NCBI GenBank assembly: GCA_041874755.1
Contig: CP102611.1
Coordinates: forward strand, 434,001 to 498,000
Direction: 5' to 3'
Length of the DNA stretch: 64,000 bases
Origin: Chitinibacter sp. SCUT-21
GTDB taxonomy: Bacteria > Pseudomonadota > Gammaproteobacteria > Burkholderiales > Chitinibacteraceae
In this document: piece after piece, positions 1 through 64,000 of the stretch
Layout: each line of letters starts with the position of its first letter
Position numbering within the stretch: position 1 is the stretch's first letter
The notes under the pieces: model-generated
The model's input: only the letters and a program-made list of their open reading frames with translations
The model's database searches: none
What the model was told of the DNA's origin: nothing
Position numbers and translations under genes: made by a program

Positions 1-825
1 GAGAATTATGATCGCAGCAATACCCTACGAGCGCATAAGCTGGTGTACGGCAGAAAATGGCGTATTGATGCCGATACCCCAACTTCTGAAATCATCCAGA
101 CCGCTTTTTTGGCGATCAAAAAAGCGCGCGAACACGAGGTACGCGAGTTGCTGACGGTGCGCAATGGCGCGGGCAAAACCAGCGCGGCGTTTAGTAATCA
201 TCACGATTTGCCCTTGCTCACTCAGCAAAGGGATGAATTACGCGCCACTGCGCGCCCAGCGGGCGCGGCTAATGTGACGGCGACGGTGCTGGCGCAATTG
301 GCGACACTGCGTTTTGCGCAGCGCCAGATCGAGTTATTGCAAGTCGTTGAATTGGCTGGCGAGCGGGTGTTGCTCGATTTTCAATTGGGTGCAGCACCAC
401 TGGCGCGCCAGTTGGAGGGCGATTTTCCTGAGTTTGCGCAGCTGTCGTTCAGCGTGCTGTTGCCCGTCGCGCAATTACATCAATTACCGTATGCGCTGAT
501 GGATGCGCTGATTGCGCACAGCGATCGGCATGTGGATGAGACCTTTCGCTTTCGCGGCTTTGCGCGCTTTAGCCGTGAAAACGCGATTCAGGCGATTGCC
601 GATTTGTCGCTGCAAACGCGCCCGTACGCGCGGGATTTGGCCGACGCGCAATTTGAGCAAATTTTCCGCGCCAATAATTACGAAGTCGACGCCAGCCGCG
701 CCCCCGCTTTGGGCGCAGGCGAGTTGGGGCGGAAAAATCGCCAGCTGATCGAGCAATACGCGAACTTGCTCGGCCATATGCCGCAGGGATACGTGCTAAC
801 AACTAACAGAGAACAACGAGCCTAG
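1..825 (+). CDS. Unknown protein, 3' part only
   Basis: The reading frame is open from the first base of the window and stops at TAG 823-825, so only the C-terminal 274 residues or so are visible and the true start lies upstream. A GTG at 43 is in frame but has no convincing Shine-Dalgarno, and the residues before it look like normal protein. The visible part is soluble, rich in Ala, Gln, Leu and Arg, with no membrane segment, signal peptide or catalytic motif that I recognise. It ends about 240 bases before the next gene. I cannot assign a function; the missing N-terminal part would be needed. Confidence 0.7.
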   Translation, partial: ENYDRSNTLRAHKLVYGRKWRIDADTPTSEIIQTAFLAIKKAREHEVRELLTVRNGAGKTSAAFSNHHDLPLLTQQRDELRATARPAGAANVTATVLAQLATLRFAQRQIELLQVVELAGERVLLDFQLGAAPLARQLEGDFPEFAQLSFSVLLPVAQLHQLPYALMDALIAHSDRHVDETFRFRGFARFSRENAIQAIADLSLQTRPYARDLADAQFEQIFRANNYEVDASRAPALGAGELGRKNRQLIEQYANLLGHMPQGYVLTTNREQRA

Positions 826-1068
826 ATACATGTCGATGTATATCAATTAAGCCCAAGCTATAAAATAGCTACAGCAATATACCACTCATTAATTTTAACC
901 ACCAACCCCAATATACAACTCGAATTATTTCCAAGTTCTTACCCAAGCAATGCGCACATGTTCTGCAGCAATGATTGCATTACTTTTTGTGAAAGGTGAA
1001 AATCGGAACAAGTTAGTTTATTGGCCACAAGCGGCCACAGGCTGTCAGTAAAAAGGAAGTAGATCACG

Positions 1069-1617
1069 ATGAAATCGCCTTGGCTAGCACTGGTGCAGTT
1101 TTTTCCCTTATCTATATTTGCGCTCTACGCGTTCTGGCATGGTGCACCTAGCGATGAGCGCTGGTTAGCCGCTTTCCAAATCGGTGCATTGCTCGCCTTA
1201 ATCCAACTGATTTGGGTTTTGCGCCAAGCACAACCCGCCAATCGGCTTATTTTAGCCGCCAATTTGTATTTAATTGCCGGTGGCATGGCTGCTTTTTTCC
1301 AGCAATGGTGGTTTCTTAAGCTGTATGGGAGCCTGCGTGTAGCGGCGATTTTTGTATTTATTTTGGCGGTTGGTATCGTCACCACCTTATGCAGCCCAGC
1401 TGGATTTATCGCACAAGCCGCAGCACCCACCCAGCAAGTTCGCACTGCTTCATATTATCTGCTGGCAGCCACGCTAATCGCGCTCACAGTTTCTTTGTAT
1501 TACCGCGGCAATCAGACTTGGGCTGCGGTTGTACCGATTGTAAGCTTGGTCATTTTGCAAAGAATTCTGGCCAGACGGGTTATACACGCCCATAACAATG
1601 AGTCTGAAGGTGACTAA
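1069..1617 (+). CDS. Multi-pass membrane protein, unknown function
   Basis: 182 residues with about five or six hydrophobic segments, for example around residues 10-25, 38-52, 60-78, 90-108 and two near 125-165, ending in a basic and acidic tail. It is therefore predicted to sit in the inner membrane. AAGGAAG lies ahead of the ATG, which supports this start. The TAA stop shares one base with the ATG of the following FMN reductase gene, so the two are probably translated together. I recognise no family motif. A role beside a flavin reductase (membrane redox or stress) is possible, but that is only a guess from position. Confidence 0.75.
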   Translation: MKSPWLALVQFFPLSIFALYAFWHGAPSDERWLAAFQIGALLALIQLIWVLRQAQPANRLILAANLYLIAGGMAAFFQQWWFLKLYGSLRVAAIFVFILAVGIVTTLCSPAGFIAQAAAPTQQVRTASYYLLAATLIALTVSLYYRGNQTWAAVVPIVSLVILQRILARRVIHAHNNESEGD

Positions 1618-2165
1618 TGCAGACCTCCCTTCATTTAATTGCAATTTCGGGTAGCCTGCGCGCTGCTTCGTGCAATACGGCTTTGCTGCGTGCGGTCCAA
1701 ACCATCGCACCTGAGAACATTCGTGTCACGTTGTTTGAAGGCTTGGCGCAAGTGCCGCCGTTTAATCCGGATATTGATATTGAATCGGTGCCGCTGCTGG
1801 CCCAACTGCGCGATCAAATCATCGCCGCCGATGGCGTGCTGATTGCCAGCCCAGAATATGCGCATGGGGTGAGCGGGGTAATGAAAAACCTACTCGATTG
1901 GCTGGTTAATACGCCAGCTTTCGTCTATAAACCCGTCGCCACACTCAACGCCGCCCCGCGTGCGCATCATGCGTTTGACTCATTAAAAGAAACGCTCACA
2001 ATGATGTCGGCGCAGTGGATTGCCGCCGCTTCAATCACTGTACCGGTGTACGGTGAAACCAAAGATACGGCGGCTTTGATCGCTCATCCTGAAATCAATG
2101 CGCAGCTACGTCAAGCACTGCAGGCCATGCAGCTAACAGAGCAGGCCCAAGCAGTACTTGGCTAA
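1617..2165 (+). CDS. NADPH-dependent FMN reductase family protein
   Basis: 182 residues with a flavodoxin-like fold. The phosphate-binding motif GSLRAASCN occurs near residues 11-19, and the family motif SPEYAHGVSGVMKNLLDW near residues 79-96; both are diagnostic of the NADPH-dependent FMN reductase family (azoreductase/ChrR/YieF type). Such enzymes are cytosolic and reduce FMN, quinones, azo dyes or chromate with NAD(P)H. The start codon overlaps the stop of the membrane protein gene, so it is the second gene of a two-gene unit. The next gene runs in the opposite direction and its end is four bases away. The natural substrate cannot be told from sequence. Confidence 0.9.
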   Translation: MQTSLHLIAISGSLRAASCNTALLRAVQTIAPENIRVTLFEGLAQVPPFNPDIDIESVPLLAQLRDQIIAADGVLIASPEYAHGVSGVMKNLLDWLVNTPAFVYKPVATLNAAPRAHHAFDSLKETLTMMSAQWIAAASITVPVYGETKDTAALIAHPEINAQLRQALQAMQLTEQAQAVLG

Positions 2166-2168
2166 GCA

Positions 2169-3659
2169 TTAATTGGCCCAGGTGTAGGTATTCATACTGC
2201 CGCCAAAGGTTAGCCCGCTGGCTGGGTTGGCGTACCAAGTCTGCGCTTGCGTGCCGCCTGATTGCAAAAAGGTCAGGTATTGCGGGTAAGCCAAACCCAT
2301 ATCTACTTTTTCGCACGGATGATTCCATGAACTCGGAAAAATCAAAGCATAGGGGAAGTTATTTGGGTCTCGCGAGGCCAAGGTAATCGTTCTGCCCGTG
2401 GTTACCACATTGAGCTGCGGGTCTGGCGCTCCAATCGCGGCTAAAGCCACCGGGCTGGCTAACACTAGGCTCATACTGGCGTAAGGGCCGTCAATCTTGC
2501 TCGACGGGCAAACCGTATTGGCAAAGGAGCCACCACTACCAACAAAGTACTGTGTTGCATCGCTAATTTGCGGAAACATCGTTGCAGACAGCACGCCACC
2601 TTGCATACTAGCTGGGCATGCCGTGCCCACCGTTTGCCCGACCATACGCAAACTACAGCTAACTGTGCCGCTGCCCGCTACCGGCAAGCGCCATTGCCAG
2701 TTGAGCTCGTTTAACGCCCCGTCAGCAAGTAAATAGGCTTCGCTTTCAATTCGAATGACATTGCCGCTAGCATCCAGCCCCAGCTTATAGCGATACGCAA
2801 TCACCGCATCGTTAAAATCATAATCCCCCAGCTCTGGAAATTTATCTTCATACGCGATTTTGTACCAGCCGGTGGCAGAGGGAAAATAAGTCCAACTGCT
2901 CGGGGTAGGCGGTGGAGCGACCGCGGTGTCGCTACTGACCACGGTCACTGCTTCACTAATCGGTGCTTGATCGTCGAAACTGGCTGTTTCTTTCAAGGTA
3001 TTATTCAAGAAATAGGCATCGCTATTATTCAGCAGCGCTAAATCTTCAAAGCCACCAGAAAAATCATAAAAAGATTCTGGATCGCCCAGCGTTTTATTCA
3101 CACTCAACAAAGAAACGCTTAGCTCGATTTGCAGTGCATCGGCCAAACTATCGGGCACAAAGATATCAAGGGTACTGTCAAATTGCGACTGGATGGCGTT
3201 GCTGCCCGTAATGCGGCTTGAGCCACCCTCCCCCAATACGGTGTAATAATTTTGCCGTGCTGTCGTTCCCGCGGGGGCAATCAAGGCTTTAGTGCGAGTT
3301 CGATAATTGGTATAGGTGGTCACCCCACCTGCTCGCGTCACCTTCAGACTTAAACTTCCAATTGCAATGCCTTGCGCTGTTGAAGTTTCCAGCCCCTTAT
3401 TATTTTCATTCACATCAACGCCGAGCGATAAAAAATAGCGTGTACTACCCAGTGTGGTATCAGTATGCAAGAGCCGATACTGCTCAAGCTGCGCAGCGCT
3501 TATCGCCACATTGCCCGATGCCAGCAATAAATTAATATTGCCACTGCCCGAAGATTTGATTGTATCTGCCAAGCGCGTTGAGGCGATTTCGGCGTGTGCA
3601 AAAATAGAGGCGCACGCCAATACAACGCCCAGACAACATTTGATGATGATTGCTTTCAT
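2169..3659 (-). CDS. Secreted LruC-domain protein
   Basis: 496 residues from the chosen ATG at 3659, which has GGAG six bases upstream and overlaps the stop of the preceding lipoprotein gene as ATGA; an in-frame ATG four codons earlier contains that Shine-Dalgarno and is less likely. A typical signal peptide ends near residue 23 (...ASIFAHA). The C-terminal half carries the LruC signature: an acidic FPELGDYDFNDAVI block near residue 280 and, near the end, PYALIFPSSW, an AYPQYL block and a WYANP motif. LruC proteins are surface or secreted proteins of aquatic bacteria with no established biochemical role; the DYDFND block resembles a calcium-binding loop. A Pro/Thr linker near residue 250 separates the domains. 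It probably acts with the lipoprotein encoded just upstream. Confidence 0.85.
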   Translation of the reverse strand: MKAIIIKCCLGVVLACASIFAHAEIASTRLADTIKSSGSGNINLLLASGNVAISAAQLEQYRLLHTDTTLGSTRYFLSLGVDVNENNKGLETSTAQGIAIGSLSLKVTRAGGVTTYTNYRTRTKALIAPAGTTARQNYYTVLGEGGSSRITGSNAIQSQFDSTLDIFVPDSLADALQIELSVSLLSVNKTLGDPESFYDFSGGFEDLALLNNSDAYFLNNTLKETASFDDQAPISEAVTVVSSDTAVAPPPTPSSWTYFPSATGWYKIAYEDKFPELGDYDFNDAVIAYRYKLGLDASGNVIRIESEAYLLADGALNELNWQWRLPVAGSGTVSCSLRMVGQTVGTACPASMQGGVLSATMFPQISDATQYFVGSGGSFANTVCPSSKIDGPYASMSLVLASPVALAAIGAPDPQLNVVTTGRTITLASRDPNNFPYALIFPSSWNHPCEKVDMGLAYPQYLTFLQSGGTQAQTWYANPASGLTFGGSMNTYTWAN

Positions 3660-4096
3660 GACAAGCTCCATTGGCCGCTCACGCTACCTGCTGAGTTGTA
3701 AATTTCAAACTGAATTTGCGTCACCCCTGCAGGTACTTGCACCCGCAGCGGCACGCGATCTTGATAGCGCCCAAGCGAGAGCAAAGTGGCCTCGCCTGTA
3801 ACTGGATCGTTAAAAGTGACTTTCAGGTAATTGATCAGACCTGCTCCGCTGGGTAAACCCGCAGCGGCGGCTTGTAAGGGTGCTATGGCTAATGGGGTAA
3901 CTTCACGAAAACTACTCGGAATGTCCCCCGAGCCACGAAAAGCATTGAGGGTGCTGACACTCGCTGCAGTAGCAGTAGGAGCTGGCGTGCCCAGCGTCGC
4001 AGACGAAGCGCCACCACCTCCACCGCCTCCACCGCCCCCGCAGGCTGTCAGCCCGACTAGCGCCCCTATCAATAAGCAATATTTGACGTTTTGCAT
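3656..4096 (-). CDS. Lipoprotein with poly-glycine stalk, partner of LruC protein
   Basis: 146 residues. The signal peptide ends in the lipobox LTAC (Cys 19), so it should be lipid-anchored. Ten consecutive glycines follow the cysteine, then a Ser/Ala/Thr-rich stretch, which looks like a flexible tether. The rest is a small soluble domain without a family motif I recognise. The last four bases (ATGA) overlap the start of the LruC gene, so the pair is translationally coupled. AGGAG lies seven bases before the ATG and overlaps the foot of a 31-base hairpin. Function unknown; a surface-anchored partner or anchor for the secreted LruC protein is inferred from coupling. Confidence 0.85.
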   Translation of the reverse strand: MQNVKYCLLIGALVGLTACGGGGGGGGGGASSATLGTPAPTATAASVSTLNAFRGSGDIPSSFREVTPLAIAPLQAAAAGLPSGAGLINYLKVTFNDPVTGEATLLSLGRYQDRVPLRVQVPAGVTQIQFEIYNSAGSVSGQWSLS

Positions 4097-4106
4097 GGTG
4101 CGGCTC

Positions 4107-4137
4107 CTGTGTTTGACTTAGTACTAAGTAAACACAG
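4107..4137 (-). promoter_or_regulatory. 31-base inverted repeat touching the lipoprotein gene RBS
   Basis: The core ACTTAGTACTAAGT (4116-4129) is a perfect 14-base palindrome. It is flanked by CTGTGTTT (4107-4114) and AAACACAG (4130-4137), which are also complementary, with one unpaired base at 4115. Read on the reverse strand, the last two bases of the stem are the first two of the AGGAG ribosome binding site of the lipoprotein gene. It can be either a protein operator or an mRNA hairpin that controls access to the RBS; the sequence alone does not decide. Confidence 0.7.
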
Positions 4138-4148
4138 TGCAGCAGATT

Positions 4149-4165
4149 CAATGTTGGCAACATTG
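4149..4165 (-). promoter_or_regulatory. Second operator-like palindrome upstream of the lipoprotein-LruC operon
   Basis: CAATGTTG (4149-4156) and CAACATTG (4158-4165) form a perfect 8-base inverted repeat around one central base. It lies 12 bases upstream of the 31-base repeat and within the short gap before the TfoX-domain gene, so it belongs to the promoter region of the lipoprotein-LruC operon. No confident -35/-10 pair could be placed around it. A dimeric repressor or activator site is inferred. Confidence 0.55.
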
Positions 4166-4172
4166 CAAACAA

Positions 4173-4460
4173 TTAAGGGAATTTAGACGCTCGCTTGGGC
4201 GCCAAGCCCATATCGTCTAGGCGCAATAGAATTTCAGTTTTCCGCTCGCCCTTAATGGTTTGCCAATGCACGTTTTCCTGCGCGCCGATGAGCGCGTACA
4301 GCATATTTAGTGAAACATTGGGCATCACTTGCTGCAGGCGCTGGTACACGTCAAAGGCATCGGCATTTTGCAATTGCTCGGCAGTTTCGATGCCAATTTT
4401 CGCGAGAATTTCTCGGCTCTTTGGCCCCAACCCTTTGAGCTGCTCAATGGACATATTCAT
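4173..4460 (-). CDS. TfoX/Sxy C-terminal-domain protein
   Basis: 95 residues. The sequence matches the C-terminal domain of TfoX/Sxy competence regulators: LKGLGPKS near residues 8-15, IGIETAEQL, a Tyr-x-Arg-Leu helix, and SLNMLYALIGA followed by HW. This is a helix-hairpin-helix-like domain. The N-terminal TfoX domain (about 90 residues in Sxy) is absent and there is no sign of a frameshift upstream, so it is a stand-alone C-domain protein, a form found in many proteobacteria. Its role is unclear: TfoX/Sxy proteins help CRP induce competence genes, but that activity is not established for single-domain forms. It is divergent from the solute-binding protein gene. Confidence 0.85.
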   Translation of the reverse strand: MNMSIEQLKGLGPKSREILAKIGIETAEQLQNADAFDVYQRLQQVMPNVSLNMLYALIGAQENVHWQTIKGERKTEILLRLDDMGLAPKRASKFP

Positions 4461-4570
4461 GCTCCTTGTTTTCGTGCGGCTCGGTCAAATCAATCTCAAA
4501 ATGAGCTGCTATGCTTTAGTGCAGAGTGCCAATCATCTCGCGATGCCAATCTGTGCTACAGGATAAAACA

Positions 4571-5317
4571 ATGCTTGGGTCATGTCATAAAGTCTTCATT
4601 CGCAATGTGATGACCCTGTTATTAGGATGTAGCTTTTTTGCGCTGATCTCTAGCCCCGTGTTGGCCGCCAAAGTTCGCTTTCTGGTGAATGATGTCGCAC
4701 CCTATACCCTGCGTGATGAAACTCAGCGTAAAGGTATGCATATCGAAATGGTTGAAGCCCTCGTCACCGAGGCCAAAGTGGCTTTTCAACTTGAGTCGGC
4801 CGTGTATGTGCGACTGGGTAAAAGTTTGGAAGATGGTTCTGCCGATATTGTCGGCATGGTCGAAGATCCCAACCTCGAAGGTCGGGCGATTCGGGTTTTG
4901 CCCCTGCATGCATTTCAATTTGTCGTGATTAGCCATAAAGACGCACCAATCCGTTCGATCGCAGAGTTGACGGACAAGACGCTGGGCGTTGCGCGTGGCG
5001 CGTTTTATGCCGATGAAATCAACAACAATGCAACAATCAATAAATACGGCATTAAAGATCCATTTCAAGGCGTGAAGATGCTTGAGGCCAAGCACCTCGA
5101 TGCGGTGATTTCTTCAGATTATTTACTCACTTATGCACTGATGATGACCGGCGTCGATACCCGTTTGTTTGCGACGCCGTTTGCCGTTAACGAGCGGCGT
5201 TATGTGCTCTACGCTGCGAGCAATGTCGATCCCGCCTTGATTAATCAACTGCGCGCCGCTTGGGAAAAGCTCGAAAGCCGCGGCGACATTGCCCGCATTA
5301 TCCGTCGCTACCGTTAG
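4571..5317 (+). CDS. Periplasmic solute-binding protein, family 3
   Basis: 248 residues from the ATG at 4571, chosen because AGGA lies eight bases upstream; an in-frame ATG at 4526 lacks an RBS and would spoil the signal peptide. A signal peptide ends near residue 32 (...SSPVLA). The mature part has the bilobal family 3 pattern: an opening strand KVRFLVNDVAPYTL, then a GADIVG-like GSADIVGM, and a central SIAELTDKTLGVARG hinge. The family binds amino acids or other small solutes. There are no transport genes beside it, so it may be an orphan receptor or may act with a transporter elsewhere. The ligand cannot be predicted. Confidence 0.85.
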   Translation: MLGSCHKVFIRNVMTLLLGCSFFALISSPVLAAKVRFLVNDVAPYTLRDETQRKGMHIEMVEALVTEAKVAFQLESAVYVRLGKSLEDGSADIVGMVEDPNLEGRAIRVLPLHAFQFVVISHKDAPIRSIAELTDKTLGVARGAFYADEINNNATINKYGIKDPFQGVKMLEAKHLDAVISSDYLLTYALMMTGVDTRLFATPFAVNERRYVLYAASNVDPALINQLRAAWEKLESRGDIARIIRRYR

Positions 5318-5452
5318 TGTTTCGACTTGCGCGGTATTATTCCAATTTAAGAAATAATTTCTTTAATCTTTTGATGATTCTAATCGTTCGCTGTAAAGCG
5401 CAAACTGATGTCCTACGATCAAGCCAAACCATTGCCGCTTAAGGAGAACACC

Positions 5453-7030
5453 ATGCCGCGCGCCTTTGCTGCGATTACTTTTACCGACAGCGTGAAAGCT
5501 GCCCAAACCCGCTATCACAGCCGCGAAGGCAATCAGGGTTTTGAACTGGCCGAAGACAGCCGCAGTGAAAACACCGTGCGCGAAGCGGACTTTATCGCTG
5601 AGCGCGATAGCTTTTATATGGCCACAGTGAATGAAAACGGCTGGCCCTATGTGCAGCATCGCGGCGGTCCGAAGGGTTTTCTGAAAGTCATCGACGAGCA
5701 TACGCTGGGCTTTGCCGATTTTCGCGGCAATGTGCAATATTTGTCGGTCGGCAATCTGAATGCCAATGACAAAATCTCGATCATTCTGATGGACTACGCC
5801 AATCGCCGCCGCCTAAAAATTTGGGGCCGCGTGCGCATCGTGCATGAAATTGACGAACCGGCGGTCATCGCCGCGCTGGAAGATCCAGCGTATCGCGCCC
5901 GTATTGAGCGTGCCATGGTCATCACGGTCGAGGCTTGGGATTGGAACTGCCCGCAACACATCACGCCACGCTATACCGACGCCGATATCGAGCAATTGAT
6001 CGCGCCATTGCAAAGCGAACTCGCGGCACTGCGCGCGAAACCGCAGGCCGCCGAACCGCTTGATCGCTTGGGCAGTGGCGAATTAGCCTTGGTCATCAGC
6101 GGCGTGCGTCAGCTTACCCCACAGATCCGCGCTTTTGAATTGCGTCACCCCACTGGCGCAGATTTGCCGCCAGTTACAGCAGGTTCGCATTTAAAAGTGC
6201 CGGTTAAATTAAAAAATGGTCAGGATAGTGTGCGCAACTACTCGATCGCATCCAACCCAGCGCGCCGCGATATCTACGAAATTGCCGTGCTGCGCCAAGA
6301 CGACGGTGACGGTGGCTCGGCTTTTGTGCATCAACATTACCAGCTGGGCATGACGCTGCATTGCAGCACACCGAAGAACGATTTTGCACTGAACGATAAC
6401 GCTGCACCGGTGTTGCTAATCGCGGGCGGCATTGGCATTACGCCGATCAAGGCGATGGCGCAACAGCTTAAAGCGCAAGGTCGCACATTTGCATTGCACT
6501 ATGCCGCGCGCAGCCGGCGCGATATGGCCTACGGTGATCGCCTGCAACGCGATTTGGCTGGGCAAATCACAACCTATTTTAGCGATGAAGGTGATGCGCT
6601 CAAGCTGCCAAAACTACTCAGCGAAATGGAAAATACCACCGAGGTGTATGTGTGTGGGCCTAGCGGTTTGATTAGCGCAGTGCAAGATACTGCTAGTCAA
6701 TTGCAAATTGACCCCGCCCGCATTCATTTCGAACGCTTTGCCGCTGCGCCGCATGGCAAAAACCGCGCCTTTGAAGTGGTGCTGCGCCGCTCGCAACGCA
6801 TTATTCCGATTGCAGCCGATCAAACCGTATTGGCTGCGGTGCAAGCCGCCGGCGTTGATACGCTATCCGACTGTGGCGTGGGCAATTGCGGCACCTGTGC
6901 GGTGAAAGTGCTGGACGGAGAAGTCGAGCACCGCGATAGCGCGCTCAATCAAAACGAGCGTGAACGCGCAGGGCTGATGTGTATTTGTGTCTCGCGTGCT
7001 AAATCGGCGCGGCTTGAACTCGATTTGTAA
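5453..7030 (+). CDS. PNPOx-like / FNR / [2Fe-2S] ferredoxin fusion oxidoreductase
   Basis: 525 residues from the ATG at 5453, which has AAGGAG seven bases upstream. Three modules are visible. About residues 1-190 form a pyridoxamine-phosphate-oxidase-like flavin domain (ERDSFYMATVNENGWPYVQHRGG). About 215-430 form a ferredoxin-NADP reductase-like domain with the flavin motif RNYSIAS, the nucleotide motif AGGIGITPI and CGPSGL. The last 85 residues are a plant-type ferredoxin with DCGVGNCGTC and a fourth Cys in LMCICVS. Electrons should pass from NAD(P)H through flavin and the cluster to the N-terminal domain or its substrate. The substrate is unknown. It is followed after 32 bases by a GST gene, so a detoxification operon is inferred. 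Confidence 0.9.
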   Translation: MPRAFAAITFTDSVKAAQTRYHSREGNQGFELAEDSRSENTVREADFIAERDSFYMATVNENGWPYVQHRGGPKGFLKVIDEHTLGFADFRGNVQYLSVGNLNANDKISIILMDYANRRRLKIWGRVRIVHEIDEPAVIAALEDPAYRARIERAMVITVEAWDWNCPQHITPRYTDADIEQLIAPLQSELAALRAKPQAAEPLDRLGSGELALVISGVRQLTPQIRAFELRHPTGADLPPVTAGSHLKVPVKLKNGQDSVRNYSIASNPARRDIYEIAVLRQDDGDGGSAFVHQHYQLGMTLHCSTPKNDFALNDNAAPVLLIAGGIGITPIKAMAQQLKAQGRTFALHYAARSRRDMAYGDRLQRDLAGQITTYFSDEGDALKLPKLLSEMENTTEVYVCGPSGLISAVQDTASQLQIDPARIHFERFAAAPHGKNRAFEVVLRRSQRIIPIAADQTVLAAVQAAGVDTLSDCGVGNCGTCAVKVLDGEVEHRDSALNQNERERAGLMCICVSRAKSARLELDL

Positions 7031-7062
7031 TGCTTTTTGGACTTTTAAAGAAGGGAAAAACC

Positions 7063-7674
7063 ATGATCCAGCTCTACGAATTTGCTCTATCCGGTAATTG
7101 CCACAAAGTACGATTAATGCTGTCCTTGCTGGGCATACCCTACGAGAGTATCGCCGTAAATGGCGCTGAACGCGAGCATAAATCGGCGGCCTTTTTGGCC
7201 AAAAATCCACTCGGCCAAGTGCCGGTGCTGGTCGATGGCGACGTGGTACTGCGTGATAGTCAGGCAATTTTGGTCTATCTAGCCCGCCAGTACGGCGCCG
7301 AGCAAGCCGATTTCTGGCTACCGAACGATCCCGTCGGTCAAGCACAGGTACAAGCGTGGCTGGCGACTGCGGCCAATGAAGTCACTCGCGGGCCAAATGC
7401 GCTGCGCTTGTTCCACAAATGGGGCCGCAATGTGGCTTTGGCCGAAGCCGAAACCATCAGTGCACAATTGTTCAGCGTACTGGAAACCACCTTGGCACAA
7501 CAGGCTTGGCTCGCCGCGCCACACATTACGATTGCCGACATTGCCCTCTACCCGTATATCGCGCTAAGCCCAGAAGGCAAGGTCGATCTGGCGCAATACC
7601 CCGCCGTACGACTATGGCTAGCACGTATTGAAGGCATGAGCGGCTACATCAGCATGCCCGGCATTCAAGCTTAA
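7063..7674 (+). CDS. Glutathione S-transferase family protein
   Basis: 203 residues from the ATG at 7063, preceded by AAGAAGGG; an upstream in-frame ATG at 7030 overlaps the previous stop and has no RBS. The N-terminal thioredoxin-like domain has LSGNCHKVRL at the catalytic loop (Ser/Cys type), the cis-proline motif GQVPVL and the glutathione-binding DSQAI. The C-terminal helical domain has the conserved ITIADIALYPY hydrophobic-staple region. It conjugates glutathione to electrophiles or acts as a thiol reductase in the cytosol. It is the second gene of a redox operon with the three-domain oxidoreductase before and the NTF2-like gene after. Confidence 0.92.
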   Translation: MIQLYEFALSGNCHKVRLMLSLLGIPYESIAVNGAEREHKSAAFLAKNPLGQVPVLVDGDVVLRDSQAILVYLARQYGAEQADFWLPNDPVGQAQVQAWLATAANEVTRGPNALRLFHKWGRNVALAEAETISAQLFSVLETTLAQQAWLAAPHITIADIALYPYIALSPEGKVDLAQYPAVRLWLARIEGMSGYISMPGIQA

Positions 7675-7702
7675 ACAATAACCCTTTAAACAGAGATGCA
7701 GC

Positions 7703-8170
7703 ATGGAACAACGCCCACCACTCCCACCCTTTACCCGCGAATCTGCGGCGCAAAAAGTGCGCCTTGCCGAAGACGGTTGGAATTCGCGCGACCCGCATCG
7801 CGTCGCGCTGGTCTACACCGAGGATAGCGTTTGGCGAAACCGCCATGAATTCCCGCGCGGACGCGCGCAAATCGTCGAGTTTTTAACCCGCAAATGGCAG
7901 CGCGAACACGAGTACCGGCTGATTAAAGAACTGTGGGCCTTTGACGGCAACCGCATCGCCGTACGTTTTGCCTACGAATGGCACGACGACGCGGGGCAAT
8001 GGTATCGCTCCTACGGCAATGAAAACTGGGAATTTGACGACAATGGTTTGATGCAAAGGCGTTTTGCCAGCATTAACGATCTACCGATTCGCGAGGACGA
8101 ACGCCTATTTCACTGGACCCAAGGTCGTCGCCCTGATGGGCACCCCAGCTTGAGTGAATTAGGGTTGTAA
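7703..8170 (+). CDS. NTF2-like protein, DUF1348 type
   Basis: 155 residues. The whole length fits the nuclear-transport-factor-2/SnoaL fold family annotated DUF1348: an opening [21 protein letters not shown], then [39 protein letters not shown] and a closing [13 protein letters not shown]. The conical NTF2 pocket usually binds small hydrophobic compounds; no catalytic role is established for this group. It starts 28 bases after the GST gene and shares its direction, so it is the third gene of the redox/detoxification cluster. A long inverted repeat follows and probably ends the transcript. Confidence 0.9.
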
Positions 8171-8183
8171 TCTGCTCAGCGCA

Positions 8184-8228
8184 TGCCGCAGTAAAGTTGA
8201 ATGACTAATACTGCGGCAATACTTTTTC
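8184..8228 (+). terminator. Probable terminator after the redox cluster
   Basis: TGCCGCAGTA (8184-8193) pairs perfectly with TACTGCGGCA (8209-8218) around a 15-base loop, and a run of five T follows at 8223-8227. The loop is longer than usual and the T run starts a few bases late, so efficiency is uncertain. It separates the redox cluster from the exopolysaccharide locus. Confidence 0.55.
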
Positions 8229-8294
8229 ACAATTCTGCCAACTTTCCGCCTGGCCTATGCACTTTAATTAAGCTACTTAAGGTCGAGGTGCATT

Positions 8295-9806
8295 ATGGCT
8301 ACCAGTTTCCATCGCGCGGCATTCGAGAGTATTGGCGCAAAAGCTCTTTATTTATTTACGCGCTTAGCTATACCCCCAATGGTATTGGCAAAGATTGGGC
8401 TAGCTGAATATGGTCTCTGGTCGATTGCATTTGTCTTAGTCGGTTATTTGGGGCTATCGGTCTCAGGCTTAGCCACCGTGTATGTGCGAGAAATTGCCCA
8501 AGCTTATGAGCGCAACGATGCCGAACACGCCAGTGGCATGCTCAGCACGGGCGTGGCAATGGCTTTGCTGATTGGCAGTCTATTTTGCCTAGGCCTTGCC
8601 TGTAGCCTGCCGGTGTTACTCAACACGTTCAAAGTTTCACCCCATTTACAGGCTTTGGCCAGCACCTTAATTATCGCCACCACCTTGGTCTTCCTCGCCG
8701 ACTTAACGCTTGGTGCCTGGGGTTATGTCTTGCATGCCCTACACCGTGTCCACGAGCAACAACGAATTTGGGTGGCTAGTTTTATGCTGGAGTGGCTGCT
8801 GATTGCTGTATTGTTGCAATTGGATTTTGGTATGCAGGCGCTGCTAGTGGCATTTATTGTGCGCTACAGTTTTTCGATCGCTTGCGCGTGGTGGCGTGTG
8901 CAACAAATTTGGCCACTGCTACACCTTGCGCCTCAGTTCGTGGCACGGCGGTATTTAGCCCCCTTTCTCAATTTAGGTCTGAAAAGCCAATTGAGCGATG
9001 GCTGCGCGATGATATTGCATTCGGCAGATCGCCTCCTCGCCGCCATCAGCTTTGGTAGCGCTTCGGCTGCTATTTTAGATTTGGGAAGTAAATTACCCGC
9101 CACCGCAACCTCGATTGTCTCTGGCATCAGCGCCGTTGCACTACCACGCTCCGCGTGCATGAACGCGGAACAACTGCGCATTTTTTACCCCAAAGTATTA
9201 CGGTTAGCGACATTTGCTTTACTGCCAATCATGCCCTTGCTCGTCGCTTGTGCACCGGCTATCAATTTGGCCTGGCTAGGCCACCATACGCAAGCGCATA
9301 TCATCTTGCAGGCGATGTTGTGGCTAACACCGGCGTGGCATTGCCATATTTTAACCGGCAGCGCATCCAGCGCTTTGCGCGGTCAAGGGCGGATTAAGCT
9401 TGAATTTGTCTATCACGCCCTGCGTGGTGTGAGCTTAGGCTTGGCCTATTGGCTCAGCGAGTCTTTACTGCAATTTATTAGCTTTTTTGCGCTTGGCGCC
9501 GCAAGTTCTGCGCTCATATATTTAGTGATTGCCAGCCGTGCACTACAAATGAGAGCACAACAGCTGGCCAGGACTTGCCTGCTCCCCGTTAGCGTGTGCT
9601 ACGGCACGGCCTATAGCCTGTACTGGCTGTGGCCGTGGCAACTTCAGCAGCGCAGCGATGCTGTGCTTGCACTATGCCAAGCGGGTTTAGTGCTAACTGC
9701 GCTACTCGCAGTCCTTTGCTGGACGCTAATTCTCACCGATAGTGAAAAACACTGGCTGGGCGAACAATACAGCCGCTTTTTCAAGCGCGAGGTGCATCAT
9801 GCTTAA
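8295..9806 (+). CDS. Wzx-like polysaccharide flippase (MOP family)
   Basis: 503 residues with about twelve to fourteen hydrophobic segments spread over the whole length, as in MOP-superfamily flippases, which carry undecaprenyl-linked repeat units across the inner membrane. The N-terminal half has the typical small-residue helix pattern and a central YLAPFLNLGLKSQLSDGCAMILHSADRLL block matching the second-half start of these transporters. GAGGTG precedes the ATG. It is the first gene of the exopolysaccharide locus; its 3' end overlaps the export lipoprotein gene by eight bases. Family assignment is good; the carried unit is unknown. Confidence 0.85.
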   Translation: MATSFHRAAFESIGAKALYLFTRLAIPPMVLAKIGLAEYGLWSIAFVLVGYLGLSVSGLATVYVREIAQAYERNDAEHASGMLSTGVAMALLIGSLFCLGLACSLPVLLNTFKVSPHLQALASTLIIATTLVFLADLTLGAWGYVLHALHRVHEQQRIWVASFMLEWLLIAVLLQLDFGMQALLVAFIVRYSFSIACAWWRVQQIWPLLHLAPQFVARRYLAPFLNLGLKSQLSDGCAMILHSADRLLAAISFGSASAAILDLGSKLPATATSIVSGISAVALPRSACMNAEQLRIFYPKVLRLATFALLPIMPLLVACAPAINLAWLGHHTQAHIILQAMLWLTPAWHCHILTGSASSALRGQGRIKLEFVYHALRGVSLGLAYWLSESLLQFISFFALGAASSALIYLVIASRALQMRAQQLARTCLLPVSVCYGTAYSLYWLWPWQLQQRSDAVLALCQAGLVLTALLAVLCWTLILTDSEKHWLGEQYSRFFKREVHHA

Positions 9807-10785
9807 GCAGTTAGTCCTTACTGGATTCTGCCTGATTTTGGCGGCGTGCAGCCAAATGCCAGCCAATATCCCAAACAATATCGCTGCATTTCAGCCCGCA
9901 CAAAAATCCGAGCAGATTGATTACGCCAGCCCAGAAGCGCTTGCCGAATTAGAAAGAAGCAGCGACTCTGTGTATCGGCTAGCCGAAGGCGATGCACTAC
10001 AAATTACCGTGTGGAATCGCCCCGAATTATCTGGCAAACAGCTCTTAGGGCCCGATGGGCGACTGACTATTCCGCTAGTGGGCACCATGAAACTCAATGG
10101 TGAAACACGCGAAACGGCTGCCAGCCAAATTAGCAATGCACTCTCCCCGTATATTCGCAAACCTGCTGTATTTGTTGGCGTTGAGCAATATACCGGCAAC
10201 CGTGTCACCGTGCTTGGTCGCGTACAAAACCCCGGCGTACAGCAGTTCGATCGCCCACCCAATTTGCTTGAAGCCCTTGCCCGCGCAGGATCGCTTCCCG
10301 TCATTGATAAACAAGCCACATTAACGCGGGTAGCCATTTTTCGGGGGCGCGATCGGATTATTTGGGTCGACCTGAAGAAACTATTAAATCGGGGCGAGCT
10401 CGCCTACAACATTCGTCTGCACCCCAATGATCTGATCTACATTCCAGATTCATTCGACACCTTGGTCTATGTGTTAGGCGCAGTACACAAACCTGGGGCC
10501 TACCGTTTAACGCCAGATATGTCCTTAATGGATGCATTAGCCCAAGCCGGCGGCCCCAATGATGATGCCGCACCTGAGCAAATTGCAATTTATCGCCCCA
10601 GTAAACAAGCCAATGAAACAACGCCACTTCAAACGCTACTAAATCGCGACAAAATGGTGAACTTTGCACTAGAAGAAGGTGACGTGGTGTTTGTGCCAAA
10701 AAGTGGTATTGCGCAAGCCGGTTATGTGATCCGGCAACTTGTACCGGGATTGTCCATACTGAGCTTAGGCTTGAGTGCCTTTTAG
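9799..10785 (+). CDS. Wza-like polysaccharide export lipoprotein
   Basis: 328 residues from the ATG at 9799, preceded by GAGGTGCATC; an earlier in-frame ATG at 9742 lies inside the flippase gene and would destroy the signal peptide. The lipobox is LAAC (Cys 17). A polysaccharide-export domain (about residues 50-130; YRLAEGDALQITVWNRPELSG) is followed by two SLBB domains, including VLGRVQNPG and VYVLGAVHKPGAYRL. The hydrophobic C-terminus (PGLSILSLGLSAF) resembles the outer-membrane barrel helix of Wza. It should form the outer-membrane exit channel and work with the Wzc-like protein encoded at 33978-36104. Confidence 0.92.
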   Translation: MLKQLVLTGFCLILAACSQMPANIPNNIAAFQPAQKSEQIDYASPEALAELERSSDSVYRLAEGDALQITVWNRPELSGKQLLGPDGRLTIPLVGTMKLNGETRETAASQISNALSPYIRKPAVFVGVEQYTGNRVTVLGRVQNPGVQQFDRPPNLLEALARAGSLPVIDKQATLTRVAIFRGRDRIIWVDLKKLLNRGELAYNIRLHPNDLIYIPDSFDTLVYVLGAVHKPGAYRLTPDMSLMDALAQAGGPNDDAAPEQIAIYRPSKQANETTPLQTLLNRDKMVNFALEEGDVVFVPKSGIAQAGYVIRQLVPGLSILSLGLSAF

Positions 10786-10795
10786 GAGCTGCAAT

Positions 10796-11341
10796 ATGTA
10801 CGGCATCGTAAATAAAGCATTACAAGAAATGGTGTGTGAGCATTATGGCGATCAAGTTTGGCAGCAAATTTTGCATGAAGCGCAACTCCCCGACACGCTA
10901 TTTATTTCCAGCGACCCTTACCCCGACACCACCACTTACGCTTTGGTGGGTGCCGCGGTCACAATTACGGGCATTGCTGCCGAGCAGCTTTTGGAGCGCT
11001 TTGGCCGCTATTGGGTGCTTGAAACAGGTAGGCGCAGCTATGGTCATTTATTGACCGCTGGCGGAGATAACTTACATGATTTTTTGATTAATCTACCCAA
11101 TTTTCATGCGCGAATTTTTTTAATTTACCCCCATTTGCAACCCCCCGAATTTGTGTGCGAAGCCAAGCAGGCCAATAGTATTTGCGTTCAATATTTTTCG
11201 CATCGTCCAGGCTTGGCGCCTTTTGTTACTGGTCTGTTATTTGGCTTGGGCGAATTGTTCCATACAAAGGTGACCGTTACCCTAACAAAGCCACGTGAGC
11301 AAAGCACAGATTGCGATGAGTTTTTGGTTGAGTGGCACTAA
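10796..11341 (+). CDS. H-NOX heme nitric oxide sensor
   Basis: 181 residues from the ATG at 10796, with AGGAG seven bases upstream. It starts MYGIVNKALQEMVCEHYG, as H-NOX proteins do. The proximal heme ligand is His 104 (NLPNFHARIFLIYP), and the porphyrin-propionate motif YxSxR is present as Y133-F-S135-H-R137. H-NOX binds NO on ferrous heme in the cytosol and passes the signal to a partner, usually a kinase or cyclase encoded beside it. Here the next gene, three bases away, begins with the H-NOX-associated HNOBA domain. The TAA of the export gene lies ten bases upstream, so the sensor is inside the polysaccharide operon. Confidence 0.95.
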   Translation: MYGIVNKALQEMVCEHYGDQVWQQILHEAQLPDTLFISSDPYPDTTTYALVGAAVTITGIAAEQLLERFGRYWVLETGRRSYGHLLTAGGDNLHDFLINLPNFHARIFLIYPHLQPPEFVCEAKQANSICVQYFSHRPGLAPFVTGLLFGLGELFHTKVTVTLTKPREQSTDCDEFLVEWH

Positions 11342-11343
11342 TA

Positions 11344-13371
11344 ATGCGTAGCGGATTATTGCAACTTCCAGAAGGTACCTTTCCATTTTACTTTCGGCTT
11401 GATCAAGCGCTTGCCGTACAAGCATTTGGACCATCCTTAGCCCACGTCATCCCGAACCTGGCAACAGGCGTGCACTGGCAGCAGTTCTTGAGCCAAATTA
11501 GGCCAAGCACACCAATTGAAAAGCTTTGGAGCGGTGAGCCTGAAAATCAAGCTAGAACACTGTATGTTTTTAAAATCAACAGCAATTCGCTGCTACTACG
11601 CGGCCAAGTACTGCTCGATCATGACACCAATACACTTTTGTTTCTTGGCTCGCCCTGGTTGAATGACCCAGCACTATTACACCAATATGGTTTATCACTG
11701 AATGATTTTGCGGTACACGATGCCAGTACCGATTTGCTACAAGTGATTCAGGATTTAAAAAACTCTTTGCAGGAAAGTCGCGATCTTGCCCAGCAATTTC
11801 AAAAACAACGCGCTTTATTACATAACATTCTAAAAACGGCACCTGATGCAATTATCACCAGTAATTCGACAGGGGAAATCGAAAGCTTTAACCCCGCAGC
11901 AGAGGCGATGTTTGGTTGGCAGGAAAGGGAAATCATCGGAAAAAATGTCGCACTCCTCACTGCAGCCCAAAACGCCGAGCAACATCAACACTATATTGCC
12001 GCCGCTCGACAGCACACAGAAAGCCTGAATTTCAATCGTCGCCGCGAAGTGATGGCACAGCGGCGAGACCATAATGAGTTTCCCGCAGAGATTTCACTCA
12101 GCAGCTTATCCTTGGCAGGCGAGATCCATTACACCGCCATCGTACGAGATATTAGCGAGCGCAAAGCACAACAAATTGTACTCGCTGCGGCGCGTGAACG
12201 TGAACTGCAATTGGGGCATGACATTCAGCAATCGCTATTGTTCGGCACACCACTCAACGTACGCGGGCTTGAAATCTCAGCCTTTACTCAGCCATCACAA
12301 GGAATTGACGGCGATTTTTTTGATTTCTTTGCCTTTGACGAGCAATTTCTGGATGTATTTACCGGTGACGTGATGGGGAAAGGCGTTGTGGCCGCGATGA
12401 TAGGTGCCGCATTAAAAAGCCAATATAACCGCACCATGGCAGAATTACTCGGGCAAAGCCATGGCAGTCCGCCCGACACTAATCAAATCATGAATCGACT
12501 GCATACGCGAGTAACCCCGGAATTACAGCGCTTAGAGTCCTTTGTTACCATCATTTATACCCGTATTGATCTAGTTAACAATGCCATTCATTACATTAAT
12601 GCTGGCCACCCCGAAGGCATAATCTTCACGAGCGATCAACAAACGATTATTTTATCGGGGGAATTTCTACCCGTGGGCGTTGACCCCAAGGAGCAATACC
12701 GAGCGTGTACCGCGCCATTTCAAGCGGGGGATTTTTTACTACTGTTTTCCGACGGCGTTAGCGAGGCAAGAAACGAGCGCTATGAATTGCTGGGTATAGA
12801 GCCGGTTATTGCCTTAGTGTGGCAATTGAAAACCGCGCAAATTCCCCCTGCCATTATCTTACAGCGGGTACGGCAGTTGGTTGATATTCATGAGTCATCC
12901 CACCGCCGCTCAGACGACTTCACCGCGATCGGAATTTATCGCCATTTGGAAAATGCACCAGATAGCCGCGAATTTGTTCGCCAGATGAGTGTACTTACCC
13001 CATTACGCTTATGGCTTCGAAACCAAATCAATGTGAATACAACCCAAAGCGACGCCATCGAATTGGCGGCTGTCGAAGTTGCCACCAACATTATCCGCCA
13101 TGTTACGGTTACCTTGGCTGACACCCCTTTTGTCGTTCAAATCGCCGAACATGATGCGCTGATAACGATCAATTTTTATTACGTTGGCGATGCTTTCGAC
13201 CCCACCCAAGTACCCCCACCTGATTTTAGCGGTGATCGCGAGGGCGGCTTTGGACTTTATATCATCCAGCATTGTGTAGATTCCGTGCACTACAGCACCC
13301 CGGCAGAACAAATCAACTTAATTCGCTTGCAAATTCGGCGGCAAAGCGCGACTACGGCAGCTATAAACTAA
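11344..13371 (+). CDS. HNOBA-PAS-SpoIIE phosphatase-HATPase (partner-switch regulator)
   Basis: 675 residues from the ATG at 11344, directly after the H-NOX stop; a GTG four codons earlier lies inside H-NOX. Order of domains: HNOBA (about 1-160: FYFRLDQALAV, LRGQ, LLFLGSPWL, GLSLNDFAVHD), a short coiled coil, PAS (about 165-285), SpoIIE-type PP2C phosphatase (about 300-525) and an RsbW-like HATPase (about 540-670). The phosphatase keeps its metal-binding motifs GDFFDFF, GDVMGKG, SDGVSEA and DDFTAIG. The kinase keeps EVATNIIRH, GDAFDP and GGFGLYI. It should phosphorylate and dephosphorylate a STAS antagonist under H-NOX control. The STAS protein at 32418-32756 is the obvious candidate. Confidence 0.9.
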   Translation: MRSGLLQLPEGTFPFYFRLDQALAVQAFGPSLAHVIPNLATGVHWQQFLSQIRPSTPIEKLWSGEPENQARTLYVFKINSNSLLLRGQVLLDHDTNTLLFLGSPWLNDPALLHQYGLSLNDFAVHDASTDLLQVIQDLKNSLQESRDLAQQFQKQRALLHNILKTAPDAIITSNSTGEIESFNPAAEAMFGWQEREIIGKNVALLTAAQNAEQHQHYIAAARQHTESLNFNRRREVMAQRRDHNEFPAEISLSSLSLAGEIHYTAIVRDISERKAQQIVLAAARERELQLGHDIQQSLLFGTPLNVRGLEISAFTQPSQGIDGDFFDFFAFDEQFLDVFTGDVMGKGVVAAMIGAALKSQYNRTMAELLGQSHGSPPDTNQIMNRLHTRVTPELQRLESFVTIIYTRIDLVNNAIHYINAGHPEGIIFTSDQQTIILSGEFLPVGVDPKEQYRACTAPFQAGDFLLLFSDGVSEARNERYELLGIEPVIALVWQLKTAQIPPAIILQRVRQLVDIHESSHRRSDDFTAIGIYRHLENAPDSREFVRQMSVLTPLRLWLRNQINVNTTQSDAIELAAVEVATNIIRHVTVTLADTPFVVQIAEHDALITINFYYVGDAFDPTQVPPPDFSGDREGGFGLYIIQHCVDSVHYSTPAEQINLIRLQIRRQSATTAAIN

Positions 13372-13398
13372 GTATTCTTTACTCGCCAACACCTCACC

Positions 13399-14091
13399 AT
13401 GCTGATTGCCCTGGTTGAAGATGATCCCATTCAAGCGGAAATGCTCGCGCTCACGCTCAATAGCGGCGGTCATGAATCACGCGTTTTTCATAACAGCCTA
13501 TCGTTTTTTGAGGCGCTTAAAGCCACCCACTTTGATCTATTGCTGCTCGATTGGAATTTACCGGATTACTCTGGGGGTATGATCGTCAAATGGGTAAGGG
13601 AAAACGTAGGCTGGCAAATACCTATTATGATTGCCACTGCTGTCGATGACGAAGCCAATGTGGTCGCCGCCCTAAAATCGGGCGCGGATGATTACTTGGT
13701 CAAGCCAATCAAACCGATGGAAATTTTAGCGCGCATCGAGGTGTTGGCTCGCCGCTTTAAAGCCATAGCCCCACAAGTTTTGCATTTGGGTTCATATGAA
13801 ATTGATACCAGCCAACGGCTGATTCGCAAAGCAGGGCAAGAAATCGAGCTCACACAAAAGGAATTCGATCTTGCCCTATTTTTATTCCAACACCCGGGGA
13901 AATTATTTTCGCGGATGAACTTGCTTGAAAAAATATGGGGTTTAAACGTAGAGATTGATACGCGAACCGTTGACACGCATATCAGTCGCCTGCGCAAAAA
14001 GCTAGCACTGGATGGCCAATTACAGTGGCAGCTCACGTCGGTGTATGGCTATGGCTATCGCCTGGAAAGTGTGGTGCTTGCAACGCCCTAA
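13399..14091 (+). CDS. OmpR-family response regulator
   Basis: 230 residues. The receiver domain (1-120) has the acidic EDD at 7-9, phospho-acceptor Asp 51 in LLLLDWNLPD, and the conserved Lys in LVKPIKP. A winged-helix DNA-binding domain (about 130-225) has ELTQKEFDLALFLFQHPGKLFSR and TVDTHISRLRKKL followed by the wing YGYGYRL. It therefore controls transcription. It begins 27 bases after the HNOBA gene and may be cotranscribed. Its last 59 bases overlap the 3' end of the oppositely oriented HPt gene. The kinase at 14768-16219, through that HPt protein, is its likely source of phosphate. Confidence 0.92.
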   Translation: MLIALVEDDPIQAEMLALTLNSGGHESRVFHNSLSFFEALKATHFDLLLLDWNLPDYSGGMIVKWVRENVGWQIPIMIATAVDDEANVVAALKSGADDYLVKPIKPMEILARIEVLARRFKAIAPQVLHLGSYEIDTSQRLIRKAGQEIELTQKEFDLALFLFQHPGKLFSRMNLLEKIWGLNVEIDTRTVDTHISRLRKKLALDGQLQWQLTSVYGYGYRLESVVLATP

Positions 14092-14389
14092 GCGTGGCTT
14101 GCGTCAACTGCTGGAATTCTTGCAGCGGAAGCCGTTCACCATCCGCTAACGATTTTAAGCGGCTCTCCAATTGTCGCACGAGCTGCGCCACCTCTTCAAA
14201 CCCTAATGAACCAGCAGCCCCCGCCAATCGATGCAGCTCATCGAGCAGCATTGGATTACTTACCCAAATTGCATTCTCAGGCAGAAAAAACGGCTCAATT
14301 TGCTGCATGCGCTCTGGTAAACCCTGAAGAAATTTAATTTTAAGTGCCGCCAACCCCGCGGTAAAAGCCTGCTGATCAAATTCGACCAT
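14033..14389 (-). CDS. HPt phosphotransfer protein
   Basis: 118 residues from the ATG at 14389, which has GGGAGG six bases upstream; frames starting further upstream lie inside the response regulator gene. The HPt motif is HRLAGAAGSLGF, with phospho-acceptor His 53. The rest is a four-helix-bundle pattern, and the end is His/Pro/Ser-rich. It should carry phosphate between the receiver of the hybrid kinase and the DNA-binding regulator encoded convergently. It overlaps the upstream regulator gene by 14 bases and the convergent regulator gene by 59 bases, so the three genes are packed tightly and probably evolved as one relay. Confidence 0.88.
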   Translation of the reverse strand: MVEFDQQAFTAGLAALKIKFLQGLPERMQQIEPFFLPENAIWVSNPMLLDELHRLAGAAGSLGFEEVAQLVRQLESRLKSLADGERLPLQEFQQLTQATLRALQAPHFPGDSHSHTPT

Positions 14390-14771
14390 TAAACACCTCC
14401 CAATATTGTTGCAGTAATTGGGGCAGCAACATCGGATCAAATGGTTTTTGTGCGACAAAATCGGCTCCGGCAGCAATCAATTCAGATAATTCCGTCTGCG
14501 AAGCTTTGGCCGTTAACATCACAATACATACACGGTCTCCGCCACTGATATTTCGTAATAATGGAATAAAATCCGTACCACTCATTTGCGGCATCATCAC
14601 ATCAAGTAAAATCATCTGCGGCAGGGTATGGGCTTGTAGATCTTTAATAGCAATAGCCGCCAGCGGATACATCTGCACCTCGTACGAGCCCAAGGTCGTC
14701 AAACACAGATGAATAAGATGGCGAATATCGTCATCGTCTTCAACCACTGCAATTTGGCGCAATGCATTCAT
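14376..14771 (-). CDS. Single-domain response regulator (CheY-like)
   Basis: 131 residues from the ATG at 14771, which overlaps the stop of the kinase gene as ATGA and has GGAGAG upstream. It is a lone receiver: acidic cluster EDDDD at 11-15, Asp 57 in MILLDVMMPQMSG, the Thr of LTAKA and the Lys of QKPFDP. No output domain follows. It probably acts as a phosphate sink or as a link between the kinase and HPt protein, or binds a target protein directly. Its end overlaps the HPt gene by 14 bases, which argues for coupled synthesis. Confidence 0.9.
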   Translation of the reverse strand: MNALRQIAVVEDDDDIRHLIHLCLTTLGSYEVQMYPLAAIAIKDLQAHTLPQMILLDVMMPQMSGTDFIPLLRNISGGDRVCIVMLTAKASQTELSELIAAGADFVAQKPFDPMLLPQLLQQYWEVFNGRI

Positions 14772-16219
14772 CGCACACTCTCCACTGGTAATGAGACGGT
14801 AAATTCGCTGCCGCCACCCGGCGCGGGCTGGTACGCCACCGCAGCGCTGAGCGCTTGACATATTTGCCGGGTAATTGCCAAGCCCAAGCCAGTTCCACCG
14901 CGCAAGCGCGAATCGCTCGCATCAGCTTGGGTAAATGGTTCAAATAAACTAGGCAAAAAACTATCTGGGATGCCTGGCCCATGATCTCGCACACGAATGA
15001 GCAAGGCTTGATCAGCGATTGCCGCACTGACTTCAACCGCTAACTGCGGCGGCGAATACTTGCATGCATTGGATAATAAATTGGCCAAAACTTGTGTTAG
15101 CCGAGTGCGGTCGGTGTTAACGAGCGTTGCTGGCGGCAAAAGATTATTTAACTGCAGCGTTACTTGATATTTTGCCGCATAGCCTTGGTTCGAACTGATC
15201 GCCTCAGTTAATAGCTCATTTAAATTGCACCATTGCCACTCAAGCTGCAGCGCCCCCGCCGCCGCCTTATTCAAATCCAGTAATTCATTCACCATTTGTA
15301 ACAGGCGAGCCGCATTACGATCGGCCATCTGAAGCAAGGGTGCTGCTCGCGCATCTACCGCGGCAAATTGTGGGCTTTGCAGCATTTTTAATGAGCCAAT
15401 AATCGAGGTGAGTGGGGTTCTTAATTCATGACTCAGAGTTGCAATAAATTGCTGTTTCAGGCGATCAACCCGCTCTCGCTCGCGAATATCACGCAAAATC
15501 AATAGCCAGAATCTAGCCCCTGCTTGATAAAAAAAAGTGACCCCCACCTCAACTGGAATCGTCTCACCACTTAGGGGATGGACAGTCAATTGTTGCAAAT
15601 GGCCTTGGCGAGGATCTTGGGTCTGTTGGGCCAACTCGATCTCTGGCAACACCATGCGCAAGGATCGGCCTTGCATCACATCCCGATCAACGACCAACAG
15701 GCGCTCGGCCGCCAAATTTAGCCCTTGAATAATATCGTGTTCATCCACCACCAAAATCGCATCAAAGCTATTTTCACTCATCGCCATGGATTGGTTTAAC
15801 AGGGCGGCATGTTGTTGCTGCAGCACCAGCACTCGGGCTAGATTTTTAAGCTTGCTGGCTAAAATTGCCGGCTGAGCTGGCTTGTGCAAAAAATCATCCG
15901 CACCAGCCTCTAAAGCCGCTAATAAATGCTGCTCCCCCTCCAGCCCTGACAACACCACAACAGGAACCCACTTCAGCCCAGCTACTGCGCGAATTCTGCG
16001 AGTGACCTCAAAGCCATCCAGCCCCGGCATCAGTAAATCCAGCAAAACCATATCCGGTTGCTGCTGCGCAAAGATCTGCAATGCCGATTCACCATCTGCT
16101 GCGGTCAATACCCGATATCCAAGCTTTTGCACGACGCCCGCCAACATCATCCTCGTCGTCGCAATATCGTCAACCACGAGAACAGTTAAATTTGCAGCTG
16201 AAAACGACTGAAAAGGCAT
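14768..16219 (-). CDS. Receiver-PAS-histidine kinase
   Basis: 483 residues from the ATG at 16219; a TTG four codons upstream is possible but no RBS favours it. Order: receiver (about 10-125, Asp 61 in LLDLLMPG, KPAQP lysine), PAS (about 140-250, with a PAC-like LLILRDIRERE), HisKA (His in ATLSHELRTPLT) and HATPase (NLLSNACKYS, DHGPGIP, GGTGLGLAI). There is no membrane segment, so it is a cytosolic kinase whose input is its own N-terminal receiver and the PAS domain. It heads the reverse-strand operon with the single receiver and HPt genes, and diverges from the sugar-phosphate transferase gene. Confidence 0.92.
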   Translation of the reverse strand: MPFQSFSAANLTVLVVDDIATTRMMLAGVVQKLGYRVLTAADGESALQIFAQQQPDMVLLDLLMPGLDGFEVTRRIRAVAGLKWVPVVVLSGLEGEQHLLAALEAGADDFLHKPAQPAILASKLKNLARVLVLQQQHAALLNQSMAMSENSFDAILVVDEHDIIQGLNLAAERLLVVDRDVMQGRSLRMVLPEIELAQQTQDPRQGHLQQLTVHPLSGETIPVEVGVTFFYQAGARFWLLILRDIRERERVDRLKQQFIATLSHELRTPLTSIIGSLKMLQSPQFAAVDARAAPLLQMADRNAARLLQMVNELLDLNKAAAGALQLEWQWCNLNELLTEAISSNQGYAAKYQVTLQLNNLLPPATLVNTDRTRLTQVLANLLSNACKYSPPQLAVEVSAAIADQALLIRVRDHGPGIPDSFLPSLFEPFTQADASDSRLRGGTGLGLAITRQICQALSAAVAYQPAPGGGSEFTVSLPVESVR

Positions 16220-16311
16220 GGGTTGGCTCAAGTTTTACAAGTTGATCACAATTGCGATGGTCAGGGTGCTTCAATCACAGCATAGACCAAGCCCTCTTTA
16301 GGAGCTGCAAA

Positions 16312-17025
16312 ATGCTAGGTAAAGTGATTGAACCGAATTTACGTGAACTTGAGCTGAAATTTAGTCACCCCGCACGTCGCCGCAAGGCAGTTGCACTATT
16401 GCGCACTTCACTCAGTTGCAAACAAAGTTGCGCACGTGTGATTCGCCGCGGCTGGGATATTAGTGCAGCCTTGTGCGCGCTTTTGTTGGCTTGGCCCTTG
16501 TGGCTCCTCATCGCATTGGCGATCAAGCTCACTGATGGCGGCCCCATTTTGTACTGGCAATATCGGGTTGGTTATCGCGGCCAATTATTTGCTTTTCCCA
16601 AATTTCGCAGCATGCGAACCGATGCCGAACAATGCTGCGCCGCGCTGAATAATCAGCATGCTGATGCGCGCACCTTCAAACAAAAGAACGACCCTCGCAT
16701 TACCCGCATCGGCCGATGGCTACGCCGTTTCAGCCTCGATGAAGTACCTCAGTTATGGTGCGTGTTCACAGGTGACATGACTCTGGTCGGCCCACGCCCG
16801 CCTCTGCCTCGCGAAGTCAAACTATACGGTTTACACGCTCGCCAACGACTAGAAATCACCCCGGGATTAACGTGCATTTGGCAAATCAGCGGGCGCTCGA
16901 ATATTGCTTTTGAAGGGCAATTGGCGATGGATTTGCAATACATCCAACAACGCAGCATTGCACTTGATATACAAATTTTATTGCGCACTTTACCTGCCGT
17001 ATTGCGCGGCACAGGTGCTTATTAA
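16312..17025 (+). CDS. Undecaprenyl-phosphate sugar-phosphate transferase (WcaJ/WbaP C-domain type)
   Basis: 237 residues from the ATG at 16312, preceded by AGGAG. One membrane segment (about 50-70) is followed by the catalytic domain: FPKFRSMRTDAE, RRFSLDEVPQLW, GDMTLVGPRPPLP and PGLTCIWQISGRSN, all hallmarks of bacterial sugar transferases that load the first sugar-phosphate onto undecaprenyl phosphate. The long N-terminal membrane part of WcaJ/WbaP is absent, so it is the short PglC-like form. It begins a second forward run of biosynthetic genes, divergent from the kinase operon. The sugar is not determined by sequence. Confidence 0.93.
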   Translation: MLGKVIEPNLRELELKFSHPARRRKAVALLRTSLSCKQSCARVIRRGWDISAALCALLLAWPLWLLIALAIKLTDGGPILYWQYRVGYRGQLFAFPKFRSMRTDAEQCCAALNNQHADARTFKQKNDPRITRIGRWLRRFSLDEVPQLWCVFTGDMTLVGPRPPLPREVKLYGLHARQRLEITPGLTCIWQISGRSNIAFEGQLAMDLQYIQQRSIALDIQILLRTLPAVLRGTGAY

Positions 17026-17036
17026 AGGAGAAAATC

Positions 17037-19457
17037 ATGTCCAAACTAGCGACTAGCAGTTATCGGCTCTGTGCTCCGACCATCGCCAAACTCAGCGCAC
17101 AACTTTTGTCTTTATTACTTTGGCCTTTGGCCAGAAATGCTCGATTTGCGCAATGGCAGCAAACAATGCAAGCCATTGGCACTGGCCAGCGAAACTGGAT
17201 TGGCTCAACAACAGGCGCAGACGCAGGCTTGATTTCCAGCTATCGGCTTCACGTCCGCATGGCCATGGCACTGGACGACGAGGCCGAGTGGGATACTCAC
17301 GATCAGCAATCGCGCAGTTGGCGCTTTGATTTGGCGCTGATACTACGCTATGGCTGGAGCCTGCTTCTAGGTAAGAAAGCCAGCCTGACGGAAAATCGCT
17401 GGCCCCTACTTGGCTTATGGCTGGATAATTTACGCCACGCCCAAATTCTCGATCAGCTGCAACAATGGCAAAGCCAGCCCCATCCGCGCCGTATCGCATT
17501 CGTCAACCCGCATTGCGCCAACTTGGCGAGCAAAGATCAACTGTATCGTGGCGTGCTTAATTCAGCCGACTTGCTATTACCCGATGGTAGTGGCGTGTTA
17601 TTGGCAAGCCGTATCTTAAAAACACCACTCCAAGAAAATACCAACGGCACCGACTTATTTCCGATTTTATGTAAACAGTGGCAGCAGCAAGGCGCTAAAT
17701 TATTTTTGCTCGGCGGGCGCAACGGCGTTGCAGAAGAAGTGGCAAGGCACTTACTACAAAGATACCCTGGCCTGCATATCGCTGGTACTCAACATGGCTA
17801 TTACGCATCAAGCGATACCCCAGAGGTTCTTAACAAAATCCGCCATAGCCAAGCCGATGTGCTTGTCGTGGCGATGGGCGTACCACTACAAGATACGTGG
17901 ATTGCTCGGCATCAAGCGGCAACCGGCGTCAAATTAGCGATCGGTGTTGGTGGCTTGTTTGACTTTCTGTCTGGGCGCATACCCCGCGCACCAGTCTGGC
18001 TGCGCGAATTGGGTTTAGAGTGGTGTTGGCGGCTAATTCAAGAGCCCAAACGAATGTGGCAACGTTATTTGCTTGGCAATTTTACGTTTTTAGCCCGCGT
18101 TATGCGGCAAAAACTACAACACGCCCCACAAGGCATGAACACGCCCAGAATATCAACAAGATCTGAGCCGCTAAGTACCTCAGCAGCTCAAGAACAGGCC
18201 TTGCTATTAACTGATTACGCATTATGGCAAGCCGACGATGCTGCCGGCACTTTGCTAACTCCCTTACTAGGTCATAGCCTGCTTGAACTGACGGTTATTC
18301 GTTTGGTTGAACAAGGCGTTAAACTCATCCACCTTTTTGCAGATGAAGCCTATTCGGCCATCAATCAGCAACTGGGCAACGGCGAGCGTTGGGGGATCGA
18401 GATTCGCTATTATCTGACAGGTCAGCGTTTGCAAACCCGCCGCCGAATGGCTGCCTTATCGCTGCCCGAACATATCTGGCTTGTTGCGCCTGGCTGCTTA
18501 CCGCAAGATCCACTCGTATGCGCTGAACAATGCCAGTGGGAAGTCAGTGATGGCGTTTGGTCCGGCTGGGCTTATATCAAATCGAAACGCTTGAAACTGG
18601 CATTGGATCAATCGGCGCTGCCATTACCAATGAATACGCAGCTTTTTAACGGCTTGAGCTTGTGCAACCCACAGCAATTGAATGCGGCATTACCGGAATT
18701 ACTGAAAAAAGCCCCTCCCTATATTCCAGACTTCCAAGAGGTGCAACATCAGGTTTGGTTAGCACCAGGCGTGATTTGCGAGAAAAACGTCACCTTAGTT
18801 GGCCCCTTAGTCATCGGGCGGCATTGTTTGCTGCGCGCGGGCTGCAAAGTGGGGCCCAATGTGGTGATTGGCGAATCGTGTGTGCTCGATAAAGGCGTGG
18901 ATATTCACAACAGCATACTGAAGCCATTTAGCTATATTGCTCCGCAAATGAGCATCGCTCACAGCTTAGTGGGCAACCGGCAATTGCAATTGGTTCGCGA
19001 CGATACTGTTTTGCGTTTTAAAGCAGAGGAGTGTTTGATCGATGACATGGGTAAACCATTAAGTCAGCCAAGCTGGTTTGAGCGGGTGCAAGCGGGTTTA
19101 GCCATTGCCTGGCTCACCGTACAACAAGATCGACAACAACCCGAGCGCTGGCAAAACGTAATCAATCGGCTGCACCAAGTGATGGCTGGAGAGTGCCATT
19201 TAATTGGCCTACCCACCTTACCCAACCACAACCCGCTCGAAAGAAAAAACCTGAGGCTGGGTGCGTTACGACTATCTGAATTACAAGCCGAAACCCTGCC
19301 AGCCCAAGGCATTAGCCGTGCCGAGCAAGACTGCCTAACCGATTTGTATGGTGCGGCCGTGCCACAAAATTTGAGCTGGAAAAAATTGCATTACCTCACC
19401 CAATCCTTGCAGCGCGCCGATGCACATTTTGCAATTCGGACATCATTGAGCAACTGA
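17037..19457 (+). CDS. WecG/TagA glycosyltransferase fused to nucleotidyltransferase-like and beta-helix domains
   Basis: 806 residues; GGAG precedes the ATG. Residues about 145-350 are a WecG/TagA/CpsF (GT26) glycosyltransferase: NPHCANLASKDQ, LLLPDGSGVLLASR, FLLGG and VLVVAMGVPLQDTWI. From about 385 to 550 there is a nucleotidyltransferase-like module whose LGHSLLELTVIRLVEQG and ERWGIEIRYY segments match the nucleotidyltransferase at 32753-33970, but the nucleotide-binding GxGTR...PKP signature is missing. A hexapeptide beta-helix follows (about 575-650), then about 150 residues of unknown type. The first domain probably adds the second sugar on the lipid; the rest looks non-catalytic. Confidence 0.85.
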   Translation: MSKLATSSYRLCAPTIAKLSAQLLSLLLWPLARNARFAQWQQTMQAIGTGQRNWIGSTTGADAGLISSYRLHVRMAMALDDEAEWDTHDQQSRSWRFDLALILRYGWSLLLGKKASLTENRWPLLGLWLDNLRHAQILDQLQQWQSQPHPRRIAFVNPHCANLASKDQLYRGVLNSADLLLPDGSGVLLASRILKTPLQENTNGTDLFPILCKQWQQQGAKLFLLGGRNGVAEEVARHLLQRYPGLHIAGTQHGYYASSDTPEVLNKIRHSQADVLVVAMGVPLQDTWIARHQAATGVKLAIGVGGLFDFLSGRIPRAPVWLRELGLEWCWRLIQEPKRMWQRYLLGNFTFLARVMRQKLQHAPQGMNTPRISTRSEPLSTSAAQEQALLLTDYALWQADDAAGTLLTPLLGHSLLELTVIRLVEQGVKLIHLFADEAYSAINQQLGNGERWGIEIRYYLTGQRLQTRRRMAALSLPEHIWLVAPGCLPQDPLVCAEQCQWEVSDGVWSGWAYIKSKRLKLALDQSALPLPMNTQLFNGLSLCNPQQLNAALPELLKKAPPYIPDFQEVQHQVWLAPGVICEKNVTLVGPLVIGRHCLLRAGCKVGPNVVIGESCVLDKGVDIHNSILKPFSYIAPQMSIAHSLVGNRQLQLVRDDTVLRFKAEECLIDDMGKPLSQPSWFERVQAGLAIAWLTVQQDRQQPERWQNVINRLHQVMAGECHLIGLPTLPNHNPLERKNLRLGALRLSELQAETLPAQGISRAEQDCLTDLYGAAVPQNLSWKKLHYLTQSLQRADAHFAIRTSLSN

Positions 19458-19495
19458 TATTGGCTGTAATAGCAGTACCCGATGAGGAGGATGCG

Positions 19496-20533
19496 ATGAA
19501 AACCTTGCTCTATATTTTGCACAGTGGTCAACGCTACGGCACTGAAAAAATGGCATTGGCGACCTTAGCCTATTTAAAGCCGGTGGCCAAGGTAGTGTTA
19601 TTCGCCCCTCCAGGCCCGGTTCACCAGCTGGCTGCCGAGCAAGGAATTAGCTGCCACACTTTTAACAGCAAGATTGAGTTGGCACACCAAATTTGGCCAT
19701 ACCTTAATCAGCACCCAGTGTGTATTTGCACCACCGGTGTTAGTCAGGCGCTCATTGTTAGTGTGCTCAACCTATTTAAAGCTCATTGGCCTAAGCAATT
19801 TCATATTGTGCATGGCGGCACCGATGAGCGACTGAGTTACGGGCGGAAACATTGGTTGCAATATTTAGGCATCGAATTAGTCGCCGTCTCTGATTTTGTC
19901 AAAACTCGCTTGCTGGCCAATGGTTGTTCAAGCAAGCGCATCACGGTAATCGAGAATTTTCTTACCGGCCAACAGCAAAATCCTCGCCCTGCATTTACCC
20001 AAGGTGGCATTCGCCGCATCTGCATGTTGACGCGGATCGACCCAATCAAGCAAGTTGATGTCGCCATCACCGCATGGCAAAACAACCCACAACTACCAGA
20101 ATTACACATTTGTGGCAGTGGCTGGCTGAGCGATCAATTGCAAAAGCAAAGCCGGCACTTGCGGCAAATCAAATGGCACGGCTTTGTGGAGTATACCTCG
20201 CCAATCCTTACTCAAAGCGATCTATACCTACATACCTGCGATAGCGAGCCCTTCGGACTAGCCATTTTAGAAGCCATGGACGCCGGGGTGCCGGTATTAG
20301 TCCCCAACCGAGGCGGCGCAGCCGCCCTCGTTCAAGATGGACTGACTGGTTTTTATTTTCGCGCCGGCGACAGCAAAGATTTGGCGCGCAAAATCTGGTG
20401 CATTCAGCAAATGAATGCCGAGCAACTCAATACCATTGTCGCCAATGCCAAACAACAACTTAAGCAACGCTTTTCTGCCCCCGAACGAATTGCCGATTAC
20501 GCACGGCTTTGCGACATTTCAGGAGGTGAATAA
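19496..20533 (+). CDS. Glycosyltransferase family 4 protein
   Basis: 345 residues from the ATG at 19496, preceded by GAGGAGG; an upstream frame start at 19460 lacks an RBS. The GT-B fold is shown by the C-terminal nucleotide-sugar motif SEPFGLAILEAMDAGVPVLV with the two glutamates spaced as in GT4, the strand RRICMLTRIDPIKQ opening the second domain, and the closing RFSAPERIADYARL helix. It is cytosolic and adds a sugar to the lipid-linked repeat unit; donor and acceptor are unknown. Its TAA shares one base with the ATG of the next glycosyltransferase gene. Confidence 0.9.
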   Translation: MKTLLYILHSGQRYGTEKMALATLAYLKPVAKVVLFAPPGPVHQLAAEQGISCHTFNSKIELAHQIWPYLNQHPVCICTTGVSQALIVSVLNLFKAHWPKQFHIVHGGTDERLSYGRKHWLQYLGIELVAVSDFVKTRLLANGCSSKRITVIENFLTGQQQNPRPAFTQGGIRRICMLTRIDPIKQVDVAITAWQNNPQLPELHICGSGWLSDQLQKQSRHLRQIKWHGFVEYTSPILTQSDLYLHTCDSEPFGLAILEAMDAGVPVLVPNRGGAAALVQDGLTGFYFRAGDSKDLARKIWCIQQMNAEQLNTIVANAKQQLKQRFSAPERIADYARLCDISGGE

Positions 20534-21519
20534 TGCATCAATCGCCTTTAATCAGCGTGGTTGTCATCGGCCACAACGAAGGTCAACGGCTCACGCGCTG
20601 CCTCGCTTCGGTACGAGAGTGTCACTACCCAGCCATTGAGCTGATTTATGTTGACTCGCATTCGAGCGACGATAGCGCAACCCGCGCCAGCTACCTAGCC
20701 GACCAAGTTTACTTTGCACAACAAAAAGGCGCGGCAGCGGCGCGCAATGTGGGCTTATCGCATGCGAAGGGGGAATGGATTATGTTCCTCGATGGCGACA
20801 CGCGTCTTGCTCCCCAATTTTTAAATCAGGCCATGGCTGAGCTACAGCAAAACTCACAATTAGCCTGCGTATGGGGACACCGTTTCGAGCGCTACCCACG
20901 GCAATCGATTTACGTGCAAGTACTCGATTTAGATTGGCGCTATCAGCCAGGTGAAACCGCATTTTGCGGCGGCGATGCCTTATTTCGTCGCAGTGCCCTG
21001 ACATCGGTCAATGGCTTTAACGCCCGTCTCATTGCCGGGGAAGAGCCCGAGTTATGCTGCCGTTTACGCCAACAAGGCTGGCGCATTTTGCACATTGACG
21101 CAGCAATGACTCAACATGATTTAGCGATTACGCGCTTTACCCAATACTGGCAACGCACCTGCCGCGCAGGCTACGCCTATGCTGCGGTTAGCGCACTGAA
21201 GCATCAATTTTGGGCGAATGAAGTGGCTCATAACGTCAAACAAAGTAGCGTGTTGTCGCTGCTTGGCGTACTGATGTTTCTGGGGGCTTTGCTCCAACCT
21301 CTTCTGAGTGCACTAGCTCTGTCGACACTGATGCTGTTGATGTTGCGCAGCAGTTGGCGCGCGCGCTGGCGCAGTGCACACTGGCCCACCTTATTACTGT
21401 ATGGCGCCCACAGTTGGTTTGCCGTCATCCCGATCCGCTGTGGTATCTGGCAATTTCGGCGCGATCAACAGGCGCAGCGAAGCGCGAGCTTTCGCAACTA
21501 TAAGGAGGCCGAAAAATGA
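20533..21519 (+). CDS. Glycosyltransferase family 2 protein with membrane tail
   Basis: 328 residues; AGGAGGTGAAT lies before the ATG. The GT-A domain has [14 protein letters not shown] at the start, [10 protein letters not shown] at the nucleotide site, the [24 protein letters not shown] segment including the DxD-like motif, and a [10 protein letters not shown] acceptor-site motif. One or two hydrophobic segments near 240-285 would tether it to the inner membrane. It fits sugar addition to a lipid-linked unit. It overlaps the following acyltransferase gene as ATGA. Confidence 0.9.
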
Positions 21520-22106
21520 AACGGCTACTTTATTGGCTGTGCGCACCTTGGCTGGGAAGCCTATTAGATGGCTGCACCCGCATAGGACGAGCTTGGGCCT
21601 GGTTGTGTTTAGCATGCCGTGTGCCACTGCCAACAAATAACATCATATTGGGTCGCGTGGAGTTGCATGGCACGCGAGAAATTCACTTTGGGCAAGATGC
21701 GTATATCTATCCAGATCTTTATTTAGAAACGCAAAAAACCGGCAGTATTACCTTGGGGGATCGCGTGGTTTTATCACGCGGCGTACACTTGGTTTCACAC
21801 TGCCGCATCCAAATCGGCGCTGGCAGCATGCTGGGCGAATACAGCAGTGTGCGCGACGCGAACCATCAACGACAACCTCACCTGGCCTTGCGCGATGCCG
21901 GCTTTACCAGCGCGCCGATTGTGATCGGTAAAGAAGTCTGGATCGGCCGCGGCGCAATTATTTTACCCGGCGTACATATTGGCGATGGCGCCACCATTGC
22001 CGCCAACGCCGTGGTCAATCGTGATGTTGCCGCAGGGACCATCGTCGGTGGCATCCCAGCCAAAACCCTAAAAATCTCGGAACGCGCCGATCATGTCACC
22101 ATCTAA
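21516..22106 (+). CDS. Left-handed beta-helix acyltransferase
   Basis: 196 residues. Hexapeptide repeats run through the middle and end ([54 protein letters not shown]) and close with the family signature IPAKTL. The active-site region has an S..DANH-type motif (SVRDANHQ). Such enzymes transfer acetyl or similar groups from acyl-CoA to sugars. The N-terminal 30 residues are hydrophobic and may hold it at the membrane. The start lies within the end of the preceding gene (ATGA), and its own end overlaps the next gene by 14 bases. Acetylation of the polysaccharide is inferred from its position. Confidence 0.88.
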
Positions 22107-23406
22107 ATCTAGCCCTGTGCTACTCGTTGCCTATCAATGCGGCCCCGATATGGGCTCGGTATCGCAAATTGGCTGGGAATGGTTTCACCGTTTAGCCCAG
22201 CGCCGCCCCGTCACCTTGATCACACACAGTCGAAATCGCGCCGCCATCGAAAAAGGATGGCAAGGTGATTCACAAAGCCAAATTGAATACATCGATACCG
22301 AATGGCTGGCTGGCCCCTTATATCGCAGTGCATCGCGCTTATTTCCGGGCAAAGAACACGCGATTTTTTTGCTCAGCTCGCTCGATTACTATCTGTTTGA
22401 TGCGCTTGCGCTGCGGCGCGCCAAACAATTGCAACACCAAGGGCTGCAATGGTCGGTGGTGCATGTGCCAACACCGGTGAGCTCAGCCGCCGGAACACGT
22501 TTACATAAACTCGGGCTCCCCTTAGTGCGTGGGCCACTCAACTGCGGTCTAGGCAACCCACAGGGCTTTGACGATGTGTTGCAACAAGAGTCGCAATGGC
22601 TCAATCATGGACGGCGCCTAGGGCAATGGCTTTCCGCTTGGTTTGAAAAATCTAGCCACCACCAAATCACGCTCACTGCCACAGCGGCGACTCGCCGCGT
22701 ATTACCACCGCGCCAACGCAGCCATGCGCTACTGGAAAACGGCATTGATCACGGCAACTTCAGTGCAACACCCGTGCCAGCACGCAGCGCAGATCAGCCG
22801 CTAAAAGTGTTGTTTGTTGGGCGCATGCTCGCCGTAAAAGGCGTTAACTTCTTGCTACATGCCTGTGCACAACTGATTACGCAGCACCAGCCACTGCAGA
22901 TCACGCTGGTCGGTGACGGTGGTAAACGCAGCGAATGGATGGCGTTAGCAGAAAAGCTCGGCATCGCCGCGCATTGCAATTTCACCGGCAATTTACCCTT
23001 AGCGCAAATCCCCGCGCTAATGCAGCAATGCCATGTGTTTTGCCTACCATCGGTGCGTGAATCTGGCGGTGCGGTTATTTTGGAAGCGATGGCGTGCGGC
23101 CGGCCGGTCATTGCTTTTAATTTTGGCGGCCCGGCCGAATTAGTCACACCAGAGACAGGCGTATTACTCGACGCTAAGAATGGCGCAGAGTTAATTCAGC
23201 AATTGGCGCTTACTTTGCAAGATTGCATCGATCGCCCCCAACACTGGTCAGCCATGGGCGAGCAAGCTGCGCATATGCTGCATCAACCACACGCGCTGGG
23301 CTTTGATTGGGAGCACAAAATCGATTTAGCCGAGCAAATTTACGAGCAAATGCAGCAAGAACAAGTTTTACCTTCTTGCCACAATACGCTTAGCTTGACC
23401 ACCTAA
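22093..23406 (+). CDS. Glycosyltransferase family 4 protein
   Basis: 437 residues. N-terminal domain: [21 protein letters not shown], like the GxGG-type acceptor loop. C-terminal domain: [38 protein letters not shown], and the donor-binding [21 protein letters not shown] with two spaced glutamates. These are standard GT-B/GT4 features. The start overlaps the acyltransferase gene by 14 bases. It probably adds one sugar of the repeat unit on the cytosolic side; specificity is not visible. Confidence 0.9.
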
Positions 23407-23434
23407 AATACTAGCAATACACCAAGGGGGAATC

Positions 23435-25570
23435 ATGCTCAAAGCCATTACTATCATGCTGTTGATAAGCATACCCCTTGATCAAACGCAGGCAGCCGAT
23501 TTAATACTTAGCATTGATCGCACCATTGATCGCCAAGACACTCCACGCTACGGCTTAAATCTGGGTGGACCATCGTACTGGGGCGCAGAGCAATTGCGTG
23601 CCAATATTGTGCGCAACCCCAGCTATATGCCGATGCTCGATCGCTCTATTGTTTTTGTCGATACCGTGGCCGGGCGCAAAATTAGCGATAAAGACGCATG
23701 GGCATCACGTGCGGATGGATTTTGGACTGGCGCCAGCTACAGCGTATTAAGCGGCGCGATGGCAGGCACGCAAGGGCGTGTTTATGATTATCGACGGCAA
23801 GCTCCAGCCAGCGGGCAATTTTGGCTAGATAAAGAGTTGACTGCCTTACAGGTCGGCGATGCCATCAGTGTCATCAAAACCAGCAACAGCCAAAACATAG
23901 CCCAATGGTGGACAACGGGACGCACCAGTTTACTGCTACAAAATGGCAACGGCATTGCTCGCCTACAGCCCAACAGTAATCAAGCGGCGCAATTAGCGAG
24001 TTATTTCGACACCTTGGGCGGTGAGTCAGGCCGACTGCTACCAATCCATGGTGAGTGGCAACTACGGTTTAAAGTACGCAGCGCGCGAGCCGGCGCCAAA
24101 TTGAATATCCGTTTTGCTCGAGATAAACAAGCCGCCTTTGTGCAAGAAAGTGTTGTGCCCAGTGAGCAGTGGCAAAGTATTGAATTTAATTGGCAGGGAA
24201 AAGAAGGCCCCTCCTCTGAATCTGCCCCACTCTCACTGAGCTTTACCGCCGAAGGAGACGGTGAGATTTGGCTAGATGAGGTGTATCTCGGCGAAAAAGA
24301 CCCACTACCCGGCGGTTTTCGCCGAGTAGTGGTCGACACGCTCAAAACCCTCAAACCTGGCATTTTGCGCGATTGGCAAGGTCAGCTCGGCGACTCAAGC
24401 GCCAATCGCTTTGCTAACGCTTGGCAACGCCAACCGATTCGGTATCGCCCCGGCGACAATGAAAGTTTTTTTGCCTACAGCATTCAAGATTTATTCGATT
24501 TATGCGCGCAAATCAAAGCAACACCTTGGGTGATCGGGCCGACGACGCTATCGAGCAGTGAATGGTTTCAATTTGGCCAACAGCTCAGCGCATTGGCGAC
24601 CCAAAAGCACATTAATGAAGTGCTGGTGGAGTTTGGCAATGAAAACTGGAATGCGCTATTTCGCCCTGCTGGCTTCACCAACGTCAAACAGCACCAGCTG
24701 GTCGCTGATGCGGCTTTTGCGGCATTAAAGCGTGGGTTTTATCAAAACAAGCCAAACAGCAAATTAATCACCCTCGTCAATGCACCCTTTTTATGGCCAG
24801 ACAGCCCTGGCGCGATAGTGAACAGCCAACAGGCTGATCGTGTGGCCGTCGCGCCGTATTTTTTGTATCAAATCAATAACAATGAAAGCGAAAAAACATT
24901 GCGTCAGCGCGCACTGGCAAGTCAACTGTCGCTACTCACAAAACAGCAACTTCACGCCCAAAGCCAAGCCAAACGTTTGGCTACGTATGAAATCAATTTT
25001 CATAGCACATTAGGGACGGCCCAGGCTGATCTGCGGAAAACCGTCTTAAACAATGGCATTGCCGGCGTCGCGCTAGCGCGGCAATTGATTGACTCATCAC
25101 TGGCAGGGCTGCGTGAACAGGCGGTGTATAGCTTGGCGGGCTACAGCTTTAAACTTGAGAAAGGCTTGGGGGACATCCCCTTGTTTGGAATCACCCGCGA
25201 TTTAAGCCAAGCCAATCGTTTGCGCCCAACTGGCTGGGGGCTGGCACTGCTTAACGAGGTGGCGGGTGGTCCAATCAGCGCGCTACGGTGTAATGGCGAA
25301 CGAGAGCAATGCCAGCAAATCTCTGCCGTGATGTATGGTCAAGGGCAAAATGCGCGTTTTGCATTAGTCAACGCCAGCGAACAAGCGCATCGCCTTCAAT
25401 TGCCGTGCCAAGGTCCGTTGAAATGGGCAATTTTAAACGGCAGTCACACTGGCAATCATGAGCTAAGCGCCGCTTCATTCATTTCGCGTGGCAAGGCCAA
25501 TTGCCAGCAAGGGATGGTGCGCATTAGTTTAAGTGGTCAAAGTCTACTGACCGCGACTCAGGAGCGTTAA
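23435..25570 (+). CDS. Secreted clan GH-A-like glycoside hydrolase
   Basis: 711 residues with a signal peptide ending near residue 20 (...DQTQAA). An N-terminal part (to about 290) contains a carbohydrate-binding-like beta-sandwich region (WQLRFKVRSARAGAKLNIRF ... GEIWLDEVYLG). A TIM-barrel part follows. EFGNENWN places a candidate acid/base Glu 403, and ATYEINFHS places a candidate nucleophile Glu 519, matching the strand-4 and strand-7 glutamates of clan GH-A enzymes such as arabinofuranosidases. A small C-terminal beta domain ends the protein. Sitting between a glycosyltransferase and the polymerase gene, it probably trims or releases the polymer in the periplasm. Family-level assignment is tentative. 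Confidence 0.7.
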   Translation: MLKAITIMLLISIPLDQTQAADLILSIDRTIDRQDTPRYGLNLGGPSYWGAEQLRANIVRNPSYMPMLDRSIVFVDTVAGRKISDKDAWASRADGFWTGASYSVLSGAMAGTQGRVYDYRRQAPASGQFWLDKELTALQVGDAISVIKTSNSQNIAQWWTTGRTSLLLQNGNGIARLQPNSNQAAQLASYFDTLGGESGRLLPIHGEWQLRFKVRSARAGAKLNIRFARDKQAAFVQESVVPSEQWQSIEFNWQGKEGPSSESAPLSLSFTAEGDGEIWLDEVYLGEKDPLPGGFRRVVVDTLKTLKPGILRDWQGQLGDSSANRFANAWQRQPIRYRPGDNESFFAYSIQDLFDLCAQIKATPWVIGPTTLSSSEWFQFGQQLSALATQKHINEVLVEFGNENWNALFRPAGFTNVKQHQLVADAAFAALKRGFYQNKPNSKLITLVNAPFLWPDSPGAIVNSQQADRVAVAPYFLYQINNNESEKTLRQRALASQLSLLTKQQLHAQSQAKRLATYEINFHSTLGTAQADLRKTVLNNGIAGVALARQLIDSSLAGLREQAVYSLAGYSFKLEKGLGDIPLFGITRDLSQANRLRPTGWGLALLNEVAGGPISALRCNGEREQCQQISAVMYGQGQNARFALVNASEQAHRLQLPCQGPLKWAILNGSHTGNHELSAASFISRGKANCQQGMVRISLSGQSLLTATQER

Positions 25571-25572
25571 AG

Positions 25573-26934
25573 ATGCAATTTATCGTGTTTTTAGCGCCGC
25601 TGATCACGCTCTATCTTATTTTTCAACGTGGTGCGCCTGATAGCTTGATCCGGGGTTATGTGCCGCTATTGCTGCTTCTGCCCGATTGCTACCACGCAAT
25701 GACGCCCGGCTTACCCGACCCAAGCTTTAATCAAGCCGCGATCTTGCCGATTTTTCTCGCCGCCATCATCAGCCAGCGGCAAGATTGGCAACCTTCAGTG
25801 ACAGATGGCTTGGTTTTGTTGTTCGCATCGTGCGTTGCCTACTCGGAATACAGCAATGCAGGATATGCCGAAGCGCAAAATCTAATGTTTGCCATGCTCG
25901 CCTCAGTGCTCGCGCCGTATTTATGCGCGCGCTGGTGTCTACGCACCATGCATGAAGATATTGCCTGCGCCCGCGTATTTGTGATTTGTTGTGTGCTGAT
26001 TTCGGCCATTTCGATCTATCAATTTCGCTTTGGTATCAATTTATGGCATTTAATTTTTGGTCCGTTCTTCCCTGGCCAAGGTAATGGCTGGGTCACCACA
26101 TTTCGGCATGGTTTTGCCCGCATCGCAGGCCCTTTTTCGCATGCTATTTTGGCCGGAATTATGCTGGCAATGGCTTGGCGACTTGCGCGCTGGCTGCAAT
26201 GGGCTGGTTGCTGGGAGCAAAAAATCCGTCACTTTCGTGTACCAGGCAGTAAAACCCAATGGATCAATGGCTTATTGCTACTAGGGATAATCATGACCAT
26301 CGCACGCGGCCCTTGGATTGGCGGGCTAGTGGGCGGAATTTTAATGTGGGTGTCGCACGCCAAAGATAGACAAAGCCGCTTGAAATGGGTGTTAGCTATT
26401 TTCTTAATTGGCGGCATTATCGGCCAAGCCCTTCTCGATTCGTATTTAGATATCAAACCAGGCACGGTGATGACGCAATCGCAAGAATCAGCGTTTTATC
26501 GCAAGGAATTGATGGACAAATACGAGGCGATTGCACTTGAGCATGCGAGCTTTGGCTGGGGGCGCAATACCTGGCCCAAAATTGGCGGCATGGAGTCGAT
26601 CGACAATTATTATTTACTACTGGCTCTAATGCACGGCGTGATTGCGCTCGTTTTATTACTTAGCATCATGGCGTGGATGAGCTTTCGGTTAATCCGGCGC
26701 GGTTTGCTCGAGCCCGCAAGCCCCGCCTCATTGCCTTTTACCTTTGCCGGCATGATTGTCATGATGTTTATCTCGCTGGGAACGGTGTATTTAGGTGAGC
26801 AACCGATGCCGGCATTCTTTTTCATCCTCGGCTGGGCTGAAGCCTATTTACAGCGCAAACAGTTGCAAGTCGCGCCACAAAAATCGATAAGTACATCGGC
26901 CCCCACCACTTCGTTTCGCCATATTATGAGCTAA
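25573..26934 (+). CDS. Wzy-like O-antigen polymerase/ligase family protein
   Basis: 453 residues with about ten to twelve membrane segments and a large periplasmic loop in the second half (about 290-345) holding SFGWGRNTWP and YYLLLALMHG, the pattern of the O-antigen ligase/polymerase family. RHGFARIAGPFSHAILAG in the middle resembles the RxxG/GxFxHP region seen in many polymerases. It should join repeat units on the periplasmic face. It starts two bases after the hydrolase stop. Ligase and polymerase cannot be told apart by sequence, but this is the only such gene in the locus. Confidence 0.85.
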   Translation: MQFIVFLAPLITLYLIFQRGAPDSLIRGYVPLLLLLPDCYHAMTPGLPDPSFNQAAILPIFLAAIISQRQDWQPSVTDGLVLLFASCVAYSEYSNAGYAEAQNLMFAMLASVLAPYLCARWCLRTMHEDIACARVFVICCVLISAISIYQFRFGINLWHLIFGPFFPGQGNGWVTTFRHGFARIAGPFSHAILAGIMLAMAWRLARWLQWAGCWEQKIRHFRVPGSKTQWINGLLLLGIIMTIARGPWIGGLVGGILMWVSHAKDRQSRLKWVLAIFLIGGIIGQALLDSYLDIKPGTVMTQSQESAFYRKELMDKYEAIALEHASFGWGRNTWPKIGGMESIDNYYLLLALMHGVIALVLLLSIMAWMSFRLIRRGLLEPASPASLPFTFAGMIVMMFISLGTVYLGEQPMPAFFFILGWAEAYLQRKQLQVAPQKSISTSAPTTSFRHIMS

Positions 26935-27031
26935 GGCCTTAGCGCCAAAGATTGCGTGACGATTTTGCAATCTCGACACAACTCCCCTCCTTTAGCGCGC
27001 TTAAATAAGCTCATCGACCACCGAGGAGCTG

Positions 27032-28333
27032 ATGATGACCACAGCGCACAGGATTGCCTATTTAGTTAGTAGCTACCCTGCAGCATCGCATGTGTTTATC
27101 TTGCGCGAAGTATTGGGGCTCAGGGAGCGTGGTTTTGACATTCAAACCCTGAGCATCAACGCCGATCAGCGTGATAGCGCCAACTTGAACGAACAAGAGC
27201 GCGCAGAGCAACTGAACACCATTGTGATCAAAAATTGGCCCCGATTGCATTTGTGCTCTGCGCTGGTGCTGATGTTATTAAGTAGCCGCATGGATAGCCT
27301 TAAAGCCCTTTACCAAAGCTGGTGCTGGGCCAAACAGGGTTGGCGGGGCCATCTGTGGGCACTGGCCTACTGGGTTGAGGCGATGCTGGTTGCATACACC
27401 CTAAAAACCAAACAAATTAATCATTTGCATGTGCATTTTGGTAATGAAGCCGCCTTGGTCGGAGCCCTAAGCAAGCGCATTTGTCATTGCCAACTTAGTT
27501 ACACCATCCACGGCCCTGATGAATTTTTCGACGTGAGCGGCCAACAATTGCGCGCCAAGATTAACGCGGCAGACTTAATCATTTGCATTAGCCAGTTTGC
27601 CCGCGCTCAACTGATGCGCATTAGCGAAATAACACAATGGCGCAAAATGCAGCTCGTTCGACTCGGCGTAGCGCCTGACTACGCAGCAACATGCAATAAG
27701 GAACAAAACCGTGCCGCCCAAGCCAACATCTTGTGCGTTGGACGACTCTGCATCAACAAAGGTCAACGGGTATTGCTACAAGCCTTAGCATTATTAGCGC
27801 GTAAAAATATATACCCCCATGCCACTCTCGTAGGCACCGGAGATGATCTAACTACGTTGCAAGAGCTCACACTCACGCTAGGCCTTAGTCAGCAAGTGCA
27901 GTTTTTAGGCGCGCTCAATGCTCAGGCCGTACGCGATCTCTATCAGGATGCCACCCTTTTTGTGCTACCCAGCTTTGCCGAAGGCATTCCCGTCGTGTTA
28001 ATGGAAGCCATGGCCAGCGGCGTGCCCTGCATTAGCACGCAGATCAATGGGATACCCGAGTTGATTTCCGACGAAAAGACAGGGCTATTGGTCAGCGCAG
28101 GCGACGCCGACGCACTTAGCCTTGCCATCGCGCGTTTACTTGAGCAGCCAGCGCTCGCGCAGCAACTAGCCAACGCGGCCAAACATCAACTTCGCCAGCA
28201 CTATCACTTAGCACACAACCTTGATCAACTCGCGATGCATTTTCGCGGCCTACAGCAGGAGCTGGATCATGCTAAATACCATCATGCGACATATACGGCA
28301 TCAGGTATCGCGCCAAGCCTTAAATCACAATAG
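27032..28333 (+). CDS. Glycosyltransferase family 4 protein (WcaL-like)
   Basis: 433 residues. GAGGAG lies three bases before the first ATG and six before a second ATG at 27035, which is better spaced and may be the true start. The N-terminal YLVSSYPAASHVFILREVLGL and the central HVHFGNEAA and YTIHGPDEFF are typical of colanic-acid WcaL-type enzymes. The C-terminal domain has NILCVGRLCINKGQ and PSFAEGIPVVLMEAMASGVPCI. A gap of 97 bases with no clear terminator precedes it. It adds a sugar to the growing repeat unit. Its last 65 bases overlap the next gene. Confidence 0.92.
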   Translation: MMTTAHRIAYLVSSYPAASHVFILREVLGLRERGFDIQTLSINADQRDSANLNEQERAEQLNTIVIKNWPRLHLCSALVLMLLSSRMDSLKALYQSWCWAKQGWRGHLWALAYWVEAMLVAYTLKTKQINHLHVHFGNEAALVGALSKRICHCQLSYTIHGPDEFFDVSGQQLRAKINAADLIICISQFARAQLMRISEITQWRKMQLVRLGVAPDYAATCNKEQNRAAQANILCVGRLCINKGQRVLLQALALLARKNIYPHATLVGTGDDLTTLQELTLTLGLSQQVQFLGALNAQAVRDLYQDATLFVLPSFAEGIPVVLMEAMASGVPCISTQINGIPELISDEKTGLLVSAGDADALSLAIARLLEQPALAQQLANAAKHQLRQHYHLAHNLDQLAMHFRGLQQELDHAKYHHATYTASGIAPSLKSQ

Positions 28334-28901
28334 GCTTGTGGGGCTATACCGTAAGATTTGTCAGCCTTTCGGTGAAGAATGGGCTCAATATCTAAAACGC
28401 TGGGGAGGTCTGTACCACATGGGGGACGCTTGCTCGATCAACATGAATGTCACCATTACCGACCCCAGCTATGTACGCTTAGGCAACAACGTGCGGCTCA
28501 GTGGCTGCACGCTGTTTGGGCATGATGGCTCAGTCAATATGGTTAATATGGCCTTTGGTCTAAATCTTGATCATGTAGGCAAAATCGACATTAAAGACAA
28601 TGTGTTTATCGGCCATCAAGCAATTATCCTGCCCGGCGTAACGATAGGCCCCAACGCGATTGTCGCCGCGAATTCGGTGGTCACTCATGATGTCGCGCCC
28701 AACTCCGTTGTGGGGGGGACTCCCGCTAAGGTACTTTGCTCACTGGAAGACTGGATTGCACGCATCCAAGCGGCCAACCGTGATTTGCCTTGGGCGGCCG
28801 AATTTGCCAAACGCCACAGTGTGCTAGAGCCTGAAAGTGCCGAACTCAAAAAGGCTCGCCTGCAGGCCTTCTATCCAGAAGGAGTTCATCATGCTCATTG
28901 A
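28269..28901 (+). CDS. Left-handed beta-helix acetyltransferase
   Basis: 210 residues from the ATG at 28269, preceded by GGAGCTGGATC; earlier in-frame codons have no RBS. Hexapeptide repeats begin near residue 60 (VTITDPSYVRLGNNVRLSGC) and end VFIGHQAIILPGVTIGPNAIVAANSVV...GGTPAKVL, the closing signature of the family. A FGHDG stretch may hold the active-site His. It overlaps the preceding glycosyltransferase by 65 bases and the next gene by 11. O-acetylation of the polymer is the likely job; the acceptor sugar is unknown. Confidence 0.88.
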   Translation: MLNTIMRHIRHQVSRQALNHNRLVGLYRKICQPFGEEWAQYLKRWGGLYHMGDACSINMNVTITDPSYVRLGNNVRLSGCTLFGHDGSVNMVNMAFGLNLDHVGKIDIKDNVFIGHQAIILPGVTIGPNAIVAANSVVTHDVAPNSVVGGTPAKVLCSLEDWIARIQAANRDLPWAAEFAKRHSVLEPESAELKKARLQAFYPEGVHHAH

Positions 28902-30081
28902 TGCCATCCATACCACACTCAGTATTGCTGGCAGCGCTGCGGCAGTATTTACCCTACCAGGTACATGGGCGCTCGCCCGCTGGACTTGGGCTGCAAGACG
29001 GCAGTCCGCGGCGACAGGCGACAAACAATCCGACACGCCGATTTTAATTTTGGTGCCCGCCCACAATGAGGCCAGCACACTACCCAAAACCTTGCCGAGA
29101 CTGGTTGCTCAAGCTGAACGTGATGGGCGTTGCGCAGTACTAGTTATCGCAGATAACTGCAGCGACAATACCGCTGAAGTTGCACGCTCACTAGGGGCCA
29201 TGACCTTGTGCCGCAATAACACCCAATTGCGCGGCAAGGGTCATGCCCTAGCCTATGCTTTTAATGCCTTCGCGAACTACCCCTGGTATTTGATCGTTGA
29301 TGCGGACAGCACTTTAGACGAACACTATCTCGCCCAATTACGCCGAAAAATTGCCACTCAGCCCGATGCTATCCAAAGCCGCTATGAACCGAGCTGCGCC
29401 ATACAAGACCCCTTAGCTGACTTAAAGCGTTGGGCGCTGCGCGCTTTTAACGTGGTTCGACAACGTGGCCGCGCCAATCTAGGGCAAAGCGTTAGTTTAT
29501 TGGGTAACGGTTTCGCCATTTCAGCGCATACCCTGGCGCAAGTGCCATTTCAAGCTGGATCGATCGTCGAGGACTTCGAGTACCAACTCAAGCTACAAGC
29601 GCACGGGCTTAAAATTAGTTGGTTAGAAGATTCGTGCGTGCATGGTGAGATGCCGCAAGGCAAAGGCGAGCAAACCCAACGTGTTCGCTGGGAAGGTGGC
29701 AGACTGGCGATGCTGCGCCAATATTTCATGCCCTCCTGCAAAGCCTTGGTGCGTGGTCAGCGACAATATGGCTTAGCCCTCGAAGAGCTGATGTTACTCC
29801 CGTTAAATTTGCATCTAGCTTTGCTGTTGCTCGCAACCCTAAGCACTAACCCAATCAGTATTCTTGGCCTAGCAGGCATTGTTGTGATGCTTGGTCATAT
29901 AGGCTTGGCGCTATCCGAATTAAAACCGCAACAGCGAATGGGCGCGCTGGCAGGTTTTCCGCGCTATTTTTTATGGAAACTAGCCCAATTACCGGCCATT
30001 TTACGCAGCAGTGCTAAAGATACCCCTTGGTTACGCTCTGAGCGTCAAGCAGATGGAGGAATTCGCAATGAAAGCCACTGA
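28891..30081 (+). CDS. Membrane glycosyltransferase family 2 protein
   Basis: 396 residues from the ATG at 28891 (AAGGAG eight bases before). A membrane segment lies near the N-terminus and one or two near 310-345. The GT-A core shows ILILVPAHNEASTLPKT, VIADNCSDNT, the metal-binding LIVDADST and the acceptor-site EDFEYQLKL. QTQRVRW matches the Q(Q/R)xRW motif of processive or membrane-bound GT2 enzymes. It may build part of the repeat unit or extend it. It overlaps both neighbours by 11-14 bases. Confidence 0.9.
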   Translation: MLIDAIHTTLSIAGSAAAVFTLPGTWALARWTWAARRQSAATGDKQSDTPILILVPAHNEASTLPKTLPRLVAQAERDGRCAVLVIADNCSDNTAEVARSLGAMTLCRNNTQLRGKGHALAYAFNAFANYPWYLIVDADSTLDEHYLAQLRRKIATQPDAIQSRYEPSCAIQDPLADLKRWALRAFNVVRQRGRANLGQSVSLLGNGFAISAHTLAQVPFQAGSIVEDFEYQLKLQAHGLKISWLEDSCVHGEMPQGKGEQTQRVRWEGGRLAMLRQYFMPSCKALVRGQRQYGLALEELMLLPLNLHLALLLLATLSTNPISILGLAGIVVMLGHIGLALSELKPQQRMGALAGFPRYFLWKLAQLPAILRSSAKDTPWLRSERQADGGIRNESH

Positions 30082-31063
30082 CAACATCGATTTGAGCGTT
30101 GTTGTAGTTAGCTACAACAATGCACCCGAAATCGCCGAATGCATTTCAAGCATACAAGCAGCTTGTGGTGCGATTCGTCATGAAATTATCGTGGTGGATA
30201 ATGCCAGCCAAGACGGGTGTGCCGCGCTGGTACGGAAAAACTTTACCGCAGTCACCGTCATCGCCAGCCCAATTAATTTAGGGTTTGCCGCTGGCAATAA
30301 TCTGGCATTTAAGCAAGCACGGGGCAGTTATATCGCCTTGGTCAATCCTGATGCACGCCCAGCGGAAAACTCATTAGCTCAGGCTGTAACTTGGATGAGC
30401 ACCCACCCTAAAGTGGGTTTGGCGGGAGGGCGGCTATTGGCTGAAGACGGGCACGATCAACCCTCAGCGCGCTGCTTTCCGTCCTTATTAAATGATTTTC
30501 TGGCCATCAGTGGCCTTGCCGCACGTTACGCACAGCACCGCTTCTTCGGCCGTTTTGATCGAACCTGGGCCGACCCCAGCATGGCGGCAAAAGTGGATTG
30601 GGTGCCTGGCGCTTTTGCCATCATTAGTTATGCCGCACTGCGCAAGGTAGGCGTTTTTGATGAGCGTTTTTTCCTATATTACGAAGAAGTGGATCTGTGC
30701 CGCCGCCTAAAACAGCATGGCTATGAAGTTTGGTATCAACCACAGTGGCGTGCGATTCACATTGGCGGCGTTTCATCGCGCCGCGTAGCGGGTGAGCATT
30801 TCAATCGTCACGGCAGCCAACTGTCTTTATGGCGAATGCGCAGCACCCTACTGTATTTCCGTAAGCATCACGGTTGGCTGATTGCCAAGCTAGACAGCTT
30901 GCTGGAACAAAACTGGCATCGCATACGGCAATGGCGCAATCAAAATTCAGCACGCACACAAGCGGGCGAAAAAGCCACCGAATCGAGTGCCTTACGGCTG
31001 TTGTTGCAAAAAGCTTGGAACGAAACGCTTGGCGGTCAGCAATCACCACCTACGCCGTGGTAA
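30068..31063 (+). CDS. Glycosyltransferase family 2 (rhamnosyltransferase-like)
   Basis: 331 residues from the ATG at 30068, with GGAGGA upstream. LSVVVVSYNNAPEIAECI, VVDNASQDGC, SPINLGFAAGNNLAFKQA and YIALVNPDA are diagnostic of the WcaA/WbbL-type GT2 subgroup, and RFFLYYEEVDLCRRLKQHGYEV is its acceptor-side motif. Many characterised members add rhamnose, but no rhamnose synthesis genes lie in the window. The C-terminal basic tail may contact the membrane. It overlaps the preceding gene by 14 bases. Confidence 0.9.
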   Translation: MKATDNIDLSVVVVSYNNAPEIAECISSIQAACGAIRHEIIVVDNASQDGCAALVRKNFTAVTVIASPINLGFAAGNNLAFKQARGSYIALVNPDARPAENSLAQAVTWMSTHPKVGLAGGRLLAEDGHDQPSARCFPSLLNDFLAISGLAARYAQHRFFGRFDRTWADPSMAAKVDWVPGAFAIISYAALRKVGVFDERFFLYYEEVDLCRRLKQHGYEVWYQPQWRAIHIGGVSSRRVAGEHFNRHGSQLSLWRMRSTLLYFRKHHGWLIAKLDSLLEQNWHRIRQWRNQNSARTQAGEKATESSALRLLLQKAWNETLGGQQSPPTPW

Positions 31064-31074
31064 AGGAGCGCATC

Positions 31075-31590
31075 ATGTTCGAATTGATCCGTGAGGACTG
31101 GCAAACCTACCAGCGCGACCCATGGCGCCAAGGTTTATGGGTCATGCTGGTGTATCGCTTTGGCCGCTGGCGCTATGGTATTCGCAACCCCATCTTGCGC
31201 AAACTGTGTTCACTGCTATACAAATGGCTCAAGATTGTAAGCCAAATCCTTACCGGCATCGATTTGCCGTGCGAAACCCAAGTTGGACGTCGCCTGCGCA
31301 TTGATCATTTTGGCGGCGTCATTATTAGTGGCGATGCGATTATTGGTGACGATGTGATCTTGCGCCACGGCGTCACACTGGGGTTAAAACATGAAGGAGA
31401 ACGCGGCGCGCCGCGCTTGGGGCATAAAGTTGAAGTGGGCGCTGGCGCCAAGATCTTGGGCGATATTGCCATTGGTGATGGCGCTAAAATTGGCGCCAAT
31501 GCGGTGGTTTTGCACGATGTACCGGCCGGTGCGATTGCGGTTGGCATCCCCGCTAAAATCATTTCTCAGCGGGGGCTAAGTGATGTTTAA
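31075..31590 (+). CDS. Serine acetyltransferase-like beta-helix protein
   Basis: 171 residues from the ATG at 31075 (AAAGGAGCGCATC before it); the long in-frame stretch upstream is noncoding overlap with the previous gene. N-terminal helices (MFELIREDWQTYQRDPWRQG) and the beta-helix with RLRIDHFGGVIISG, ILRHGVTLGLKHEGERGAPRLGHKVEVGAGAKILG match CysE/WcaB-type acetyltransferases, including the active-site HFGG and HGVTLG histidines. In this locus it is more likely to acetylate a sugar than serine. Its end overlaps the PilZ gene by eight bases. Confidence 0.88.
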   Translation: MFELIREDWQTYQRDPWRQGLWVMLVYRFGRWRYGIRNPILRKLCSLLYKWLKIVSQILTGIDLPCETQVGRRLRIDHFGGVIISGDAIIGDDVILRHGVTLGLKHEGERGAPRLGHKVEVGAGAKILGDIAIGDGAKIGANAVVLHDVPAGAIAVGIPAKIISQRGLSDV

Positions 31591-32314
31591 TTTGGCCCGT
31601 ATTCTGCACTTTGCTACTCACAATACAGCAGAGGCCCAATCGAAAGACTTGCCCTGCCCAGATGTCGTGCGAGACCCGCGCGCCATCTTAGATCGCTTAA
31701 CTGCACAAGCCCAGCTGGCACAACAAGGCGGGCTAATGGCCATGCTTGAAGGCGATACACAGGCCATTCGAGTCAATAAAATGATCATCCACCCCCAAGG
31801 GCAAATGATTAGCATTGAATTGATGCCCCAAGAGGATGAAATAGTCGGGCAACAATTGACGCTGATTGGCCTATGGCATGAAAACAAATTAGCTTTTTCA
31901 GTTGAAATATTACAAAAGCTAAGCCTAAACAACTATTTAATCAGCTGGCCCAAAGAGCTACTCGAAACTACGGGGCGCGACTATTTTCGTGTTCACGCCC
32001 AACACAAAGAATTCGTCAGCATAAAAGTGGACGATCACACCATTTGCGCACAGTTATATGACTTAAGCGAAGGCGGGATTGGCGTTAAAATCGAGAATCA
32101 AAAATCGCTGTGCTTGTGCAAACAGCCTCTGCAATGGCTTGAAATTCACTTAGCCAATTACAGTTTGACCCTACATTGCCGGCTATGTAACCAGTTGGTC
32201 GATCAGACGCTTGGCACGAGTCGATTGGGCTTTGCTTTTATTTCACTCAATGAGCCGCAAGCGCTGATTATTCGTAAAATCATGCTCCAATTACAAGCGC
32301 GCCAGCCTACCTAA
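31583..32314 (+). CDS. PilZ-domain c-di-GMP receptor (YcgR-like)
   Basis: 243 residues from the ATG at 31583. The C-terminal PilZ domain has both c-di-GMP motifs: RxxxR as R132-D-Y-F-R136, and DxSxxG as DLSEGGIG about 30 residues later. The N-terminal part (about 20-125) resembles the YcgR N-domain beta-barrel. It is cytosolic with no membrane segment. As the last gene of the tightly overlapping run before the STAS gene, it is placed to link c-di-GMP to activity of the polysaccharide machinery, as PilZ proteins do in alginate and cellulose systems. The target protein is not known. Confidence 0.88.
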   Translation: MFNLARILHFATHNTAEAQSKDLPCPDVVRDPRAILDRLTAQAQLAQQGGLMAMLEGDTQAIRVNKMIIHPQGQMISIELMPQEDEIVGQQLTLIGLWHENKLAFSVEILQKLSLNNYLISWPKELLETTGRDYFRVHAQHKEFVSIKVDDHTICAQLYDLSEGGIGVKIENQKSLCLCKQPLQWLEIHLANYSLTLHCRLCNQLVDQTLGTSRLGFAFISLNEPQALIIRKIMLQLQARQPT

Positions 32315-32375
32315 GCCCTACTCAATTTTAAGTTTTACACTCCCGTCACAATCCACACCTCTTGCTCGACTTTAA

Positions 32376-32406
32376 TAGCAACAAGACCTCATCGGTCGTA
32401 TTGCTA
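32376..32406 (+). promoter_or_regulatory. Leader hairpin before the STAS gene
   Basis: TAGCAA (32376-32381) pairs with TTGCTA (32401-32406), and inside it GACC (32385-32388) pairs with GGTC (32394-32397), with a symmetric 3x3 internal loop. The hairpin ends exactly where the AAGGAG ribosome binding site begins. It could pace translation or protect the mRNA end; no T run follows, so it is not a terminator. Confidence 0.5.
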
Positions 32407-32417
32407 AGGAGAGCATC

Positions 32418-32756
32418 ATGAATCTGATCAATAGCCACCAGCAAGATGACTTAACCGTCATTTCTTTCAATATCAACAACCTCGATGCCGGCAATGCCGA
32501 TGCGTTTCGCAAGCAAGTTCGCCCGGTGCTTGAGGAATCGAAAAAAGTCGCCATCGACATGTCGGCTTTGCAGTTTGTCGATAGCTCAGGCCTTGGTGCC
32601 CTCCTGTCGTGCCTGCGTTTTTGCAATGAAAACGGCGGCAGTTTGGTGCTATTTGGTTTGCAACGCACCGTCACCGCGCTGTTTGAGTTAATGCGCATGC
32701 ATCGCGTGTTTAATCTGTTTACCTCGATTGACGAAATCGTTGGAGCATTATCATGA
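32418..32756 (+). CDS. STAS-domain anti-anti-sigma-like protein
   Basis: 112 residues; AAGGAG precedes the ATG. It is a lone STAS domain of SpoIIAA/RsbV type: a VAIDMSALQFVDSSGLGALLS segment places the phosphorylatable serine at 56 or 57, after Asp 55. Such proteins are phosphorylated by RsbW-type HATPase kinases and dephosphorylated by PP2C phosphatases, and in the unphosphorylated form they capture a partner. The protein at 11344-13371 contains both such activities, so this is its likely substrate. It overlaps the nucleotidyltransferase gene as ATGA, tying the switch to precursor supply. Confidence 0.92.
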   Translation: MNLINSHQQDDLTVISFNINNLDAGNADAFRKQVRPVLEESKKVAIDMSALQFVDSSGLGALLSCLRFCNENGGSLVLFGLQRTVTALFELMRMHRVFNLFTSIDEIVGALS

Positions 32757-33970
32757 AAGCGCTGATTCTTGCGGCGGGCAAAGGCACTCGCCTCATGCCA
32801 CTAAGCCGCGATTGCCCCAAACCGATGCTACCCATTTTGGATAAGCCTGTCCTTGAATGCTTGATCGAGCATTTAGCCAGCCAAGGCGTAACGCAAATTG
32901 TGATTAACACCAGCTATTTGGCGCCAGAAATCGAAAATTATTTCGCTAGTGGTCGTCGCTGGGGCGTTGAATTGGCGTTTAGTTATGAAGGCTTTGAGGA
33001 AGACGGCGTATTGCATGAAGAACCTCTGGGCTCGGCTGGCACAATCCGCCGCATTCAACAACACTCGGGCTTTTTTGACGATACCTTTATCGTTATGTGT
33101 GGCGATGCACTGCTCGATCTAGATTTGCGCGCACTCGTAGCCGCGCATCACCAAACCGGCGCTTTAGCCACCTTGGCGTTAACCCGCGTTAGCGAGGACA
33201 AAGTCTCACAATACGGCGTGGCGGTGCTCGATGATTTGGGTCGGATTATGTCATTCCAAGAAAAACCCAAACCACATGAAGCGCTGAGCAACTTAGTCAA
33301 TACCGGGGTGTATGTCTTTGAACCCGAAATCATCAAATACATTCCAGAACATACCCCGTATGACTTGGGTAGCGAAGTATTCCCAGCGCTGGCGCGCGAT
33401 GGCCGTGCGATTTATGGTGTTGAGATGAATTTTAATTGGATCGACATTGGCCGCGTTGCCGATTACTACAGCGTGCAAATGCAAGCGATTGCCGGTGAGT
33501 TGCCTAATATTCCCCGCCTCGGTAAAGAAATCCTGCCCAATGTATTTGTGGGCGCCAATACCCGCTTTGACCCGCGACGTTGCCATATCGAAGGCCCGAT
33601 TGTGATTGCCGACAGCGTCACAATAGAAGACGGCGCAACATTGATCGGCCCACTATTTATTGGTCGCGGCTCAGTGATCGAACGCGGCGCGCATCTGGAA
33701 CGCAGCTTGGTATTTGAATACACCCGCGTCGGTGCGCAAGCCACTTTAAGCCATGTGCTGGCTAGTGGGCGTTGGTGCGCACAACCTGATGGGCTAACGA
33801 TAGATCCGCAAAAAACGGGGATCGCGTGGATTCTGGCCGATAGCCGCACGCCACGAAAATGGCTGAATCAACAAGAGCAATTATTTCTGGAGCAAATCGA
33901 CGACTTTCCTCCGGTGTGCGAGTTGATAGAAAACATGCGCCGCGAACCTGCGTTTTCACGCCCTTGGTAA
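32753..33970 (+). CDS. Sugar-1-phosphate nucleotidyltransferase with beta-helix (mannose-1-P guanylyltransferase-like)
   Basis: 405 residues. The N-terminal catalytic domain has ALILAAGKGTRLMPLS and CPKPMLPI (nucleotide and phosphate binding), MCGDALLDLD at the metal site, FQEKP and NTGVYVFEP. After about residue 240 a left-handed beta-helix follows (VFVGANTRFDP, IVIADSVTIEDGATLIGPLFIG), then a C-terminal extension of 90 residues. It makes an NDP-sugar donor; sequence style favours GDP-mannose but UTP- or dTTP-using relatives are close. It is translationally coupled to the STAS gene. Confidence 0.88.
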   Translation: MKALILAAGKGTRLMPLSRDCPKPMLPILDKPVLECLIEHLASQGVTQIVINTSYLAPEIENYFASGRRWGVELAFSYEGFEEDGVLHEEPLGSAGTIRRIQQHSGFFDDTFIVMCGDALLDLDLRALVAAHHQTGALATLALTRVSEDKVSQYGVAVLDDLGRIMSFQEKPKPHEALSNLVNTGVYVFEPEIIKYIPEHTPYDLGSEVFPALARDGRAIYGVEMNFNWIDIGRVADYYSVQMQAIAGELPNIPRLGKEILPNVFVGANTRFDPRRCHIEGPIVIADSVTIEDGATLIGPLFIGRGSVIERGAHLERSLVFEYTRVGAQATLSHVLASGRWCAQPDGLTIDPQKTGIAWILADSRTPRKWLNQQEQLFLEQIDDFPPVCELIENMRREPAFSRPW

Positions 33971-33977
33971 CACAGCC

Positions 33978-36104
33978 ATGTCTACCCCCCTTCCTACAGC
34001 TGGCATCGGCATCAAACCGCTGGTTAGCCTGCGCCAACACCCAAAACTAGCGGTCATTAGCTGCGTTTTGGTGTTGATCGCCAGCCTGCCCATGGTCTGG
34101 ATCAAAGGGGTTGCAAAATTCAGTACTGAAGCTGTGGTGCAAGTCGCGCCGCGTTATATGAAAACGCTGAAGGACGACAACGAACTCGATTTTCAATCGA
34201 ACTCGCAATATCGCCAGTTTGTGCAGCAACAAATGAGTACCATTGTGCGCTACGACATTTTGTCGCAAGCGATCAAGCAAGCCAAAGTGCCGTTTCGCCA
34301 ACCCAAAGAATCTGAGCAATACGCGGTAGATCGGCTCCGTAATATGCTACAAGTTGCTGCTGTACCCGACACCTATATGGTTAGAATCGGCATGTTTGGC
34401 GCGGATAAAAGCCAAATGGCGCCACTGATTAATAGCGTGGTTGCGGTTTACTTAGAGCGCGCCCGCGCCGAACAGGTTTTTGGGCGCGACGATAGGATTA
34501 GCAAACTACAAAATCGCCAAACTGATTTACTTAAACAAATCGATGAAAAATCAGAACGCCGCAATCAAATCGCCGGAGAGTTGGGCGTAGCCACTTTTTC
34601 AGCCGAAGCGGGTAACCCCTACGACAAAGCAATTGATCGGCTGCGCGAAGCACTGGCCGAGGCCAAGATCAAACGTTTTGACGCTGATGCCAGAGAAAAA
34701 GCCTTTTTACAGCACGGCGACACCGATCCAAATGTACGCTCGATTATGGAAAGCGTGGCGGTCGATCCTGGTTTGAATAGCCTAAAAGCCAGCCTAAATA
34801 ATCGTCGCGCGACCTTGGTGTCGGGCATGGCTGGCTTAACGCCCAAACACCCTGGCTACGAGCAAAATCAGATTGAGCTCAATGACATCGATCGAGAGCT
34901 CAACAAACAAACCGATAAATTAACCAGCTCGGTGCGCCGCAATTTGGAAAGCCGCTTTGCCACGGCCAGCGCTCAAGCCAAACAGTTAGAAGCTCAACTC
35001 CAAGCCGAACTGGCCGAACAAGAAAAATCACGCGGCCACTATGCCACGCTATTTAAAGAAGCCAATGACATCAGCGGGCAAATCGAGCAAACGCGCAAAG
35101 AAGTCGAATCGATTCAAGACCGCTTGAATTTCTTTGCTGGTGAAACCAGCTCGCTGGGCTTTGTGCGCTTGGTTAGCGCAGCGCTGCCACCTGAAATCCC
35201 ACAAGGGCCGGGGCGTAAAAAATTATTGCTAATGGCCATTGCGGCCGCCTTGGCGGCGGGTCTGTTGGTGCCGATTTTACGCGATCTACTTGATCGCACT
35301 ATCCACGCACCAAATGATGTGATTGGCAGCTTTGGCTTTGCCCCAGTGGGCTGGCTCATTCGCAGCCAAGACCCAGATAGCGCCAGTTTTCTGGAAGATC
35401 AGCTGCGCCGCTTAGCCAGTGCGCTAATTCGCGATCAAGATCGCACCCAAATCCGCATCTTCGGGGTTACCGCCTTACAACCCGGAGGCGGCGGCAGCAT
35501 GTTGACGCAAAAACTGATGCAAACATTTCAGCAAATGGGTATTTCAGCGATTGCCATCGACGCCAACGCCTTTAACCGCGACCCCTACTTTGATCAATCA
35601 CGCCTACACACCATCGGTGCGGCTTTACCCGACGATCTGGCCAGCTTGAGCAGCCTGCGTTTCACCGCTGAAGGTCGCCATTTACAAGCGATTGACCAGC
35701 TTGGCCAAACGCTGCAAGACATCGCACGGTCTTTCCGTTTTGTACTGCTTGATGTGCCGCCCTTGCTCGTGAGCGGCGACGCTGAACTCACGCTACGCGC
35801 CACTCCTGCCATCTTGGCCGTTGTCGAAGCCGAAGCACAAAGCCGCGGAGAAGTTGCACGGGCTGCGCGGCTGTTGCAAGGGATTGATCCTGCATCGATC
35901 GGCGTGGTCGTTAATCAAGTTCGGCCATTGGATGGCGGCGGCTATGTGCGCGATTTGATGACTGAATTTATTGAAGGCCGCAAAGTAAACAAACCAAATT
36001 TAGCCGCGCAAATCTGGTTAACCGCAAAAATCATTGCCAACGCAAGCAAAAATCTGACGCAAGATCTAGTACGCGTACTGCCGTTGAGGAGGGTACAAAA
36101 ATGA
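33978..36104 (+). CDS. Wzc/GumC-like chain-length protein with degenerate BY-kinase domain
   Basis: 708 residues. A membrane segment near residue 25-43, a long periplasmic part with Wzz features and a coiled coil (about 165-400), and a second membrane segment near 415-435 preceded by PPEIPQGPGRKK. The cytosolic part (about 480-690) looks like a BY-kinase: Walker-A region VTALQPGGGGSMLTQKL, Walker-A' AIAIDANAF and Walker-B VLLDVPPLL. However, the Walker-A lysine is missing, and no tyrosine cluster ends the protein. It should set chain length and bridge to the Wza-like exporter, but ATP-dependent autokinase activity looks lost. The TGA overlaps the next gene (ATGA). Confidence 0.88.
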   Translation: MSTPLPTAGIGIKPLVSLRQHPKLAVISCVLVLIASLPMVWIKGVAKFSTEAVVQVAPRYMKTLKDDNELDFQSNSQYRQFVQQQMSTIVRYDILSQAIKQAKVPFRQPKESEQYAVDRLRNMLQVAAVPDTYMVRIGMFGADKSQMAPLINSVVAVYLERARAEQVFGRDDRISKLQNRQTDLLKQIDEKSERRNQIAGELGVATFSAEAGNPYDKAIDRLREALAEAKIKRFDADAREKAFLQHGDTDPNVRSIMESVAVDPGLNSLKASLNNRRATLVSGMAGLTPKHPGYEQNQIELNDIDRELNKQTDKLTSSVRRNLESRFATASAQAKQLEAQLQAELAEQEKSRGHYATLFKEANDISGQIEQTRKEVESIQDRLNFFAGETSSLGFVRLVSAALPPEIPQGPGRKKLLLMAIAAALAAGLLVPILRDLLDRTIHAPNDVIGSFGFAPVGWLIRSQDPDSASFLEDQLRRLASALIRDQDRTQIRIFGVTALQPGGGGSMLTQKLMQTFQQMGISAIAIDANAFNRDPYFDQSRLHTIGAALPDDLASLSSLRFTAEGRHLQAIDQLGQTLQDIARSFRFVLLDVPPLLVSGDAELTLRATPAILAVVEAEAQSRGEVARAARLLQGIDPASIGVVVNQVRPLDGGGYVRDLMTEFIEGRKVNKPNLAAQIWLTAKIIANASKNLTQDLVRVLPLRRVQK

Positions 36105-36826
36105 AACTCACTGATCTAGTGGAGCGCATTTACGTGATTAATTTACCCGAACGGAGCGATCGCAAAGCGCAAATGAGCGATGAGCTCAGCAAGCAGGGTA
36201 TTACTTGGCAAGCAAATAGAGTTCTATGCTGGCCAGCAATACGCCCACAGGGTACATCAGACTTTCCCACACTGGGCGCCTATGGCTGCTTTCTCAGCCA
36301 TTTGGCTGCGCTGCAAGACGCGCAATCGGCCACGACAGGCTGGACGCTGATTTTAGAGGACGATGCCGTGCTATTGCCCGAACTCAAGCAAGCCTTGCCG
36401 GTTTTGGCGGACTTAATGGCGTCGAATCAAGCCGATTTAATCTACCTCGGCACTTGCCAAGCCGCAGGGCAATCAAATGGCGCGTTATTTAATCCGACCC
36501 AAGAGCCTATTGTCGGTGCACACGCTTACATCGTGTCGCGCTCTTTTTTGGATCAACTCATCCCCTATTTGCAAGCCTGCTTAGTGCGCCCAGCAGGCCA
36601 CCCCTTGGGCGGTCGGCTGCACTATGACGGCGCGCTTAGCTTATATCGCAGCTTCAACCCGGATTGTCGCACTTGGCTGGCGAGCACAAATTTAGTCGAG
36701 CAGCGTTTTTCGCGCAGCGATATTCAAGCGCGCTGGTGGTACGACCAATGGCCCATCGTTCGCCAATGTGTCGCCTTCGCACGGCAAATGAAACAAAAAT
36801 ATCGGCATCACCCTATCCATCTGTAA
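36101..36826 (+). CDS. Glycosyltransferase family 25 protein
   Basis: 241 residues. It opens with the family signature IYVINLPERSDRKAQM, has LGAYGCFLSHLAALQDA (the conserved GCxxSH) and the metal-site motif LILEDDAVL, then AHAYIVSR. These define GT25, LgtB/LpsA-type galactosyltransferases and relatives. It is cytosolic and probably decorates the repeat unit. It is coupled to the Wzc-like gene by ATGA. Confidence 0.92.
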   Translation: MKLTDLVERIYVINLPERSDRKAQMSDELSKQGITWQANRVLCWPAIRPQGTSDFPTLGAYGCFLSHLAALQDAQSATTGWTLILEDDAVLLPELKQALPVLADLMASNQADLIYLGTCQAAGQSNGALFNPTQEPIVGAHAYIVSRSFLDQLIPYLQACLVRPAGHPLGGRLHYDGALSLYRSFNPDCRTWLASTNLVEQRFSRSDIQARWWYDQWPIVRQCVAFARQMKQKYRHHPIHL

Positions 36827-36847
36827 ACCCAATAGTAGGAGCGCATC

Positions 36848-37486
36848 ATGGAATACTACGGTCATATTCGCAGTGAAATTTCACCTCTTTTACCGAGCCA
36901 TGCGCAGCGCGCGCTTGAAGTAGGCTGCGGCAATGGCGGTACATTGGCGTGGCTAAAAGCCAATGGCGTATGCGATGAAATCGTCGGGCTGGAATATTGC
37001 CACGACGCAAGTGAAATTGCGCGCCAGCAATTAGATCTCGTCATTGAGGGTGATGCCGAACAAATTGATTTGGCACAGTTAGGGCAATTTGATCTGATTT
37101 TGTGCCTAGATGTGCTTGAGCATTTGCGCGATCCGTGGGCTTTGCTGAAGCGATTAAAGCAGCTGCTAAAACCTAACGGGCAAATTATCGTCAGCGTACC
37201 GAATATTCAGCATCACAGCGTTGTGCTGCCACTGCTGTTTCATGGTCGCTGGCAATATCAGGCGGCGGGCATTTTGGATCGCACGCATTTGCGTTTTTTT
37301 ACGCAGGCCACCGCGCAAGAATTACTCAGCCAAGCAGGTTTCAAAGTTGAGCAATGCACAGGACTGGGCCAACAATGGGCAAAAAGCCGCTTTTGGCGCT
37401 GGCTGGGCAAAACAGCTTGGGCCACGCCCTTGTGTAGCGTGCAATATTTGCTCAGCGCGCACAACACGACGGCCACAAGCCACTAG
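36848..37486 (+). CDS. Class I SAM-dependent methyltransferase
   Basis: 212 residues; TAGGAGCGCATC precedes the ATG. Motif I is ALEVGCGNGGTLAWL (residues about 22-36), the acidic residue of motif II lies in IVGLEY, and LILCLDVLEHLRDPWALL is the post-I/motif IV region. These place it among UbiG/WcaO-like methyltransferases often seen in polysaccharide loci, where they cap or decorate sugars. It is the last gene of the locus in this direction and ends two bases from the convergent YkgJ gene, with no terminator visible between them. Confidence 0.9.
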   Translation: MEYYGHIRSEISPLLPSHAQRALEVGCGNGGTLAWLKANGVCDEIVGLEYCHDASEIARQQLDLVIEGDAEQIDLAQLGQFDLILCLDVLEHLRDPWALLKRLKQLLKPNGQIIVSVPNIQHHSVVLPLLFHGRWQYQAAGILDRTHLRFFTQATAQELLSQAGFKVEQCTGLGQQWAKSRFWRWLGKTAWATPLCSVQYLLSAHNTTATSH

Positions 37487-37488
37487 CC

Positions 37489-37833
37489 TTATTCATCGTC
37501 GATTTGCAGCGCGGGCAAGCCATGCCTTGCCCGCGCGCGATTACAGGCGGCGCTAAACACGCCAATTTCAGCCAAAGCGCCAAATTCGCGACACGGCGAT
37601 GGGCGCTCACGGTAAATCCCACACGAGACTTGCTCGCCAATTTTGCCAATCAGGGCAATACAGCGCGGTTGCGCATAATCGGTACCGCGGAGCCGCGCCG
37701 TGTATGCGGTCTCGTAATCGGCGAGCCCATCAGGCACTAGGCCACCTTCGCTTGATAATTCCGAGCGATCAAACGAGACGCGAAATGCGGCGCAACAGGC
37801 GCCGCAGCTAGTACAGGGATTATTGCTACTCAC
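37489..37833 (-). CDS. YkgJ-family cysteine cluster protein
   Basis: 114 residues. The N-terminal CTSCGACCAAFRV and later CIALIG, CGIYRERPSPCREFG and CNRAR form the cysteine pattern of the YkgJ/UPF0153 family, thought to bind a zinc or iron-sulfur centre. No enzymatic role is established. It is divergent from the GNAT gene and convergent with the methyltransferase gene, so it stands alone. Confidence 0.9.
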   Translation of the reverse strand: MSSNNPCTSCGACCAAFRVSFDRSELSSEGGLVPDGLADYETAYTARLRGTDYAQPRCIALIGKIGEQVSCGIYRERPSPCREFGALAEIGVFSAACNRARARHGLPALQIDDE

Positions 37834-37896
37834 GGGGAAACAACCTTTGCAGTAAAATACCGAGCGAATTCAATCTAAAACCAAGGTTTCGGTCAA

Positions 37897-38406
37897 GTGC
37901 CAGCAGTCTTCTCATCCAGCGCGATTCGCACCATCACCCCGGCAGACTTGCCACGTATTTTGGCGATTCAGGCTGCGTCTTACCCGGCGCATTTGCTCGA
38001 AGATGAAGCGACGTTTTTGTCGAAATTGCAATTTGCGGGTAAATGCTCGTGGCTGATCGAGCAAAATGGACAAGTGCTCGGTTATTTGTTTACCCACCCT
38101 TGGCATGGCGATACGCCACCCGCGCTTAATCGTGCCGAACAAGCGTGGCCAAGCGAGGCAGATCGTTTTTATCTACACGATCTAGCCATTCACCCTGACG
38201 GGCGCGGGCTGAATCTAAGTCGCCTACTCAGCGAACACGCGCTCAATTGGGCGCGGCAACAGGGTTACTCGCAAGCAATGCTGGTCGCAGTCGGTGACGC
38301 GCAGACGTTTTGGCAAAAGATGGGGTTTAGTGTAGCGGCAAAACAAGACGCAGCTTTACAGCAATATGGGCAGGCTGTTTTGATGTTGCGAGACTTAAGC
38401 CAATAG
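37897..38406 (+). CDS. GNAT-family N-acetyltransferase
   Basis: 169 residues. It starts at GTG 37897, with AAGG a little upstream; no ATG is better placed. The GNAT fold shows in RTITPADLPRILAIQAASYP at the start, YLHDLAIHPDGRGLNLSRLLSEHAL (acetyl-CoA pyrophosphate-binding loop, with RGLNLS in place of the usual R/QxxGxG/A) and FWQKMGFSV near the end. It transfers an acetyl group to an unknown amine. The altered loop (Leu-Asn where Gly-x is common) is a small oddity. Confidence 0.88.
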   Translation: MPAVFSSSAIRTITPADLPRILAIQAASYPAHLLEDEATFLSKLQFAGKCSWLIEQNGQVLGYLFTHPWHGDTPPALNRAEQAWPSEADRFYLHDLAIHPDGRGLNLSRLLSEHALNWARQQGYSQAMLVAVGDAQTFWQKMGFSVAAKQDAALQQYGQAVLMLRDLSQ

Positions 38407-38432
38407 GTATATTGACACAAGCCATTATTTAT

Positions 38433-39107
38433 TTAGCCTGCCAGCATATACCTTAATAACAAAAATAGCTGATACACGGCCATCGCAATCACTAGCAGAC
38501 CACAACTGCGTTTCACCCATGTTTTTTGCAAATAGCTTTGCAAGCGGCGCGCCATTAGACCCATCAGCAATAAATTAGGCAAGGTGCCAAGGCCAAACGC
38601 CAGCATCACACCGGCGCCACTGATTGGATTGGCACTCGCCAGCGCAGACAAACTTGCGGTATAAACCAAACCACAGGGTATCCAGCCCCAGAGTAAGCCA
38701 ATCAACGGCGTCTGCCATACACTGCGTACGGGTAATAATTTACGCATCCACGGCTGCACAAGTCGCCAAACAGGTTGCCCCAGCTTTTCAACTTTGGTGA
38801 GTGCCCTACTCCAGCCGCCAATATACAAGCCTAAAACGAGCAATAAGAGATTCGCTGCCAGCGCCAGAATGAGTTTGATGCTTTGCAAAGCAGCTAAAGT
38901 CGCAAAACTCGCCAGCGCGCCAAGCAAAAAGCCAATGGCGGCGTAGCCTGCCAAGCGCCCCAGATTAAAGCCGAGTAAATACGGCCAGCGTGCGCCCAGC
39001 GGCAATTGCAGGCTAAACGCCGTAACAATACCGCCGCACATGCCGATACAATGCCCACCGCCGAGTAAGCCAGCCAGAAAAAGCGCAAATAAATTAACTT
39101 CGAGCAT
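38433..39107 (-). CDS. SafE/TauE-like membrane protein of the cbb3-oxidase assembly type
   Basis: 224 residues from the ATG at 39107; an in-frame start eight codons upstream would lie inside a strong hairpin. About six membrane segments; the first has GGGHCIGMCGGIV, with the paired cysteines typical of the sulfite-exporter-like/DsbD-related proteins found beside ccoI, hemN and fnr. GLLWGWIPCGLVY mirrors it in the second half. In other bacteria this gene accompanies cytochrome cbb3 maturation, perhaps by metal or thiol handling; hemN and fnr next door support that. It follows hemN on the same strand after 48 bases. Confidence 0.88.
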   Translation of the reverse strand: MLEVNLFALFLAGLLGGGHCIGMCGGIVTAFSLQLPLGARWPYLLGFNLGRLAGYAAIGFLLGALASFATLAALQSIKLILALAANLLLLVLGLYIGGWSRALTKVEKLGQPVWRLVQPWMRKLLPVRSVWQTPLIGLLWGWIPCGLVYTASLSALASANPISGAGVMLAFGLGTLPNLLLMGLMARRLQSYLQKTWVKRSCGLLVIAMAVYQLFLLLRYMLAG

Positions 39108-39114
39108 GAAAAGA

Positions 39115-39148
39115 AGCCTGACGCGCCTCAAACATGAGGCGCTAGGCT
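39115..39148 (-). promoter_or_regulatory. Strong hairpin between hemN and the SafE-like gene
   Basis: GCGCCTCA (39123-39130) pairs with TGAGGCGC (39135-39142) around the loop AACA, and AGCCT (39115-39119) pairs with AGGCT (39144-39148) outside it. On the reverse strand it is followed by TCTTTTC and then the ATG at 39107. It may be a partial terminator after hemN or an RNA structure hiding the weak AGG ribosome binding site, which lies in the stem. Confidence 0.6.
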
Positions 39149-39155
39149 AAAAAAA

Positions 39156-40580
39156 TTAGATCAGGCGAGAATACCGCGCTTGCGTGGTTTTTGTCCGCAA
39201 ATATTGATCAAACACCATCGCAATCGAACGAATCAGCAAGCGGCCTTTCGGCGTAACAAACAGGCCATCCGCCTCGACGGTTAATAAACCATCGACAACC
39301 AGTGGCTGCAGTAACTCGATTTCGGTCGCAAAATAATCGGCAAAATCGATCATGTAGCTCACTTCAATCGCTTGATAATACAGCTCAAACTGGCACATCA
39401 ACGCTTGAATCACCGCACGACGTATCGCATCATCGCGATTCATTTGCAAGCCGCGCACCACCGGAAATTCATCGGTGTCGAGCTTGGCGTAATATTCTTC
39501 CAGTGTCTTCACATTTTGGTGGTAATTCGCCCCCACTTTCCCGATCGACGACACGCCAAACGCCAGCAAATCACAGTCAGCGTGCGTTGAATAGCCTTGG
39601 AAATTGCGCTGCAAACGGCCACGGCGCTGCGCTACGGCCAGATCATCATTCGGTAAGGCAAAATGATCCATACCGATCAACACATAACCGGCGTCGATCA
39701 GCTGCTGGATGGAATTTTGCAAAATATCGAGCTTCACATCCGCACTTGGCAAGTCTGCCTCATTAATACGCCGTTGCGGCATAAAACGTTCTGGCAAGTG
39801 CGCGTAGTTGTATAGCGCGATGCGATCAGGGCGTAAAGTGAGCACTCGATTGATCGTTTCGGCTATCGTTGCTGCGGTTTGCTTGGGTAGACCATAAATT
39901 AAATCAACGCTGACCGATTTAAAGCCGTGCATGCGCGCAGCTTCAATCACGGAGCGGGTTTCTTCTTCAGATTGAATCCGATTGACGGCTTCTTGCACTG
40001 CGGGGTTAAAGTCTTGAATCCCGACGCTCATACGATTAAAACCGAGTTGCGCCAGCGTGCGTATCATGGGCTCGCCGACTTTGCGCGGGTCGATCTCGAT
40101 AGAGTATTCCCCAGTCGGTAATAAATCGAAGTGCGTGCGCACCACATCCATCAGGCGCGTTAATTGAGCTTCAGACAAAAAAGTCGGCGTCCCCCCACCA
40201 AAGTGCAGCTGACTTACCTTAGGCCGCAGCGGTAAGTTTGCGGCATGCATTTCGATCTCTTTGCTCAAATAACGGATATAATCGTCGGCTTTACTTGTGT
40301 CCTTGGTAATAATCTTGTTACAGCCGCAGTAGTAACATACGGTATTACAGAAAGGGATGTGAAAATAAAGTGACAATGGATTCACTAAGGCACCGGGCAG
40401 CCGTTGCTGCAACAGGTGTCGGTATTGCTCACTGGTGACATCCTGGGTAAAACGATCCGCAGTGGGGTAGGAAGTGTAGCGTGGGCCTTTGCCGTCATAG
40501 CGCACAATAAGTTCGCGATCGAACTCGATCCCGCCCTGCGATTGAAACGACTGGCTTTCCATGAATTTAGATAACGACAT
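39156..40580 (-). CDS. hemN: Oxygen-independent coproporphyrinogen III dehydrogenase
   Basis: 474 residues, the usual HemN length. The radical-SAM motif CNTVCYYCGC carries the three cluster cysteines plus the extra Cys typical of HemN. RYTSYPTADRF at residues 34-44 and FGGGTPTFL are also diagnostic. It converts coproporphyrinogen III to protoporphyrinogen IX without oxygen, in the cytosol, for heme synthesis under low oxygen. GGGGGAGGAG precedes the ATG. An FNR box lies 56 bases upstream, consistent with induction when oxygen is low, and fnr itself is divergent from it. Confidence 0.97.
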   Translation of the reverse strand: MSLSKFMESQSFQSQGGIEFDRELIVRYDGKGPRYTSYPTADRFTQDVTSEQYRHLLQQRLPGALVNPLSLYFHIPFCNTVCYYCGCNKIITKDTSKADDYIRYLSKEIEMHAANLPLRPKVSQLHFGGGTPTFLSEAQLTRLMDVVRTHFDLLPTGEYSIEIDPRKVGEPMIRTLAQLGFNRMSVGIQDFNPAVQEAVNRIQSEEETRSVIEAARMHGFKSVSVDLIYGLPKQTAATIAETINRVLTLRPDRIALYNYAHLPERFMPQRRINEADLPSADVKLDILQNSIQQLIDAGYVLIGMDHFALPNDDLAVAQRRGRLQRNFQGYSTHADCDLLAFGVSSIGKVGANYHQNVKTLEEYYAKLDTDEFPVVRGLQMNRDDAIRRAVIQALMCQFELYYQAIEVSYMIDFADYFATEIELLQPLVVDGLLTVEADGLFVTPKGRLLIRSIAMVFDQYLRTKTTQARYSRLI

Positions 40581-40635
40581 AATTACTCCTCCCCCATACT
40601 AGCAGGCGCAGCTTAAAAGCTAGTACAATGAAACA

Positions 40636-40653
40636 GCTTGATTTAAATCAAGC
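40636..40653. promoter_or_regulatory. FNR box between hemN and fnr
   Basis: GCTTGATTTAAATCAAGC is a perfect 18-base palindrome that contains the FNR consensus TTGAT-N4-ATCAA at 40638-40651. It lies between the divergent hemN and fnr starts. For hemN a start site near 40603 would place the box at about -41.5, the class II activator position; the same site may autoregulate fnr. Confidence 0.9.
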
Positions 40654-40737
40654 TCAATGCAATGACAGTGGGGTATCTACCTCTTCAGAGAGTTACAATA
40701 CTCCCCCTGCACGATTATTTTTTCTTGTGAGATTTTC

Positions 40738-41484
40738 ATGATTTCCCCAATCCAAGTTCGCGACTTGTCCCCACGTCACTTGCGCAATTCATGTACTAAC
40801 TGCAGCTTGCGCGAACTATGCCTACCACTGGGGCTCTCGCAAGACGAAATGCAGGAGCTAGATTCGATCATCACCCAAGCTCGCCCCGTCAAACGCGGTG
40901 AGGCACTGTACCGCGCTGGTGAGCCATTCCGTTCACTGTACGCCATTCGCCTTGGCTTTTTCAAAGCAAGTGTGATTTCTGAAGACGGGCGCGAACAGGT
41001 AACCGGCTTTCACATGTCGGGCGAATTGATGGGCATGGACGCGATCAGCACCGATGTGCACACCTGCGATGCAATTGCGCTGGAAGACAGTGAAGTATGT
41101 GAATTGCCATTTAATGACATTGAAGACCTCTCTCGCGAAATCCCGCTACTGCAACGCCACTTCCACAAAGTGATGAGCCGTGAAATTGTGCGCGATCATG
41201 GCGTGATGTTACTACTGGGCAATATGAAAGCTGAGGAGCGCCTGGCTGCCTTCTTGCTGAATTTATCTCAGCGCTTTGCCATCCGCGGCTATTCTTCCAG
41301 CAGCTTCCATCTGCGCATGACGCGCGAAGAGATCGGCAGTTACTTGGGTTTAAAACTCGAAACAGTCAGCCGAACCCTGTCAAAGTTTCAAGATCAGGGC
41401 TTTATCAAAGTGCAAAACCGCTTAATTGAGCTGGAAAACATCGACAGCCTCAAAAAGCTGCTTAACACCTGCCACGACGAGTAA
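40738..41484 (+). CDS. fnr: FNR-type oxygen-sensing transcription regulator
   Basis: 248 residues. Cluster cysteines are C19, C22 and C28 (SCTNCSLRELC), with a fourth at C121 (EVCELPF), as in E. coli FNR. A cyclic-nucleotide-binding-like beta-roll occupies about 40-150, followed by a dimer helix and the helix-turn-helix TREEIGSYLGLKLETVSRTL, whose recognition helix has the E-x2-S-R pattern that reads TTGAT. It activates or represses genes for low-oxygen growth when its [4Fe-4S] cluster is intact. FNR box and hemN are directly upstream. Confidence 0.97.
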   Translation: MISPIQVRDLSPRHLRNSCTNCSLRELCLPLGLSQDEMQELDSIITQARPVKRGEALYRAGEPFRSLYAIRLGFFKASVISEDGREQVTGFHMSGELMGMDAISTDVHTCDAIALEDSEVCELPFNDIEDLSREIPLLQRHFHKVMSREIVRDHGVMLLLGNMKAEERLAAFLLNLSQRFAIRGYSSSSFHLRMTREEIGSYLGLKLETVSRTLSKFQDQGFIKVQNRLIELENIDSLKKLLNTCHDE

Positions 41485-41503
41485 TTTAAACAGGGGTATA
41501 TTG

Positions 41504-42196
41504 ATGCAAGCCCATCTAATAGCCCCACCTGAACTAATACCCCTTGTTGCTGCTCGCCTGGTGCTTAAGCCGCCGAGCAGCAATTTTTGCCTACATCCGC
41601 TTAAAGCCCAACTCCCGCCAATCAAGCCTGACGACTTGATCCTGCTGATTCAAAGCCCACTAGCAGAACAACTAGCGCAACTACAACAACAATCACCGTA
41701 CGTGATTGATCTCACCCTCATACCCTCGCCACTCGCACCAAGCCACGGGTTTATCACCCTAGCCAGTGGCAGCAAAGATAGTTTAACTGTGGCGTGCGAG
41801 CTAATAAATTGCCTAGCCCCCATCGAGAATGGCTGGCTGCATATTGGCGATCTGGGGGCTTGTTGTTTTTTACAACAACTGTGGCATGCACTCATTACGC
41901 CGCAAGGCACACCCCCATTTTTAAATTGGGCAACCACGACAGAGCAACTCAACACTGCACAGGCCATCAAGCCCAGCGATCTCATCGCACAACTTGCTAC
42001 CTTTATGGCCCAACAGCAATTGCAGACCCAAGCCCTAGCCAGCCTAGCGCGCCATTACCTAGCCACACACCCCGAAAAAATGCAGTTTATGCCGCACCAC
42101 CCACAAAGCAGCGCCTTATTCAATTTGATTCCATCAGAACAGTCGAGCAATGATGCTCCGATTGTGCAATTGGCCAAACTACTCGCCAAATTCTAA
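41504..42196 (+). CDS. Unknown protein downstream of fnr
   Basis: 230 residues from the ATG at 41504, preceded by AGGGG; in-frame codons upstream lie inside fnr. No signal peptide or membrane segment. The layout (a short N-terminal alpha/beta part, then FITLASGSKDSLTVACELINCL and GWLHIGDLGACCFLQQLWHAL) faintly resembles the junction between the Rossmann and helical domains of beta-hydroxyacid dehydrogenases, but no dinucleotide-binding glycine motif is present. I would call it unknown. It is 19 bases after fnr and ends at a shared two-way terminator. Confidence 0.7.
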   Translation: MQAHLIAPPELIPLVAARLVLKPPSSNFCLHPLKAQLPPIKPDDLILLIQSPLAEQLAQLQQQSPYVIDLTLIPSPLAPSHGFITLASGSKDSLTVACELINCLAPIENGWLHIGDLGACCFLQQLWHALITPQGTPPFLNWATTTEQLNTAQAIKPSDLIAQLATFMAQQQLQTQALASLARHYLATHPEKMQFMPHHPQSSALFNLIPSEQSSNDAPIVQLAKLLAKF

Positions 42197-42228
42197 TCAC
42201 GATTCACTCTTGATTATGCCGCGCATAA

Positions 42229-42256
42229 AAAAACGCCACCCTAAGGTGGCGTTTTT
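42229..42256. terminator. Two-way terminator between the fnr operon and nagE
   Basis: AAAAACGCCACC (42229-42240) pairs with GGTGGCGTTTTT (42245-42256) around CTAA. A and T runs on both sides let it serve both convergent operons. Confidence 0.9.
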
Positions 42257-42273
42257 AATTTATCGACTCATCA

Positions 42274-42786
42274 TTATTTTTTGCGAATCGTATAGAGTGG
42301 CGTTTGACCTGCAATCACCGAACCACTCGCCACGTTAGCCACCGGTGCAAAATCATCTGCATTGGTTAACACAACAGGACTAATGACCGATTTGGCATTG
42401 GCACCAAGGAATTCCAGATCTAATTCCAATACAGGCTGGCCAGCTTTAACAAAGCTACCCTGCTCTGCCAGACGCGTAAAACCTTGACCTGCCAGCTTTA
42501 CTGTCTCGATACCAATATGCACAATCAACTCAACACCAGCGTCATTCACGAGGGCAAAAGCATGGTTGGTGTTAAAAATCTTAACCAACTGCCCATCGCA
42601 TGGCGCTACCACTAATTTGCCAGTTGGCAAAATCGCTACACCATCCCCAACCGCTTTAGTCGCAAATGCCGCATCAGGCACATCTTCCAAAGCAACCACT
42701 TCGCCCGTCACAGGAGAAAGCAGTACTGTTTCGCCGGGATTCGAGGCTGGAACCACCGCAGCAGGCTGCGGTGCAGCCTCAGTTAC
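42274..42786 (-). CDS. nagE: PTS EIIA(Glc/Nag) domain, read in the -1 frame of nagE
   Basis: This frame encodes an EIIA of the glucose family: LLSPVTGEVVALEDVPDAAF, GDGVAILPT, the phospho-accepting His in VELIVHIGIETVKL, and FVKAGQPVLELDL. The only start candidate is a GTG at 42756, which has no Shine-Dalgarno and sits inside a hairpin. Read back to 42786 the frame continues as VTEAAPQPAAVV, an Ala/Pro linker of the type joining IIB to IIA in fused EIICBA proteins, and meets the EIICB frame exactly at its slippery end. I therefore treat it as the C-terminal 170 residues of a frameshift product rather than a free gene. A free protein cannot be excluded. Confidence 0.8.
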   Translation of the reverse strand, partial: VTEAAPQPAAVVPASNPGETVLLSPVTGEVVALEDVPDAAFATKAVGDGVAILPTGKLVVAPCDGQLVKIFNTNHAFALVNDAGVELIVHIGIETVKLAGQGFTRLAEQGSFVKAGQPVLELDLEFLGANAKSVISPVVLTNADDFAPVANVASGSVIAGQTPLYTIRKK

Positions 42787-42792
42787 TTTTTT
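42743..42792 (-). promoter_or_regulatory. nagE: Probable programmed -1 frameshift site in nagE
   Basis: On the reverse strand the EIICB frame reads GCA AAA AAG TAA. A_AAA_AAG (42792-42786) is the classical bacterial -1 slippery heptamer. Five bases later a stem begins: GAGGCTG (42780-42774) with CAGCCTC (42749-42743), and inside it CACCGCAG (42773-42766) with CTGCGGTG (42761-42754), loop CCTG and a four-base bulge GTTC. A -1 slip bypasses the TAA and enters the EIIA frame at GTA (42786). Confidence 0.8.
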
Positions 42793-44273
42793 GCAGCAAC
42801 ACCAAGATTGGCACGCAACTGGTCTGCAATCAACTCAGCTTTTGGTCCAACAATGATTTGCACGCTTTGCTTGTTCAGTTTGATAACACCGCTTGCGCCA
42901 AGGCGTTTTGCAGCCGCTTCGTCAACCAAATCAGCATCATTTACAGACAAACGCAGACGGGTAATGCATGCATCAACGTTTGTAATATTGCTCGCACCAC
43001 CAACTACAGCAACGTAAGCCGCGCCCAATTGTGCAACATCACCAGATGCAGTCGATACCGCAGGAGCCGCAGCAGCTTCGCCAGCAACTTCATCTTCACG
43101 ACCTGGTGTTTTCAGGTTCAAGGCAGTGATTGCTGCGCGGAATACAAAGTAGTAGATCGCGAAGAATACCAAGCCTTGTACGATCAGCATGTACCATTTA
43201 ACTGCCAATGGGTTTTGCGACGACAAGAACATGTCGATGAAACCGCCAGAGAAGGCGAAACCTGAGATCCATTGCATTTGCGCAGCGAGGAACACAGAAA
43301 CACCAGTCAAGAATGCGTGCACCACATACAGCAACGGCGCAACAAACATAAATGAGAATTCCAATGGCTCAGTTACACCAGTTACAAAAGAAGTAACCGC
43401 AGCAGCACCCATGATTGAAGCAACAGCAGCTTTGTTAGCTGGCTTAGCAGTGTGGTAGATCGCCAAAGCAGCGCCTGGCAGACCAAACATCATCACAGGG
43501 AAGAAACCAGCTTGGTACATACCAGTCACACCAGCAACAGCCTTGCCTTCAGCCAGTGATTTAGCACCGCCCAAGAAGTTAGGGATGTCGTTAATACCTG
43601 CAACGTCAAACCAGAATACTGAGTTCAAAGCGTGGTGCAAACCAACAGGAATCAGCAAACGGTTGAAGAAGGCGTAGATACCTGCACCGACAGAACCCAA
43701 GTCTTTAATACCCAGACCAAAGTTTACCAATGCATTGTAAATAACTGGCCAAACCGCCATCAGAATGAACGATACAACAATCATCACAACCGAAGTCACA
43801 ATCGGCACGCAACGACGACCACTAAAGAACGCCAGTGCTTTGTGCAATTCAACTTGACTGAATTTGTTGTAAACCTCACCCGCAATCACACCGGCTAAGA
43901 TACCAACAAAGGCATTTTCGATTTTGCCGAAGGCTTTAGGCACATCTTCAGGCTTGATACCTTCAATTTGCGCAACTGCACCTGGAGACAACAGTGTTGT
44001 CACCACCAAATAGCCAACCAAACCAGCCAAAGCAGCGGCGCCATCTTTATCTTTTGACATACCGTACGCAACACCAACTGCAAACAAAATTGGCATTTTG
44101 TCGATAATTGCTGCACCCGCTTTGATCAAGAACGCAGCCAACTGGCTATTTGCCCCCCAACCCGTTGGGTCAGCCCAGTAGCCGATACCCAACATGATTG
44201 CTGCAGCAGGAAGAACTGCTACAGGCACCATCAGCGAGCGGCCGATTTTTTGTAAATACCCTAGAATATTCAT
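42783..44273 (-). CDS. nagE: N-acetylglucosamine PTS transporter, EIICB
   Basis: 496 residues from the ATG at 44273, preceded by AGGTG; a start eight codons upstream has no RBS. The IIC channel (about 1-370) has ten or so membrane segments with YWADPTGWG, a GLHHALNSVFWFDVAG motif and the conserved GVTEPLEF. The IIB domain (about 415-490) holds the phospho-cysteine in VDACITRLRL. It imports and phosphorylates N-acetylglucosamine, the monomer of chitin, using phosphate from EI and HPr encoded elsewhere. The stop follows a slippery heptamer; shifting to the -1 frame would add the EIIA domain and give 666 residues, close to the 648 of E. coli NagE. Confidence 0.93.
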   Translation of the reverse strand: MNILGYLQKIGRSLMVPVAVLPAAAIMLGIGYWADPTGWGANSQLAAFLIKAGAAIIDKMPILFAVGVAYGMSKDKDGAAALAGLVGYLVVTTLLSPGAVAQIEGIKPEDVPKAFGKIENAFVGILAGVIAGEVYNKFSQVELHKALAFFSGRRCVPIVTSVVMIVVSFILMAVWPVIYNALVNFGLGIKDLGSVGAGIYAFFNRLLIPVGLHHALNSVFWFDVAGINDIPNFLGGAKSLAEGKAVAGVTGMYQAGFFPVMMFGLPGAALAIYHTAKPANKAAVASIMGAAAVTSFVTGVTEPLEFSFMFVAPLLYVVHAFLTGVSVFLAAQMQWISGFAFSGGFIDMFLSSQNPLAVKWYMLIVQGLVFFAIYYFVFRAAITALNLKTPGREDEVAGEAAAAPAVSTASGDVAQLGAAYVAVVGGASNITNVDACITRLRLSVNDADLVDEAAAKRLGASGVIKLNKQSVQIIVGPKAELIADQLRANLGVAAKK

Positions 44274-44404
44274 CTTGTTCACCTTTAAATGACTCAATGA
44301 TTTTTATAAACCAACCAAAGCTGGCATTGTTATTACGACTCCAACCTGTCAACCTCTCAAGCAAAGCTTAAGAAAATAGAACTGGTATGGCGATTATTAA
44401 CTGT

Positions 44405-44424
44405 CATTGCAATATTAGGCAATG
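44405..44424. promoter_or_regulatory. Candidate operator upstream of nagE
   Basis: CATTGC (44405-44410) and GCAATG (44419-44424) form an inverted repeat spaced by eight AT-rich bases, about 130 bases upstream of the nagE start. Spacing of one helical turn and a half suits a dimeric regulator. No known Nag regulator consensus could be matched with confidence. Confidence 0.35.
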
Positions 44425-44674
44425 TTTAAGTAACAACATGTGCGAGTCAGAAAACACAATAGCAATATGCCATTTAGCTTTTGCCACACACATTCAAACT
44501 TAATACAGTTAGGTTCTCAGAGCTGTGTTGCAATCATGTTGAGATCGCTCAATATTTACAATCCACCCGCCACGTTCTTAATACTTCGCAACATTTCTTT
44601 ACATTCACACCCCAGCAAAAGAACAGAAAATTTGCCAGCCGCATATTTTCGTTAAAAAGTCTCGAACGACGCTG

Positions 44675-44703
44675 TTTCACCTAAACAAGGCTTCGGTTAG
44701 AAT
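44675..44703 (+). promoter_or_regulatory. Likely sigma-70 promoter of dapA
   Basis: TTTCAC (44675-44680) and TAGAAT (44698-44703) are separated by 17 bases. The predicted start site near 44710 leaves a leader of about 25 bases before the dapA ATG. Confidence 0.55.
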
Positions 44704-44734
44704 AGTTTCTTTTCTGCCATTGGTTCCACTACTT

Positions 44735-45616
44735 ATGCTCACAGGTAGCCTTGTCGCGCTCGTCACCCCCATGGATGTGAACGGCGAAATTGATTTCCCA
44801 ACGTTAAGAAAACTAGTTGATTGGCATATTGAGCAAGGCACGAACGGCATTGTCGCCGTTGGCACCACGGGCGAATCGCCAACAGTGGATGTTGAGGAGC
44901 ATATCGCCATTGTTCGCGCCGTTGTCGAACAGGCAGCGGGCCGAGTGCCGGTAATTGCGGGCACAGGCGCGAATTCAACCCGAGAAGCAATCCACTTATC
45001 AAACCGGGCATTAGAGGTTGGCGCCAATTATGGTTTAAGCGTAGTGCCGTATTACAACAAACCAACACAAAACGGCTTGTACCAACACTTTAAATCTATC
45101 GCAGAAAACACCGCTCTCCCCACCCTACTCTACAACGTTCCGGGCCGCACGGCATGCGACCTAAGCAACGACACCGCGCTCGAACTGGCCAAACTTCCCA
45201 ATATCGTCGGCATTAAAGATGCAACTGGCAATTTGGAGCGTGCAGCCGATTTAGCCAAGCGCGCACCGAGCGATTTTGCACTCTACAGTGGCGACGATGC
45301 ATCAACCCTGCCATTTATTTTAATTGGCGGGCACGGCACGATTTCCGTTACCGCCAATGTTGCACCACAAGCGATGAGCCAAATGTGTGCCGCAGCAGCG
45401 GCTGGACAAATCAGCACAGCTCGCGCGATTAACGACAAATTGCAAGACCTACACCGCCACCTGTTTATCGAAGCCAATCCAATTCCAGTAAAATGGGCGC
45501 TAGAAGCAATGGGCAAAATTCCAGCAGGTATTCGCCTTCCACTCACGCGCCTAAGCGAGCCAGCACAAGCTATTGTGCGCAAAGCTTTGCAAGCAGCCGA
45601 TCTGATCAACCCGTAA
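44735..45616 (+). CDS. dapA: 4-hydroxy-tetrahydrodipicolinate synthase
   Basis: 293 residues from the ATG at 44735 ([13 protein letters not shown], the standard DapA opening); a TTG five codons upstream is unlikely. The family motif [14 protein letters not shown] and the catalytic [11 protein letters not shown] (Tyr and Arg of the active site) followed by the Schiff-base lysine in [11 protein letters not shown] are intact. It condenses pyruvate with aspartate semialdehyde for lysine and diaminopimelate synthesis in the cytosol. It is followed after 24 bases by bamC, an arrangement seen in many proteobacteria. Confidence 0.98.
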
Positions 45617-45640
45617 TTAGTGCTCACCTAGGTTAGAACA

Positions 45641-46780
45641 ATGCAACCGAAACACATTAAGAAACTCACGTTAGCTTCGACACTAATTGTCATGCTGTCA
45701 GCCTGCTCGACAGATCAATCGCTACTTTCCAGCAAAGTGGACTACCGAAGCGGCAGCGACAACGTCAACAAAAACACACTGGAAATCCCACCTGATTTAA
45801 CGGCAATTAGTGCAAATAACGCCTACAGCACACCAACAACCGCGACATCAGCCCAAGCAACACAAACTCAGCGCACACAATCAGGGCAGGAAGTCCTGCC
45901 ACAGTACGGCAACGCACAAATTGTAGTGCAAGATGGCATCCGTTTTATTGAAGCTCAAATCCCTGCAGAAAAAGCGTGGGACGACATTAAAGACTTCTGG
46001 CTTGCCAATGGTTTTATCCTGACACAAGAAGACCCCAATACGGGTGTCATGGAGACAGATTGGCTCCAAAATCGCGCCGACCTGCCTAACGACTTCATGA
46101 CCAATTTGATTCGCAAAGTAGCTGATCAATTTGTTTCAACCGACACCCTTGACAAATATCGTGCACGTATTGAACGCAGCTCCAAACCAAACACGGTTAA
46201 TATCTATGTCACACACCGTGGCATGACCGAAGTTTATAAAGAAGGCGAAGCCAATACGAAGCAATGGAATGGTACCGTCTGGACACCGAGCGAACCAAGG
46301 CCTGAACTTGAAGCAGAAATCATGGCGATGATGCTGCAAACTTTAGGCGTTAAGAAAGATGTCGCCCAAGCCGAAGCGAAGAAAGCAGAAAATCTGCCAG
46401 CCCGTGCCGCGCTTTCAACCTCAGGCCAAGCCATTGAACTGACTGACAACTTCGACCGTGCATGGCGCCGCGTTGGCTTGGCTTTTGACCGCATTGGTTA
46501 CAACGTCCAAGACCGTAATCGTAGCACCGGCGTTTACAGCGTACAGCGCGCAGCCACTGACATTGATAAAGAGCTAGAAACCAATTACTTCGCATCGCTG
46601 GCTTTCTGGAAAAAAGGCGAATCGAAGGAAGAAATCAGTAAATCATTAGGCCAAAGCTACGACGTAAAATTGGCCACGCAAAATGGCAAAACAGTACTGA
46701 GCATCAGCAGCAAGGATGGAGCGATCGACCCTGCAGTACAGAAGAAAATGCTAAGCGATTTATTGAACCAACTAAAATAA
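45641..46780 (+). CDS. bamC: Outer-membrane protein assembly factor BamC
   Basis: 379 residues. Signal peptide with lipobox LSAC (Cys 22), then a long Ser/Thr/Ala-rich unstructured region with the conserved VDYRSGSD near residue 34 and LEIPPDLT, which in E. coli BamC binds BamD. Two helix-grip domains follow (about 95-210 and 265-375). It is a lipoprotein of the beta-barrel assembly complex. Its place directly behind dapA agrees with other genomes. A two-way terminator lies 70 bases downstream. Confidence 0.93.
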   Translation: MQPKHIKKLTLASTLIVMLSACSTDQSLLSSKVDYRSGSDNVNKNTLEIPPDLTAISANNAYSTPTTATSAQATQTQRTQSGQEVLPQYGNAQIVVQDGIRFIEAQIPAEKAWDDIKDFWLANGFILTQEDPNTGVMETDWLQNRADLPNDFMTNLIRKVADQFVSTDTLDKYRARIERSSKPNTVNIYVTHRGMTEVYKEGEANTKQWNGTVWTPSEPRPELEAEIMAMMLQTLGVKKDVAQAEAKKAENLPARAALSTSGQAIELTDNFDRAWRRVGLAFDRIGYNVQDRNRSTGVYSVQRAATDIDKELETNYFASLAFWKKGESKEEISKSLGQSYDVKLATQNGKTVLSISSKDGAIDPAVQKKMLSDLLNQLK

Positions 46781-46853
46781 TCGCGCCAAGTATAGCCACA
46801 GCCAGCAGCTGTGGCTTACCTTATCAAGCAATACCCATCATTTTTAAAACAAT

Positions 46854-46885
46854 AAAAAAGCCAATCACGTGTGATTGGCTTTTTT
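46854..46885. terminator. Two-way terminator between bamC and typA
   Basis: AAAAAAGCCAATCAC (46854-46868) pairs with GTGATTGGCTTTTTT (46871-46885); the A and T runs make it work in both directions for the convergent genes. Confidence 0.92.
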
Positions 46886-46900
46886 CATATCGACTAACGA

Positions 46901-48718
46901 TTAGTTAGCCGATGCTTTGTAGTTACGTTTACGCTCGTTCTCAGTCAAGAAACGCTTACGGATGCGCACTGATTTTGGTGTGATTTCAACCAATTCATCG
47001 TCAGCAATAAACTCTACCGCTGATTCCAGCGTCAGTTTCACTGGTGGCGTCAAACGCACTGCTTCGTCAGTACCTGAAGCGCGAACGTTAGTTAGCTGCT
47101 TACCTTTAATTGGGTTCACAACCAAATCATTGTCGCGGCTATGGATACCGATTACCATGCCTTCGTACAATTTATCGCCTGGGCTAACAAACATACGACC
47201 GCGATCGTCCAATTTCCACAATGCGTAAGCAACCGCTTCGCCATTGTCTTGAGAAATCAACACGCCGTTGTGACGACCTGGCATATCGGCTTTGGCCGGT
47301 GCGTAGTCATCAAACACATGGCTCATCAAGCCAGTACCACGCGTCAAGGTCATGAAGTCGCCTTGGAAACCGATCAAACCACGCGCTGGAACATGGTATT
47401 CCAAACGTGTACGGCCTTGACCATCAGAAACCATATTGGTCAATTCGCCACGGCGACGACCGATTTCTTCCATCACGCCGCCTTGGTGTTCGTCTTCCAA
47501 GTCGATGGTCAGGTTTTCATACGGCTCGCATTTCACGCCGTTAATTTCTTTGTAAACCACGCGTGGTTTAGCCACGGCCATTTCAAAGCCTTCGCGACGC
47601 ATGTTTTCCAACAAAATCGTCAAGTGCAATTCGCCGCGACCTGAAACACGGAATACGTCGGTGTCATCTGTGTCTTCAACACGCAATGCCACGTTAACCA
47701 ACAATTCTTTATTCAGACGATCACGAATTTGGCGGCTAGTTACAAATTTGCCTTCAGTACCGGCCAATGGTGAGGTGTTCACCATAAAGTCCATCGTTAA
47801 TGTTGGCTCATCCACACCCAATACTGGCAGACCCACTGGCGCGTCTTTATCACAGATCGTTACACCGATACCGATGTCTTCCAGGCCAGAAATAATGATG
47901 ATGTCGCCGGCTTCAGCTTCAGCCACTTCAACGCGCTCCAGACCTTTAAAGCCCAGAACTTGGTTGATACGACCCGCAGCCACTTGTTCTTCGTGGTTCA
48001 TTACCACCACTTGCTGACCTGGCTTGATACGGCCATTCAATACTTTACCAACGCCAAGACGGCCGGTGTAAGTTGAGTAATCAAGCGCAGAAATTTGCAA
48101 TTGCAATGGCGCATCAGCGTCGCCCGGTGGCGCAGGCACTGCAGACACCAACAGGTCTAGCAATGGACGCATATTGTCTGATTCTTCTTCTAGCGACAGC
48201 TTAGCAAAGCCATTCAAACCTGAAGCGTAGATCATTTGGAAGTCGAGCTGATCATCGGTCGCGCCCAACTTATCAAACAAATCAAAAACTTGATCGTGAA
48301 CCCAATCAGGACGAGCGCCCGGACGGTCAATTTTATTAATTACAACAATCGGTTTCAGACCCAAAGCCAAGGCTTTTTTCGTCACGAAACGCGTTTGTGG
48401 CATCGGGCCTTCAACAGCGTCAACCAACAGCAACACGCCGTCTACCATACCCAATACACGCTCAACTTCACCACCGAAGTCCGCGTGACCTGGGGTGTCT
48501 ACGATGTTGATGTGCGTGCCGTTGTATTCGATGGCAGTATTTTTTGCCAGAATGGTAATGCCGCGCTCTTTTTCAAGATCGTTGCTATCCATTACGCGTT
48601 CAGCGACTTGCTGGTTAGCGCGGAAAGTGCCTGCTTGTTGCAGAAGCTGGTCTACCAGCGTGGTTTTACCATGATCGACGTGGGCGATGATGGCGACGTT
48701 ACGAAGTGCACGGGTCAT
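46901..48718 (-). CDS. typA: Translational GTPase TypA/BipA
   Basis: 605 residues, the normal length. G-domain motifs: [12 protein letters not shown] (G1), [13 protein letters not shown] (switch I), [14 protein letters not shown] (G3) and [10 protein letters not shown] (G4). Elongation-factor-like domains II, III and V and the BipA-specific C-terminal domain follow, including the [19 protein letters not shown] block. It binds the ribosome and supports growth and ribosome assembly at low temperature or stress. It stands alone between a two-way terminator and the Nudix gene cluster. Confidence 0.98.
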
Positions 48719-48800
48719 GTTTGGACTGTGGGCTATTTGCGAAAGTGGCGGATTGTATCACGCCTCGAAGACAATTCTGAACTTCCACGGCGACAGGCAT

Positions 48801-48822
48801 AAAAAAAACGCACTAATGCGTT
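48801..48822 (-). terminator. Terminator after the Nudix operon
   Basis: On the reverse strand AACGCA (48822-48817) pairs with TGCGTT (48812-48807) around TTAG, and a run of T (48808-48801) follows. The stem is short but the T run is good. Confidence 0.6.
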
Positions 48823-48947
48823 GATTTTAATGACAAACGGCATGCTTTCCTAACATTACACCGAGCACTTTCTAACACAGTTGCAATTTACAATGAAACT
48901 CCAAGCGCTATTACTTGTCATGATCAGGTTTGGCATTCATAACGCCC

Positions 48948-49562
48948 TTACCGAGTACAATCTAGTGGTATACCCTCCAAGCCCAAGTTGGAAGATAGCT
49001 GTAGCAACATACCCGCAGTAGCACCCCAAACTACTTTGCCGTTGTGTTCAAGAAAATGTGTTGCGACCCTTACCCCTGCCCGCTCAACGTAGCGCCGCTC
49101 ATAGCGACTAGGATCAAGCGCAATCGATAGAGGCAATTCAAATACCTCTGCCACCTCATTAACATCGGGACATAGCGGCAAATCGGGCGGCAAAATCGCC
49201 AATACAGGCGTTACACAAAAACCACTAATTGTGTGGTACTCACCCAAGGTGCATAGTGGCTCGATGAAATGTGCAGCAATTCCAACTTCTTCTTCAGTTT
49301 CCCGTACGGCGGCAGCGATTGCGTCAATATCGGTCTCCTCGATCGCACCACCAGGAAAGCTGACCTGACCAGCATGCGTAGACAAATGATCAGCTCTACG
49401 TGTCAATAACACCGAAACACACTGCGGATGGAGCACTAAACCAATCAACACAGCAGCTTTACGGGTTGCGATTGGTTTGATGTCGGCGGCTACACTTGAT
49501 TGAAAAGCAGAAAGCCGTGGGCGCAGCCAATTGAGCAATTCACTAGGGGTTTCAGGCAGCAT
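48948..49562 (-). CDS. CoA-pyrophosphatase-type Nudix hydrolase
   Basis: 204 residues from the ATG at 49562, inside the end of the preceding gene (11-base overlap). VSFPGGAIEETDIDAIAAA followed by VRETEEEVGI is the Nudix box in the CoA-pyrophosphatase form, with Asp where the first Glu of the general motif stands. RKAAVLIGLV before the box and a later ISGFCVTPVLAIL match the CoA-ase subgroup. It probably cleaves coenzyme A or its oxidised forms in the cytosol. Cotranscribed with the YadS-type channel gene. Confidence 0.9.
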   Translation of the reverse strand: MLPETPSELLNWLRPRLSAFQSSVAADIKPIATRKAAVLIGLVLHPQCVSVLLTRRADHLSTHAGQVSFPGGAIEETDIDAIAAAVRETEEEVGIAAHFIEPLCTLGEYHTISGFCVTPVLAILPPDLPLCPDVNEVAEVFELPLSIALDPSRYERRYVERAGVRVATHFLEHNGKVVWGATAGMLLQLSSNLGLEGIPLDCTR

Positions 49563-50178
49563 CAGAATCAACCTTAGGTAAACTCAAATCACGCCAGTGC
49601 GCCACCAGACGCAAGACCAATCCCAACATGAACAGAGCCCACACCCACATTGCTGAGTTCATTCCGTTGATCTGTGCAAAATAAAACAAGATGGCAACAA
49701 CTATAGACACCGTACCGTAAAAATCTTCATGCAAAATAAATGGCACATCATTAACCATCATATCGCGCACCAAACCGCCGCCAACCGCCGTTACAAAAGC
49801 CAACACACACACACCAAATAGATTCAAGTCCATTGCCATCGCGACTTGGGCTCCAGCAATACTAAAAGCAACTAGACCAATGGAATCCGCAACAATGAAT
49901 AGCTTACGTAACATGCCACGATTTTTTTGGTGCAACTTAATCAACCAAGCCAAAGCCAGCGTTGAAAAAATAGTAAAGAACGGGCCATTATCAACAAACA
50001 CACGTGGCACTTGATTGACTAAAACATCGCGAATCATGCCGCCACCGATAGCCGTCAACAGCGCAAGAATCACGACACCCAGCACATCAAAACGCTTTTG
50101 CGCGCCAATTAAATAACCAGAAATGGTAAATGAAGCAGTGCCAATCAGATACAACCATGTAAATTCCGGAAGCTGCAA
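49552..50178 (-). CDS. YadS/TRIC-family membrane channel (UPF0126)
   Basis: 208 residues with six or seven membrane segments arranged as two repeats, each with the signature GGGMIRDVL (first) or GGGLVRDMM (second). This is the UPF0126 family, related in structure to trimeric intracellular cation channels. Bacterial members are thought to pass cations or small solutes, without a settled role. The end overlaps the Nudix gene by 11 bases. Confidence 0.93.
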   Translation of the reverse strand: MQLPEFTWLYLIGTASFTISGYLIGAQKRFDVLGVVILALLTAIGGGMIRDVLVNQVPRVFVDNGPFFTIFSTLALAWLIKLHQKNRGMLRKLFIVADSIGLVAFSIAGAQVAMAMDLNLFGVCVLAFVTAVGGGLVRDMMVNDVPFILHEDFYGTVSIVVAILFYFAQINGMNSAMWVWALFMLGLVLRLVAHWRDLSLPKVDSDAA

Positions 50179-50211
50179 AACAAGATCCTAGCAATGAAAA
50201 ATAAAAACCAC

Positions 50212-50574
50212 CTAGCTGGTTAATTTGTCTCGAACCGCGACGGCAATCACTTTAAGCTCAGAAAAATAATCGGGTATTGATACAAATTCATCTTTTTTTG
50301 CAGACAGCTCAATATTTTTACTCATCTGAGCGATCTGTGTCGCACCTAACTGACCCGCTGCACCCTTTAGTTTGTGCGCTAAGCTAATAATTTGCTCTTT
50401 ATCATTGGCTGGAATTACCGACTCCAACCCAGCCAAACACTCATCCAAAGTGGGGTAAAACAGCGCCAACAATTCATCACGCATATCCATGCCAACAGCG
50501 TTTTTCAACTCATTAAACATGGCCTCGATATCGACCAATTCTTGCTCTACCGCGGTAGTTAAATTAGCATCCAT
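50212..50574 (-). CDS. HPt phosphotransfer protein
   Basis: 120 residues from the ATG at 50574, which shares one base with the stop of the kinase gene and has GGAGG upstream. ISLAHKLKGAAGQLGATQIA is a standard HPt motif with phospho-acceptor His 67. It should receive phosphate from the receivers of the hybrid kinase encoded just before it and pass it to an unlinked response regulator, since none is encoded nearby. Confidence 0.92.
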   Translation of the reverse strand: MDANLTTAVEQELVDIEAMFNELKNAVGMDMRDELLALFYPTLDECLAGLESVIPANDKEQIISLAHKLKGAAGQLGATQIAQMSKNIELSAKKDEFVSIPDYFSELKVIAVAVRDKLTS

Positions 50575-53500
50575 CACAGCACCTCCGGTTTTTTCTTGGG
50601 ATCAATAACCCACTTGATTAATATGCGTTGCAATTCTTCCGCACGTACTGGTTTTGAAACAAAATCATTCATACCCGCTAGCATGCACTGATCGATATCT
50701 GACTGAAATGCATTGGCCGTCAATGCCACAATTGGCAAAACAGAAAAACCATCGCCCAAGGCTCGTATTTCGCTCGTTGTTTCAAAACCATCCAACTCAG
50801 GCATCTGGCAATCCATCAAAACCAGATCATAATCATGATTTTGAACAGCCTCGAAAGCTATCCGTCCATTATCTGCAACATCCACCCTACATCCAAGCTT
50901 CTCCAGCATTAATACTGCAACCTTTTGATTTATTGGATTGTCTTCAGCTAAAAGTAAATAGGGCTTTTGAGCTGCAATTTGCTCTGCCATCACATGCGCC
51001 GTAAGCAGCTGCTTGGCTCCTTCTGGCCTTGCACTCATCTTTAGAGCCTCTCTGAGCACAAAGCCAAGCTGAGTTTGCCGAATAGGCTTGGTTAAAAAGC
51101 CAGTAAATCCAGCCTCCCTTGCCTCTGCCGCAAGACCAGGTACAGCCATCGAGGTCAGTAAAATAAGGGAGATATTTTTATCAATCCCCCGCAATTTCTG
51201 CGCCAGCTGTATGCCGTTCATTACTGGTAGCTGCATATCAACTAAGGCAAGCGCATAAGTACTAGTACTTTGCTCAATCGAGGCCAGAACTTGCAAAGGA
51301 TCAGCAAAGCATTCCGCTTCAATGCCAAATGAAGCTAATTGCAAAGTAAGCAGTTCGCGGTTGGCCGCAAAATCATCGACCACCAGCGCTTTTGCGCCAC
51401 GCAAACCGACCAAATCAGACTCAACTTCATCCTTGTAAAGCGTTGCCACCCCCAAATTAATCTCAAACCAAAAGGTTGCCCCCTGTCCAATCTCACTTTG
51501 CACACCAATTTCACCATCCATCGCCTCCACAATTCGACGACAGATAGACAAGCCAAGACCAGTCCCACCAAAGCGCCGAGTTGTTGAACTATCAGCCTGA
51601 GTAAATGGATTAAACAAGCGCGCCATCACCTCTGGGGCAATGCCTATCCCAGAATCTTTGACCGTTACACGCAATCTACAACATTGCTCAGATTCCATCG
51701 TGGCAGACACACGAGCAACTACCTCGCCCTGAGCTGTAAATTTAATCGCGTTATTCAACAAGTTGAGCATTACCTGCCGCAAACGCCCGGGATCTCCGAT
51801 CAGCTTGTTTGGCACACTGGGTTCAACTAAGCAAGCCAAATCCAAGGATTGCCGCGTTGCTTTTTCAGAAACAATATCCAACACGCCCTCAAAAGTATGC
51901 CGCAAATCAAACTCAATACGCTCCAATTCAAGATGCCCGGCCTCAATCTTAGAAAAGTCGAGTAAATCATTAATTAAATTTAATAGCGCCTCTCCAGAAT
52001 TTTGAATTGACTTAACATATTCTTCTTGCGTTGAATTTAACCCTGTGTCCGCAAGCAAAGAAGAAAAACCAATCACGGCATTCATTGGCGTACGAATCTC
52101 ATGGCTCATATTGGCCAAAAAATCACTTTTTGCTCGGCTTGCAGATTCAGCGATTTCTTTTGCTTGTTCCATCGAGGCTTGCAGTTTCTTTTGATCCGTT
52201 ATATTCACTGCAATCGCTAGATAACCACTTATTTCTCCCACATCATCAAGGATCGAAGTCACCGACAAATTTACCTGAAGATGGTCACCATTTTTTCGAA
52301 CATAAGTCCATTCATTGGTATCACTAACACCTTGCTTGGCAAAGTAGCTAAACACATCAAAACCTAGAATATCTTTCCCTGTTTGCTCCTTAAGATTTTT
52401 TGCCCTTGCTTCAATCTCATGTAAAACATGAAAAACCATTGGGGTTTGAATATTCAGTAGTTCCACTGCCTCATAACCTAGCATCCGCTCTGCACCAGGG
52501 CTAAATAAACGAATTACTCCTTGTGTATCTGTGGCAATAATACCAATTTCAGTAGCTGAATTAATTACCCCACTTAATTGATTTTGCAAAAGAACTAACT
52601 CAGTTTCACGACGAAGCAACATTAATTCGTTGTTTTTTCTAACATCGATATCCAAATGTATACCTGCAATTCTTACTGCGCGATCTTGCTGATCTCGCTC
52701 ATAAACTCGCCCAACTGCCAACACCCACTTCCAATCTCCTCTCGATGTTTTTAGACGCATTTCGCAACTATATGTAGTTGTTTTTTTATTAATATGTGAA
52801 TCCAAAGCCAAATCCGCTGCAATTAAATCATCAGGATGAACTAGTGAGCGCCACACCTCAACCGAGGGAGCCAAATCTGCAGTAACATAACCCAACATTT
52901 CCCCCCATTGCCCACCGAAGAAAGCCTGCCCATTCAGTAAATTTAAATTCCAGACCCCCAACCCCGAACAGGCCAATATCAATTCTAATTGTCGCTCACT
53001 CTTTTGCAACGCCTCTTCTGCATAGTATCGGATAGATACATCACGAATTTGCGCCACCAAAAAACGATCCCCAGAAAATTCGAATTGATTTAAGTTAATC
53101 TCCACAGGAAATTTCTGACCACCCCTCTTTTGGGCCCACATATCACGACCATAACCCATTACTTTTGAATCGCCAGAATAGTGATATTTTTTGATAAAGT
53201 TTTGATGTTGAGCACCTACATCTGTCGGCATTAATATTGAAACGTTATTTCCAACTACATCTGCAACCTCATAACCGAAAATATCTTGCAAAGCTCGATT
53301 AGCACTCACTATTGTGCCATGTATATCTGCCAAAATAATTACATCAGGGGTACTATCTAACATTGCATTCATCTGTAATTCACGATGCCTTGCTGTGGCA
53401 GACATTTCCTCAGCTAAAATTAACGCTTTATTCTTTACCAGCCCCATACTACGTAGCAATGCAACGATAAAACCAGTAAATAAAAAACCTGAAAAAAGAA

Positions 53501-54479
53501 TAATTAAGGGAACCCAATGCTGAAAATCATACTGCAGTCTTTCGGCACTAGTTTCGACAATCCAAACCTGCCCACCCACTTCGATTTTATCCCTTCTAAA
53601 AAACAATCTATCGGCCGCCGATGGCGCAGAGCTTGTGAGGGTATGACGATCAAAATCGAAAAGTAACTGCTTTGACTCTACTGATTGACCAGAGTAAATT
53701 TCGAAGTCAGCGTCAGCTGGTAAATATTTTTCTAAGCCCCGCATTAACTTTGAAGCAAGTATTGGGGTATATACCCAACCTACTAATGAATCTATGCGCT
53801 CACTTTCATTTAAACTTGATAAGGAAATCCCCTCTAACGATGGCAAGTAATAAGGCAAAAACATTAAAAAACCAGCCTCTTGCCGATTCGCCTGTACCAA
53901 TTGAATTTTTTCTGAAATAGCCACCTTACCCGTTCTCATCGCTCGTAATGCAGCCTCCCTGCGACGCAGCTCCATCGCAACATCGAGTCCTAGGGCCTGA
54001 CGGTTAAGCGCCAGCGGCTCAATATATTCAATGACAAAGTAATCTTGTTCGGGATTTTTAGTAACGCCAACCATAGGCTTGACGGCAAAATCTGGTCGAT
54101 ATTCCCGCTGGTTTTCGATGTAATCGGCCAAATCAGCCGGCACCACTTTGCGAATAAATCCAAAACCCAAAGCGCCAGGAAACTCAGCCTCAAGGTTGCG
54201 AGCAGCCACATAACTGCGAAAATGATTAGGCAGCAACGCACCCTTGGTGATTAACGGCAATGCACTTACACCAGCCAAACCCAAAGACAGGCTTTGCACA
54301 CGTAGCTGCAAATTACCCACCATATTGTCTACGTGCTGTGAAAATCGAGCCTGCTCTAACGCGTGCACTTTGTCGCTAGCAATACGCCACCCCAACAACG
54401 AAGCCGCCACCCCCATGATGGCTACTACGATAATCGCCATCTGAGTATGGGATATAAAGTCTCTAATGGTTTTTTCCAT
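50574..54479 (-). CDS. CHASE-PAS hybrid sensor histidine kinase with two receivers
   Basis: 1301 residues. A membrane segment near 13-33, a periplasmic CHASE sensor domain (about 75-290), a second membrane segment near 328-348, three PAS domains (about 370-490, 495-625 and 640-760), HisKA ([22 protein letters not shown], His near 795), HATPase ([25 protein letters not shown]), and two receivers: the first with [12 protein letters not shown], the second with [18 protein letters not shown] domains bind small extracellular ligands such as cytokinin-like compounds. The final output regulator is missing from the neighbourhood; the HPt gene follows directly. The PAS part is more AT-rich than the kinase part. 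Confidence 0.93.
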
Positions 54480-54607
54480 CGAAAATTACGCCGGTTATTG
54501 CCCTAGTTGTCATTCAGCGTGCAAGCTAATCAATTACATGGTTCAAACTTTGCCCTAGAACTATAGACCACAGCCCGCAGAATGCAGCGCAGCCATTGCG
54601 GCTGGGT

Positions 54608-54613
54608 TATAAT
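54608..54613 (+). promoter_or_regulatory. -10 box of metG
   Basis: A perfect TATAAT 31 bases upstream of the metG start. No good -35 hexamer is found 16-18 bases before it, so the promoter may rely on other contacts. Confidence 0.5.
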
Positions 54614-54644
54614 CGCCGATTGTTTGCTTTCATTTGGCGATTTC

Positions 54645-56684
54645 ATGACCACACAAACTCCTCGTAAAATCTTAGTGACCTCCGCGTTGCCTTACGCCAA
54701 TGGTGCGATTCACATCGGCCACCTGGTGGAATACATCCAAACCGACATCTGGGTTCGCTTTCAAAAGCAGCGTGGCCATACCTGCCACTACGTTTGCGCG
54801 GATGACACGCACGGCACGCCGATTATGTTACGGGCGGAAAAAGAAGGGATTACGCCAGAAGCACTGATTGCGCGTGTGCACGGCGAACATTCGCGGGATT
54901 TTGCAGGTTTTCATGTTGGGTTTGACAACTACTACAGCACCAATAGTGAAGAAAACCGCCAGTTTGCCAGCGATATTTATAAAAAACTGCGCGCCAACGG
55001 CAAGATCATTAGTCGCACAATTAATCAGTTGTACGACCCAGTTAAAAACATGTTTTTGCCCGACCGTTTTGTGAAAGGCGAATGCCCAAAATGCTCAGCC
55101 AAAGATCAATACGGCGACAACTGTGAAGTCTGTGGCGCAACCTACAGCCCGACTGAGCTGAAAAACCCATACTCAGCCGTATCTGGCGCGACGCCAGAAA
55201 TGCGCGAATCTGAGCACTACTTCTTTAAACTGGGTGAGTGCGAAGACTTCTTGAAAGGCTGGACAACCACTGAAGGTAAATTACAAGCCGAAGCATCGAA
55301 CAAGATGCAAGAATGGTTCGAATCAGGCCTATCTGATTGGGATATCTCGCGCGACGCGCCGTATTTTGGCTTTGAAATCCCTGACGCACCGGGCAAATAT
55401 TTCTACGTTTGGCTCGATGCGCCCGTTGGCTATATGGCCAGCCACAAAAACCTGTGTGACCGCCTAGGTATCGACTTTGACGAATACTGGAAACGCGATT
55501 CGACCACCGAGCTGTATCACTTTATTGGCAAGGACATTCTGTATTTCCACGCGCTATTTTGGCCTGCGATGCTGGAATTTGCTGGCTACCGCACGCCAAC
55601 GGCGATCAATACGCACGGTTTCTTGACTGTTGATGGCGCGAAAATGAGTAAATCGCGTGGCACGTTTATTACGGCCGAGTCGTACTTAAACCACCTCAAT
55701 CCTGAGTGGTTGCGCTATTACTTTGCGGCCAAACTATCGAACACCTTTGAAGACATCGATTTGAACCTCGAAGACTTCACTGCTCGCGTCAATTCCGACC
55801 TAATCGGCAAATACATCAATATCGCCAGCCGCGCGGCGGGCTTTATTACCAAGCGCTTTGAAGGCAAACTCGCCGCGGACTTGGGCAACGAGCCATTGCT
55901 AGCCAAACTGCAAGCAAGTAGCGAAACCATCGCAGCGCATTTTGAAGCACGTGAATACAGCCGCGCGATTCGCGAAATCATGGCCTTGACCGACGAAGTA
56001 AATCAGTTTGTCGATCAAAACAAACCGTGGGAAATGGCCAAACAAGAAGGGCGCGAAGCAGATTTGCAACGCGTTTGCTCGATCTTAATCAATGCCTTCC
56101 GCTTGCTCACCACATACCTCAAGCCAGTATTACCTAAATTGGCCACGGATGTAGAGGCTTTCCTTAATATACCCCCACTCACTTGGGCAGATGCGCAAAG
56201 CCTGTTGCTGGATCACACCATCAACGCCTACAACCATTTGATGGTGCGCATTGACCCGAAAAATATCGAAGCGATGGTCGAAGAAAACAAGCAAGCCTTA
56301 GCCCCAGTTGAAGCACCAGCCGCGCAAACTACGCCAGCGTTTGATATCCCAGCGATTGCCGAGACCATCAGCATCGATGACTTTATGAAGGTGGATTTGC
56401 GCATTGCACGTATCGCCAATGCCCAACACGTTGAAGGCGCCGAGAAGTTGCTGCAGCTGACGCTGGATATTGGTAACGAAACCCGCAATGTATTTGCTGG
56501 CATAAAATCAGCGTACAAACCGGAAGACTTGATCGGCAAACACACCGTGATGGTCGCCAATCTAGCGCCGCGCAAGATGAAGTTTGGCATGTCTGAAGGC
56601 ATGGTCCTTGCCGCTGGCGGCGATGGCGGCTTGTACATCCTAGAGCCGCACGATGGCGCCAAACCGGGTATGCGCGTGAAATAA
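54645..56684 (+). CDS. metG: Methionyl-tRNA synthetase
   Basis: 679 residues from the ATG at 54645; the 21 codons upstream in frame cover the -10 box and are not coding. Class I signatures: [15 protein letters not shown] (HIGH) and GAKMSKSRG (KMSKS). The zinc knuckle CPKC...CEVCG is present near 145-160. A C-terminal tRNA-binding domain begins near residue 575 ([13 protein letters not shown]), as in the dimeric long form. It charges tRNA-Met. A terminator follows directly. Confidence 0.98.
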
Positions 56685-56702
56685 TAGCGCATCGCAACAA
56701 AC

Positions 56703-56731
56703 AAAACGGCAGAGTTTCTCTGCCGTTTTTT
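56703..56731 (+). terminator. metG terminator
   Basis: AAAACGGCAGAG (56703-56714) pairs with CTCTGCCGTTTT (56718-56729), followed by more T. Confidence 0.92.
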
Positions 56732-56772
56732 ATTGCCTACACTAAAAGCAAACCATCCCTTGCGAGCAAAAA

Positions 56773-57054
56773 ATGGCCAATGCTGCTTTTCATTTTTTTA
56801 TTGCCGGACACGTGCAAGGCGTCGGCTTTCGCTGGGCGACTTGCCAACTTGCCGAAGAATTGCAACTGGCCGGCTACGTGCGCAACCGCACCGACGGTCG
56901 CGTCGAAGTATGGGCCGAAGGCGATAGCGCCGATTTAGCCGAACTGGCTCATTGGCTCGAAACAGGGCCAGAAGGCGCGCACGTTGATGCGGTGAGCAAA
57001 CAAAAGGTTGAATTTAAAGGCTATAACGGCTTTCACGAAATGATGACCATCTAG
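56773..57054 (+). CDS. acyP: Acylphosphatase
   Basis: 93 residues, typical for the family. HFFIAGHVQGVGFRWATCQLA holds the phosphate loop (GHVQGVGFR) with the catalytic Arg, and GYVRNRTDGRVEVWAEG carries the catalytic Asn. It hydrolyses acyl phosphates such as carbamoyl phosphate or 1,3-bisphosphoglycerate in the cytosol. It stands alone between the metG terminator and the convergent WbuC gene. Confidence 0.96.
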   Translation: MANAAFHFFIAGHVQGVGFRWATCQLAEELQLAGYVRNRTDGRVEVWAEGDSADLAELAHWLETGPEGAHVDAVSKQKVEFKGYNGFHEMMTI

Positions 57055-57102
57055 GTATATCGATCTAGAGCAATCCACAAAAAGCCCAGCATCAAATACC
57101 CA

Positions 57103-57576
57103 TTACACGAATTGCGAGCGCATCCACGCCAAATATTCAACACTGGCAGCCTCGTCTGCCTTGGGCGCCCACGTGGCGAGTTCATTTGCAGCAACCGGCA
57201 CATACGGACCTGCTTTTGCCTCGAAAAACACACAGGGCGTTAAAGCGACGACCGCATGAAAAGTTTTGGCCTCGATATTAATTCCATACTCCTCACCACC
57301 CGCCTTTAAATGGTGCTTGGCAATCACTTGGCCAGCCTCATCAAAAATTAATACGCCCAACTCACCCGCCAACATCAGCATTGATTCGGCTTTATGTTCG
57401 TTCATATGGCGATGCGGATGAACATAGCTATCTACCTGTAGGGCATTGGCTAAACGGTGACATTGCGCATCATCGCCAACATGGAAATTACGATTTTTGC
57501 GCAAGCGCGGGCTAGCTTGTGCTTCAAGCAGCAACTCGTTGATTAATGATTGATTGAGCAAGGAATGTGTATTCAT
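57103..57576 (-). CDS. WbuC-family cupin protein
   Basis: 157 residues from the ATG at 57576; the longer open frame upstream covers the promoter of the divergent gene and has no RBS. HRLANALQVDSYVHPHRHMNEHKAESMLMLAGELGVLIF is the core of the WbuC cupin family, with HPHRH and the later Glu as likely metal ligands, and NRNFHVGDD before it. WbuC genes commonly sit in O-antigen clusters; here it lies 20 kb away from the polysaccharide locus. No reaction has been established. Confidence 0.85.
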   Translation of the reverse strand: MNTHSLLNQSLINELLLEAQASPRLRKNRNFHVGDDAQCHRLANALQVDSYVHPHRHMNEHKAESMLMLAGELGVLIFDEAGQVIAKHHLKAGGEEYGINIEAKTFHAVVALTPCVFFEAKAGPYVPVAANELATWAPKADEAASVEYLAWMRSQFV

Positions 57577-57665
57577 CAGCAGCAAGGTCAGCACGTTGTA
57601 AAAGCGTATTAAACCACGCTGCGCACCAAACATCAGCAATGGCGACAACTGCGCATCGCCGCAGG

Positions 57666-57671
57666 TATAAT
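57666..57671 (+). promoter_or_regulatory. -10 box for the gene at 57708
   Basis: TATAAT 36 bases ahead of the ATG in the gap between divergent genes. The region 17 bases before it (CGACAA) is only a weak -35. Confidence 0.45.
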
Positions 57672-57707
57672 CGCGACCTCGAATATTTAAATACTGAAAG
57701 CACTGCC

Positions 57708-58799
57708 ATGACGCTGCCAGATCCACGCCTCTACCCACGCGTAAACCCGCAAAACCCTGTTATTCGCCAACTGATGTCCTTGATGACTGAACGCGACGCC
57801 GCGCAAGTTGCGATCAAACGCCATGGTTTACGCCAGCTAATCGCTGAATTGCTCGCTGCGCGCGATCATTACGGTTTAAACGGCGCAATCACTCAAGTGC
57901 CGTCACAAGAAGCATGGTTCGAGCTTTGGCAATGCATTCGTGATGAAGTTGAGCAATCGACTTCGGCCCAATTTGCGATTCCGTTCGCGATTCCTGTGGT
58001 CTTGGTAGCCGGTTTTAAAGGCGAAACCAGCTTGCCGAGCGAAATCGATGGCGCGCAAGCTTTGGCGATTTTGCGCGAACACGGTGTTGTAGCGGCAGAT
58101 GCCGACGCCTTCTTGTCTGGCGCGCTACTCGCACCTGACTTAGTCGCCGCGATTAACCCAGCGCAAATCGCCGAATGGCGTGAAACGATTTGCGAAGCAG
58201 CGCGCTTCCCAATTGATTCGGCCGGTTCTGCCGTGGCGATCAAGGACGAAGTGGTGGCTTTGCGCTATTTGATCGGCGTGACCATTCAACACCAAGACGC
58301 AGCGCCTGCAATTAAATTGGGCGGCCAAGTCGGCGCTTGGGGCATGCCGTTGGCGCAATTGATCAGCGACACGCTCAAAACCAATGGCGTTACCTTGTTC
58401 CCAATTCCGCGCCCACCAATGTCGTGGCTTGCTGCGCAAGACGCGGGCCGCGTTTGCCAACTCGAAACGCGCCTGCAAGTGATGGCCAGCAACGCCTTGC
58501 GTAGCATCCGCAGCAAAGGTCGCACTCCGGTTGTGACGGTGGCGGCGCACGAAAATGCCGAAATTCGCATCACCTTTAGCAGTCAAGAAGACCCAGAGCG
58601 TTGGGAAGGCTATGTGTGGCCGTTGGCGGCGAACGATCAAGTGGCGTATATCGAACAATATGTGGCCGAACTAATGCGCGAATGCCGTGTTGAAGTGGTC
58701 AAAATGATCGGCAATGTCCAGCCCGTACTCGACACCGATGGTTTGCCGCTGTTTATCACCGCGCACAACCTCGGTGCTAGCATCGCCTCGGTGCAATAA
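57708..58799 (+). CDS. Conserved-looking unknown protein
   Basis: 363 residues from the ATG at 57708; the in-frame stretch before it contains the -10 box. It is soluble, without signal peptide or membrane segments, and has evenly mixed helix and strand patterns, for example FAIPFAIPVVLVAGFKGET, GVTLFPIPRPPMSWLAAQDAG and VVTVAAHENAEIRITFSSQED. No nucleotide-binding loop or catalytic triad is visible. It has the GC-rich codon use of a normal chromosomal gene. I do not recognise a family. Confidence 0.75.
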   Translation: MTLPDPRLYPRVNPQNPVIRQLMSLMTERDAAQVAIKRHGLRQLIAELLAARDHYGLNGAITQVPSQEAWFELWQCIRDEVEQSTSAQFAIPFAIPVVLVAGFKGETSLPSEIDGAQALAILREHGVVAADADAFLSGALLAPDLVAAINPAQIAEWRETICEAARFPIDSAGSAVAIKDEVVALRYLIGVTIQHQDAAPAIKLGGQVGAWGMPLAQLISDTLKTNGVTLFPIPRPPMSWLAAQDAGRVCQLETRLQVMASNALRSIRSKGRTPVVTVAAHENAEIRITFSSQEDPERWEGYVWPLAANDQVAYIEQYVAELMRECRVEVVKMIGNVQPVLDTDGLPLFITAHNLGASIASVQ

Positions 58800-58872
58800 A
58801 CGCCCGCGCCGCTGCGCTTGGTAACAACCATGCGCAGCAGGTTTTAGCCGCCATTATTAAAGCGAGATTGAA

Positions 58873-59184
58873 ATGGGTTTTTACCAGCATCATGTGTTTT
58901 TTTGCCTGAACCAGCGCGAGCCGGGCGAGCGTCAAAGCTGTAATAGCTGTGGCGCCGATCAGCTGTGGGCTTACGCCAAAGAGCGTGTTAAAGCCTTGGG
59001 CCTCAACGGCACCGGCAAAGTGCGGATTAATAAAGCCGGCTGTTTAGAGCGCTGCGAAGAAGGTCCGGTGATCGTGATTTACCCGGAAGAAACTTGGTAC
59101 ACCTACATCGATAAAGACGACATCGACGAGATCATTAACGAGCACCTCGTGCATGGCCGCACCGTTGAACGCTTGAAAATCTAA
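58873..59184 (+). CDS. Thioredoxin-like [2Fe-2S] ferredoxin
   Basis: 103 residues. HVFFCLNQREPGERQSCNSCGA and VRINKAGCLERCEEGPVIVIYPE give the cysteine pattern of the thioredoxin-fold [2Fe-2S] ferredoxins (C-x12ish-C ... C-x3-C). It is a small cytosolic electron carrier. A short gap of 39 bases separates it from the hydrolase gene, so the two are probably in one transcript with the membrane protein at 59875. Confidence 0.92.
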   Translation: MGFYQHHVFFCLNQREPGERQSCNSCGADQLWAYAKERVKALGLNGTGKVRINKAGCLERCEEGPVIVIYPEETWYTYIDKDDIDEIINEHLVHGRTVERLKI

Positions 59185-59223
59185 AATACCCCGCAAAGTA
59201 TTTAAACACAGATCAATACCCAT

Positions 59224-59871
59224 ATGACCAAGAGCAATATACCCCGCAAAGCCGCCTCGTTTGAGCTGATCCACATTGCTGGCCCGGCTGGCACGCTGGA
59301 ATGCCAAAAGCTGGAATCGGCTTGGTCTGAAACCATTGGCATTGCTTTGGTCGCGCACCCTAACCCGCTGGAAGGTGGCACGTTTAATAATAAAGTCGTC
59401 CACACTTTGGCCAAAACGTTATCGCGCTTGGGTTATGTGGTGTATTGCCCCAATCTGCGCGGCGTTGGCCGCTCGGACGGCGTACATAGCCGTGGTGAGC
59501 ATGAACCGGACGACATGGCCGCAGTCTTGGCTTTTGCGCGCGCCGAAAATCCAAGTGTTCAGCGTGTAACTTTAGCTGGCTTCTCGTTTGGTACTTTGGT
59601 GCAAAGCCGTTTACGCGAGCGCCTCGGCGAGCATGAAGTAGAAGGCATGATTTTGGTCGGCCCTGCGGTTAGCCGCTACGAATTCCCAACCGTACCGGCC
59701 AATACGCTGGTAATCCACGGCGAAGAAGACGAAGTAATTAGTTTGGCGGCGGTACTCGATTGGGCGCGTCCGCAACAATTGCCGGTATTAGTCGTGCCTG
59801 GCGTTGGCCATTTTTTCCACGGCAGACTGACTCAGCTCGCGCAACTGGTTGATAAAGCGTGGCGCTTCTAA
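59224..59871 (+). CDS. Alpha/beta hydrolase
   Basis: 215 residues. The nucleophile elbow is GFSFG in VTLAGFSFGTLVQ; an oxyanion-region motif VAHPNPLEGGTFNNKVV opens the fold, with YCPNLRGVGRSDG after it. EEDEVIS carries the acid and GVGHFFHG the catalytic His. These features match the YsgA/COG2945 type of small cytosolic hydrolases. The substrate is unknown. It begins with no clear RBS and ends three bases before the next gene. Confidence 0.92.
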   Translation: MTKSNIPRKAASFELIHIAGPAGTLECQKLESAWSETIGIALVAHPNPLEGGTFNNKVVHTLAKTLSRLGYVVYCPNLRGVGRSDGVHSRGEHEPDDMAAVLAFARAENPSVQRVTLAGFSFGTLVQSRLRERLGEHEVEGMILVGPAVSRYEFPTVPANTLVIHGEEDEVISLAAVLDWARPQQLPVLVVPGVGHFFHGRLTQLAQLVDKAWRF

Positions 59872-59874
59872 ACC

Positions 59875-60525
59875 ATGCTGTACGCTGACACTTGGCTGCA
59901 CCTAGGCTGGTTGCTGATGGCAACTGGCCTTTTTTACGCCGTACGATTTGAGCGCTGGGCCAGCATACCGCAGCCGCAAATTACGGCGTGGCTCGCCAGC
60001 TGCATCGTCATTTTGCTCACTTGGCAGCTCAAAGCCCAAGTGCAAGCCGGGATTAGTTTTCATATCTTAGGCAGCGCAGCTTTAAGCCTGATTGCTGGAC
60101 GCAATCGAGCCCTACTAGGTATTGCCGGATTAATATTATTGCAAGCTGCATTCGGCCATATACCCTGGCAAAGTATCGGCCTATTTTGGCTTTTAAAAGG
60201 CGCAATCCCGATATTGATCTGTAGCGCACTATTGAGCTGGGCGCAGCGGCGCTTGCCTCTAAACTATTTCGTCTACATCTTCTTCAATAGCTTTTGCGCC
60301 GCAGCACTAAGCATGTGGGCGTATGGCTTATTGCATGCACTCGCTCTGGCCACATCGGGCGCATACCCTTGGGATTTTTTAACTGAAGAAGTACTGCCCT
60401 ATTACTTCTTAATGGGCTGGCCCGAAGGCTTTACCACCGGGCTTAATCTCACCTTGCTCGTAGTATGGTTGCCGCAATGGGTTGCCACGTTTGACGATAG
60501 AAAATACCTGCAAAAACGCGATTAA
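59875..60525 (+). CDS. Predicted membrane protein, CbiM-like permease family
   Basis: 216 residues with six or seven membrane segments. HLGWLLMATGLFYAVRF at the start, the FHILGSAALSLIAG helix with a conserved His, and PYYFLMGWPEGFTTGLNL near the end fit the energy-coupling-factor permease-related membrane proteins (COG3235), distant relatives of CbiM. Metal or vitamin uptake is possible, but no ECF ATPase gene is near. It begins three bases after the hydrolase stop. Confidence 0.75.
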   Translation: MLYADTWLHLGWLLMATGLFYAVRFERWASIPQPQITAWLASCIVILLTWQLKAQVQAGISFHILGSAALSLIAGRNRALLGIAGLILLQAAFGHIPWQSIGLFWLLKGAIPILICSALLSWAQRRLPLNYFVYIFFNSFCAAALSMWAYGLLHALALATSGAYPWDFLTEEVLPYYFLMGWPEGFTTGLNLTLLVVWLPQWVATFDDRKYLQKRD

Positions 60526-60563
60526 CTGCTAAATTGAAAGCCTAACCAGCTTGCAATTTAGCC

Positions 60564-62102
60564 ATGCGCCGAATTCGAAATCATTTAAATTTAATCTCTG
60601 TACTAATTCTCACCGCAGCGCTCACCATTTCGGGCGCCGTTTCCTATTTGCACACGCAAGAACGACTCGAAGCAGAACTGCGAGACTACCAAAGCCGCAT
60701 GAAACAGCGGATGGAAACAGTCGTTCCTGGTGTTTTGTGGAATTTCGACGACATTCAGCTCGCTCGCATTCTAGATGCTGAAATGAGTTACCCCGGAATT
60801 AGTGGCATCGAAATTTATAATGGCGACTCATTTCTTGACGGACGTATTCGAAACAAGGACGGTGAAATCAGCAAAATAAGCAACCCAACCCTTGGCAAAG
60901 ATGCAAAATCTTTCCCGCTCAATTACAGCGGCGCTGAAAATCAAAAAACGCTTGGCCATGTCCATTTCATGACCAACCGCAACACCATTGTGCAGCAACT
61001 ACGCAGTCAAGTAATCGAGAAGCTGATCGAAATTTTAATTTTAGATGCTCTGGTCGTGTTTGCACTGTCGCGCACATTGCAGCGTATTGTGATCCGCCCG
61101 TTGGCACTATTACGCGAAAGGCTTAATCAAATTGCCGAACGCGACGATAGCCACAAAGACATCGACTTACCGCGTAGCACCTATGTAGAAATCGATGAAG
61201 TCTCAGTCAGCTACAATCGAATTGCGCATCGTCTACAGGATGATGTGATTAATTTAGTACGGACCGAGAGTGAAATGCGTCAAGCAAAAGAAGACGCTGA
61301 GGTCGCCTTGAGTCAATTGCGAGAAACTCAAAAAAGTTTGGTGCAATCAGAAAAAATGGCATCTCTGGGTAGCCTGGTCGCTGGGATTGCCCACGAAATC
61401 AACACCCCTGTCGGTATTATTTTAACCAGTGCCTCAGTGCTGCACGATGAGTCTGGCAAATTTCATCAGCTGGTAGAGGCTGGGCAAATCAAAAAATCTG
61501 ACGCCATTAATTATGCCGAAACCGCAGAACAGTCTTCAGCCCTGATTCTCAGTAATGCCTCGCGCGCTGCAGACTTAATTCAAAGCTTCAAGCGGGTAGC
61601 CGTCGATCAAACTTCAGAAGTGAGGCGCGATTTTGAGTTACAAACTTATCTGAATGAAGTCATGACGAGTCTGCGTCCATTACTAAAACACTCGACCGTG
61701 AACATTCTTATCGATTGCCCCAAGCCAATAAAAATGGATAGTTTCCCCGGCGCAGTATCACAAATTTTAACGAATCTGCTGAACAATGCGGTCTTGCACG
61801 CATTTGACAAAAACGATGCCTTTGATATCGACAAGGAAAATAATATTACCATTGCAGCCGAACAAGACGGCGATTGGGTGTGGCTGAATGTCAGCGATAA
61901 TGGGACGGGTATACCCGCGAATATTGTCGATAAAATTTTCGACCCCTTCTTCACCACCAAACGCGCCAAAGGGGGCAGCGGCTTGGGGCTTAATATTGTA
62001 TTTAATTTGGTCACGCAAACCTTAGGTGGGCAAATTAAAGTTTATTCTGAATTAGGCCACGGCACCCGATTTGAAATTCATCTACCCTGCCGTGTTCCAT
62101 AA
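60564..62102 (+). CDS. Membrane sensor histidine kinase, no adjacent regulator
   Basis: 512 residues. Membrane segments near 9-28 and 155-172 enclose a periplasmic sensor of about 125 residues ([17 protein letters not shown] is a recognisable conserved core). A HAMP-like linker (about 175-230) and a coiled coil follow, then an H-box [18 protein letters not shown] in the style of the NtrB/DctB-like HisKA group, and HATPase motifs [17 protein letters not shown] and GGSGLGLNI. No response regulator gene lies on either side, so its partner is elsewhere. Confidence 0.93.
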
Positions 62103-62200
62103 TTAACCTTTCAGATGCTGCTGTTACTTTTTCTGCCCCGCTGTGATAGCAAGCTGACGCGTTCTTGGGTATCCTTGCGGGTTTTACACTGAGCGCAACC

Positions 62201-63256
62201 ATGTCCGACATCATTACTGCCACACCCAAAGCGCTTCTGGTCTATTGCCGTCCCGGGTTTGAACCCGATTGCGCAGAAGAAATAGCCGATAACGCAATGT
62301 GCGATGGCACTTTTGAACGCGGCGATGGCTGGATTGTTTTTACGCCCAAAGATAAAAACCCCAAAGCACTGACCAGCTTAGTGAATAAGCAGCTGATTTT
62401 TCCGCGTCAAACTTTGCTAGTTCACGATCGACTAACCTTAGGTGGCAAAGATCGCCTAACACCGATTGTTACTGCATTAAAAGAAATCAACTCGGCATTT
62501 AGCGACGTTTGGCTGGAATATCCAGATACGAACGATGGCAAATCACTGTCGAGTTTCTGCCGCAAATTTGGTGATTACGTTGCTAAAGCGGCGGCAGAGC
62601 ATGATTGGCTGCAGCCACAGCGCGTGCGCAATCGTCTCCACTTGTTTTTCCCGCAACAAAACGAAGTGTTTATTGCCTCCCGCCCAGCGCGCGACACCGA
62701 TTGGGTCAATGGCATTCCGCGCTTACGCATGCCGGTCGATGCCCCAAGCCGCTCCACGCTAAAATTACTCGAAGCGATTTTGGTGCTGGTTGAAAATCCA
62801 GAATCTAAACTACGTGAAGGTATGAGCGCTGTTGATTTGGGCGCTGCGCCAGGCGGCTGGACTTACCAATTGGTGAGCCGCGGCCTGAAAGTTTTTGCGA
62901 TCGACAACGGCCCAATGAAAGGTAGTATGGATGGCCACCATCAGGTTAAACACATTCGCGACGATGGCTTTAAGTTCCGCCCCAAAAACCCTGTTGACTG
63001 GCTGGTTTGCGATATGGTTGAGCAGCCGATTCGGGTTGCTGAGCTGATTGCTAAATGGGTGTCTGCAGGTAACGCACGTCGCGCAATCTTCAATCTGAAA
63101 TTACCAATGAAAAAACGCTATTTGGAAGTGCAAAAATGTTTTGCATTGATTGAGGCCAAACTCGACAAAGCTGAAATGCCGTGCAAAATTACAGCCAAAC
63201 ACCTCTACCACGATCGCGAAGAGATCACCGTGTACTTGACGGTAGCAAAAGACTAA
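62201..63256 (+). CDS. rlmM: 23S rRNA C2498 2'-O-ribose methyltransferase
   Basis: 351 residues from the ATG at 62201 ([21 protein letters not shown]). A THUMP-like N-terminal part is followed by the methyltransferase domain: [29 protein letters not shown] (SAM binding), [10 protein letters not shown] and [11 protein letters not shown], matching the K-D-K-E catalytic set of RrmJ/RlmM enzymes. It methylates C2498 of 23S rRNA. It is followed by mscL 44 bases later. Confidence 0.95.
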
Positions 63257-63300
63257 ATAACAATCTGCGACAATTATTCATTCAACATACTGGAGTAAGC

Positions 63301-63729
63301 ATGTTTAAAGAGTTTCGCGAATTTGCCATGCGCGGCAATGTCATTGATTTGGCGGTCGGTGTGGTGATTGGCGCTGCATTTGGCAAGATCGTCGATTCAT
63401 TGGTTAAAGATGTGATCATGCCACCACTAGGCTTTATTATTGGTAAGGTCGACTTTACTAATATGTTTGTCACATTAGTTGACGGCAACAAAGTAGCAGG
63501 CCCTTACAATACGCTCAAAGCGGCTCAAGAAGCAGGTGCAGTTACGCTCAATTATGGCCTATTCATCAATAGCATGATCAGCTTTATTATCGTGGCCTTT
63601 GCTATTTTTATGGTCGTTAAAGCGATGAATAAACTCAAGCGCGAAGAGCCTACTGCTCCGGCAGCCGAGCCAGTTACGCCTGAAGATATCGTGCTATTGC
63701 GTGAAATTCGCGATTCGTTGAAGAAATAA
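63301..63729 (+). CDS. mscL: Large-conductance mechanosensitive channel
   Basis: 142 residues from the ATG at 63301, preceded by GGAG; the long in-frame stretch before it overlaps rlm[39 protein letters not shown] is the first membrane helix and pore of MscL; the second helix is [20 protein letters not shown], followed by the cytoplasmic helix with [13 protein letters not shown]. It opens under membrane tension to release solutes in hypo-osmotic shock. It is a homopentamer in the inner membrane. A terminator follows. Confidence 0.98.
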
Positions 63730-63744
63730 AACGCCCGAAAAACA

Positions 63745-63774
63745 AAAAAGCCGCAGAACAATCTGCGGCTTTTT
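63745..63774. terminator. Two-way terminator between mscL and the thiolase gene
   Basis: AAAAAGCCGCAGA (63745-63757) pairs with TCTGCGGCTTTTT (63762-63774) around ACAA. Confidence 0.93.
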
Positions 63775-63792
63775 CATGGGTATTACTCGGAA

Positions 63793-64000
<208 letters not shown>

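Follow-up and report, generated by a model that had tools for sequence, protein, structure and literature searches.

In Escherichia coli dnaX, a chromosomal and non-mobile gene, the slippery heptamer A_AAA_AAG and a 3' hairpin accompany two products with a common N-terminus, the shifted one being the shorter (PMC5009743, PMC3711429). The locus described here, which encodes a sugar transporter of a phosphotransferase system (PTS), has the same heptamer, a hairpin on its 3' side, a non-mobile chromosomal setting, and two predicted products with a common N-terminus. Its shifted product, however, would be the longer one, its 0-frame stop codon stands directly after the heptamer, and the Shine-Dalgarno-like stimulator that lies upstream of the E. 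coli heptamer has no conserved counterpart. A longer product made by the shift and a 0-frame stop at the shift site are both found in the reversed dnaX genes of a few bacteria, e.g. Chlorobium phaeobacteroides (PMC5009743), but these are DNA polymerase genes, for which PMC3711429 argues that transcriptional slippage may be at work. The carboxysome gene csoS2 is likewise a non-mobile metabolic gene with a 3' stem-loop and apparently no upstream Shine-Dalgarno element, although in this case the shift, at 50%, leads to the shorter product and the protein is unrelated (PMC5009743). Transposases of the IS1 and IS3 families share a heptamer of the A_AAA_AAG type, often a 3' structure, and a longer fused protein (PMC4066793), yet they belong to mobile elements, whereas the frames considered here are those of a sugar transporter and match only PTS families in Pfam. 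Finally, N-acetylglucosamine (GlcNAc) transporters of the in-frame EIICBA kind (NF007608 type) and of the EIICB-only kind possess the same domains in the same order, and the EIICB part of our locus passes the GlcNAc-specific model TIGR01998; those proteins, however, carry EIIA as an in-frame fusion or not at all, whereas here it can be joined only by a -1 shift.

Few conserved cases of recoding are known in non-mobile chromosomal genes (Atkins review, PMC5009743). No phosphotransferase or PTS gene appears in the literature on bacterial frameshifting within the scope covered (the main texts of PMC3711429 and PMC4066793 and part of that of PMC5009743), which agrees with the original prediction for this DNA, whose author knew of no PTS working in this way. 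The locus looks like a known kind of signal in an apparently new kind of gene. It would add to the recoded genes a sugar transporter that gains an entire phosphotransfer domain through the shift, with domain stoichiometry fixed by recoding. It would also mean that gene prediction based on frames alone yields, in the genera concerned, a transporter that looks truncated and an EIIA that looks orphaned.

The junction between EIICB and EIIA

The gene lies on the minus strand of the window, i.e. the whole stretch of 64,000 nucleotides that was analyzed, and comprises the following features, given in window coordinates.

44280..44286, minus strand: Shine-Dalgarno-like AAAGGTG, six bases before the EIICB start ATG (44273), read by eye
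42783..44273, minus strand: EIICB frame, 496 codons and TAA, N-acetylglucosamine-specific PTS IIBC (PF02378, PF00367, TIGR01998)
42786..42792, minus strand: slippery heptamer A_AAA_AAG, unchanged in all 15 genomes in which EIIA has a separate frame
42783..42785, minus strand: 0-frame stop TAA abutting the heptamer (TAA or TAG in 15 of 15)
42742..42781, minus strand: downstream hairpin predicted by RNAfold, with a 4-nt loop, a 4-nt bulge, and a spacer of 4-5 nt; an outer U.G is counted among its 16 pairs
42754..42756, minus strand: GTG, the sole ATG/GTG/TTG from the heptamer to the EIIA domain, inside the hairpin and without a Shine-Dalgarno sequence
42274..42786, minus strand: -1 frame starting at GTA, 170 codons and stop, encoding an Ala/Pro-rich linker followed by EIIA (PF00358, 152 bits)
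42227..42256, no strand assigned: terminator-like bidirectional hairpin CGCCACC-CTAA-GGTGGCG with A and T runs on its flanks, located between the EIICB/EIIA gene and a convergent plus-strand frame, seen by eye and not reported by the terminator scan

The EIICB frame ends in GCA AAA AAG TAA, and the phase of the heptamer in this frame is A_AAA_AAG. The transporter had been assigned to GlcNAc from the sequence, and the assignment holds, as EIICB scores 667.6 bits with TIGR01998 (GlcNAc-specific PTS IIBC, an equivalog_domain model) against a cut-off of 553.2 bits. The top NCBIfam match of the EIIA frame is to NF007608 (PTS N-acetyl glucosamine transporter IIABC), at model positions 500-648 and with a score far under the cut-off; scored singly, the two frames reach 437.3 and 209.6 bits, both below the 1010 bits set for this full EIICBA of the NagE type. 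Joined by the shift, they would form a transframe product of 666 residues (496 of EIICB and 170 codons from the GTA at 42786 to the stop at 42274), and the product sizes of 496 and 666 residues initially proposed are correct as reading-frame lengths.

Folding of 81 nt with RNAfold gave a hairpin of 8 + 8 pairs with an energy of -32.2 kcal/mol (z -2.86), equaled in stability by 2 of 200 shuffles. Since its outermost pair is U.G, it may be read either as 15 bp with a spacer of 5, which is how it had been described along with the loop and the bulge of four bases each, or as 16 bp with a spacer of 4. The region singled out by the original prediction takes in heptamer and hairpin to within one base. 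No Rfam family matched positions 42200-44800 at the gathering threshold. A terminator-like match on the plus strand was rejected, as it was the putative frameshift hairpin read on the opposite strand, and the number of matches in that scan was equal to the shuffled mean.

Split and fused layouts among relatives

We searched 43 genomes of the family for EIIA domains. In 15 of them, counting the window's genome, the EIIA of this gene has a separate frame (179-193 residues): all six genomes of the window's genus (g1), all seven of g11, and both of g10. In another 25 genomes, from other genera of the family, an EIIA is part of a longer frame (660-736 residues), like that of an EIICBA. Relatives with such a continuous frame and no conserved heptamer or stem had been named beforehand as evidence against a frameshift; heptamer and a predicted stem are conserved in the three split genera, which together with the in-frame fused EIIA of other genera in the family offer a natural comparison. 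The EIICB part of some fused relatives (g2, g3, and genome G010) is only 48-52% identical to that of the window, and their genes may not be strict orthologs. The same domain search revealed no such gene in the three genomes of g9. A further EIIA was present in 42 of the 43 genomes, where its frame has 842-923 residues; in the window's genome this frame has 460 residues, and the EIIA is part of an EIIA-HPr-EI protein. Two g1 genomes (G005, locus L150; G003, locus L151) possess an extra EIICB paralog that is 62% identical and has no EIIA after it.

As anticipated from the window, where the heptamer precedes the EIICB stop and EIIA lies in the -1 frame, AAAAAAG is followed directly by TAA or TAG in all 15 split genomes, with EIIA in -1. 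The -1 frame is open from GTA for 170-176 codons, EIIA exceeds the PF00358 cut-off, and both His motifs are present, again in 15 of 15. We inspected 23 fused loci and were able to parse 20 of them (L028, L148, and L032 were left out); in-frame A_AAA_AAG was found in none of these 20 linkers. The linker of one fused relative (G028, locus L025) contains seven A followed by G, read as Ala-Lys-Lys-Val in a single frame. Loss of one A from a run like this would give the split layout, though this is only a suggestion, the alignment of the linkers being uncertain. A single origin of the split is neither shown nor rejected by the protein tree (p-AU 0.439), and a larger tree with long branches gives no resolution either. 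In the larger tree the EIICB of one g11 genome (G015, locus L006) groups with g1, and its linker resembles those of g11; parts of the gene may have been exchanged or recombined between genera.

To look further afield, we inspected the best 80 of 581 named relatives with flanks of up to 3 kb (shorter at contig ends). None of these 80 had a similar junction or an A6-type heptamer before the stop; 70 were without EIIA in the fetched flank, 7 were fused, and 3 had an EIIA 122-1073 nt after the EIICB stop. A sample of 300 genomes from the order contained 30 with a match (10 in the family), and no such junction was seen outside the family when coordinates and frame lengths were checked by eye. Two matches at 1e-35 were obtained in a sample of 369 genomes from the class, i.e. 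the window's own and that of G582, an EIIA without an EIICB frame in the fetched flanks, and here too the junction was not seen outside the family. As far as searched, with order and class covered by samples, the putative signal is limited to three genera of one family.

Signs of selection on the heptamer and the hairpin

The codon before AAA AAG is GCA in 8 genomes, ACA in 3, CCA in 2, TCA in 1, and GGA in 1 (Ala, Thr, Pro, Ser, and Gly). The third base before the two Lys codons is A in 15 of 15, against a background of 6-24% A at all third bases and 15-42% in GCN codons of the EIICB frames. The A run comprises exactly six residues in every genome, and A_AAA_AAG occurs in frame exactly once per EIICB frame in all 15. 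In g10, with a GC3 of 0.65-0.68, AAG is used at 32 of 34 other Lys codons, and AAA AAG is kept at the junction. Among the 80 columns with at least three amino acids in a codon alignment (made automatically; two genomes are shifted by one codon at the very end), the third base is constant in all 15 genomes only in the junction column, while just 1 of 10 invariant Lys columns away from the junction shows the same codon throughout. Judged by this alignment, synonymous sites have turned over across the 15 genomes and the heptamer has been kept, with the reservation that these genomes are relatives and their agreement does not represent 15 independent events.

The stability of the hairpin was compared with that of 1000 synonymous recodings, in which the amino acids of the linker were fixed and codons were redrawn from the usage of each gene. 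Only three recodings were as stable as the hairpin of the window. At most 22 of 1000 matched the native fold in 13 of the 15 split genomes (mean z -3.0 for the split genomes), and the excess was weak in two, G024 (89/1000) and G014 (241/1000). The fused controls (n = 20, 500 recodings each, the most stable of six windows taken) showed no excess, their mean z being -0.06 with 1 of 20 below -2. The comparison of junctions in relatives, proposed from the start as a check, has come out with the heptamer kept in 15 and the hairpin excess in 13 of 15 genomes, and it supports the claim of a selected -1 frameshift signal.

Covariation was analyzed for g1 and g11 apart, g10 consisting of two genomes only. 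In g1, 95.2% of the stem cells pair and two positions change on both sides (4 cells), as compared with 33-49% pairing for slid versions of the stem; of 500 shuffles, 4 or 5 matched the stem in covariation score, in paired cells, or in cells with a change on both sides, and 162 matched it in the number of pairs changed in this way. In g11 (six distinct rows), 99.1% of the cells pair and 11 of 19 pairs vary, slid versions reaching 25-60%, and covariation showed no excess over shuffles (196/500). We rejected a single hairpin common to all 15 genomes: the joint alignment folds poorly, because each genus has a hairpin sequence of its own. It is the presence of a predicted stem that is conserved, and its letters differ between genera. 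Structures that stimulate frameshifting usually begin a few bases past the heptamer. The main helix of g11 starts after 8 nt, or after 2 nt if a four-pair outer helix forms. The distance is greater in g10, where the strongest helix lies 14 and 20 nt past the heptamer in the two genomes, and a 3' structure at a suitable spacing is doubtful in this genus.

The signal had been called dnaX-type, and this description stands as regards heptamer and hairpin but not as regards the upstream Shine-Dalgarno stimulator. Pairing with the anti-Shine-Dalgarno sequence was strong upstream of the heptamer only in G014 (dG -12.9), whereas in each of the other 14 genomes 28 to 188 of 265 windows along the gene paired equally well or better.

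Access to the EIIA domain and proposed role

The seven codons after the shift have a pN/pS of 0.44 in the -1 frame (105 of 105 genome pairs), as compared with 0.88 for the 0 frame (the 78 of 105 that are free of stops) and 1.75 in the +1 frame (28 of 105), and the hairpin itself could explain part of the low value. In our judgment, the most likely reading, with a probability of roughly 90%, is that -1 programmed frameshifting yields EIICB together with some EIICBA of 666 residues. The occurrence of slippage, its rate, and the purpose of the resulting ratio are what we infer from the comparisons above.

The same EIICBA would also result from transcriptional slippage, in which the polymerase adds one A within A6 so that some mRNAs contain a single EIICBA frame. 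Both mechanisms are reported for dnaX in the GeneTack paper, which argues that even a run of seven A slips at transcription (PMC3711429). However, sites of this type frequently consist of at least eight identical bases (PMC3711429), whereas the run found here never departs from six, and the phase A_AAA_AAG, the trailing G, and the selected coding hairpin correspond to the needs of ribosomes and not to those of a polymerase, which makes this route quite improbable.

Somewhat less probable still is separate synthesis of EIIA, whether by termination-reinitiation or through an independent start codon. Three g11 genomes (G031, G034, and G061) have TAATG at the junction, where ATG forms the second codon of the -1 frame; a GTG occurs at codons 8-13 of that frame in 10 of 15 genomes; and anti-Shine-Dalgarno pairing of -4.9 to -6.2 precedes one candidate start in 4 of 15. 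Yet the GTG of the window (42756) has no such pairing (dG +1.1), in keeping with the initial description of an EIIA without a Shine-Dalgarno sequence whose sole start lies in the stem, and no ATG, GTG, or TTG occurs between the preceding stop of the -1 frame and the heptamer in any of the 15 genomes. In G036 the only candidate is a GTG one codon before the EIIA domain. G062 has no ATG, GTG, or TTG between heptamer and domain, so separate initiation cannot be general; by codon content, an independent EIIA start shared by all 15 is excluded. Separate synthesis would, moreover, leave the fixed heptamer and the A at the preceding third base unexplained. Reinitiation may nevertheless add to frameshifting in the three TAATG genomes. 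A sequencing error in the A6 run, which the original prediction had raised as a rival, or a decaying gene is hardly credible, for although A6 is error-prone and the EIIA-HPr-EI gene of the same assembly has a frame break, finding one junction in 15 of 15 genomes from three genera excludes an error, and EIIA is over its Pfam cut-off with the His motifs kept.

Under programmed frameshifting, most or many ribosomes would terminate at the TAA or TAG after AAA AAG and release EIICB. Some, with Lys-tRNAs on AAA in the P site and AAG in the A site, would be paused by the hairpin, re-pair one base back on AAA AAA, decode GTA, and continue through the linker into EIIA, giving the 666-residue EIICBA. 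The latter would take phosphate from HPr on its own, whereas EIICB would be phosphorylated in trans, with either EIICBA partners or EIIA-HPr-EI contributing the EIIA. EIICB alone should be functional if EIIA is supplied in trans, because most of the best named relatives (70 of the 80) have no flanking EIIA and the EIICB paralogs of g1 likewise lack one. The frameshift rate would then set the EIIA:EIICB ratio, the dose of EIIA, and the fraction of transporter that can draw on HPr unaided. We consider it unlikely, though conceivable, that the rate, which might respond to Lys-tRNA charging or growth rate, or to temperature through the hairpin, acts as a switch between two phosphate routes, with EIICB fed via EIIA-HPr-EI and EIICBA via free HPr, and thereby governs the competition between GlcNAc uptake and other PTS sugars; if it did, a transporter would have its energy coupling fixed during translation elongation.

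In E. coli, the readiness of A_AAA_AAG to slip has been tied to the sole Lys-tRNA (PMC5009743), although IS elements may use such motifs even where a CUU-type tRNA is present (PMC4066793). In the fetched Lys-tRNA loci, ARAGORN detected only the UUU species in 10 of 15 genomes (six of g1 and four of g11, one of the latter cut by a contig end) and a Lys-tRNA(CUU) as well in 5 of 15 (both of g10 and three of g11; loci L169-L172 and L175). A similarity search with a CUU gene in the six g1 genomes returned nothing closer than UUU genes. The tRNA background would thus favor slippage in g1 and be less favorable in g10 and the three g11 genomes, and the signal may be weaker in g10, given its distant hairpin and Lys-tRNA(CUU). 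The occurrence of Lys-tRNA(CUU) in some species and not in others provides a natural test of tRNA dependence.

Outside the window, the EIIA-HPr-EI gene of the window's genome is broken into two frames (L144:2184-4776; G000:C1, about 2041200-2043800) by a one-base length difference relative to G001, leaving an open frame of 460 residues as compared with 842-923 in those other members of the family in which the gene was found. The break falls in the EI part, past EIIA and HPr, and copies in relatives are intact; it may be either an assembly error or a real break. Beside this gene, a short EIIB-like frame with a membrane-like N-terminus was recognized by eye (L144:4788-5129), along with an EIICB with a second EIIB-like end (L144:5341-7074); they represent a second PTS, and one of unusual layout.
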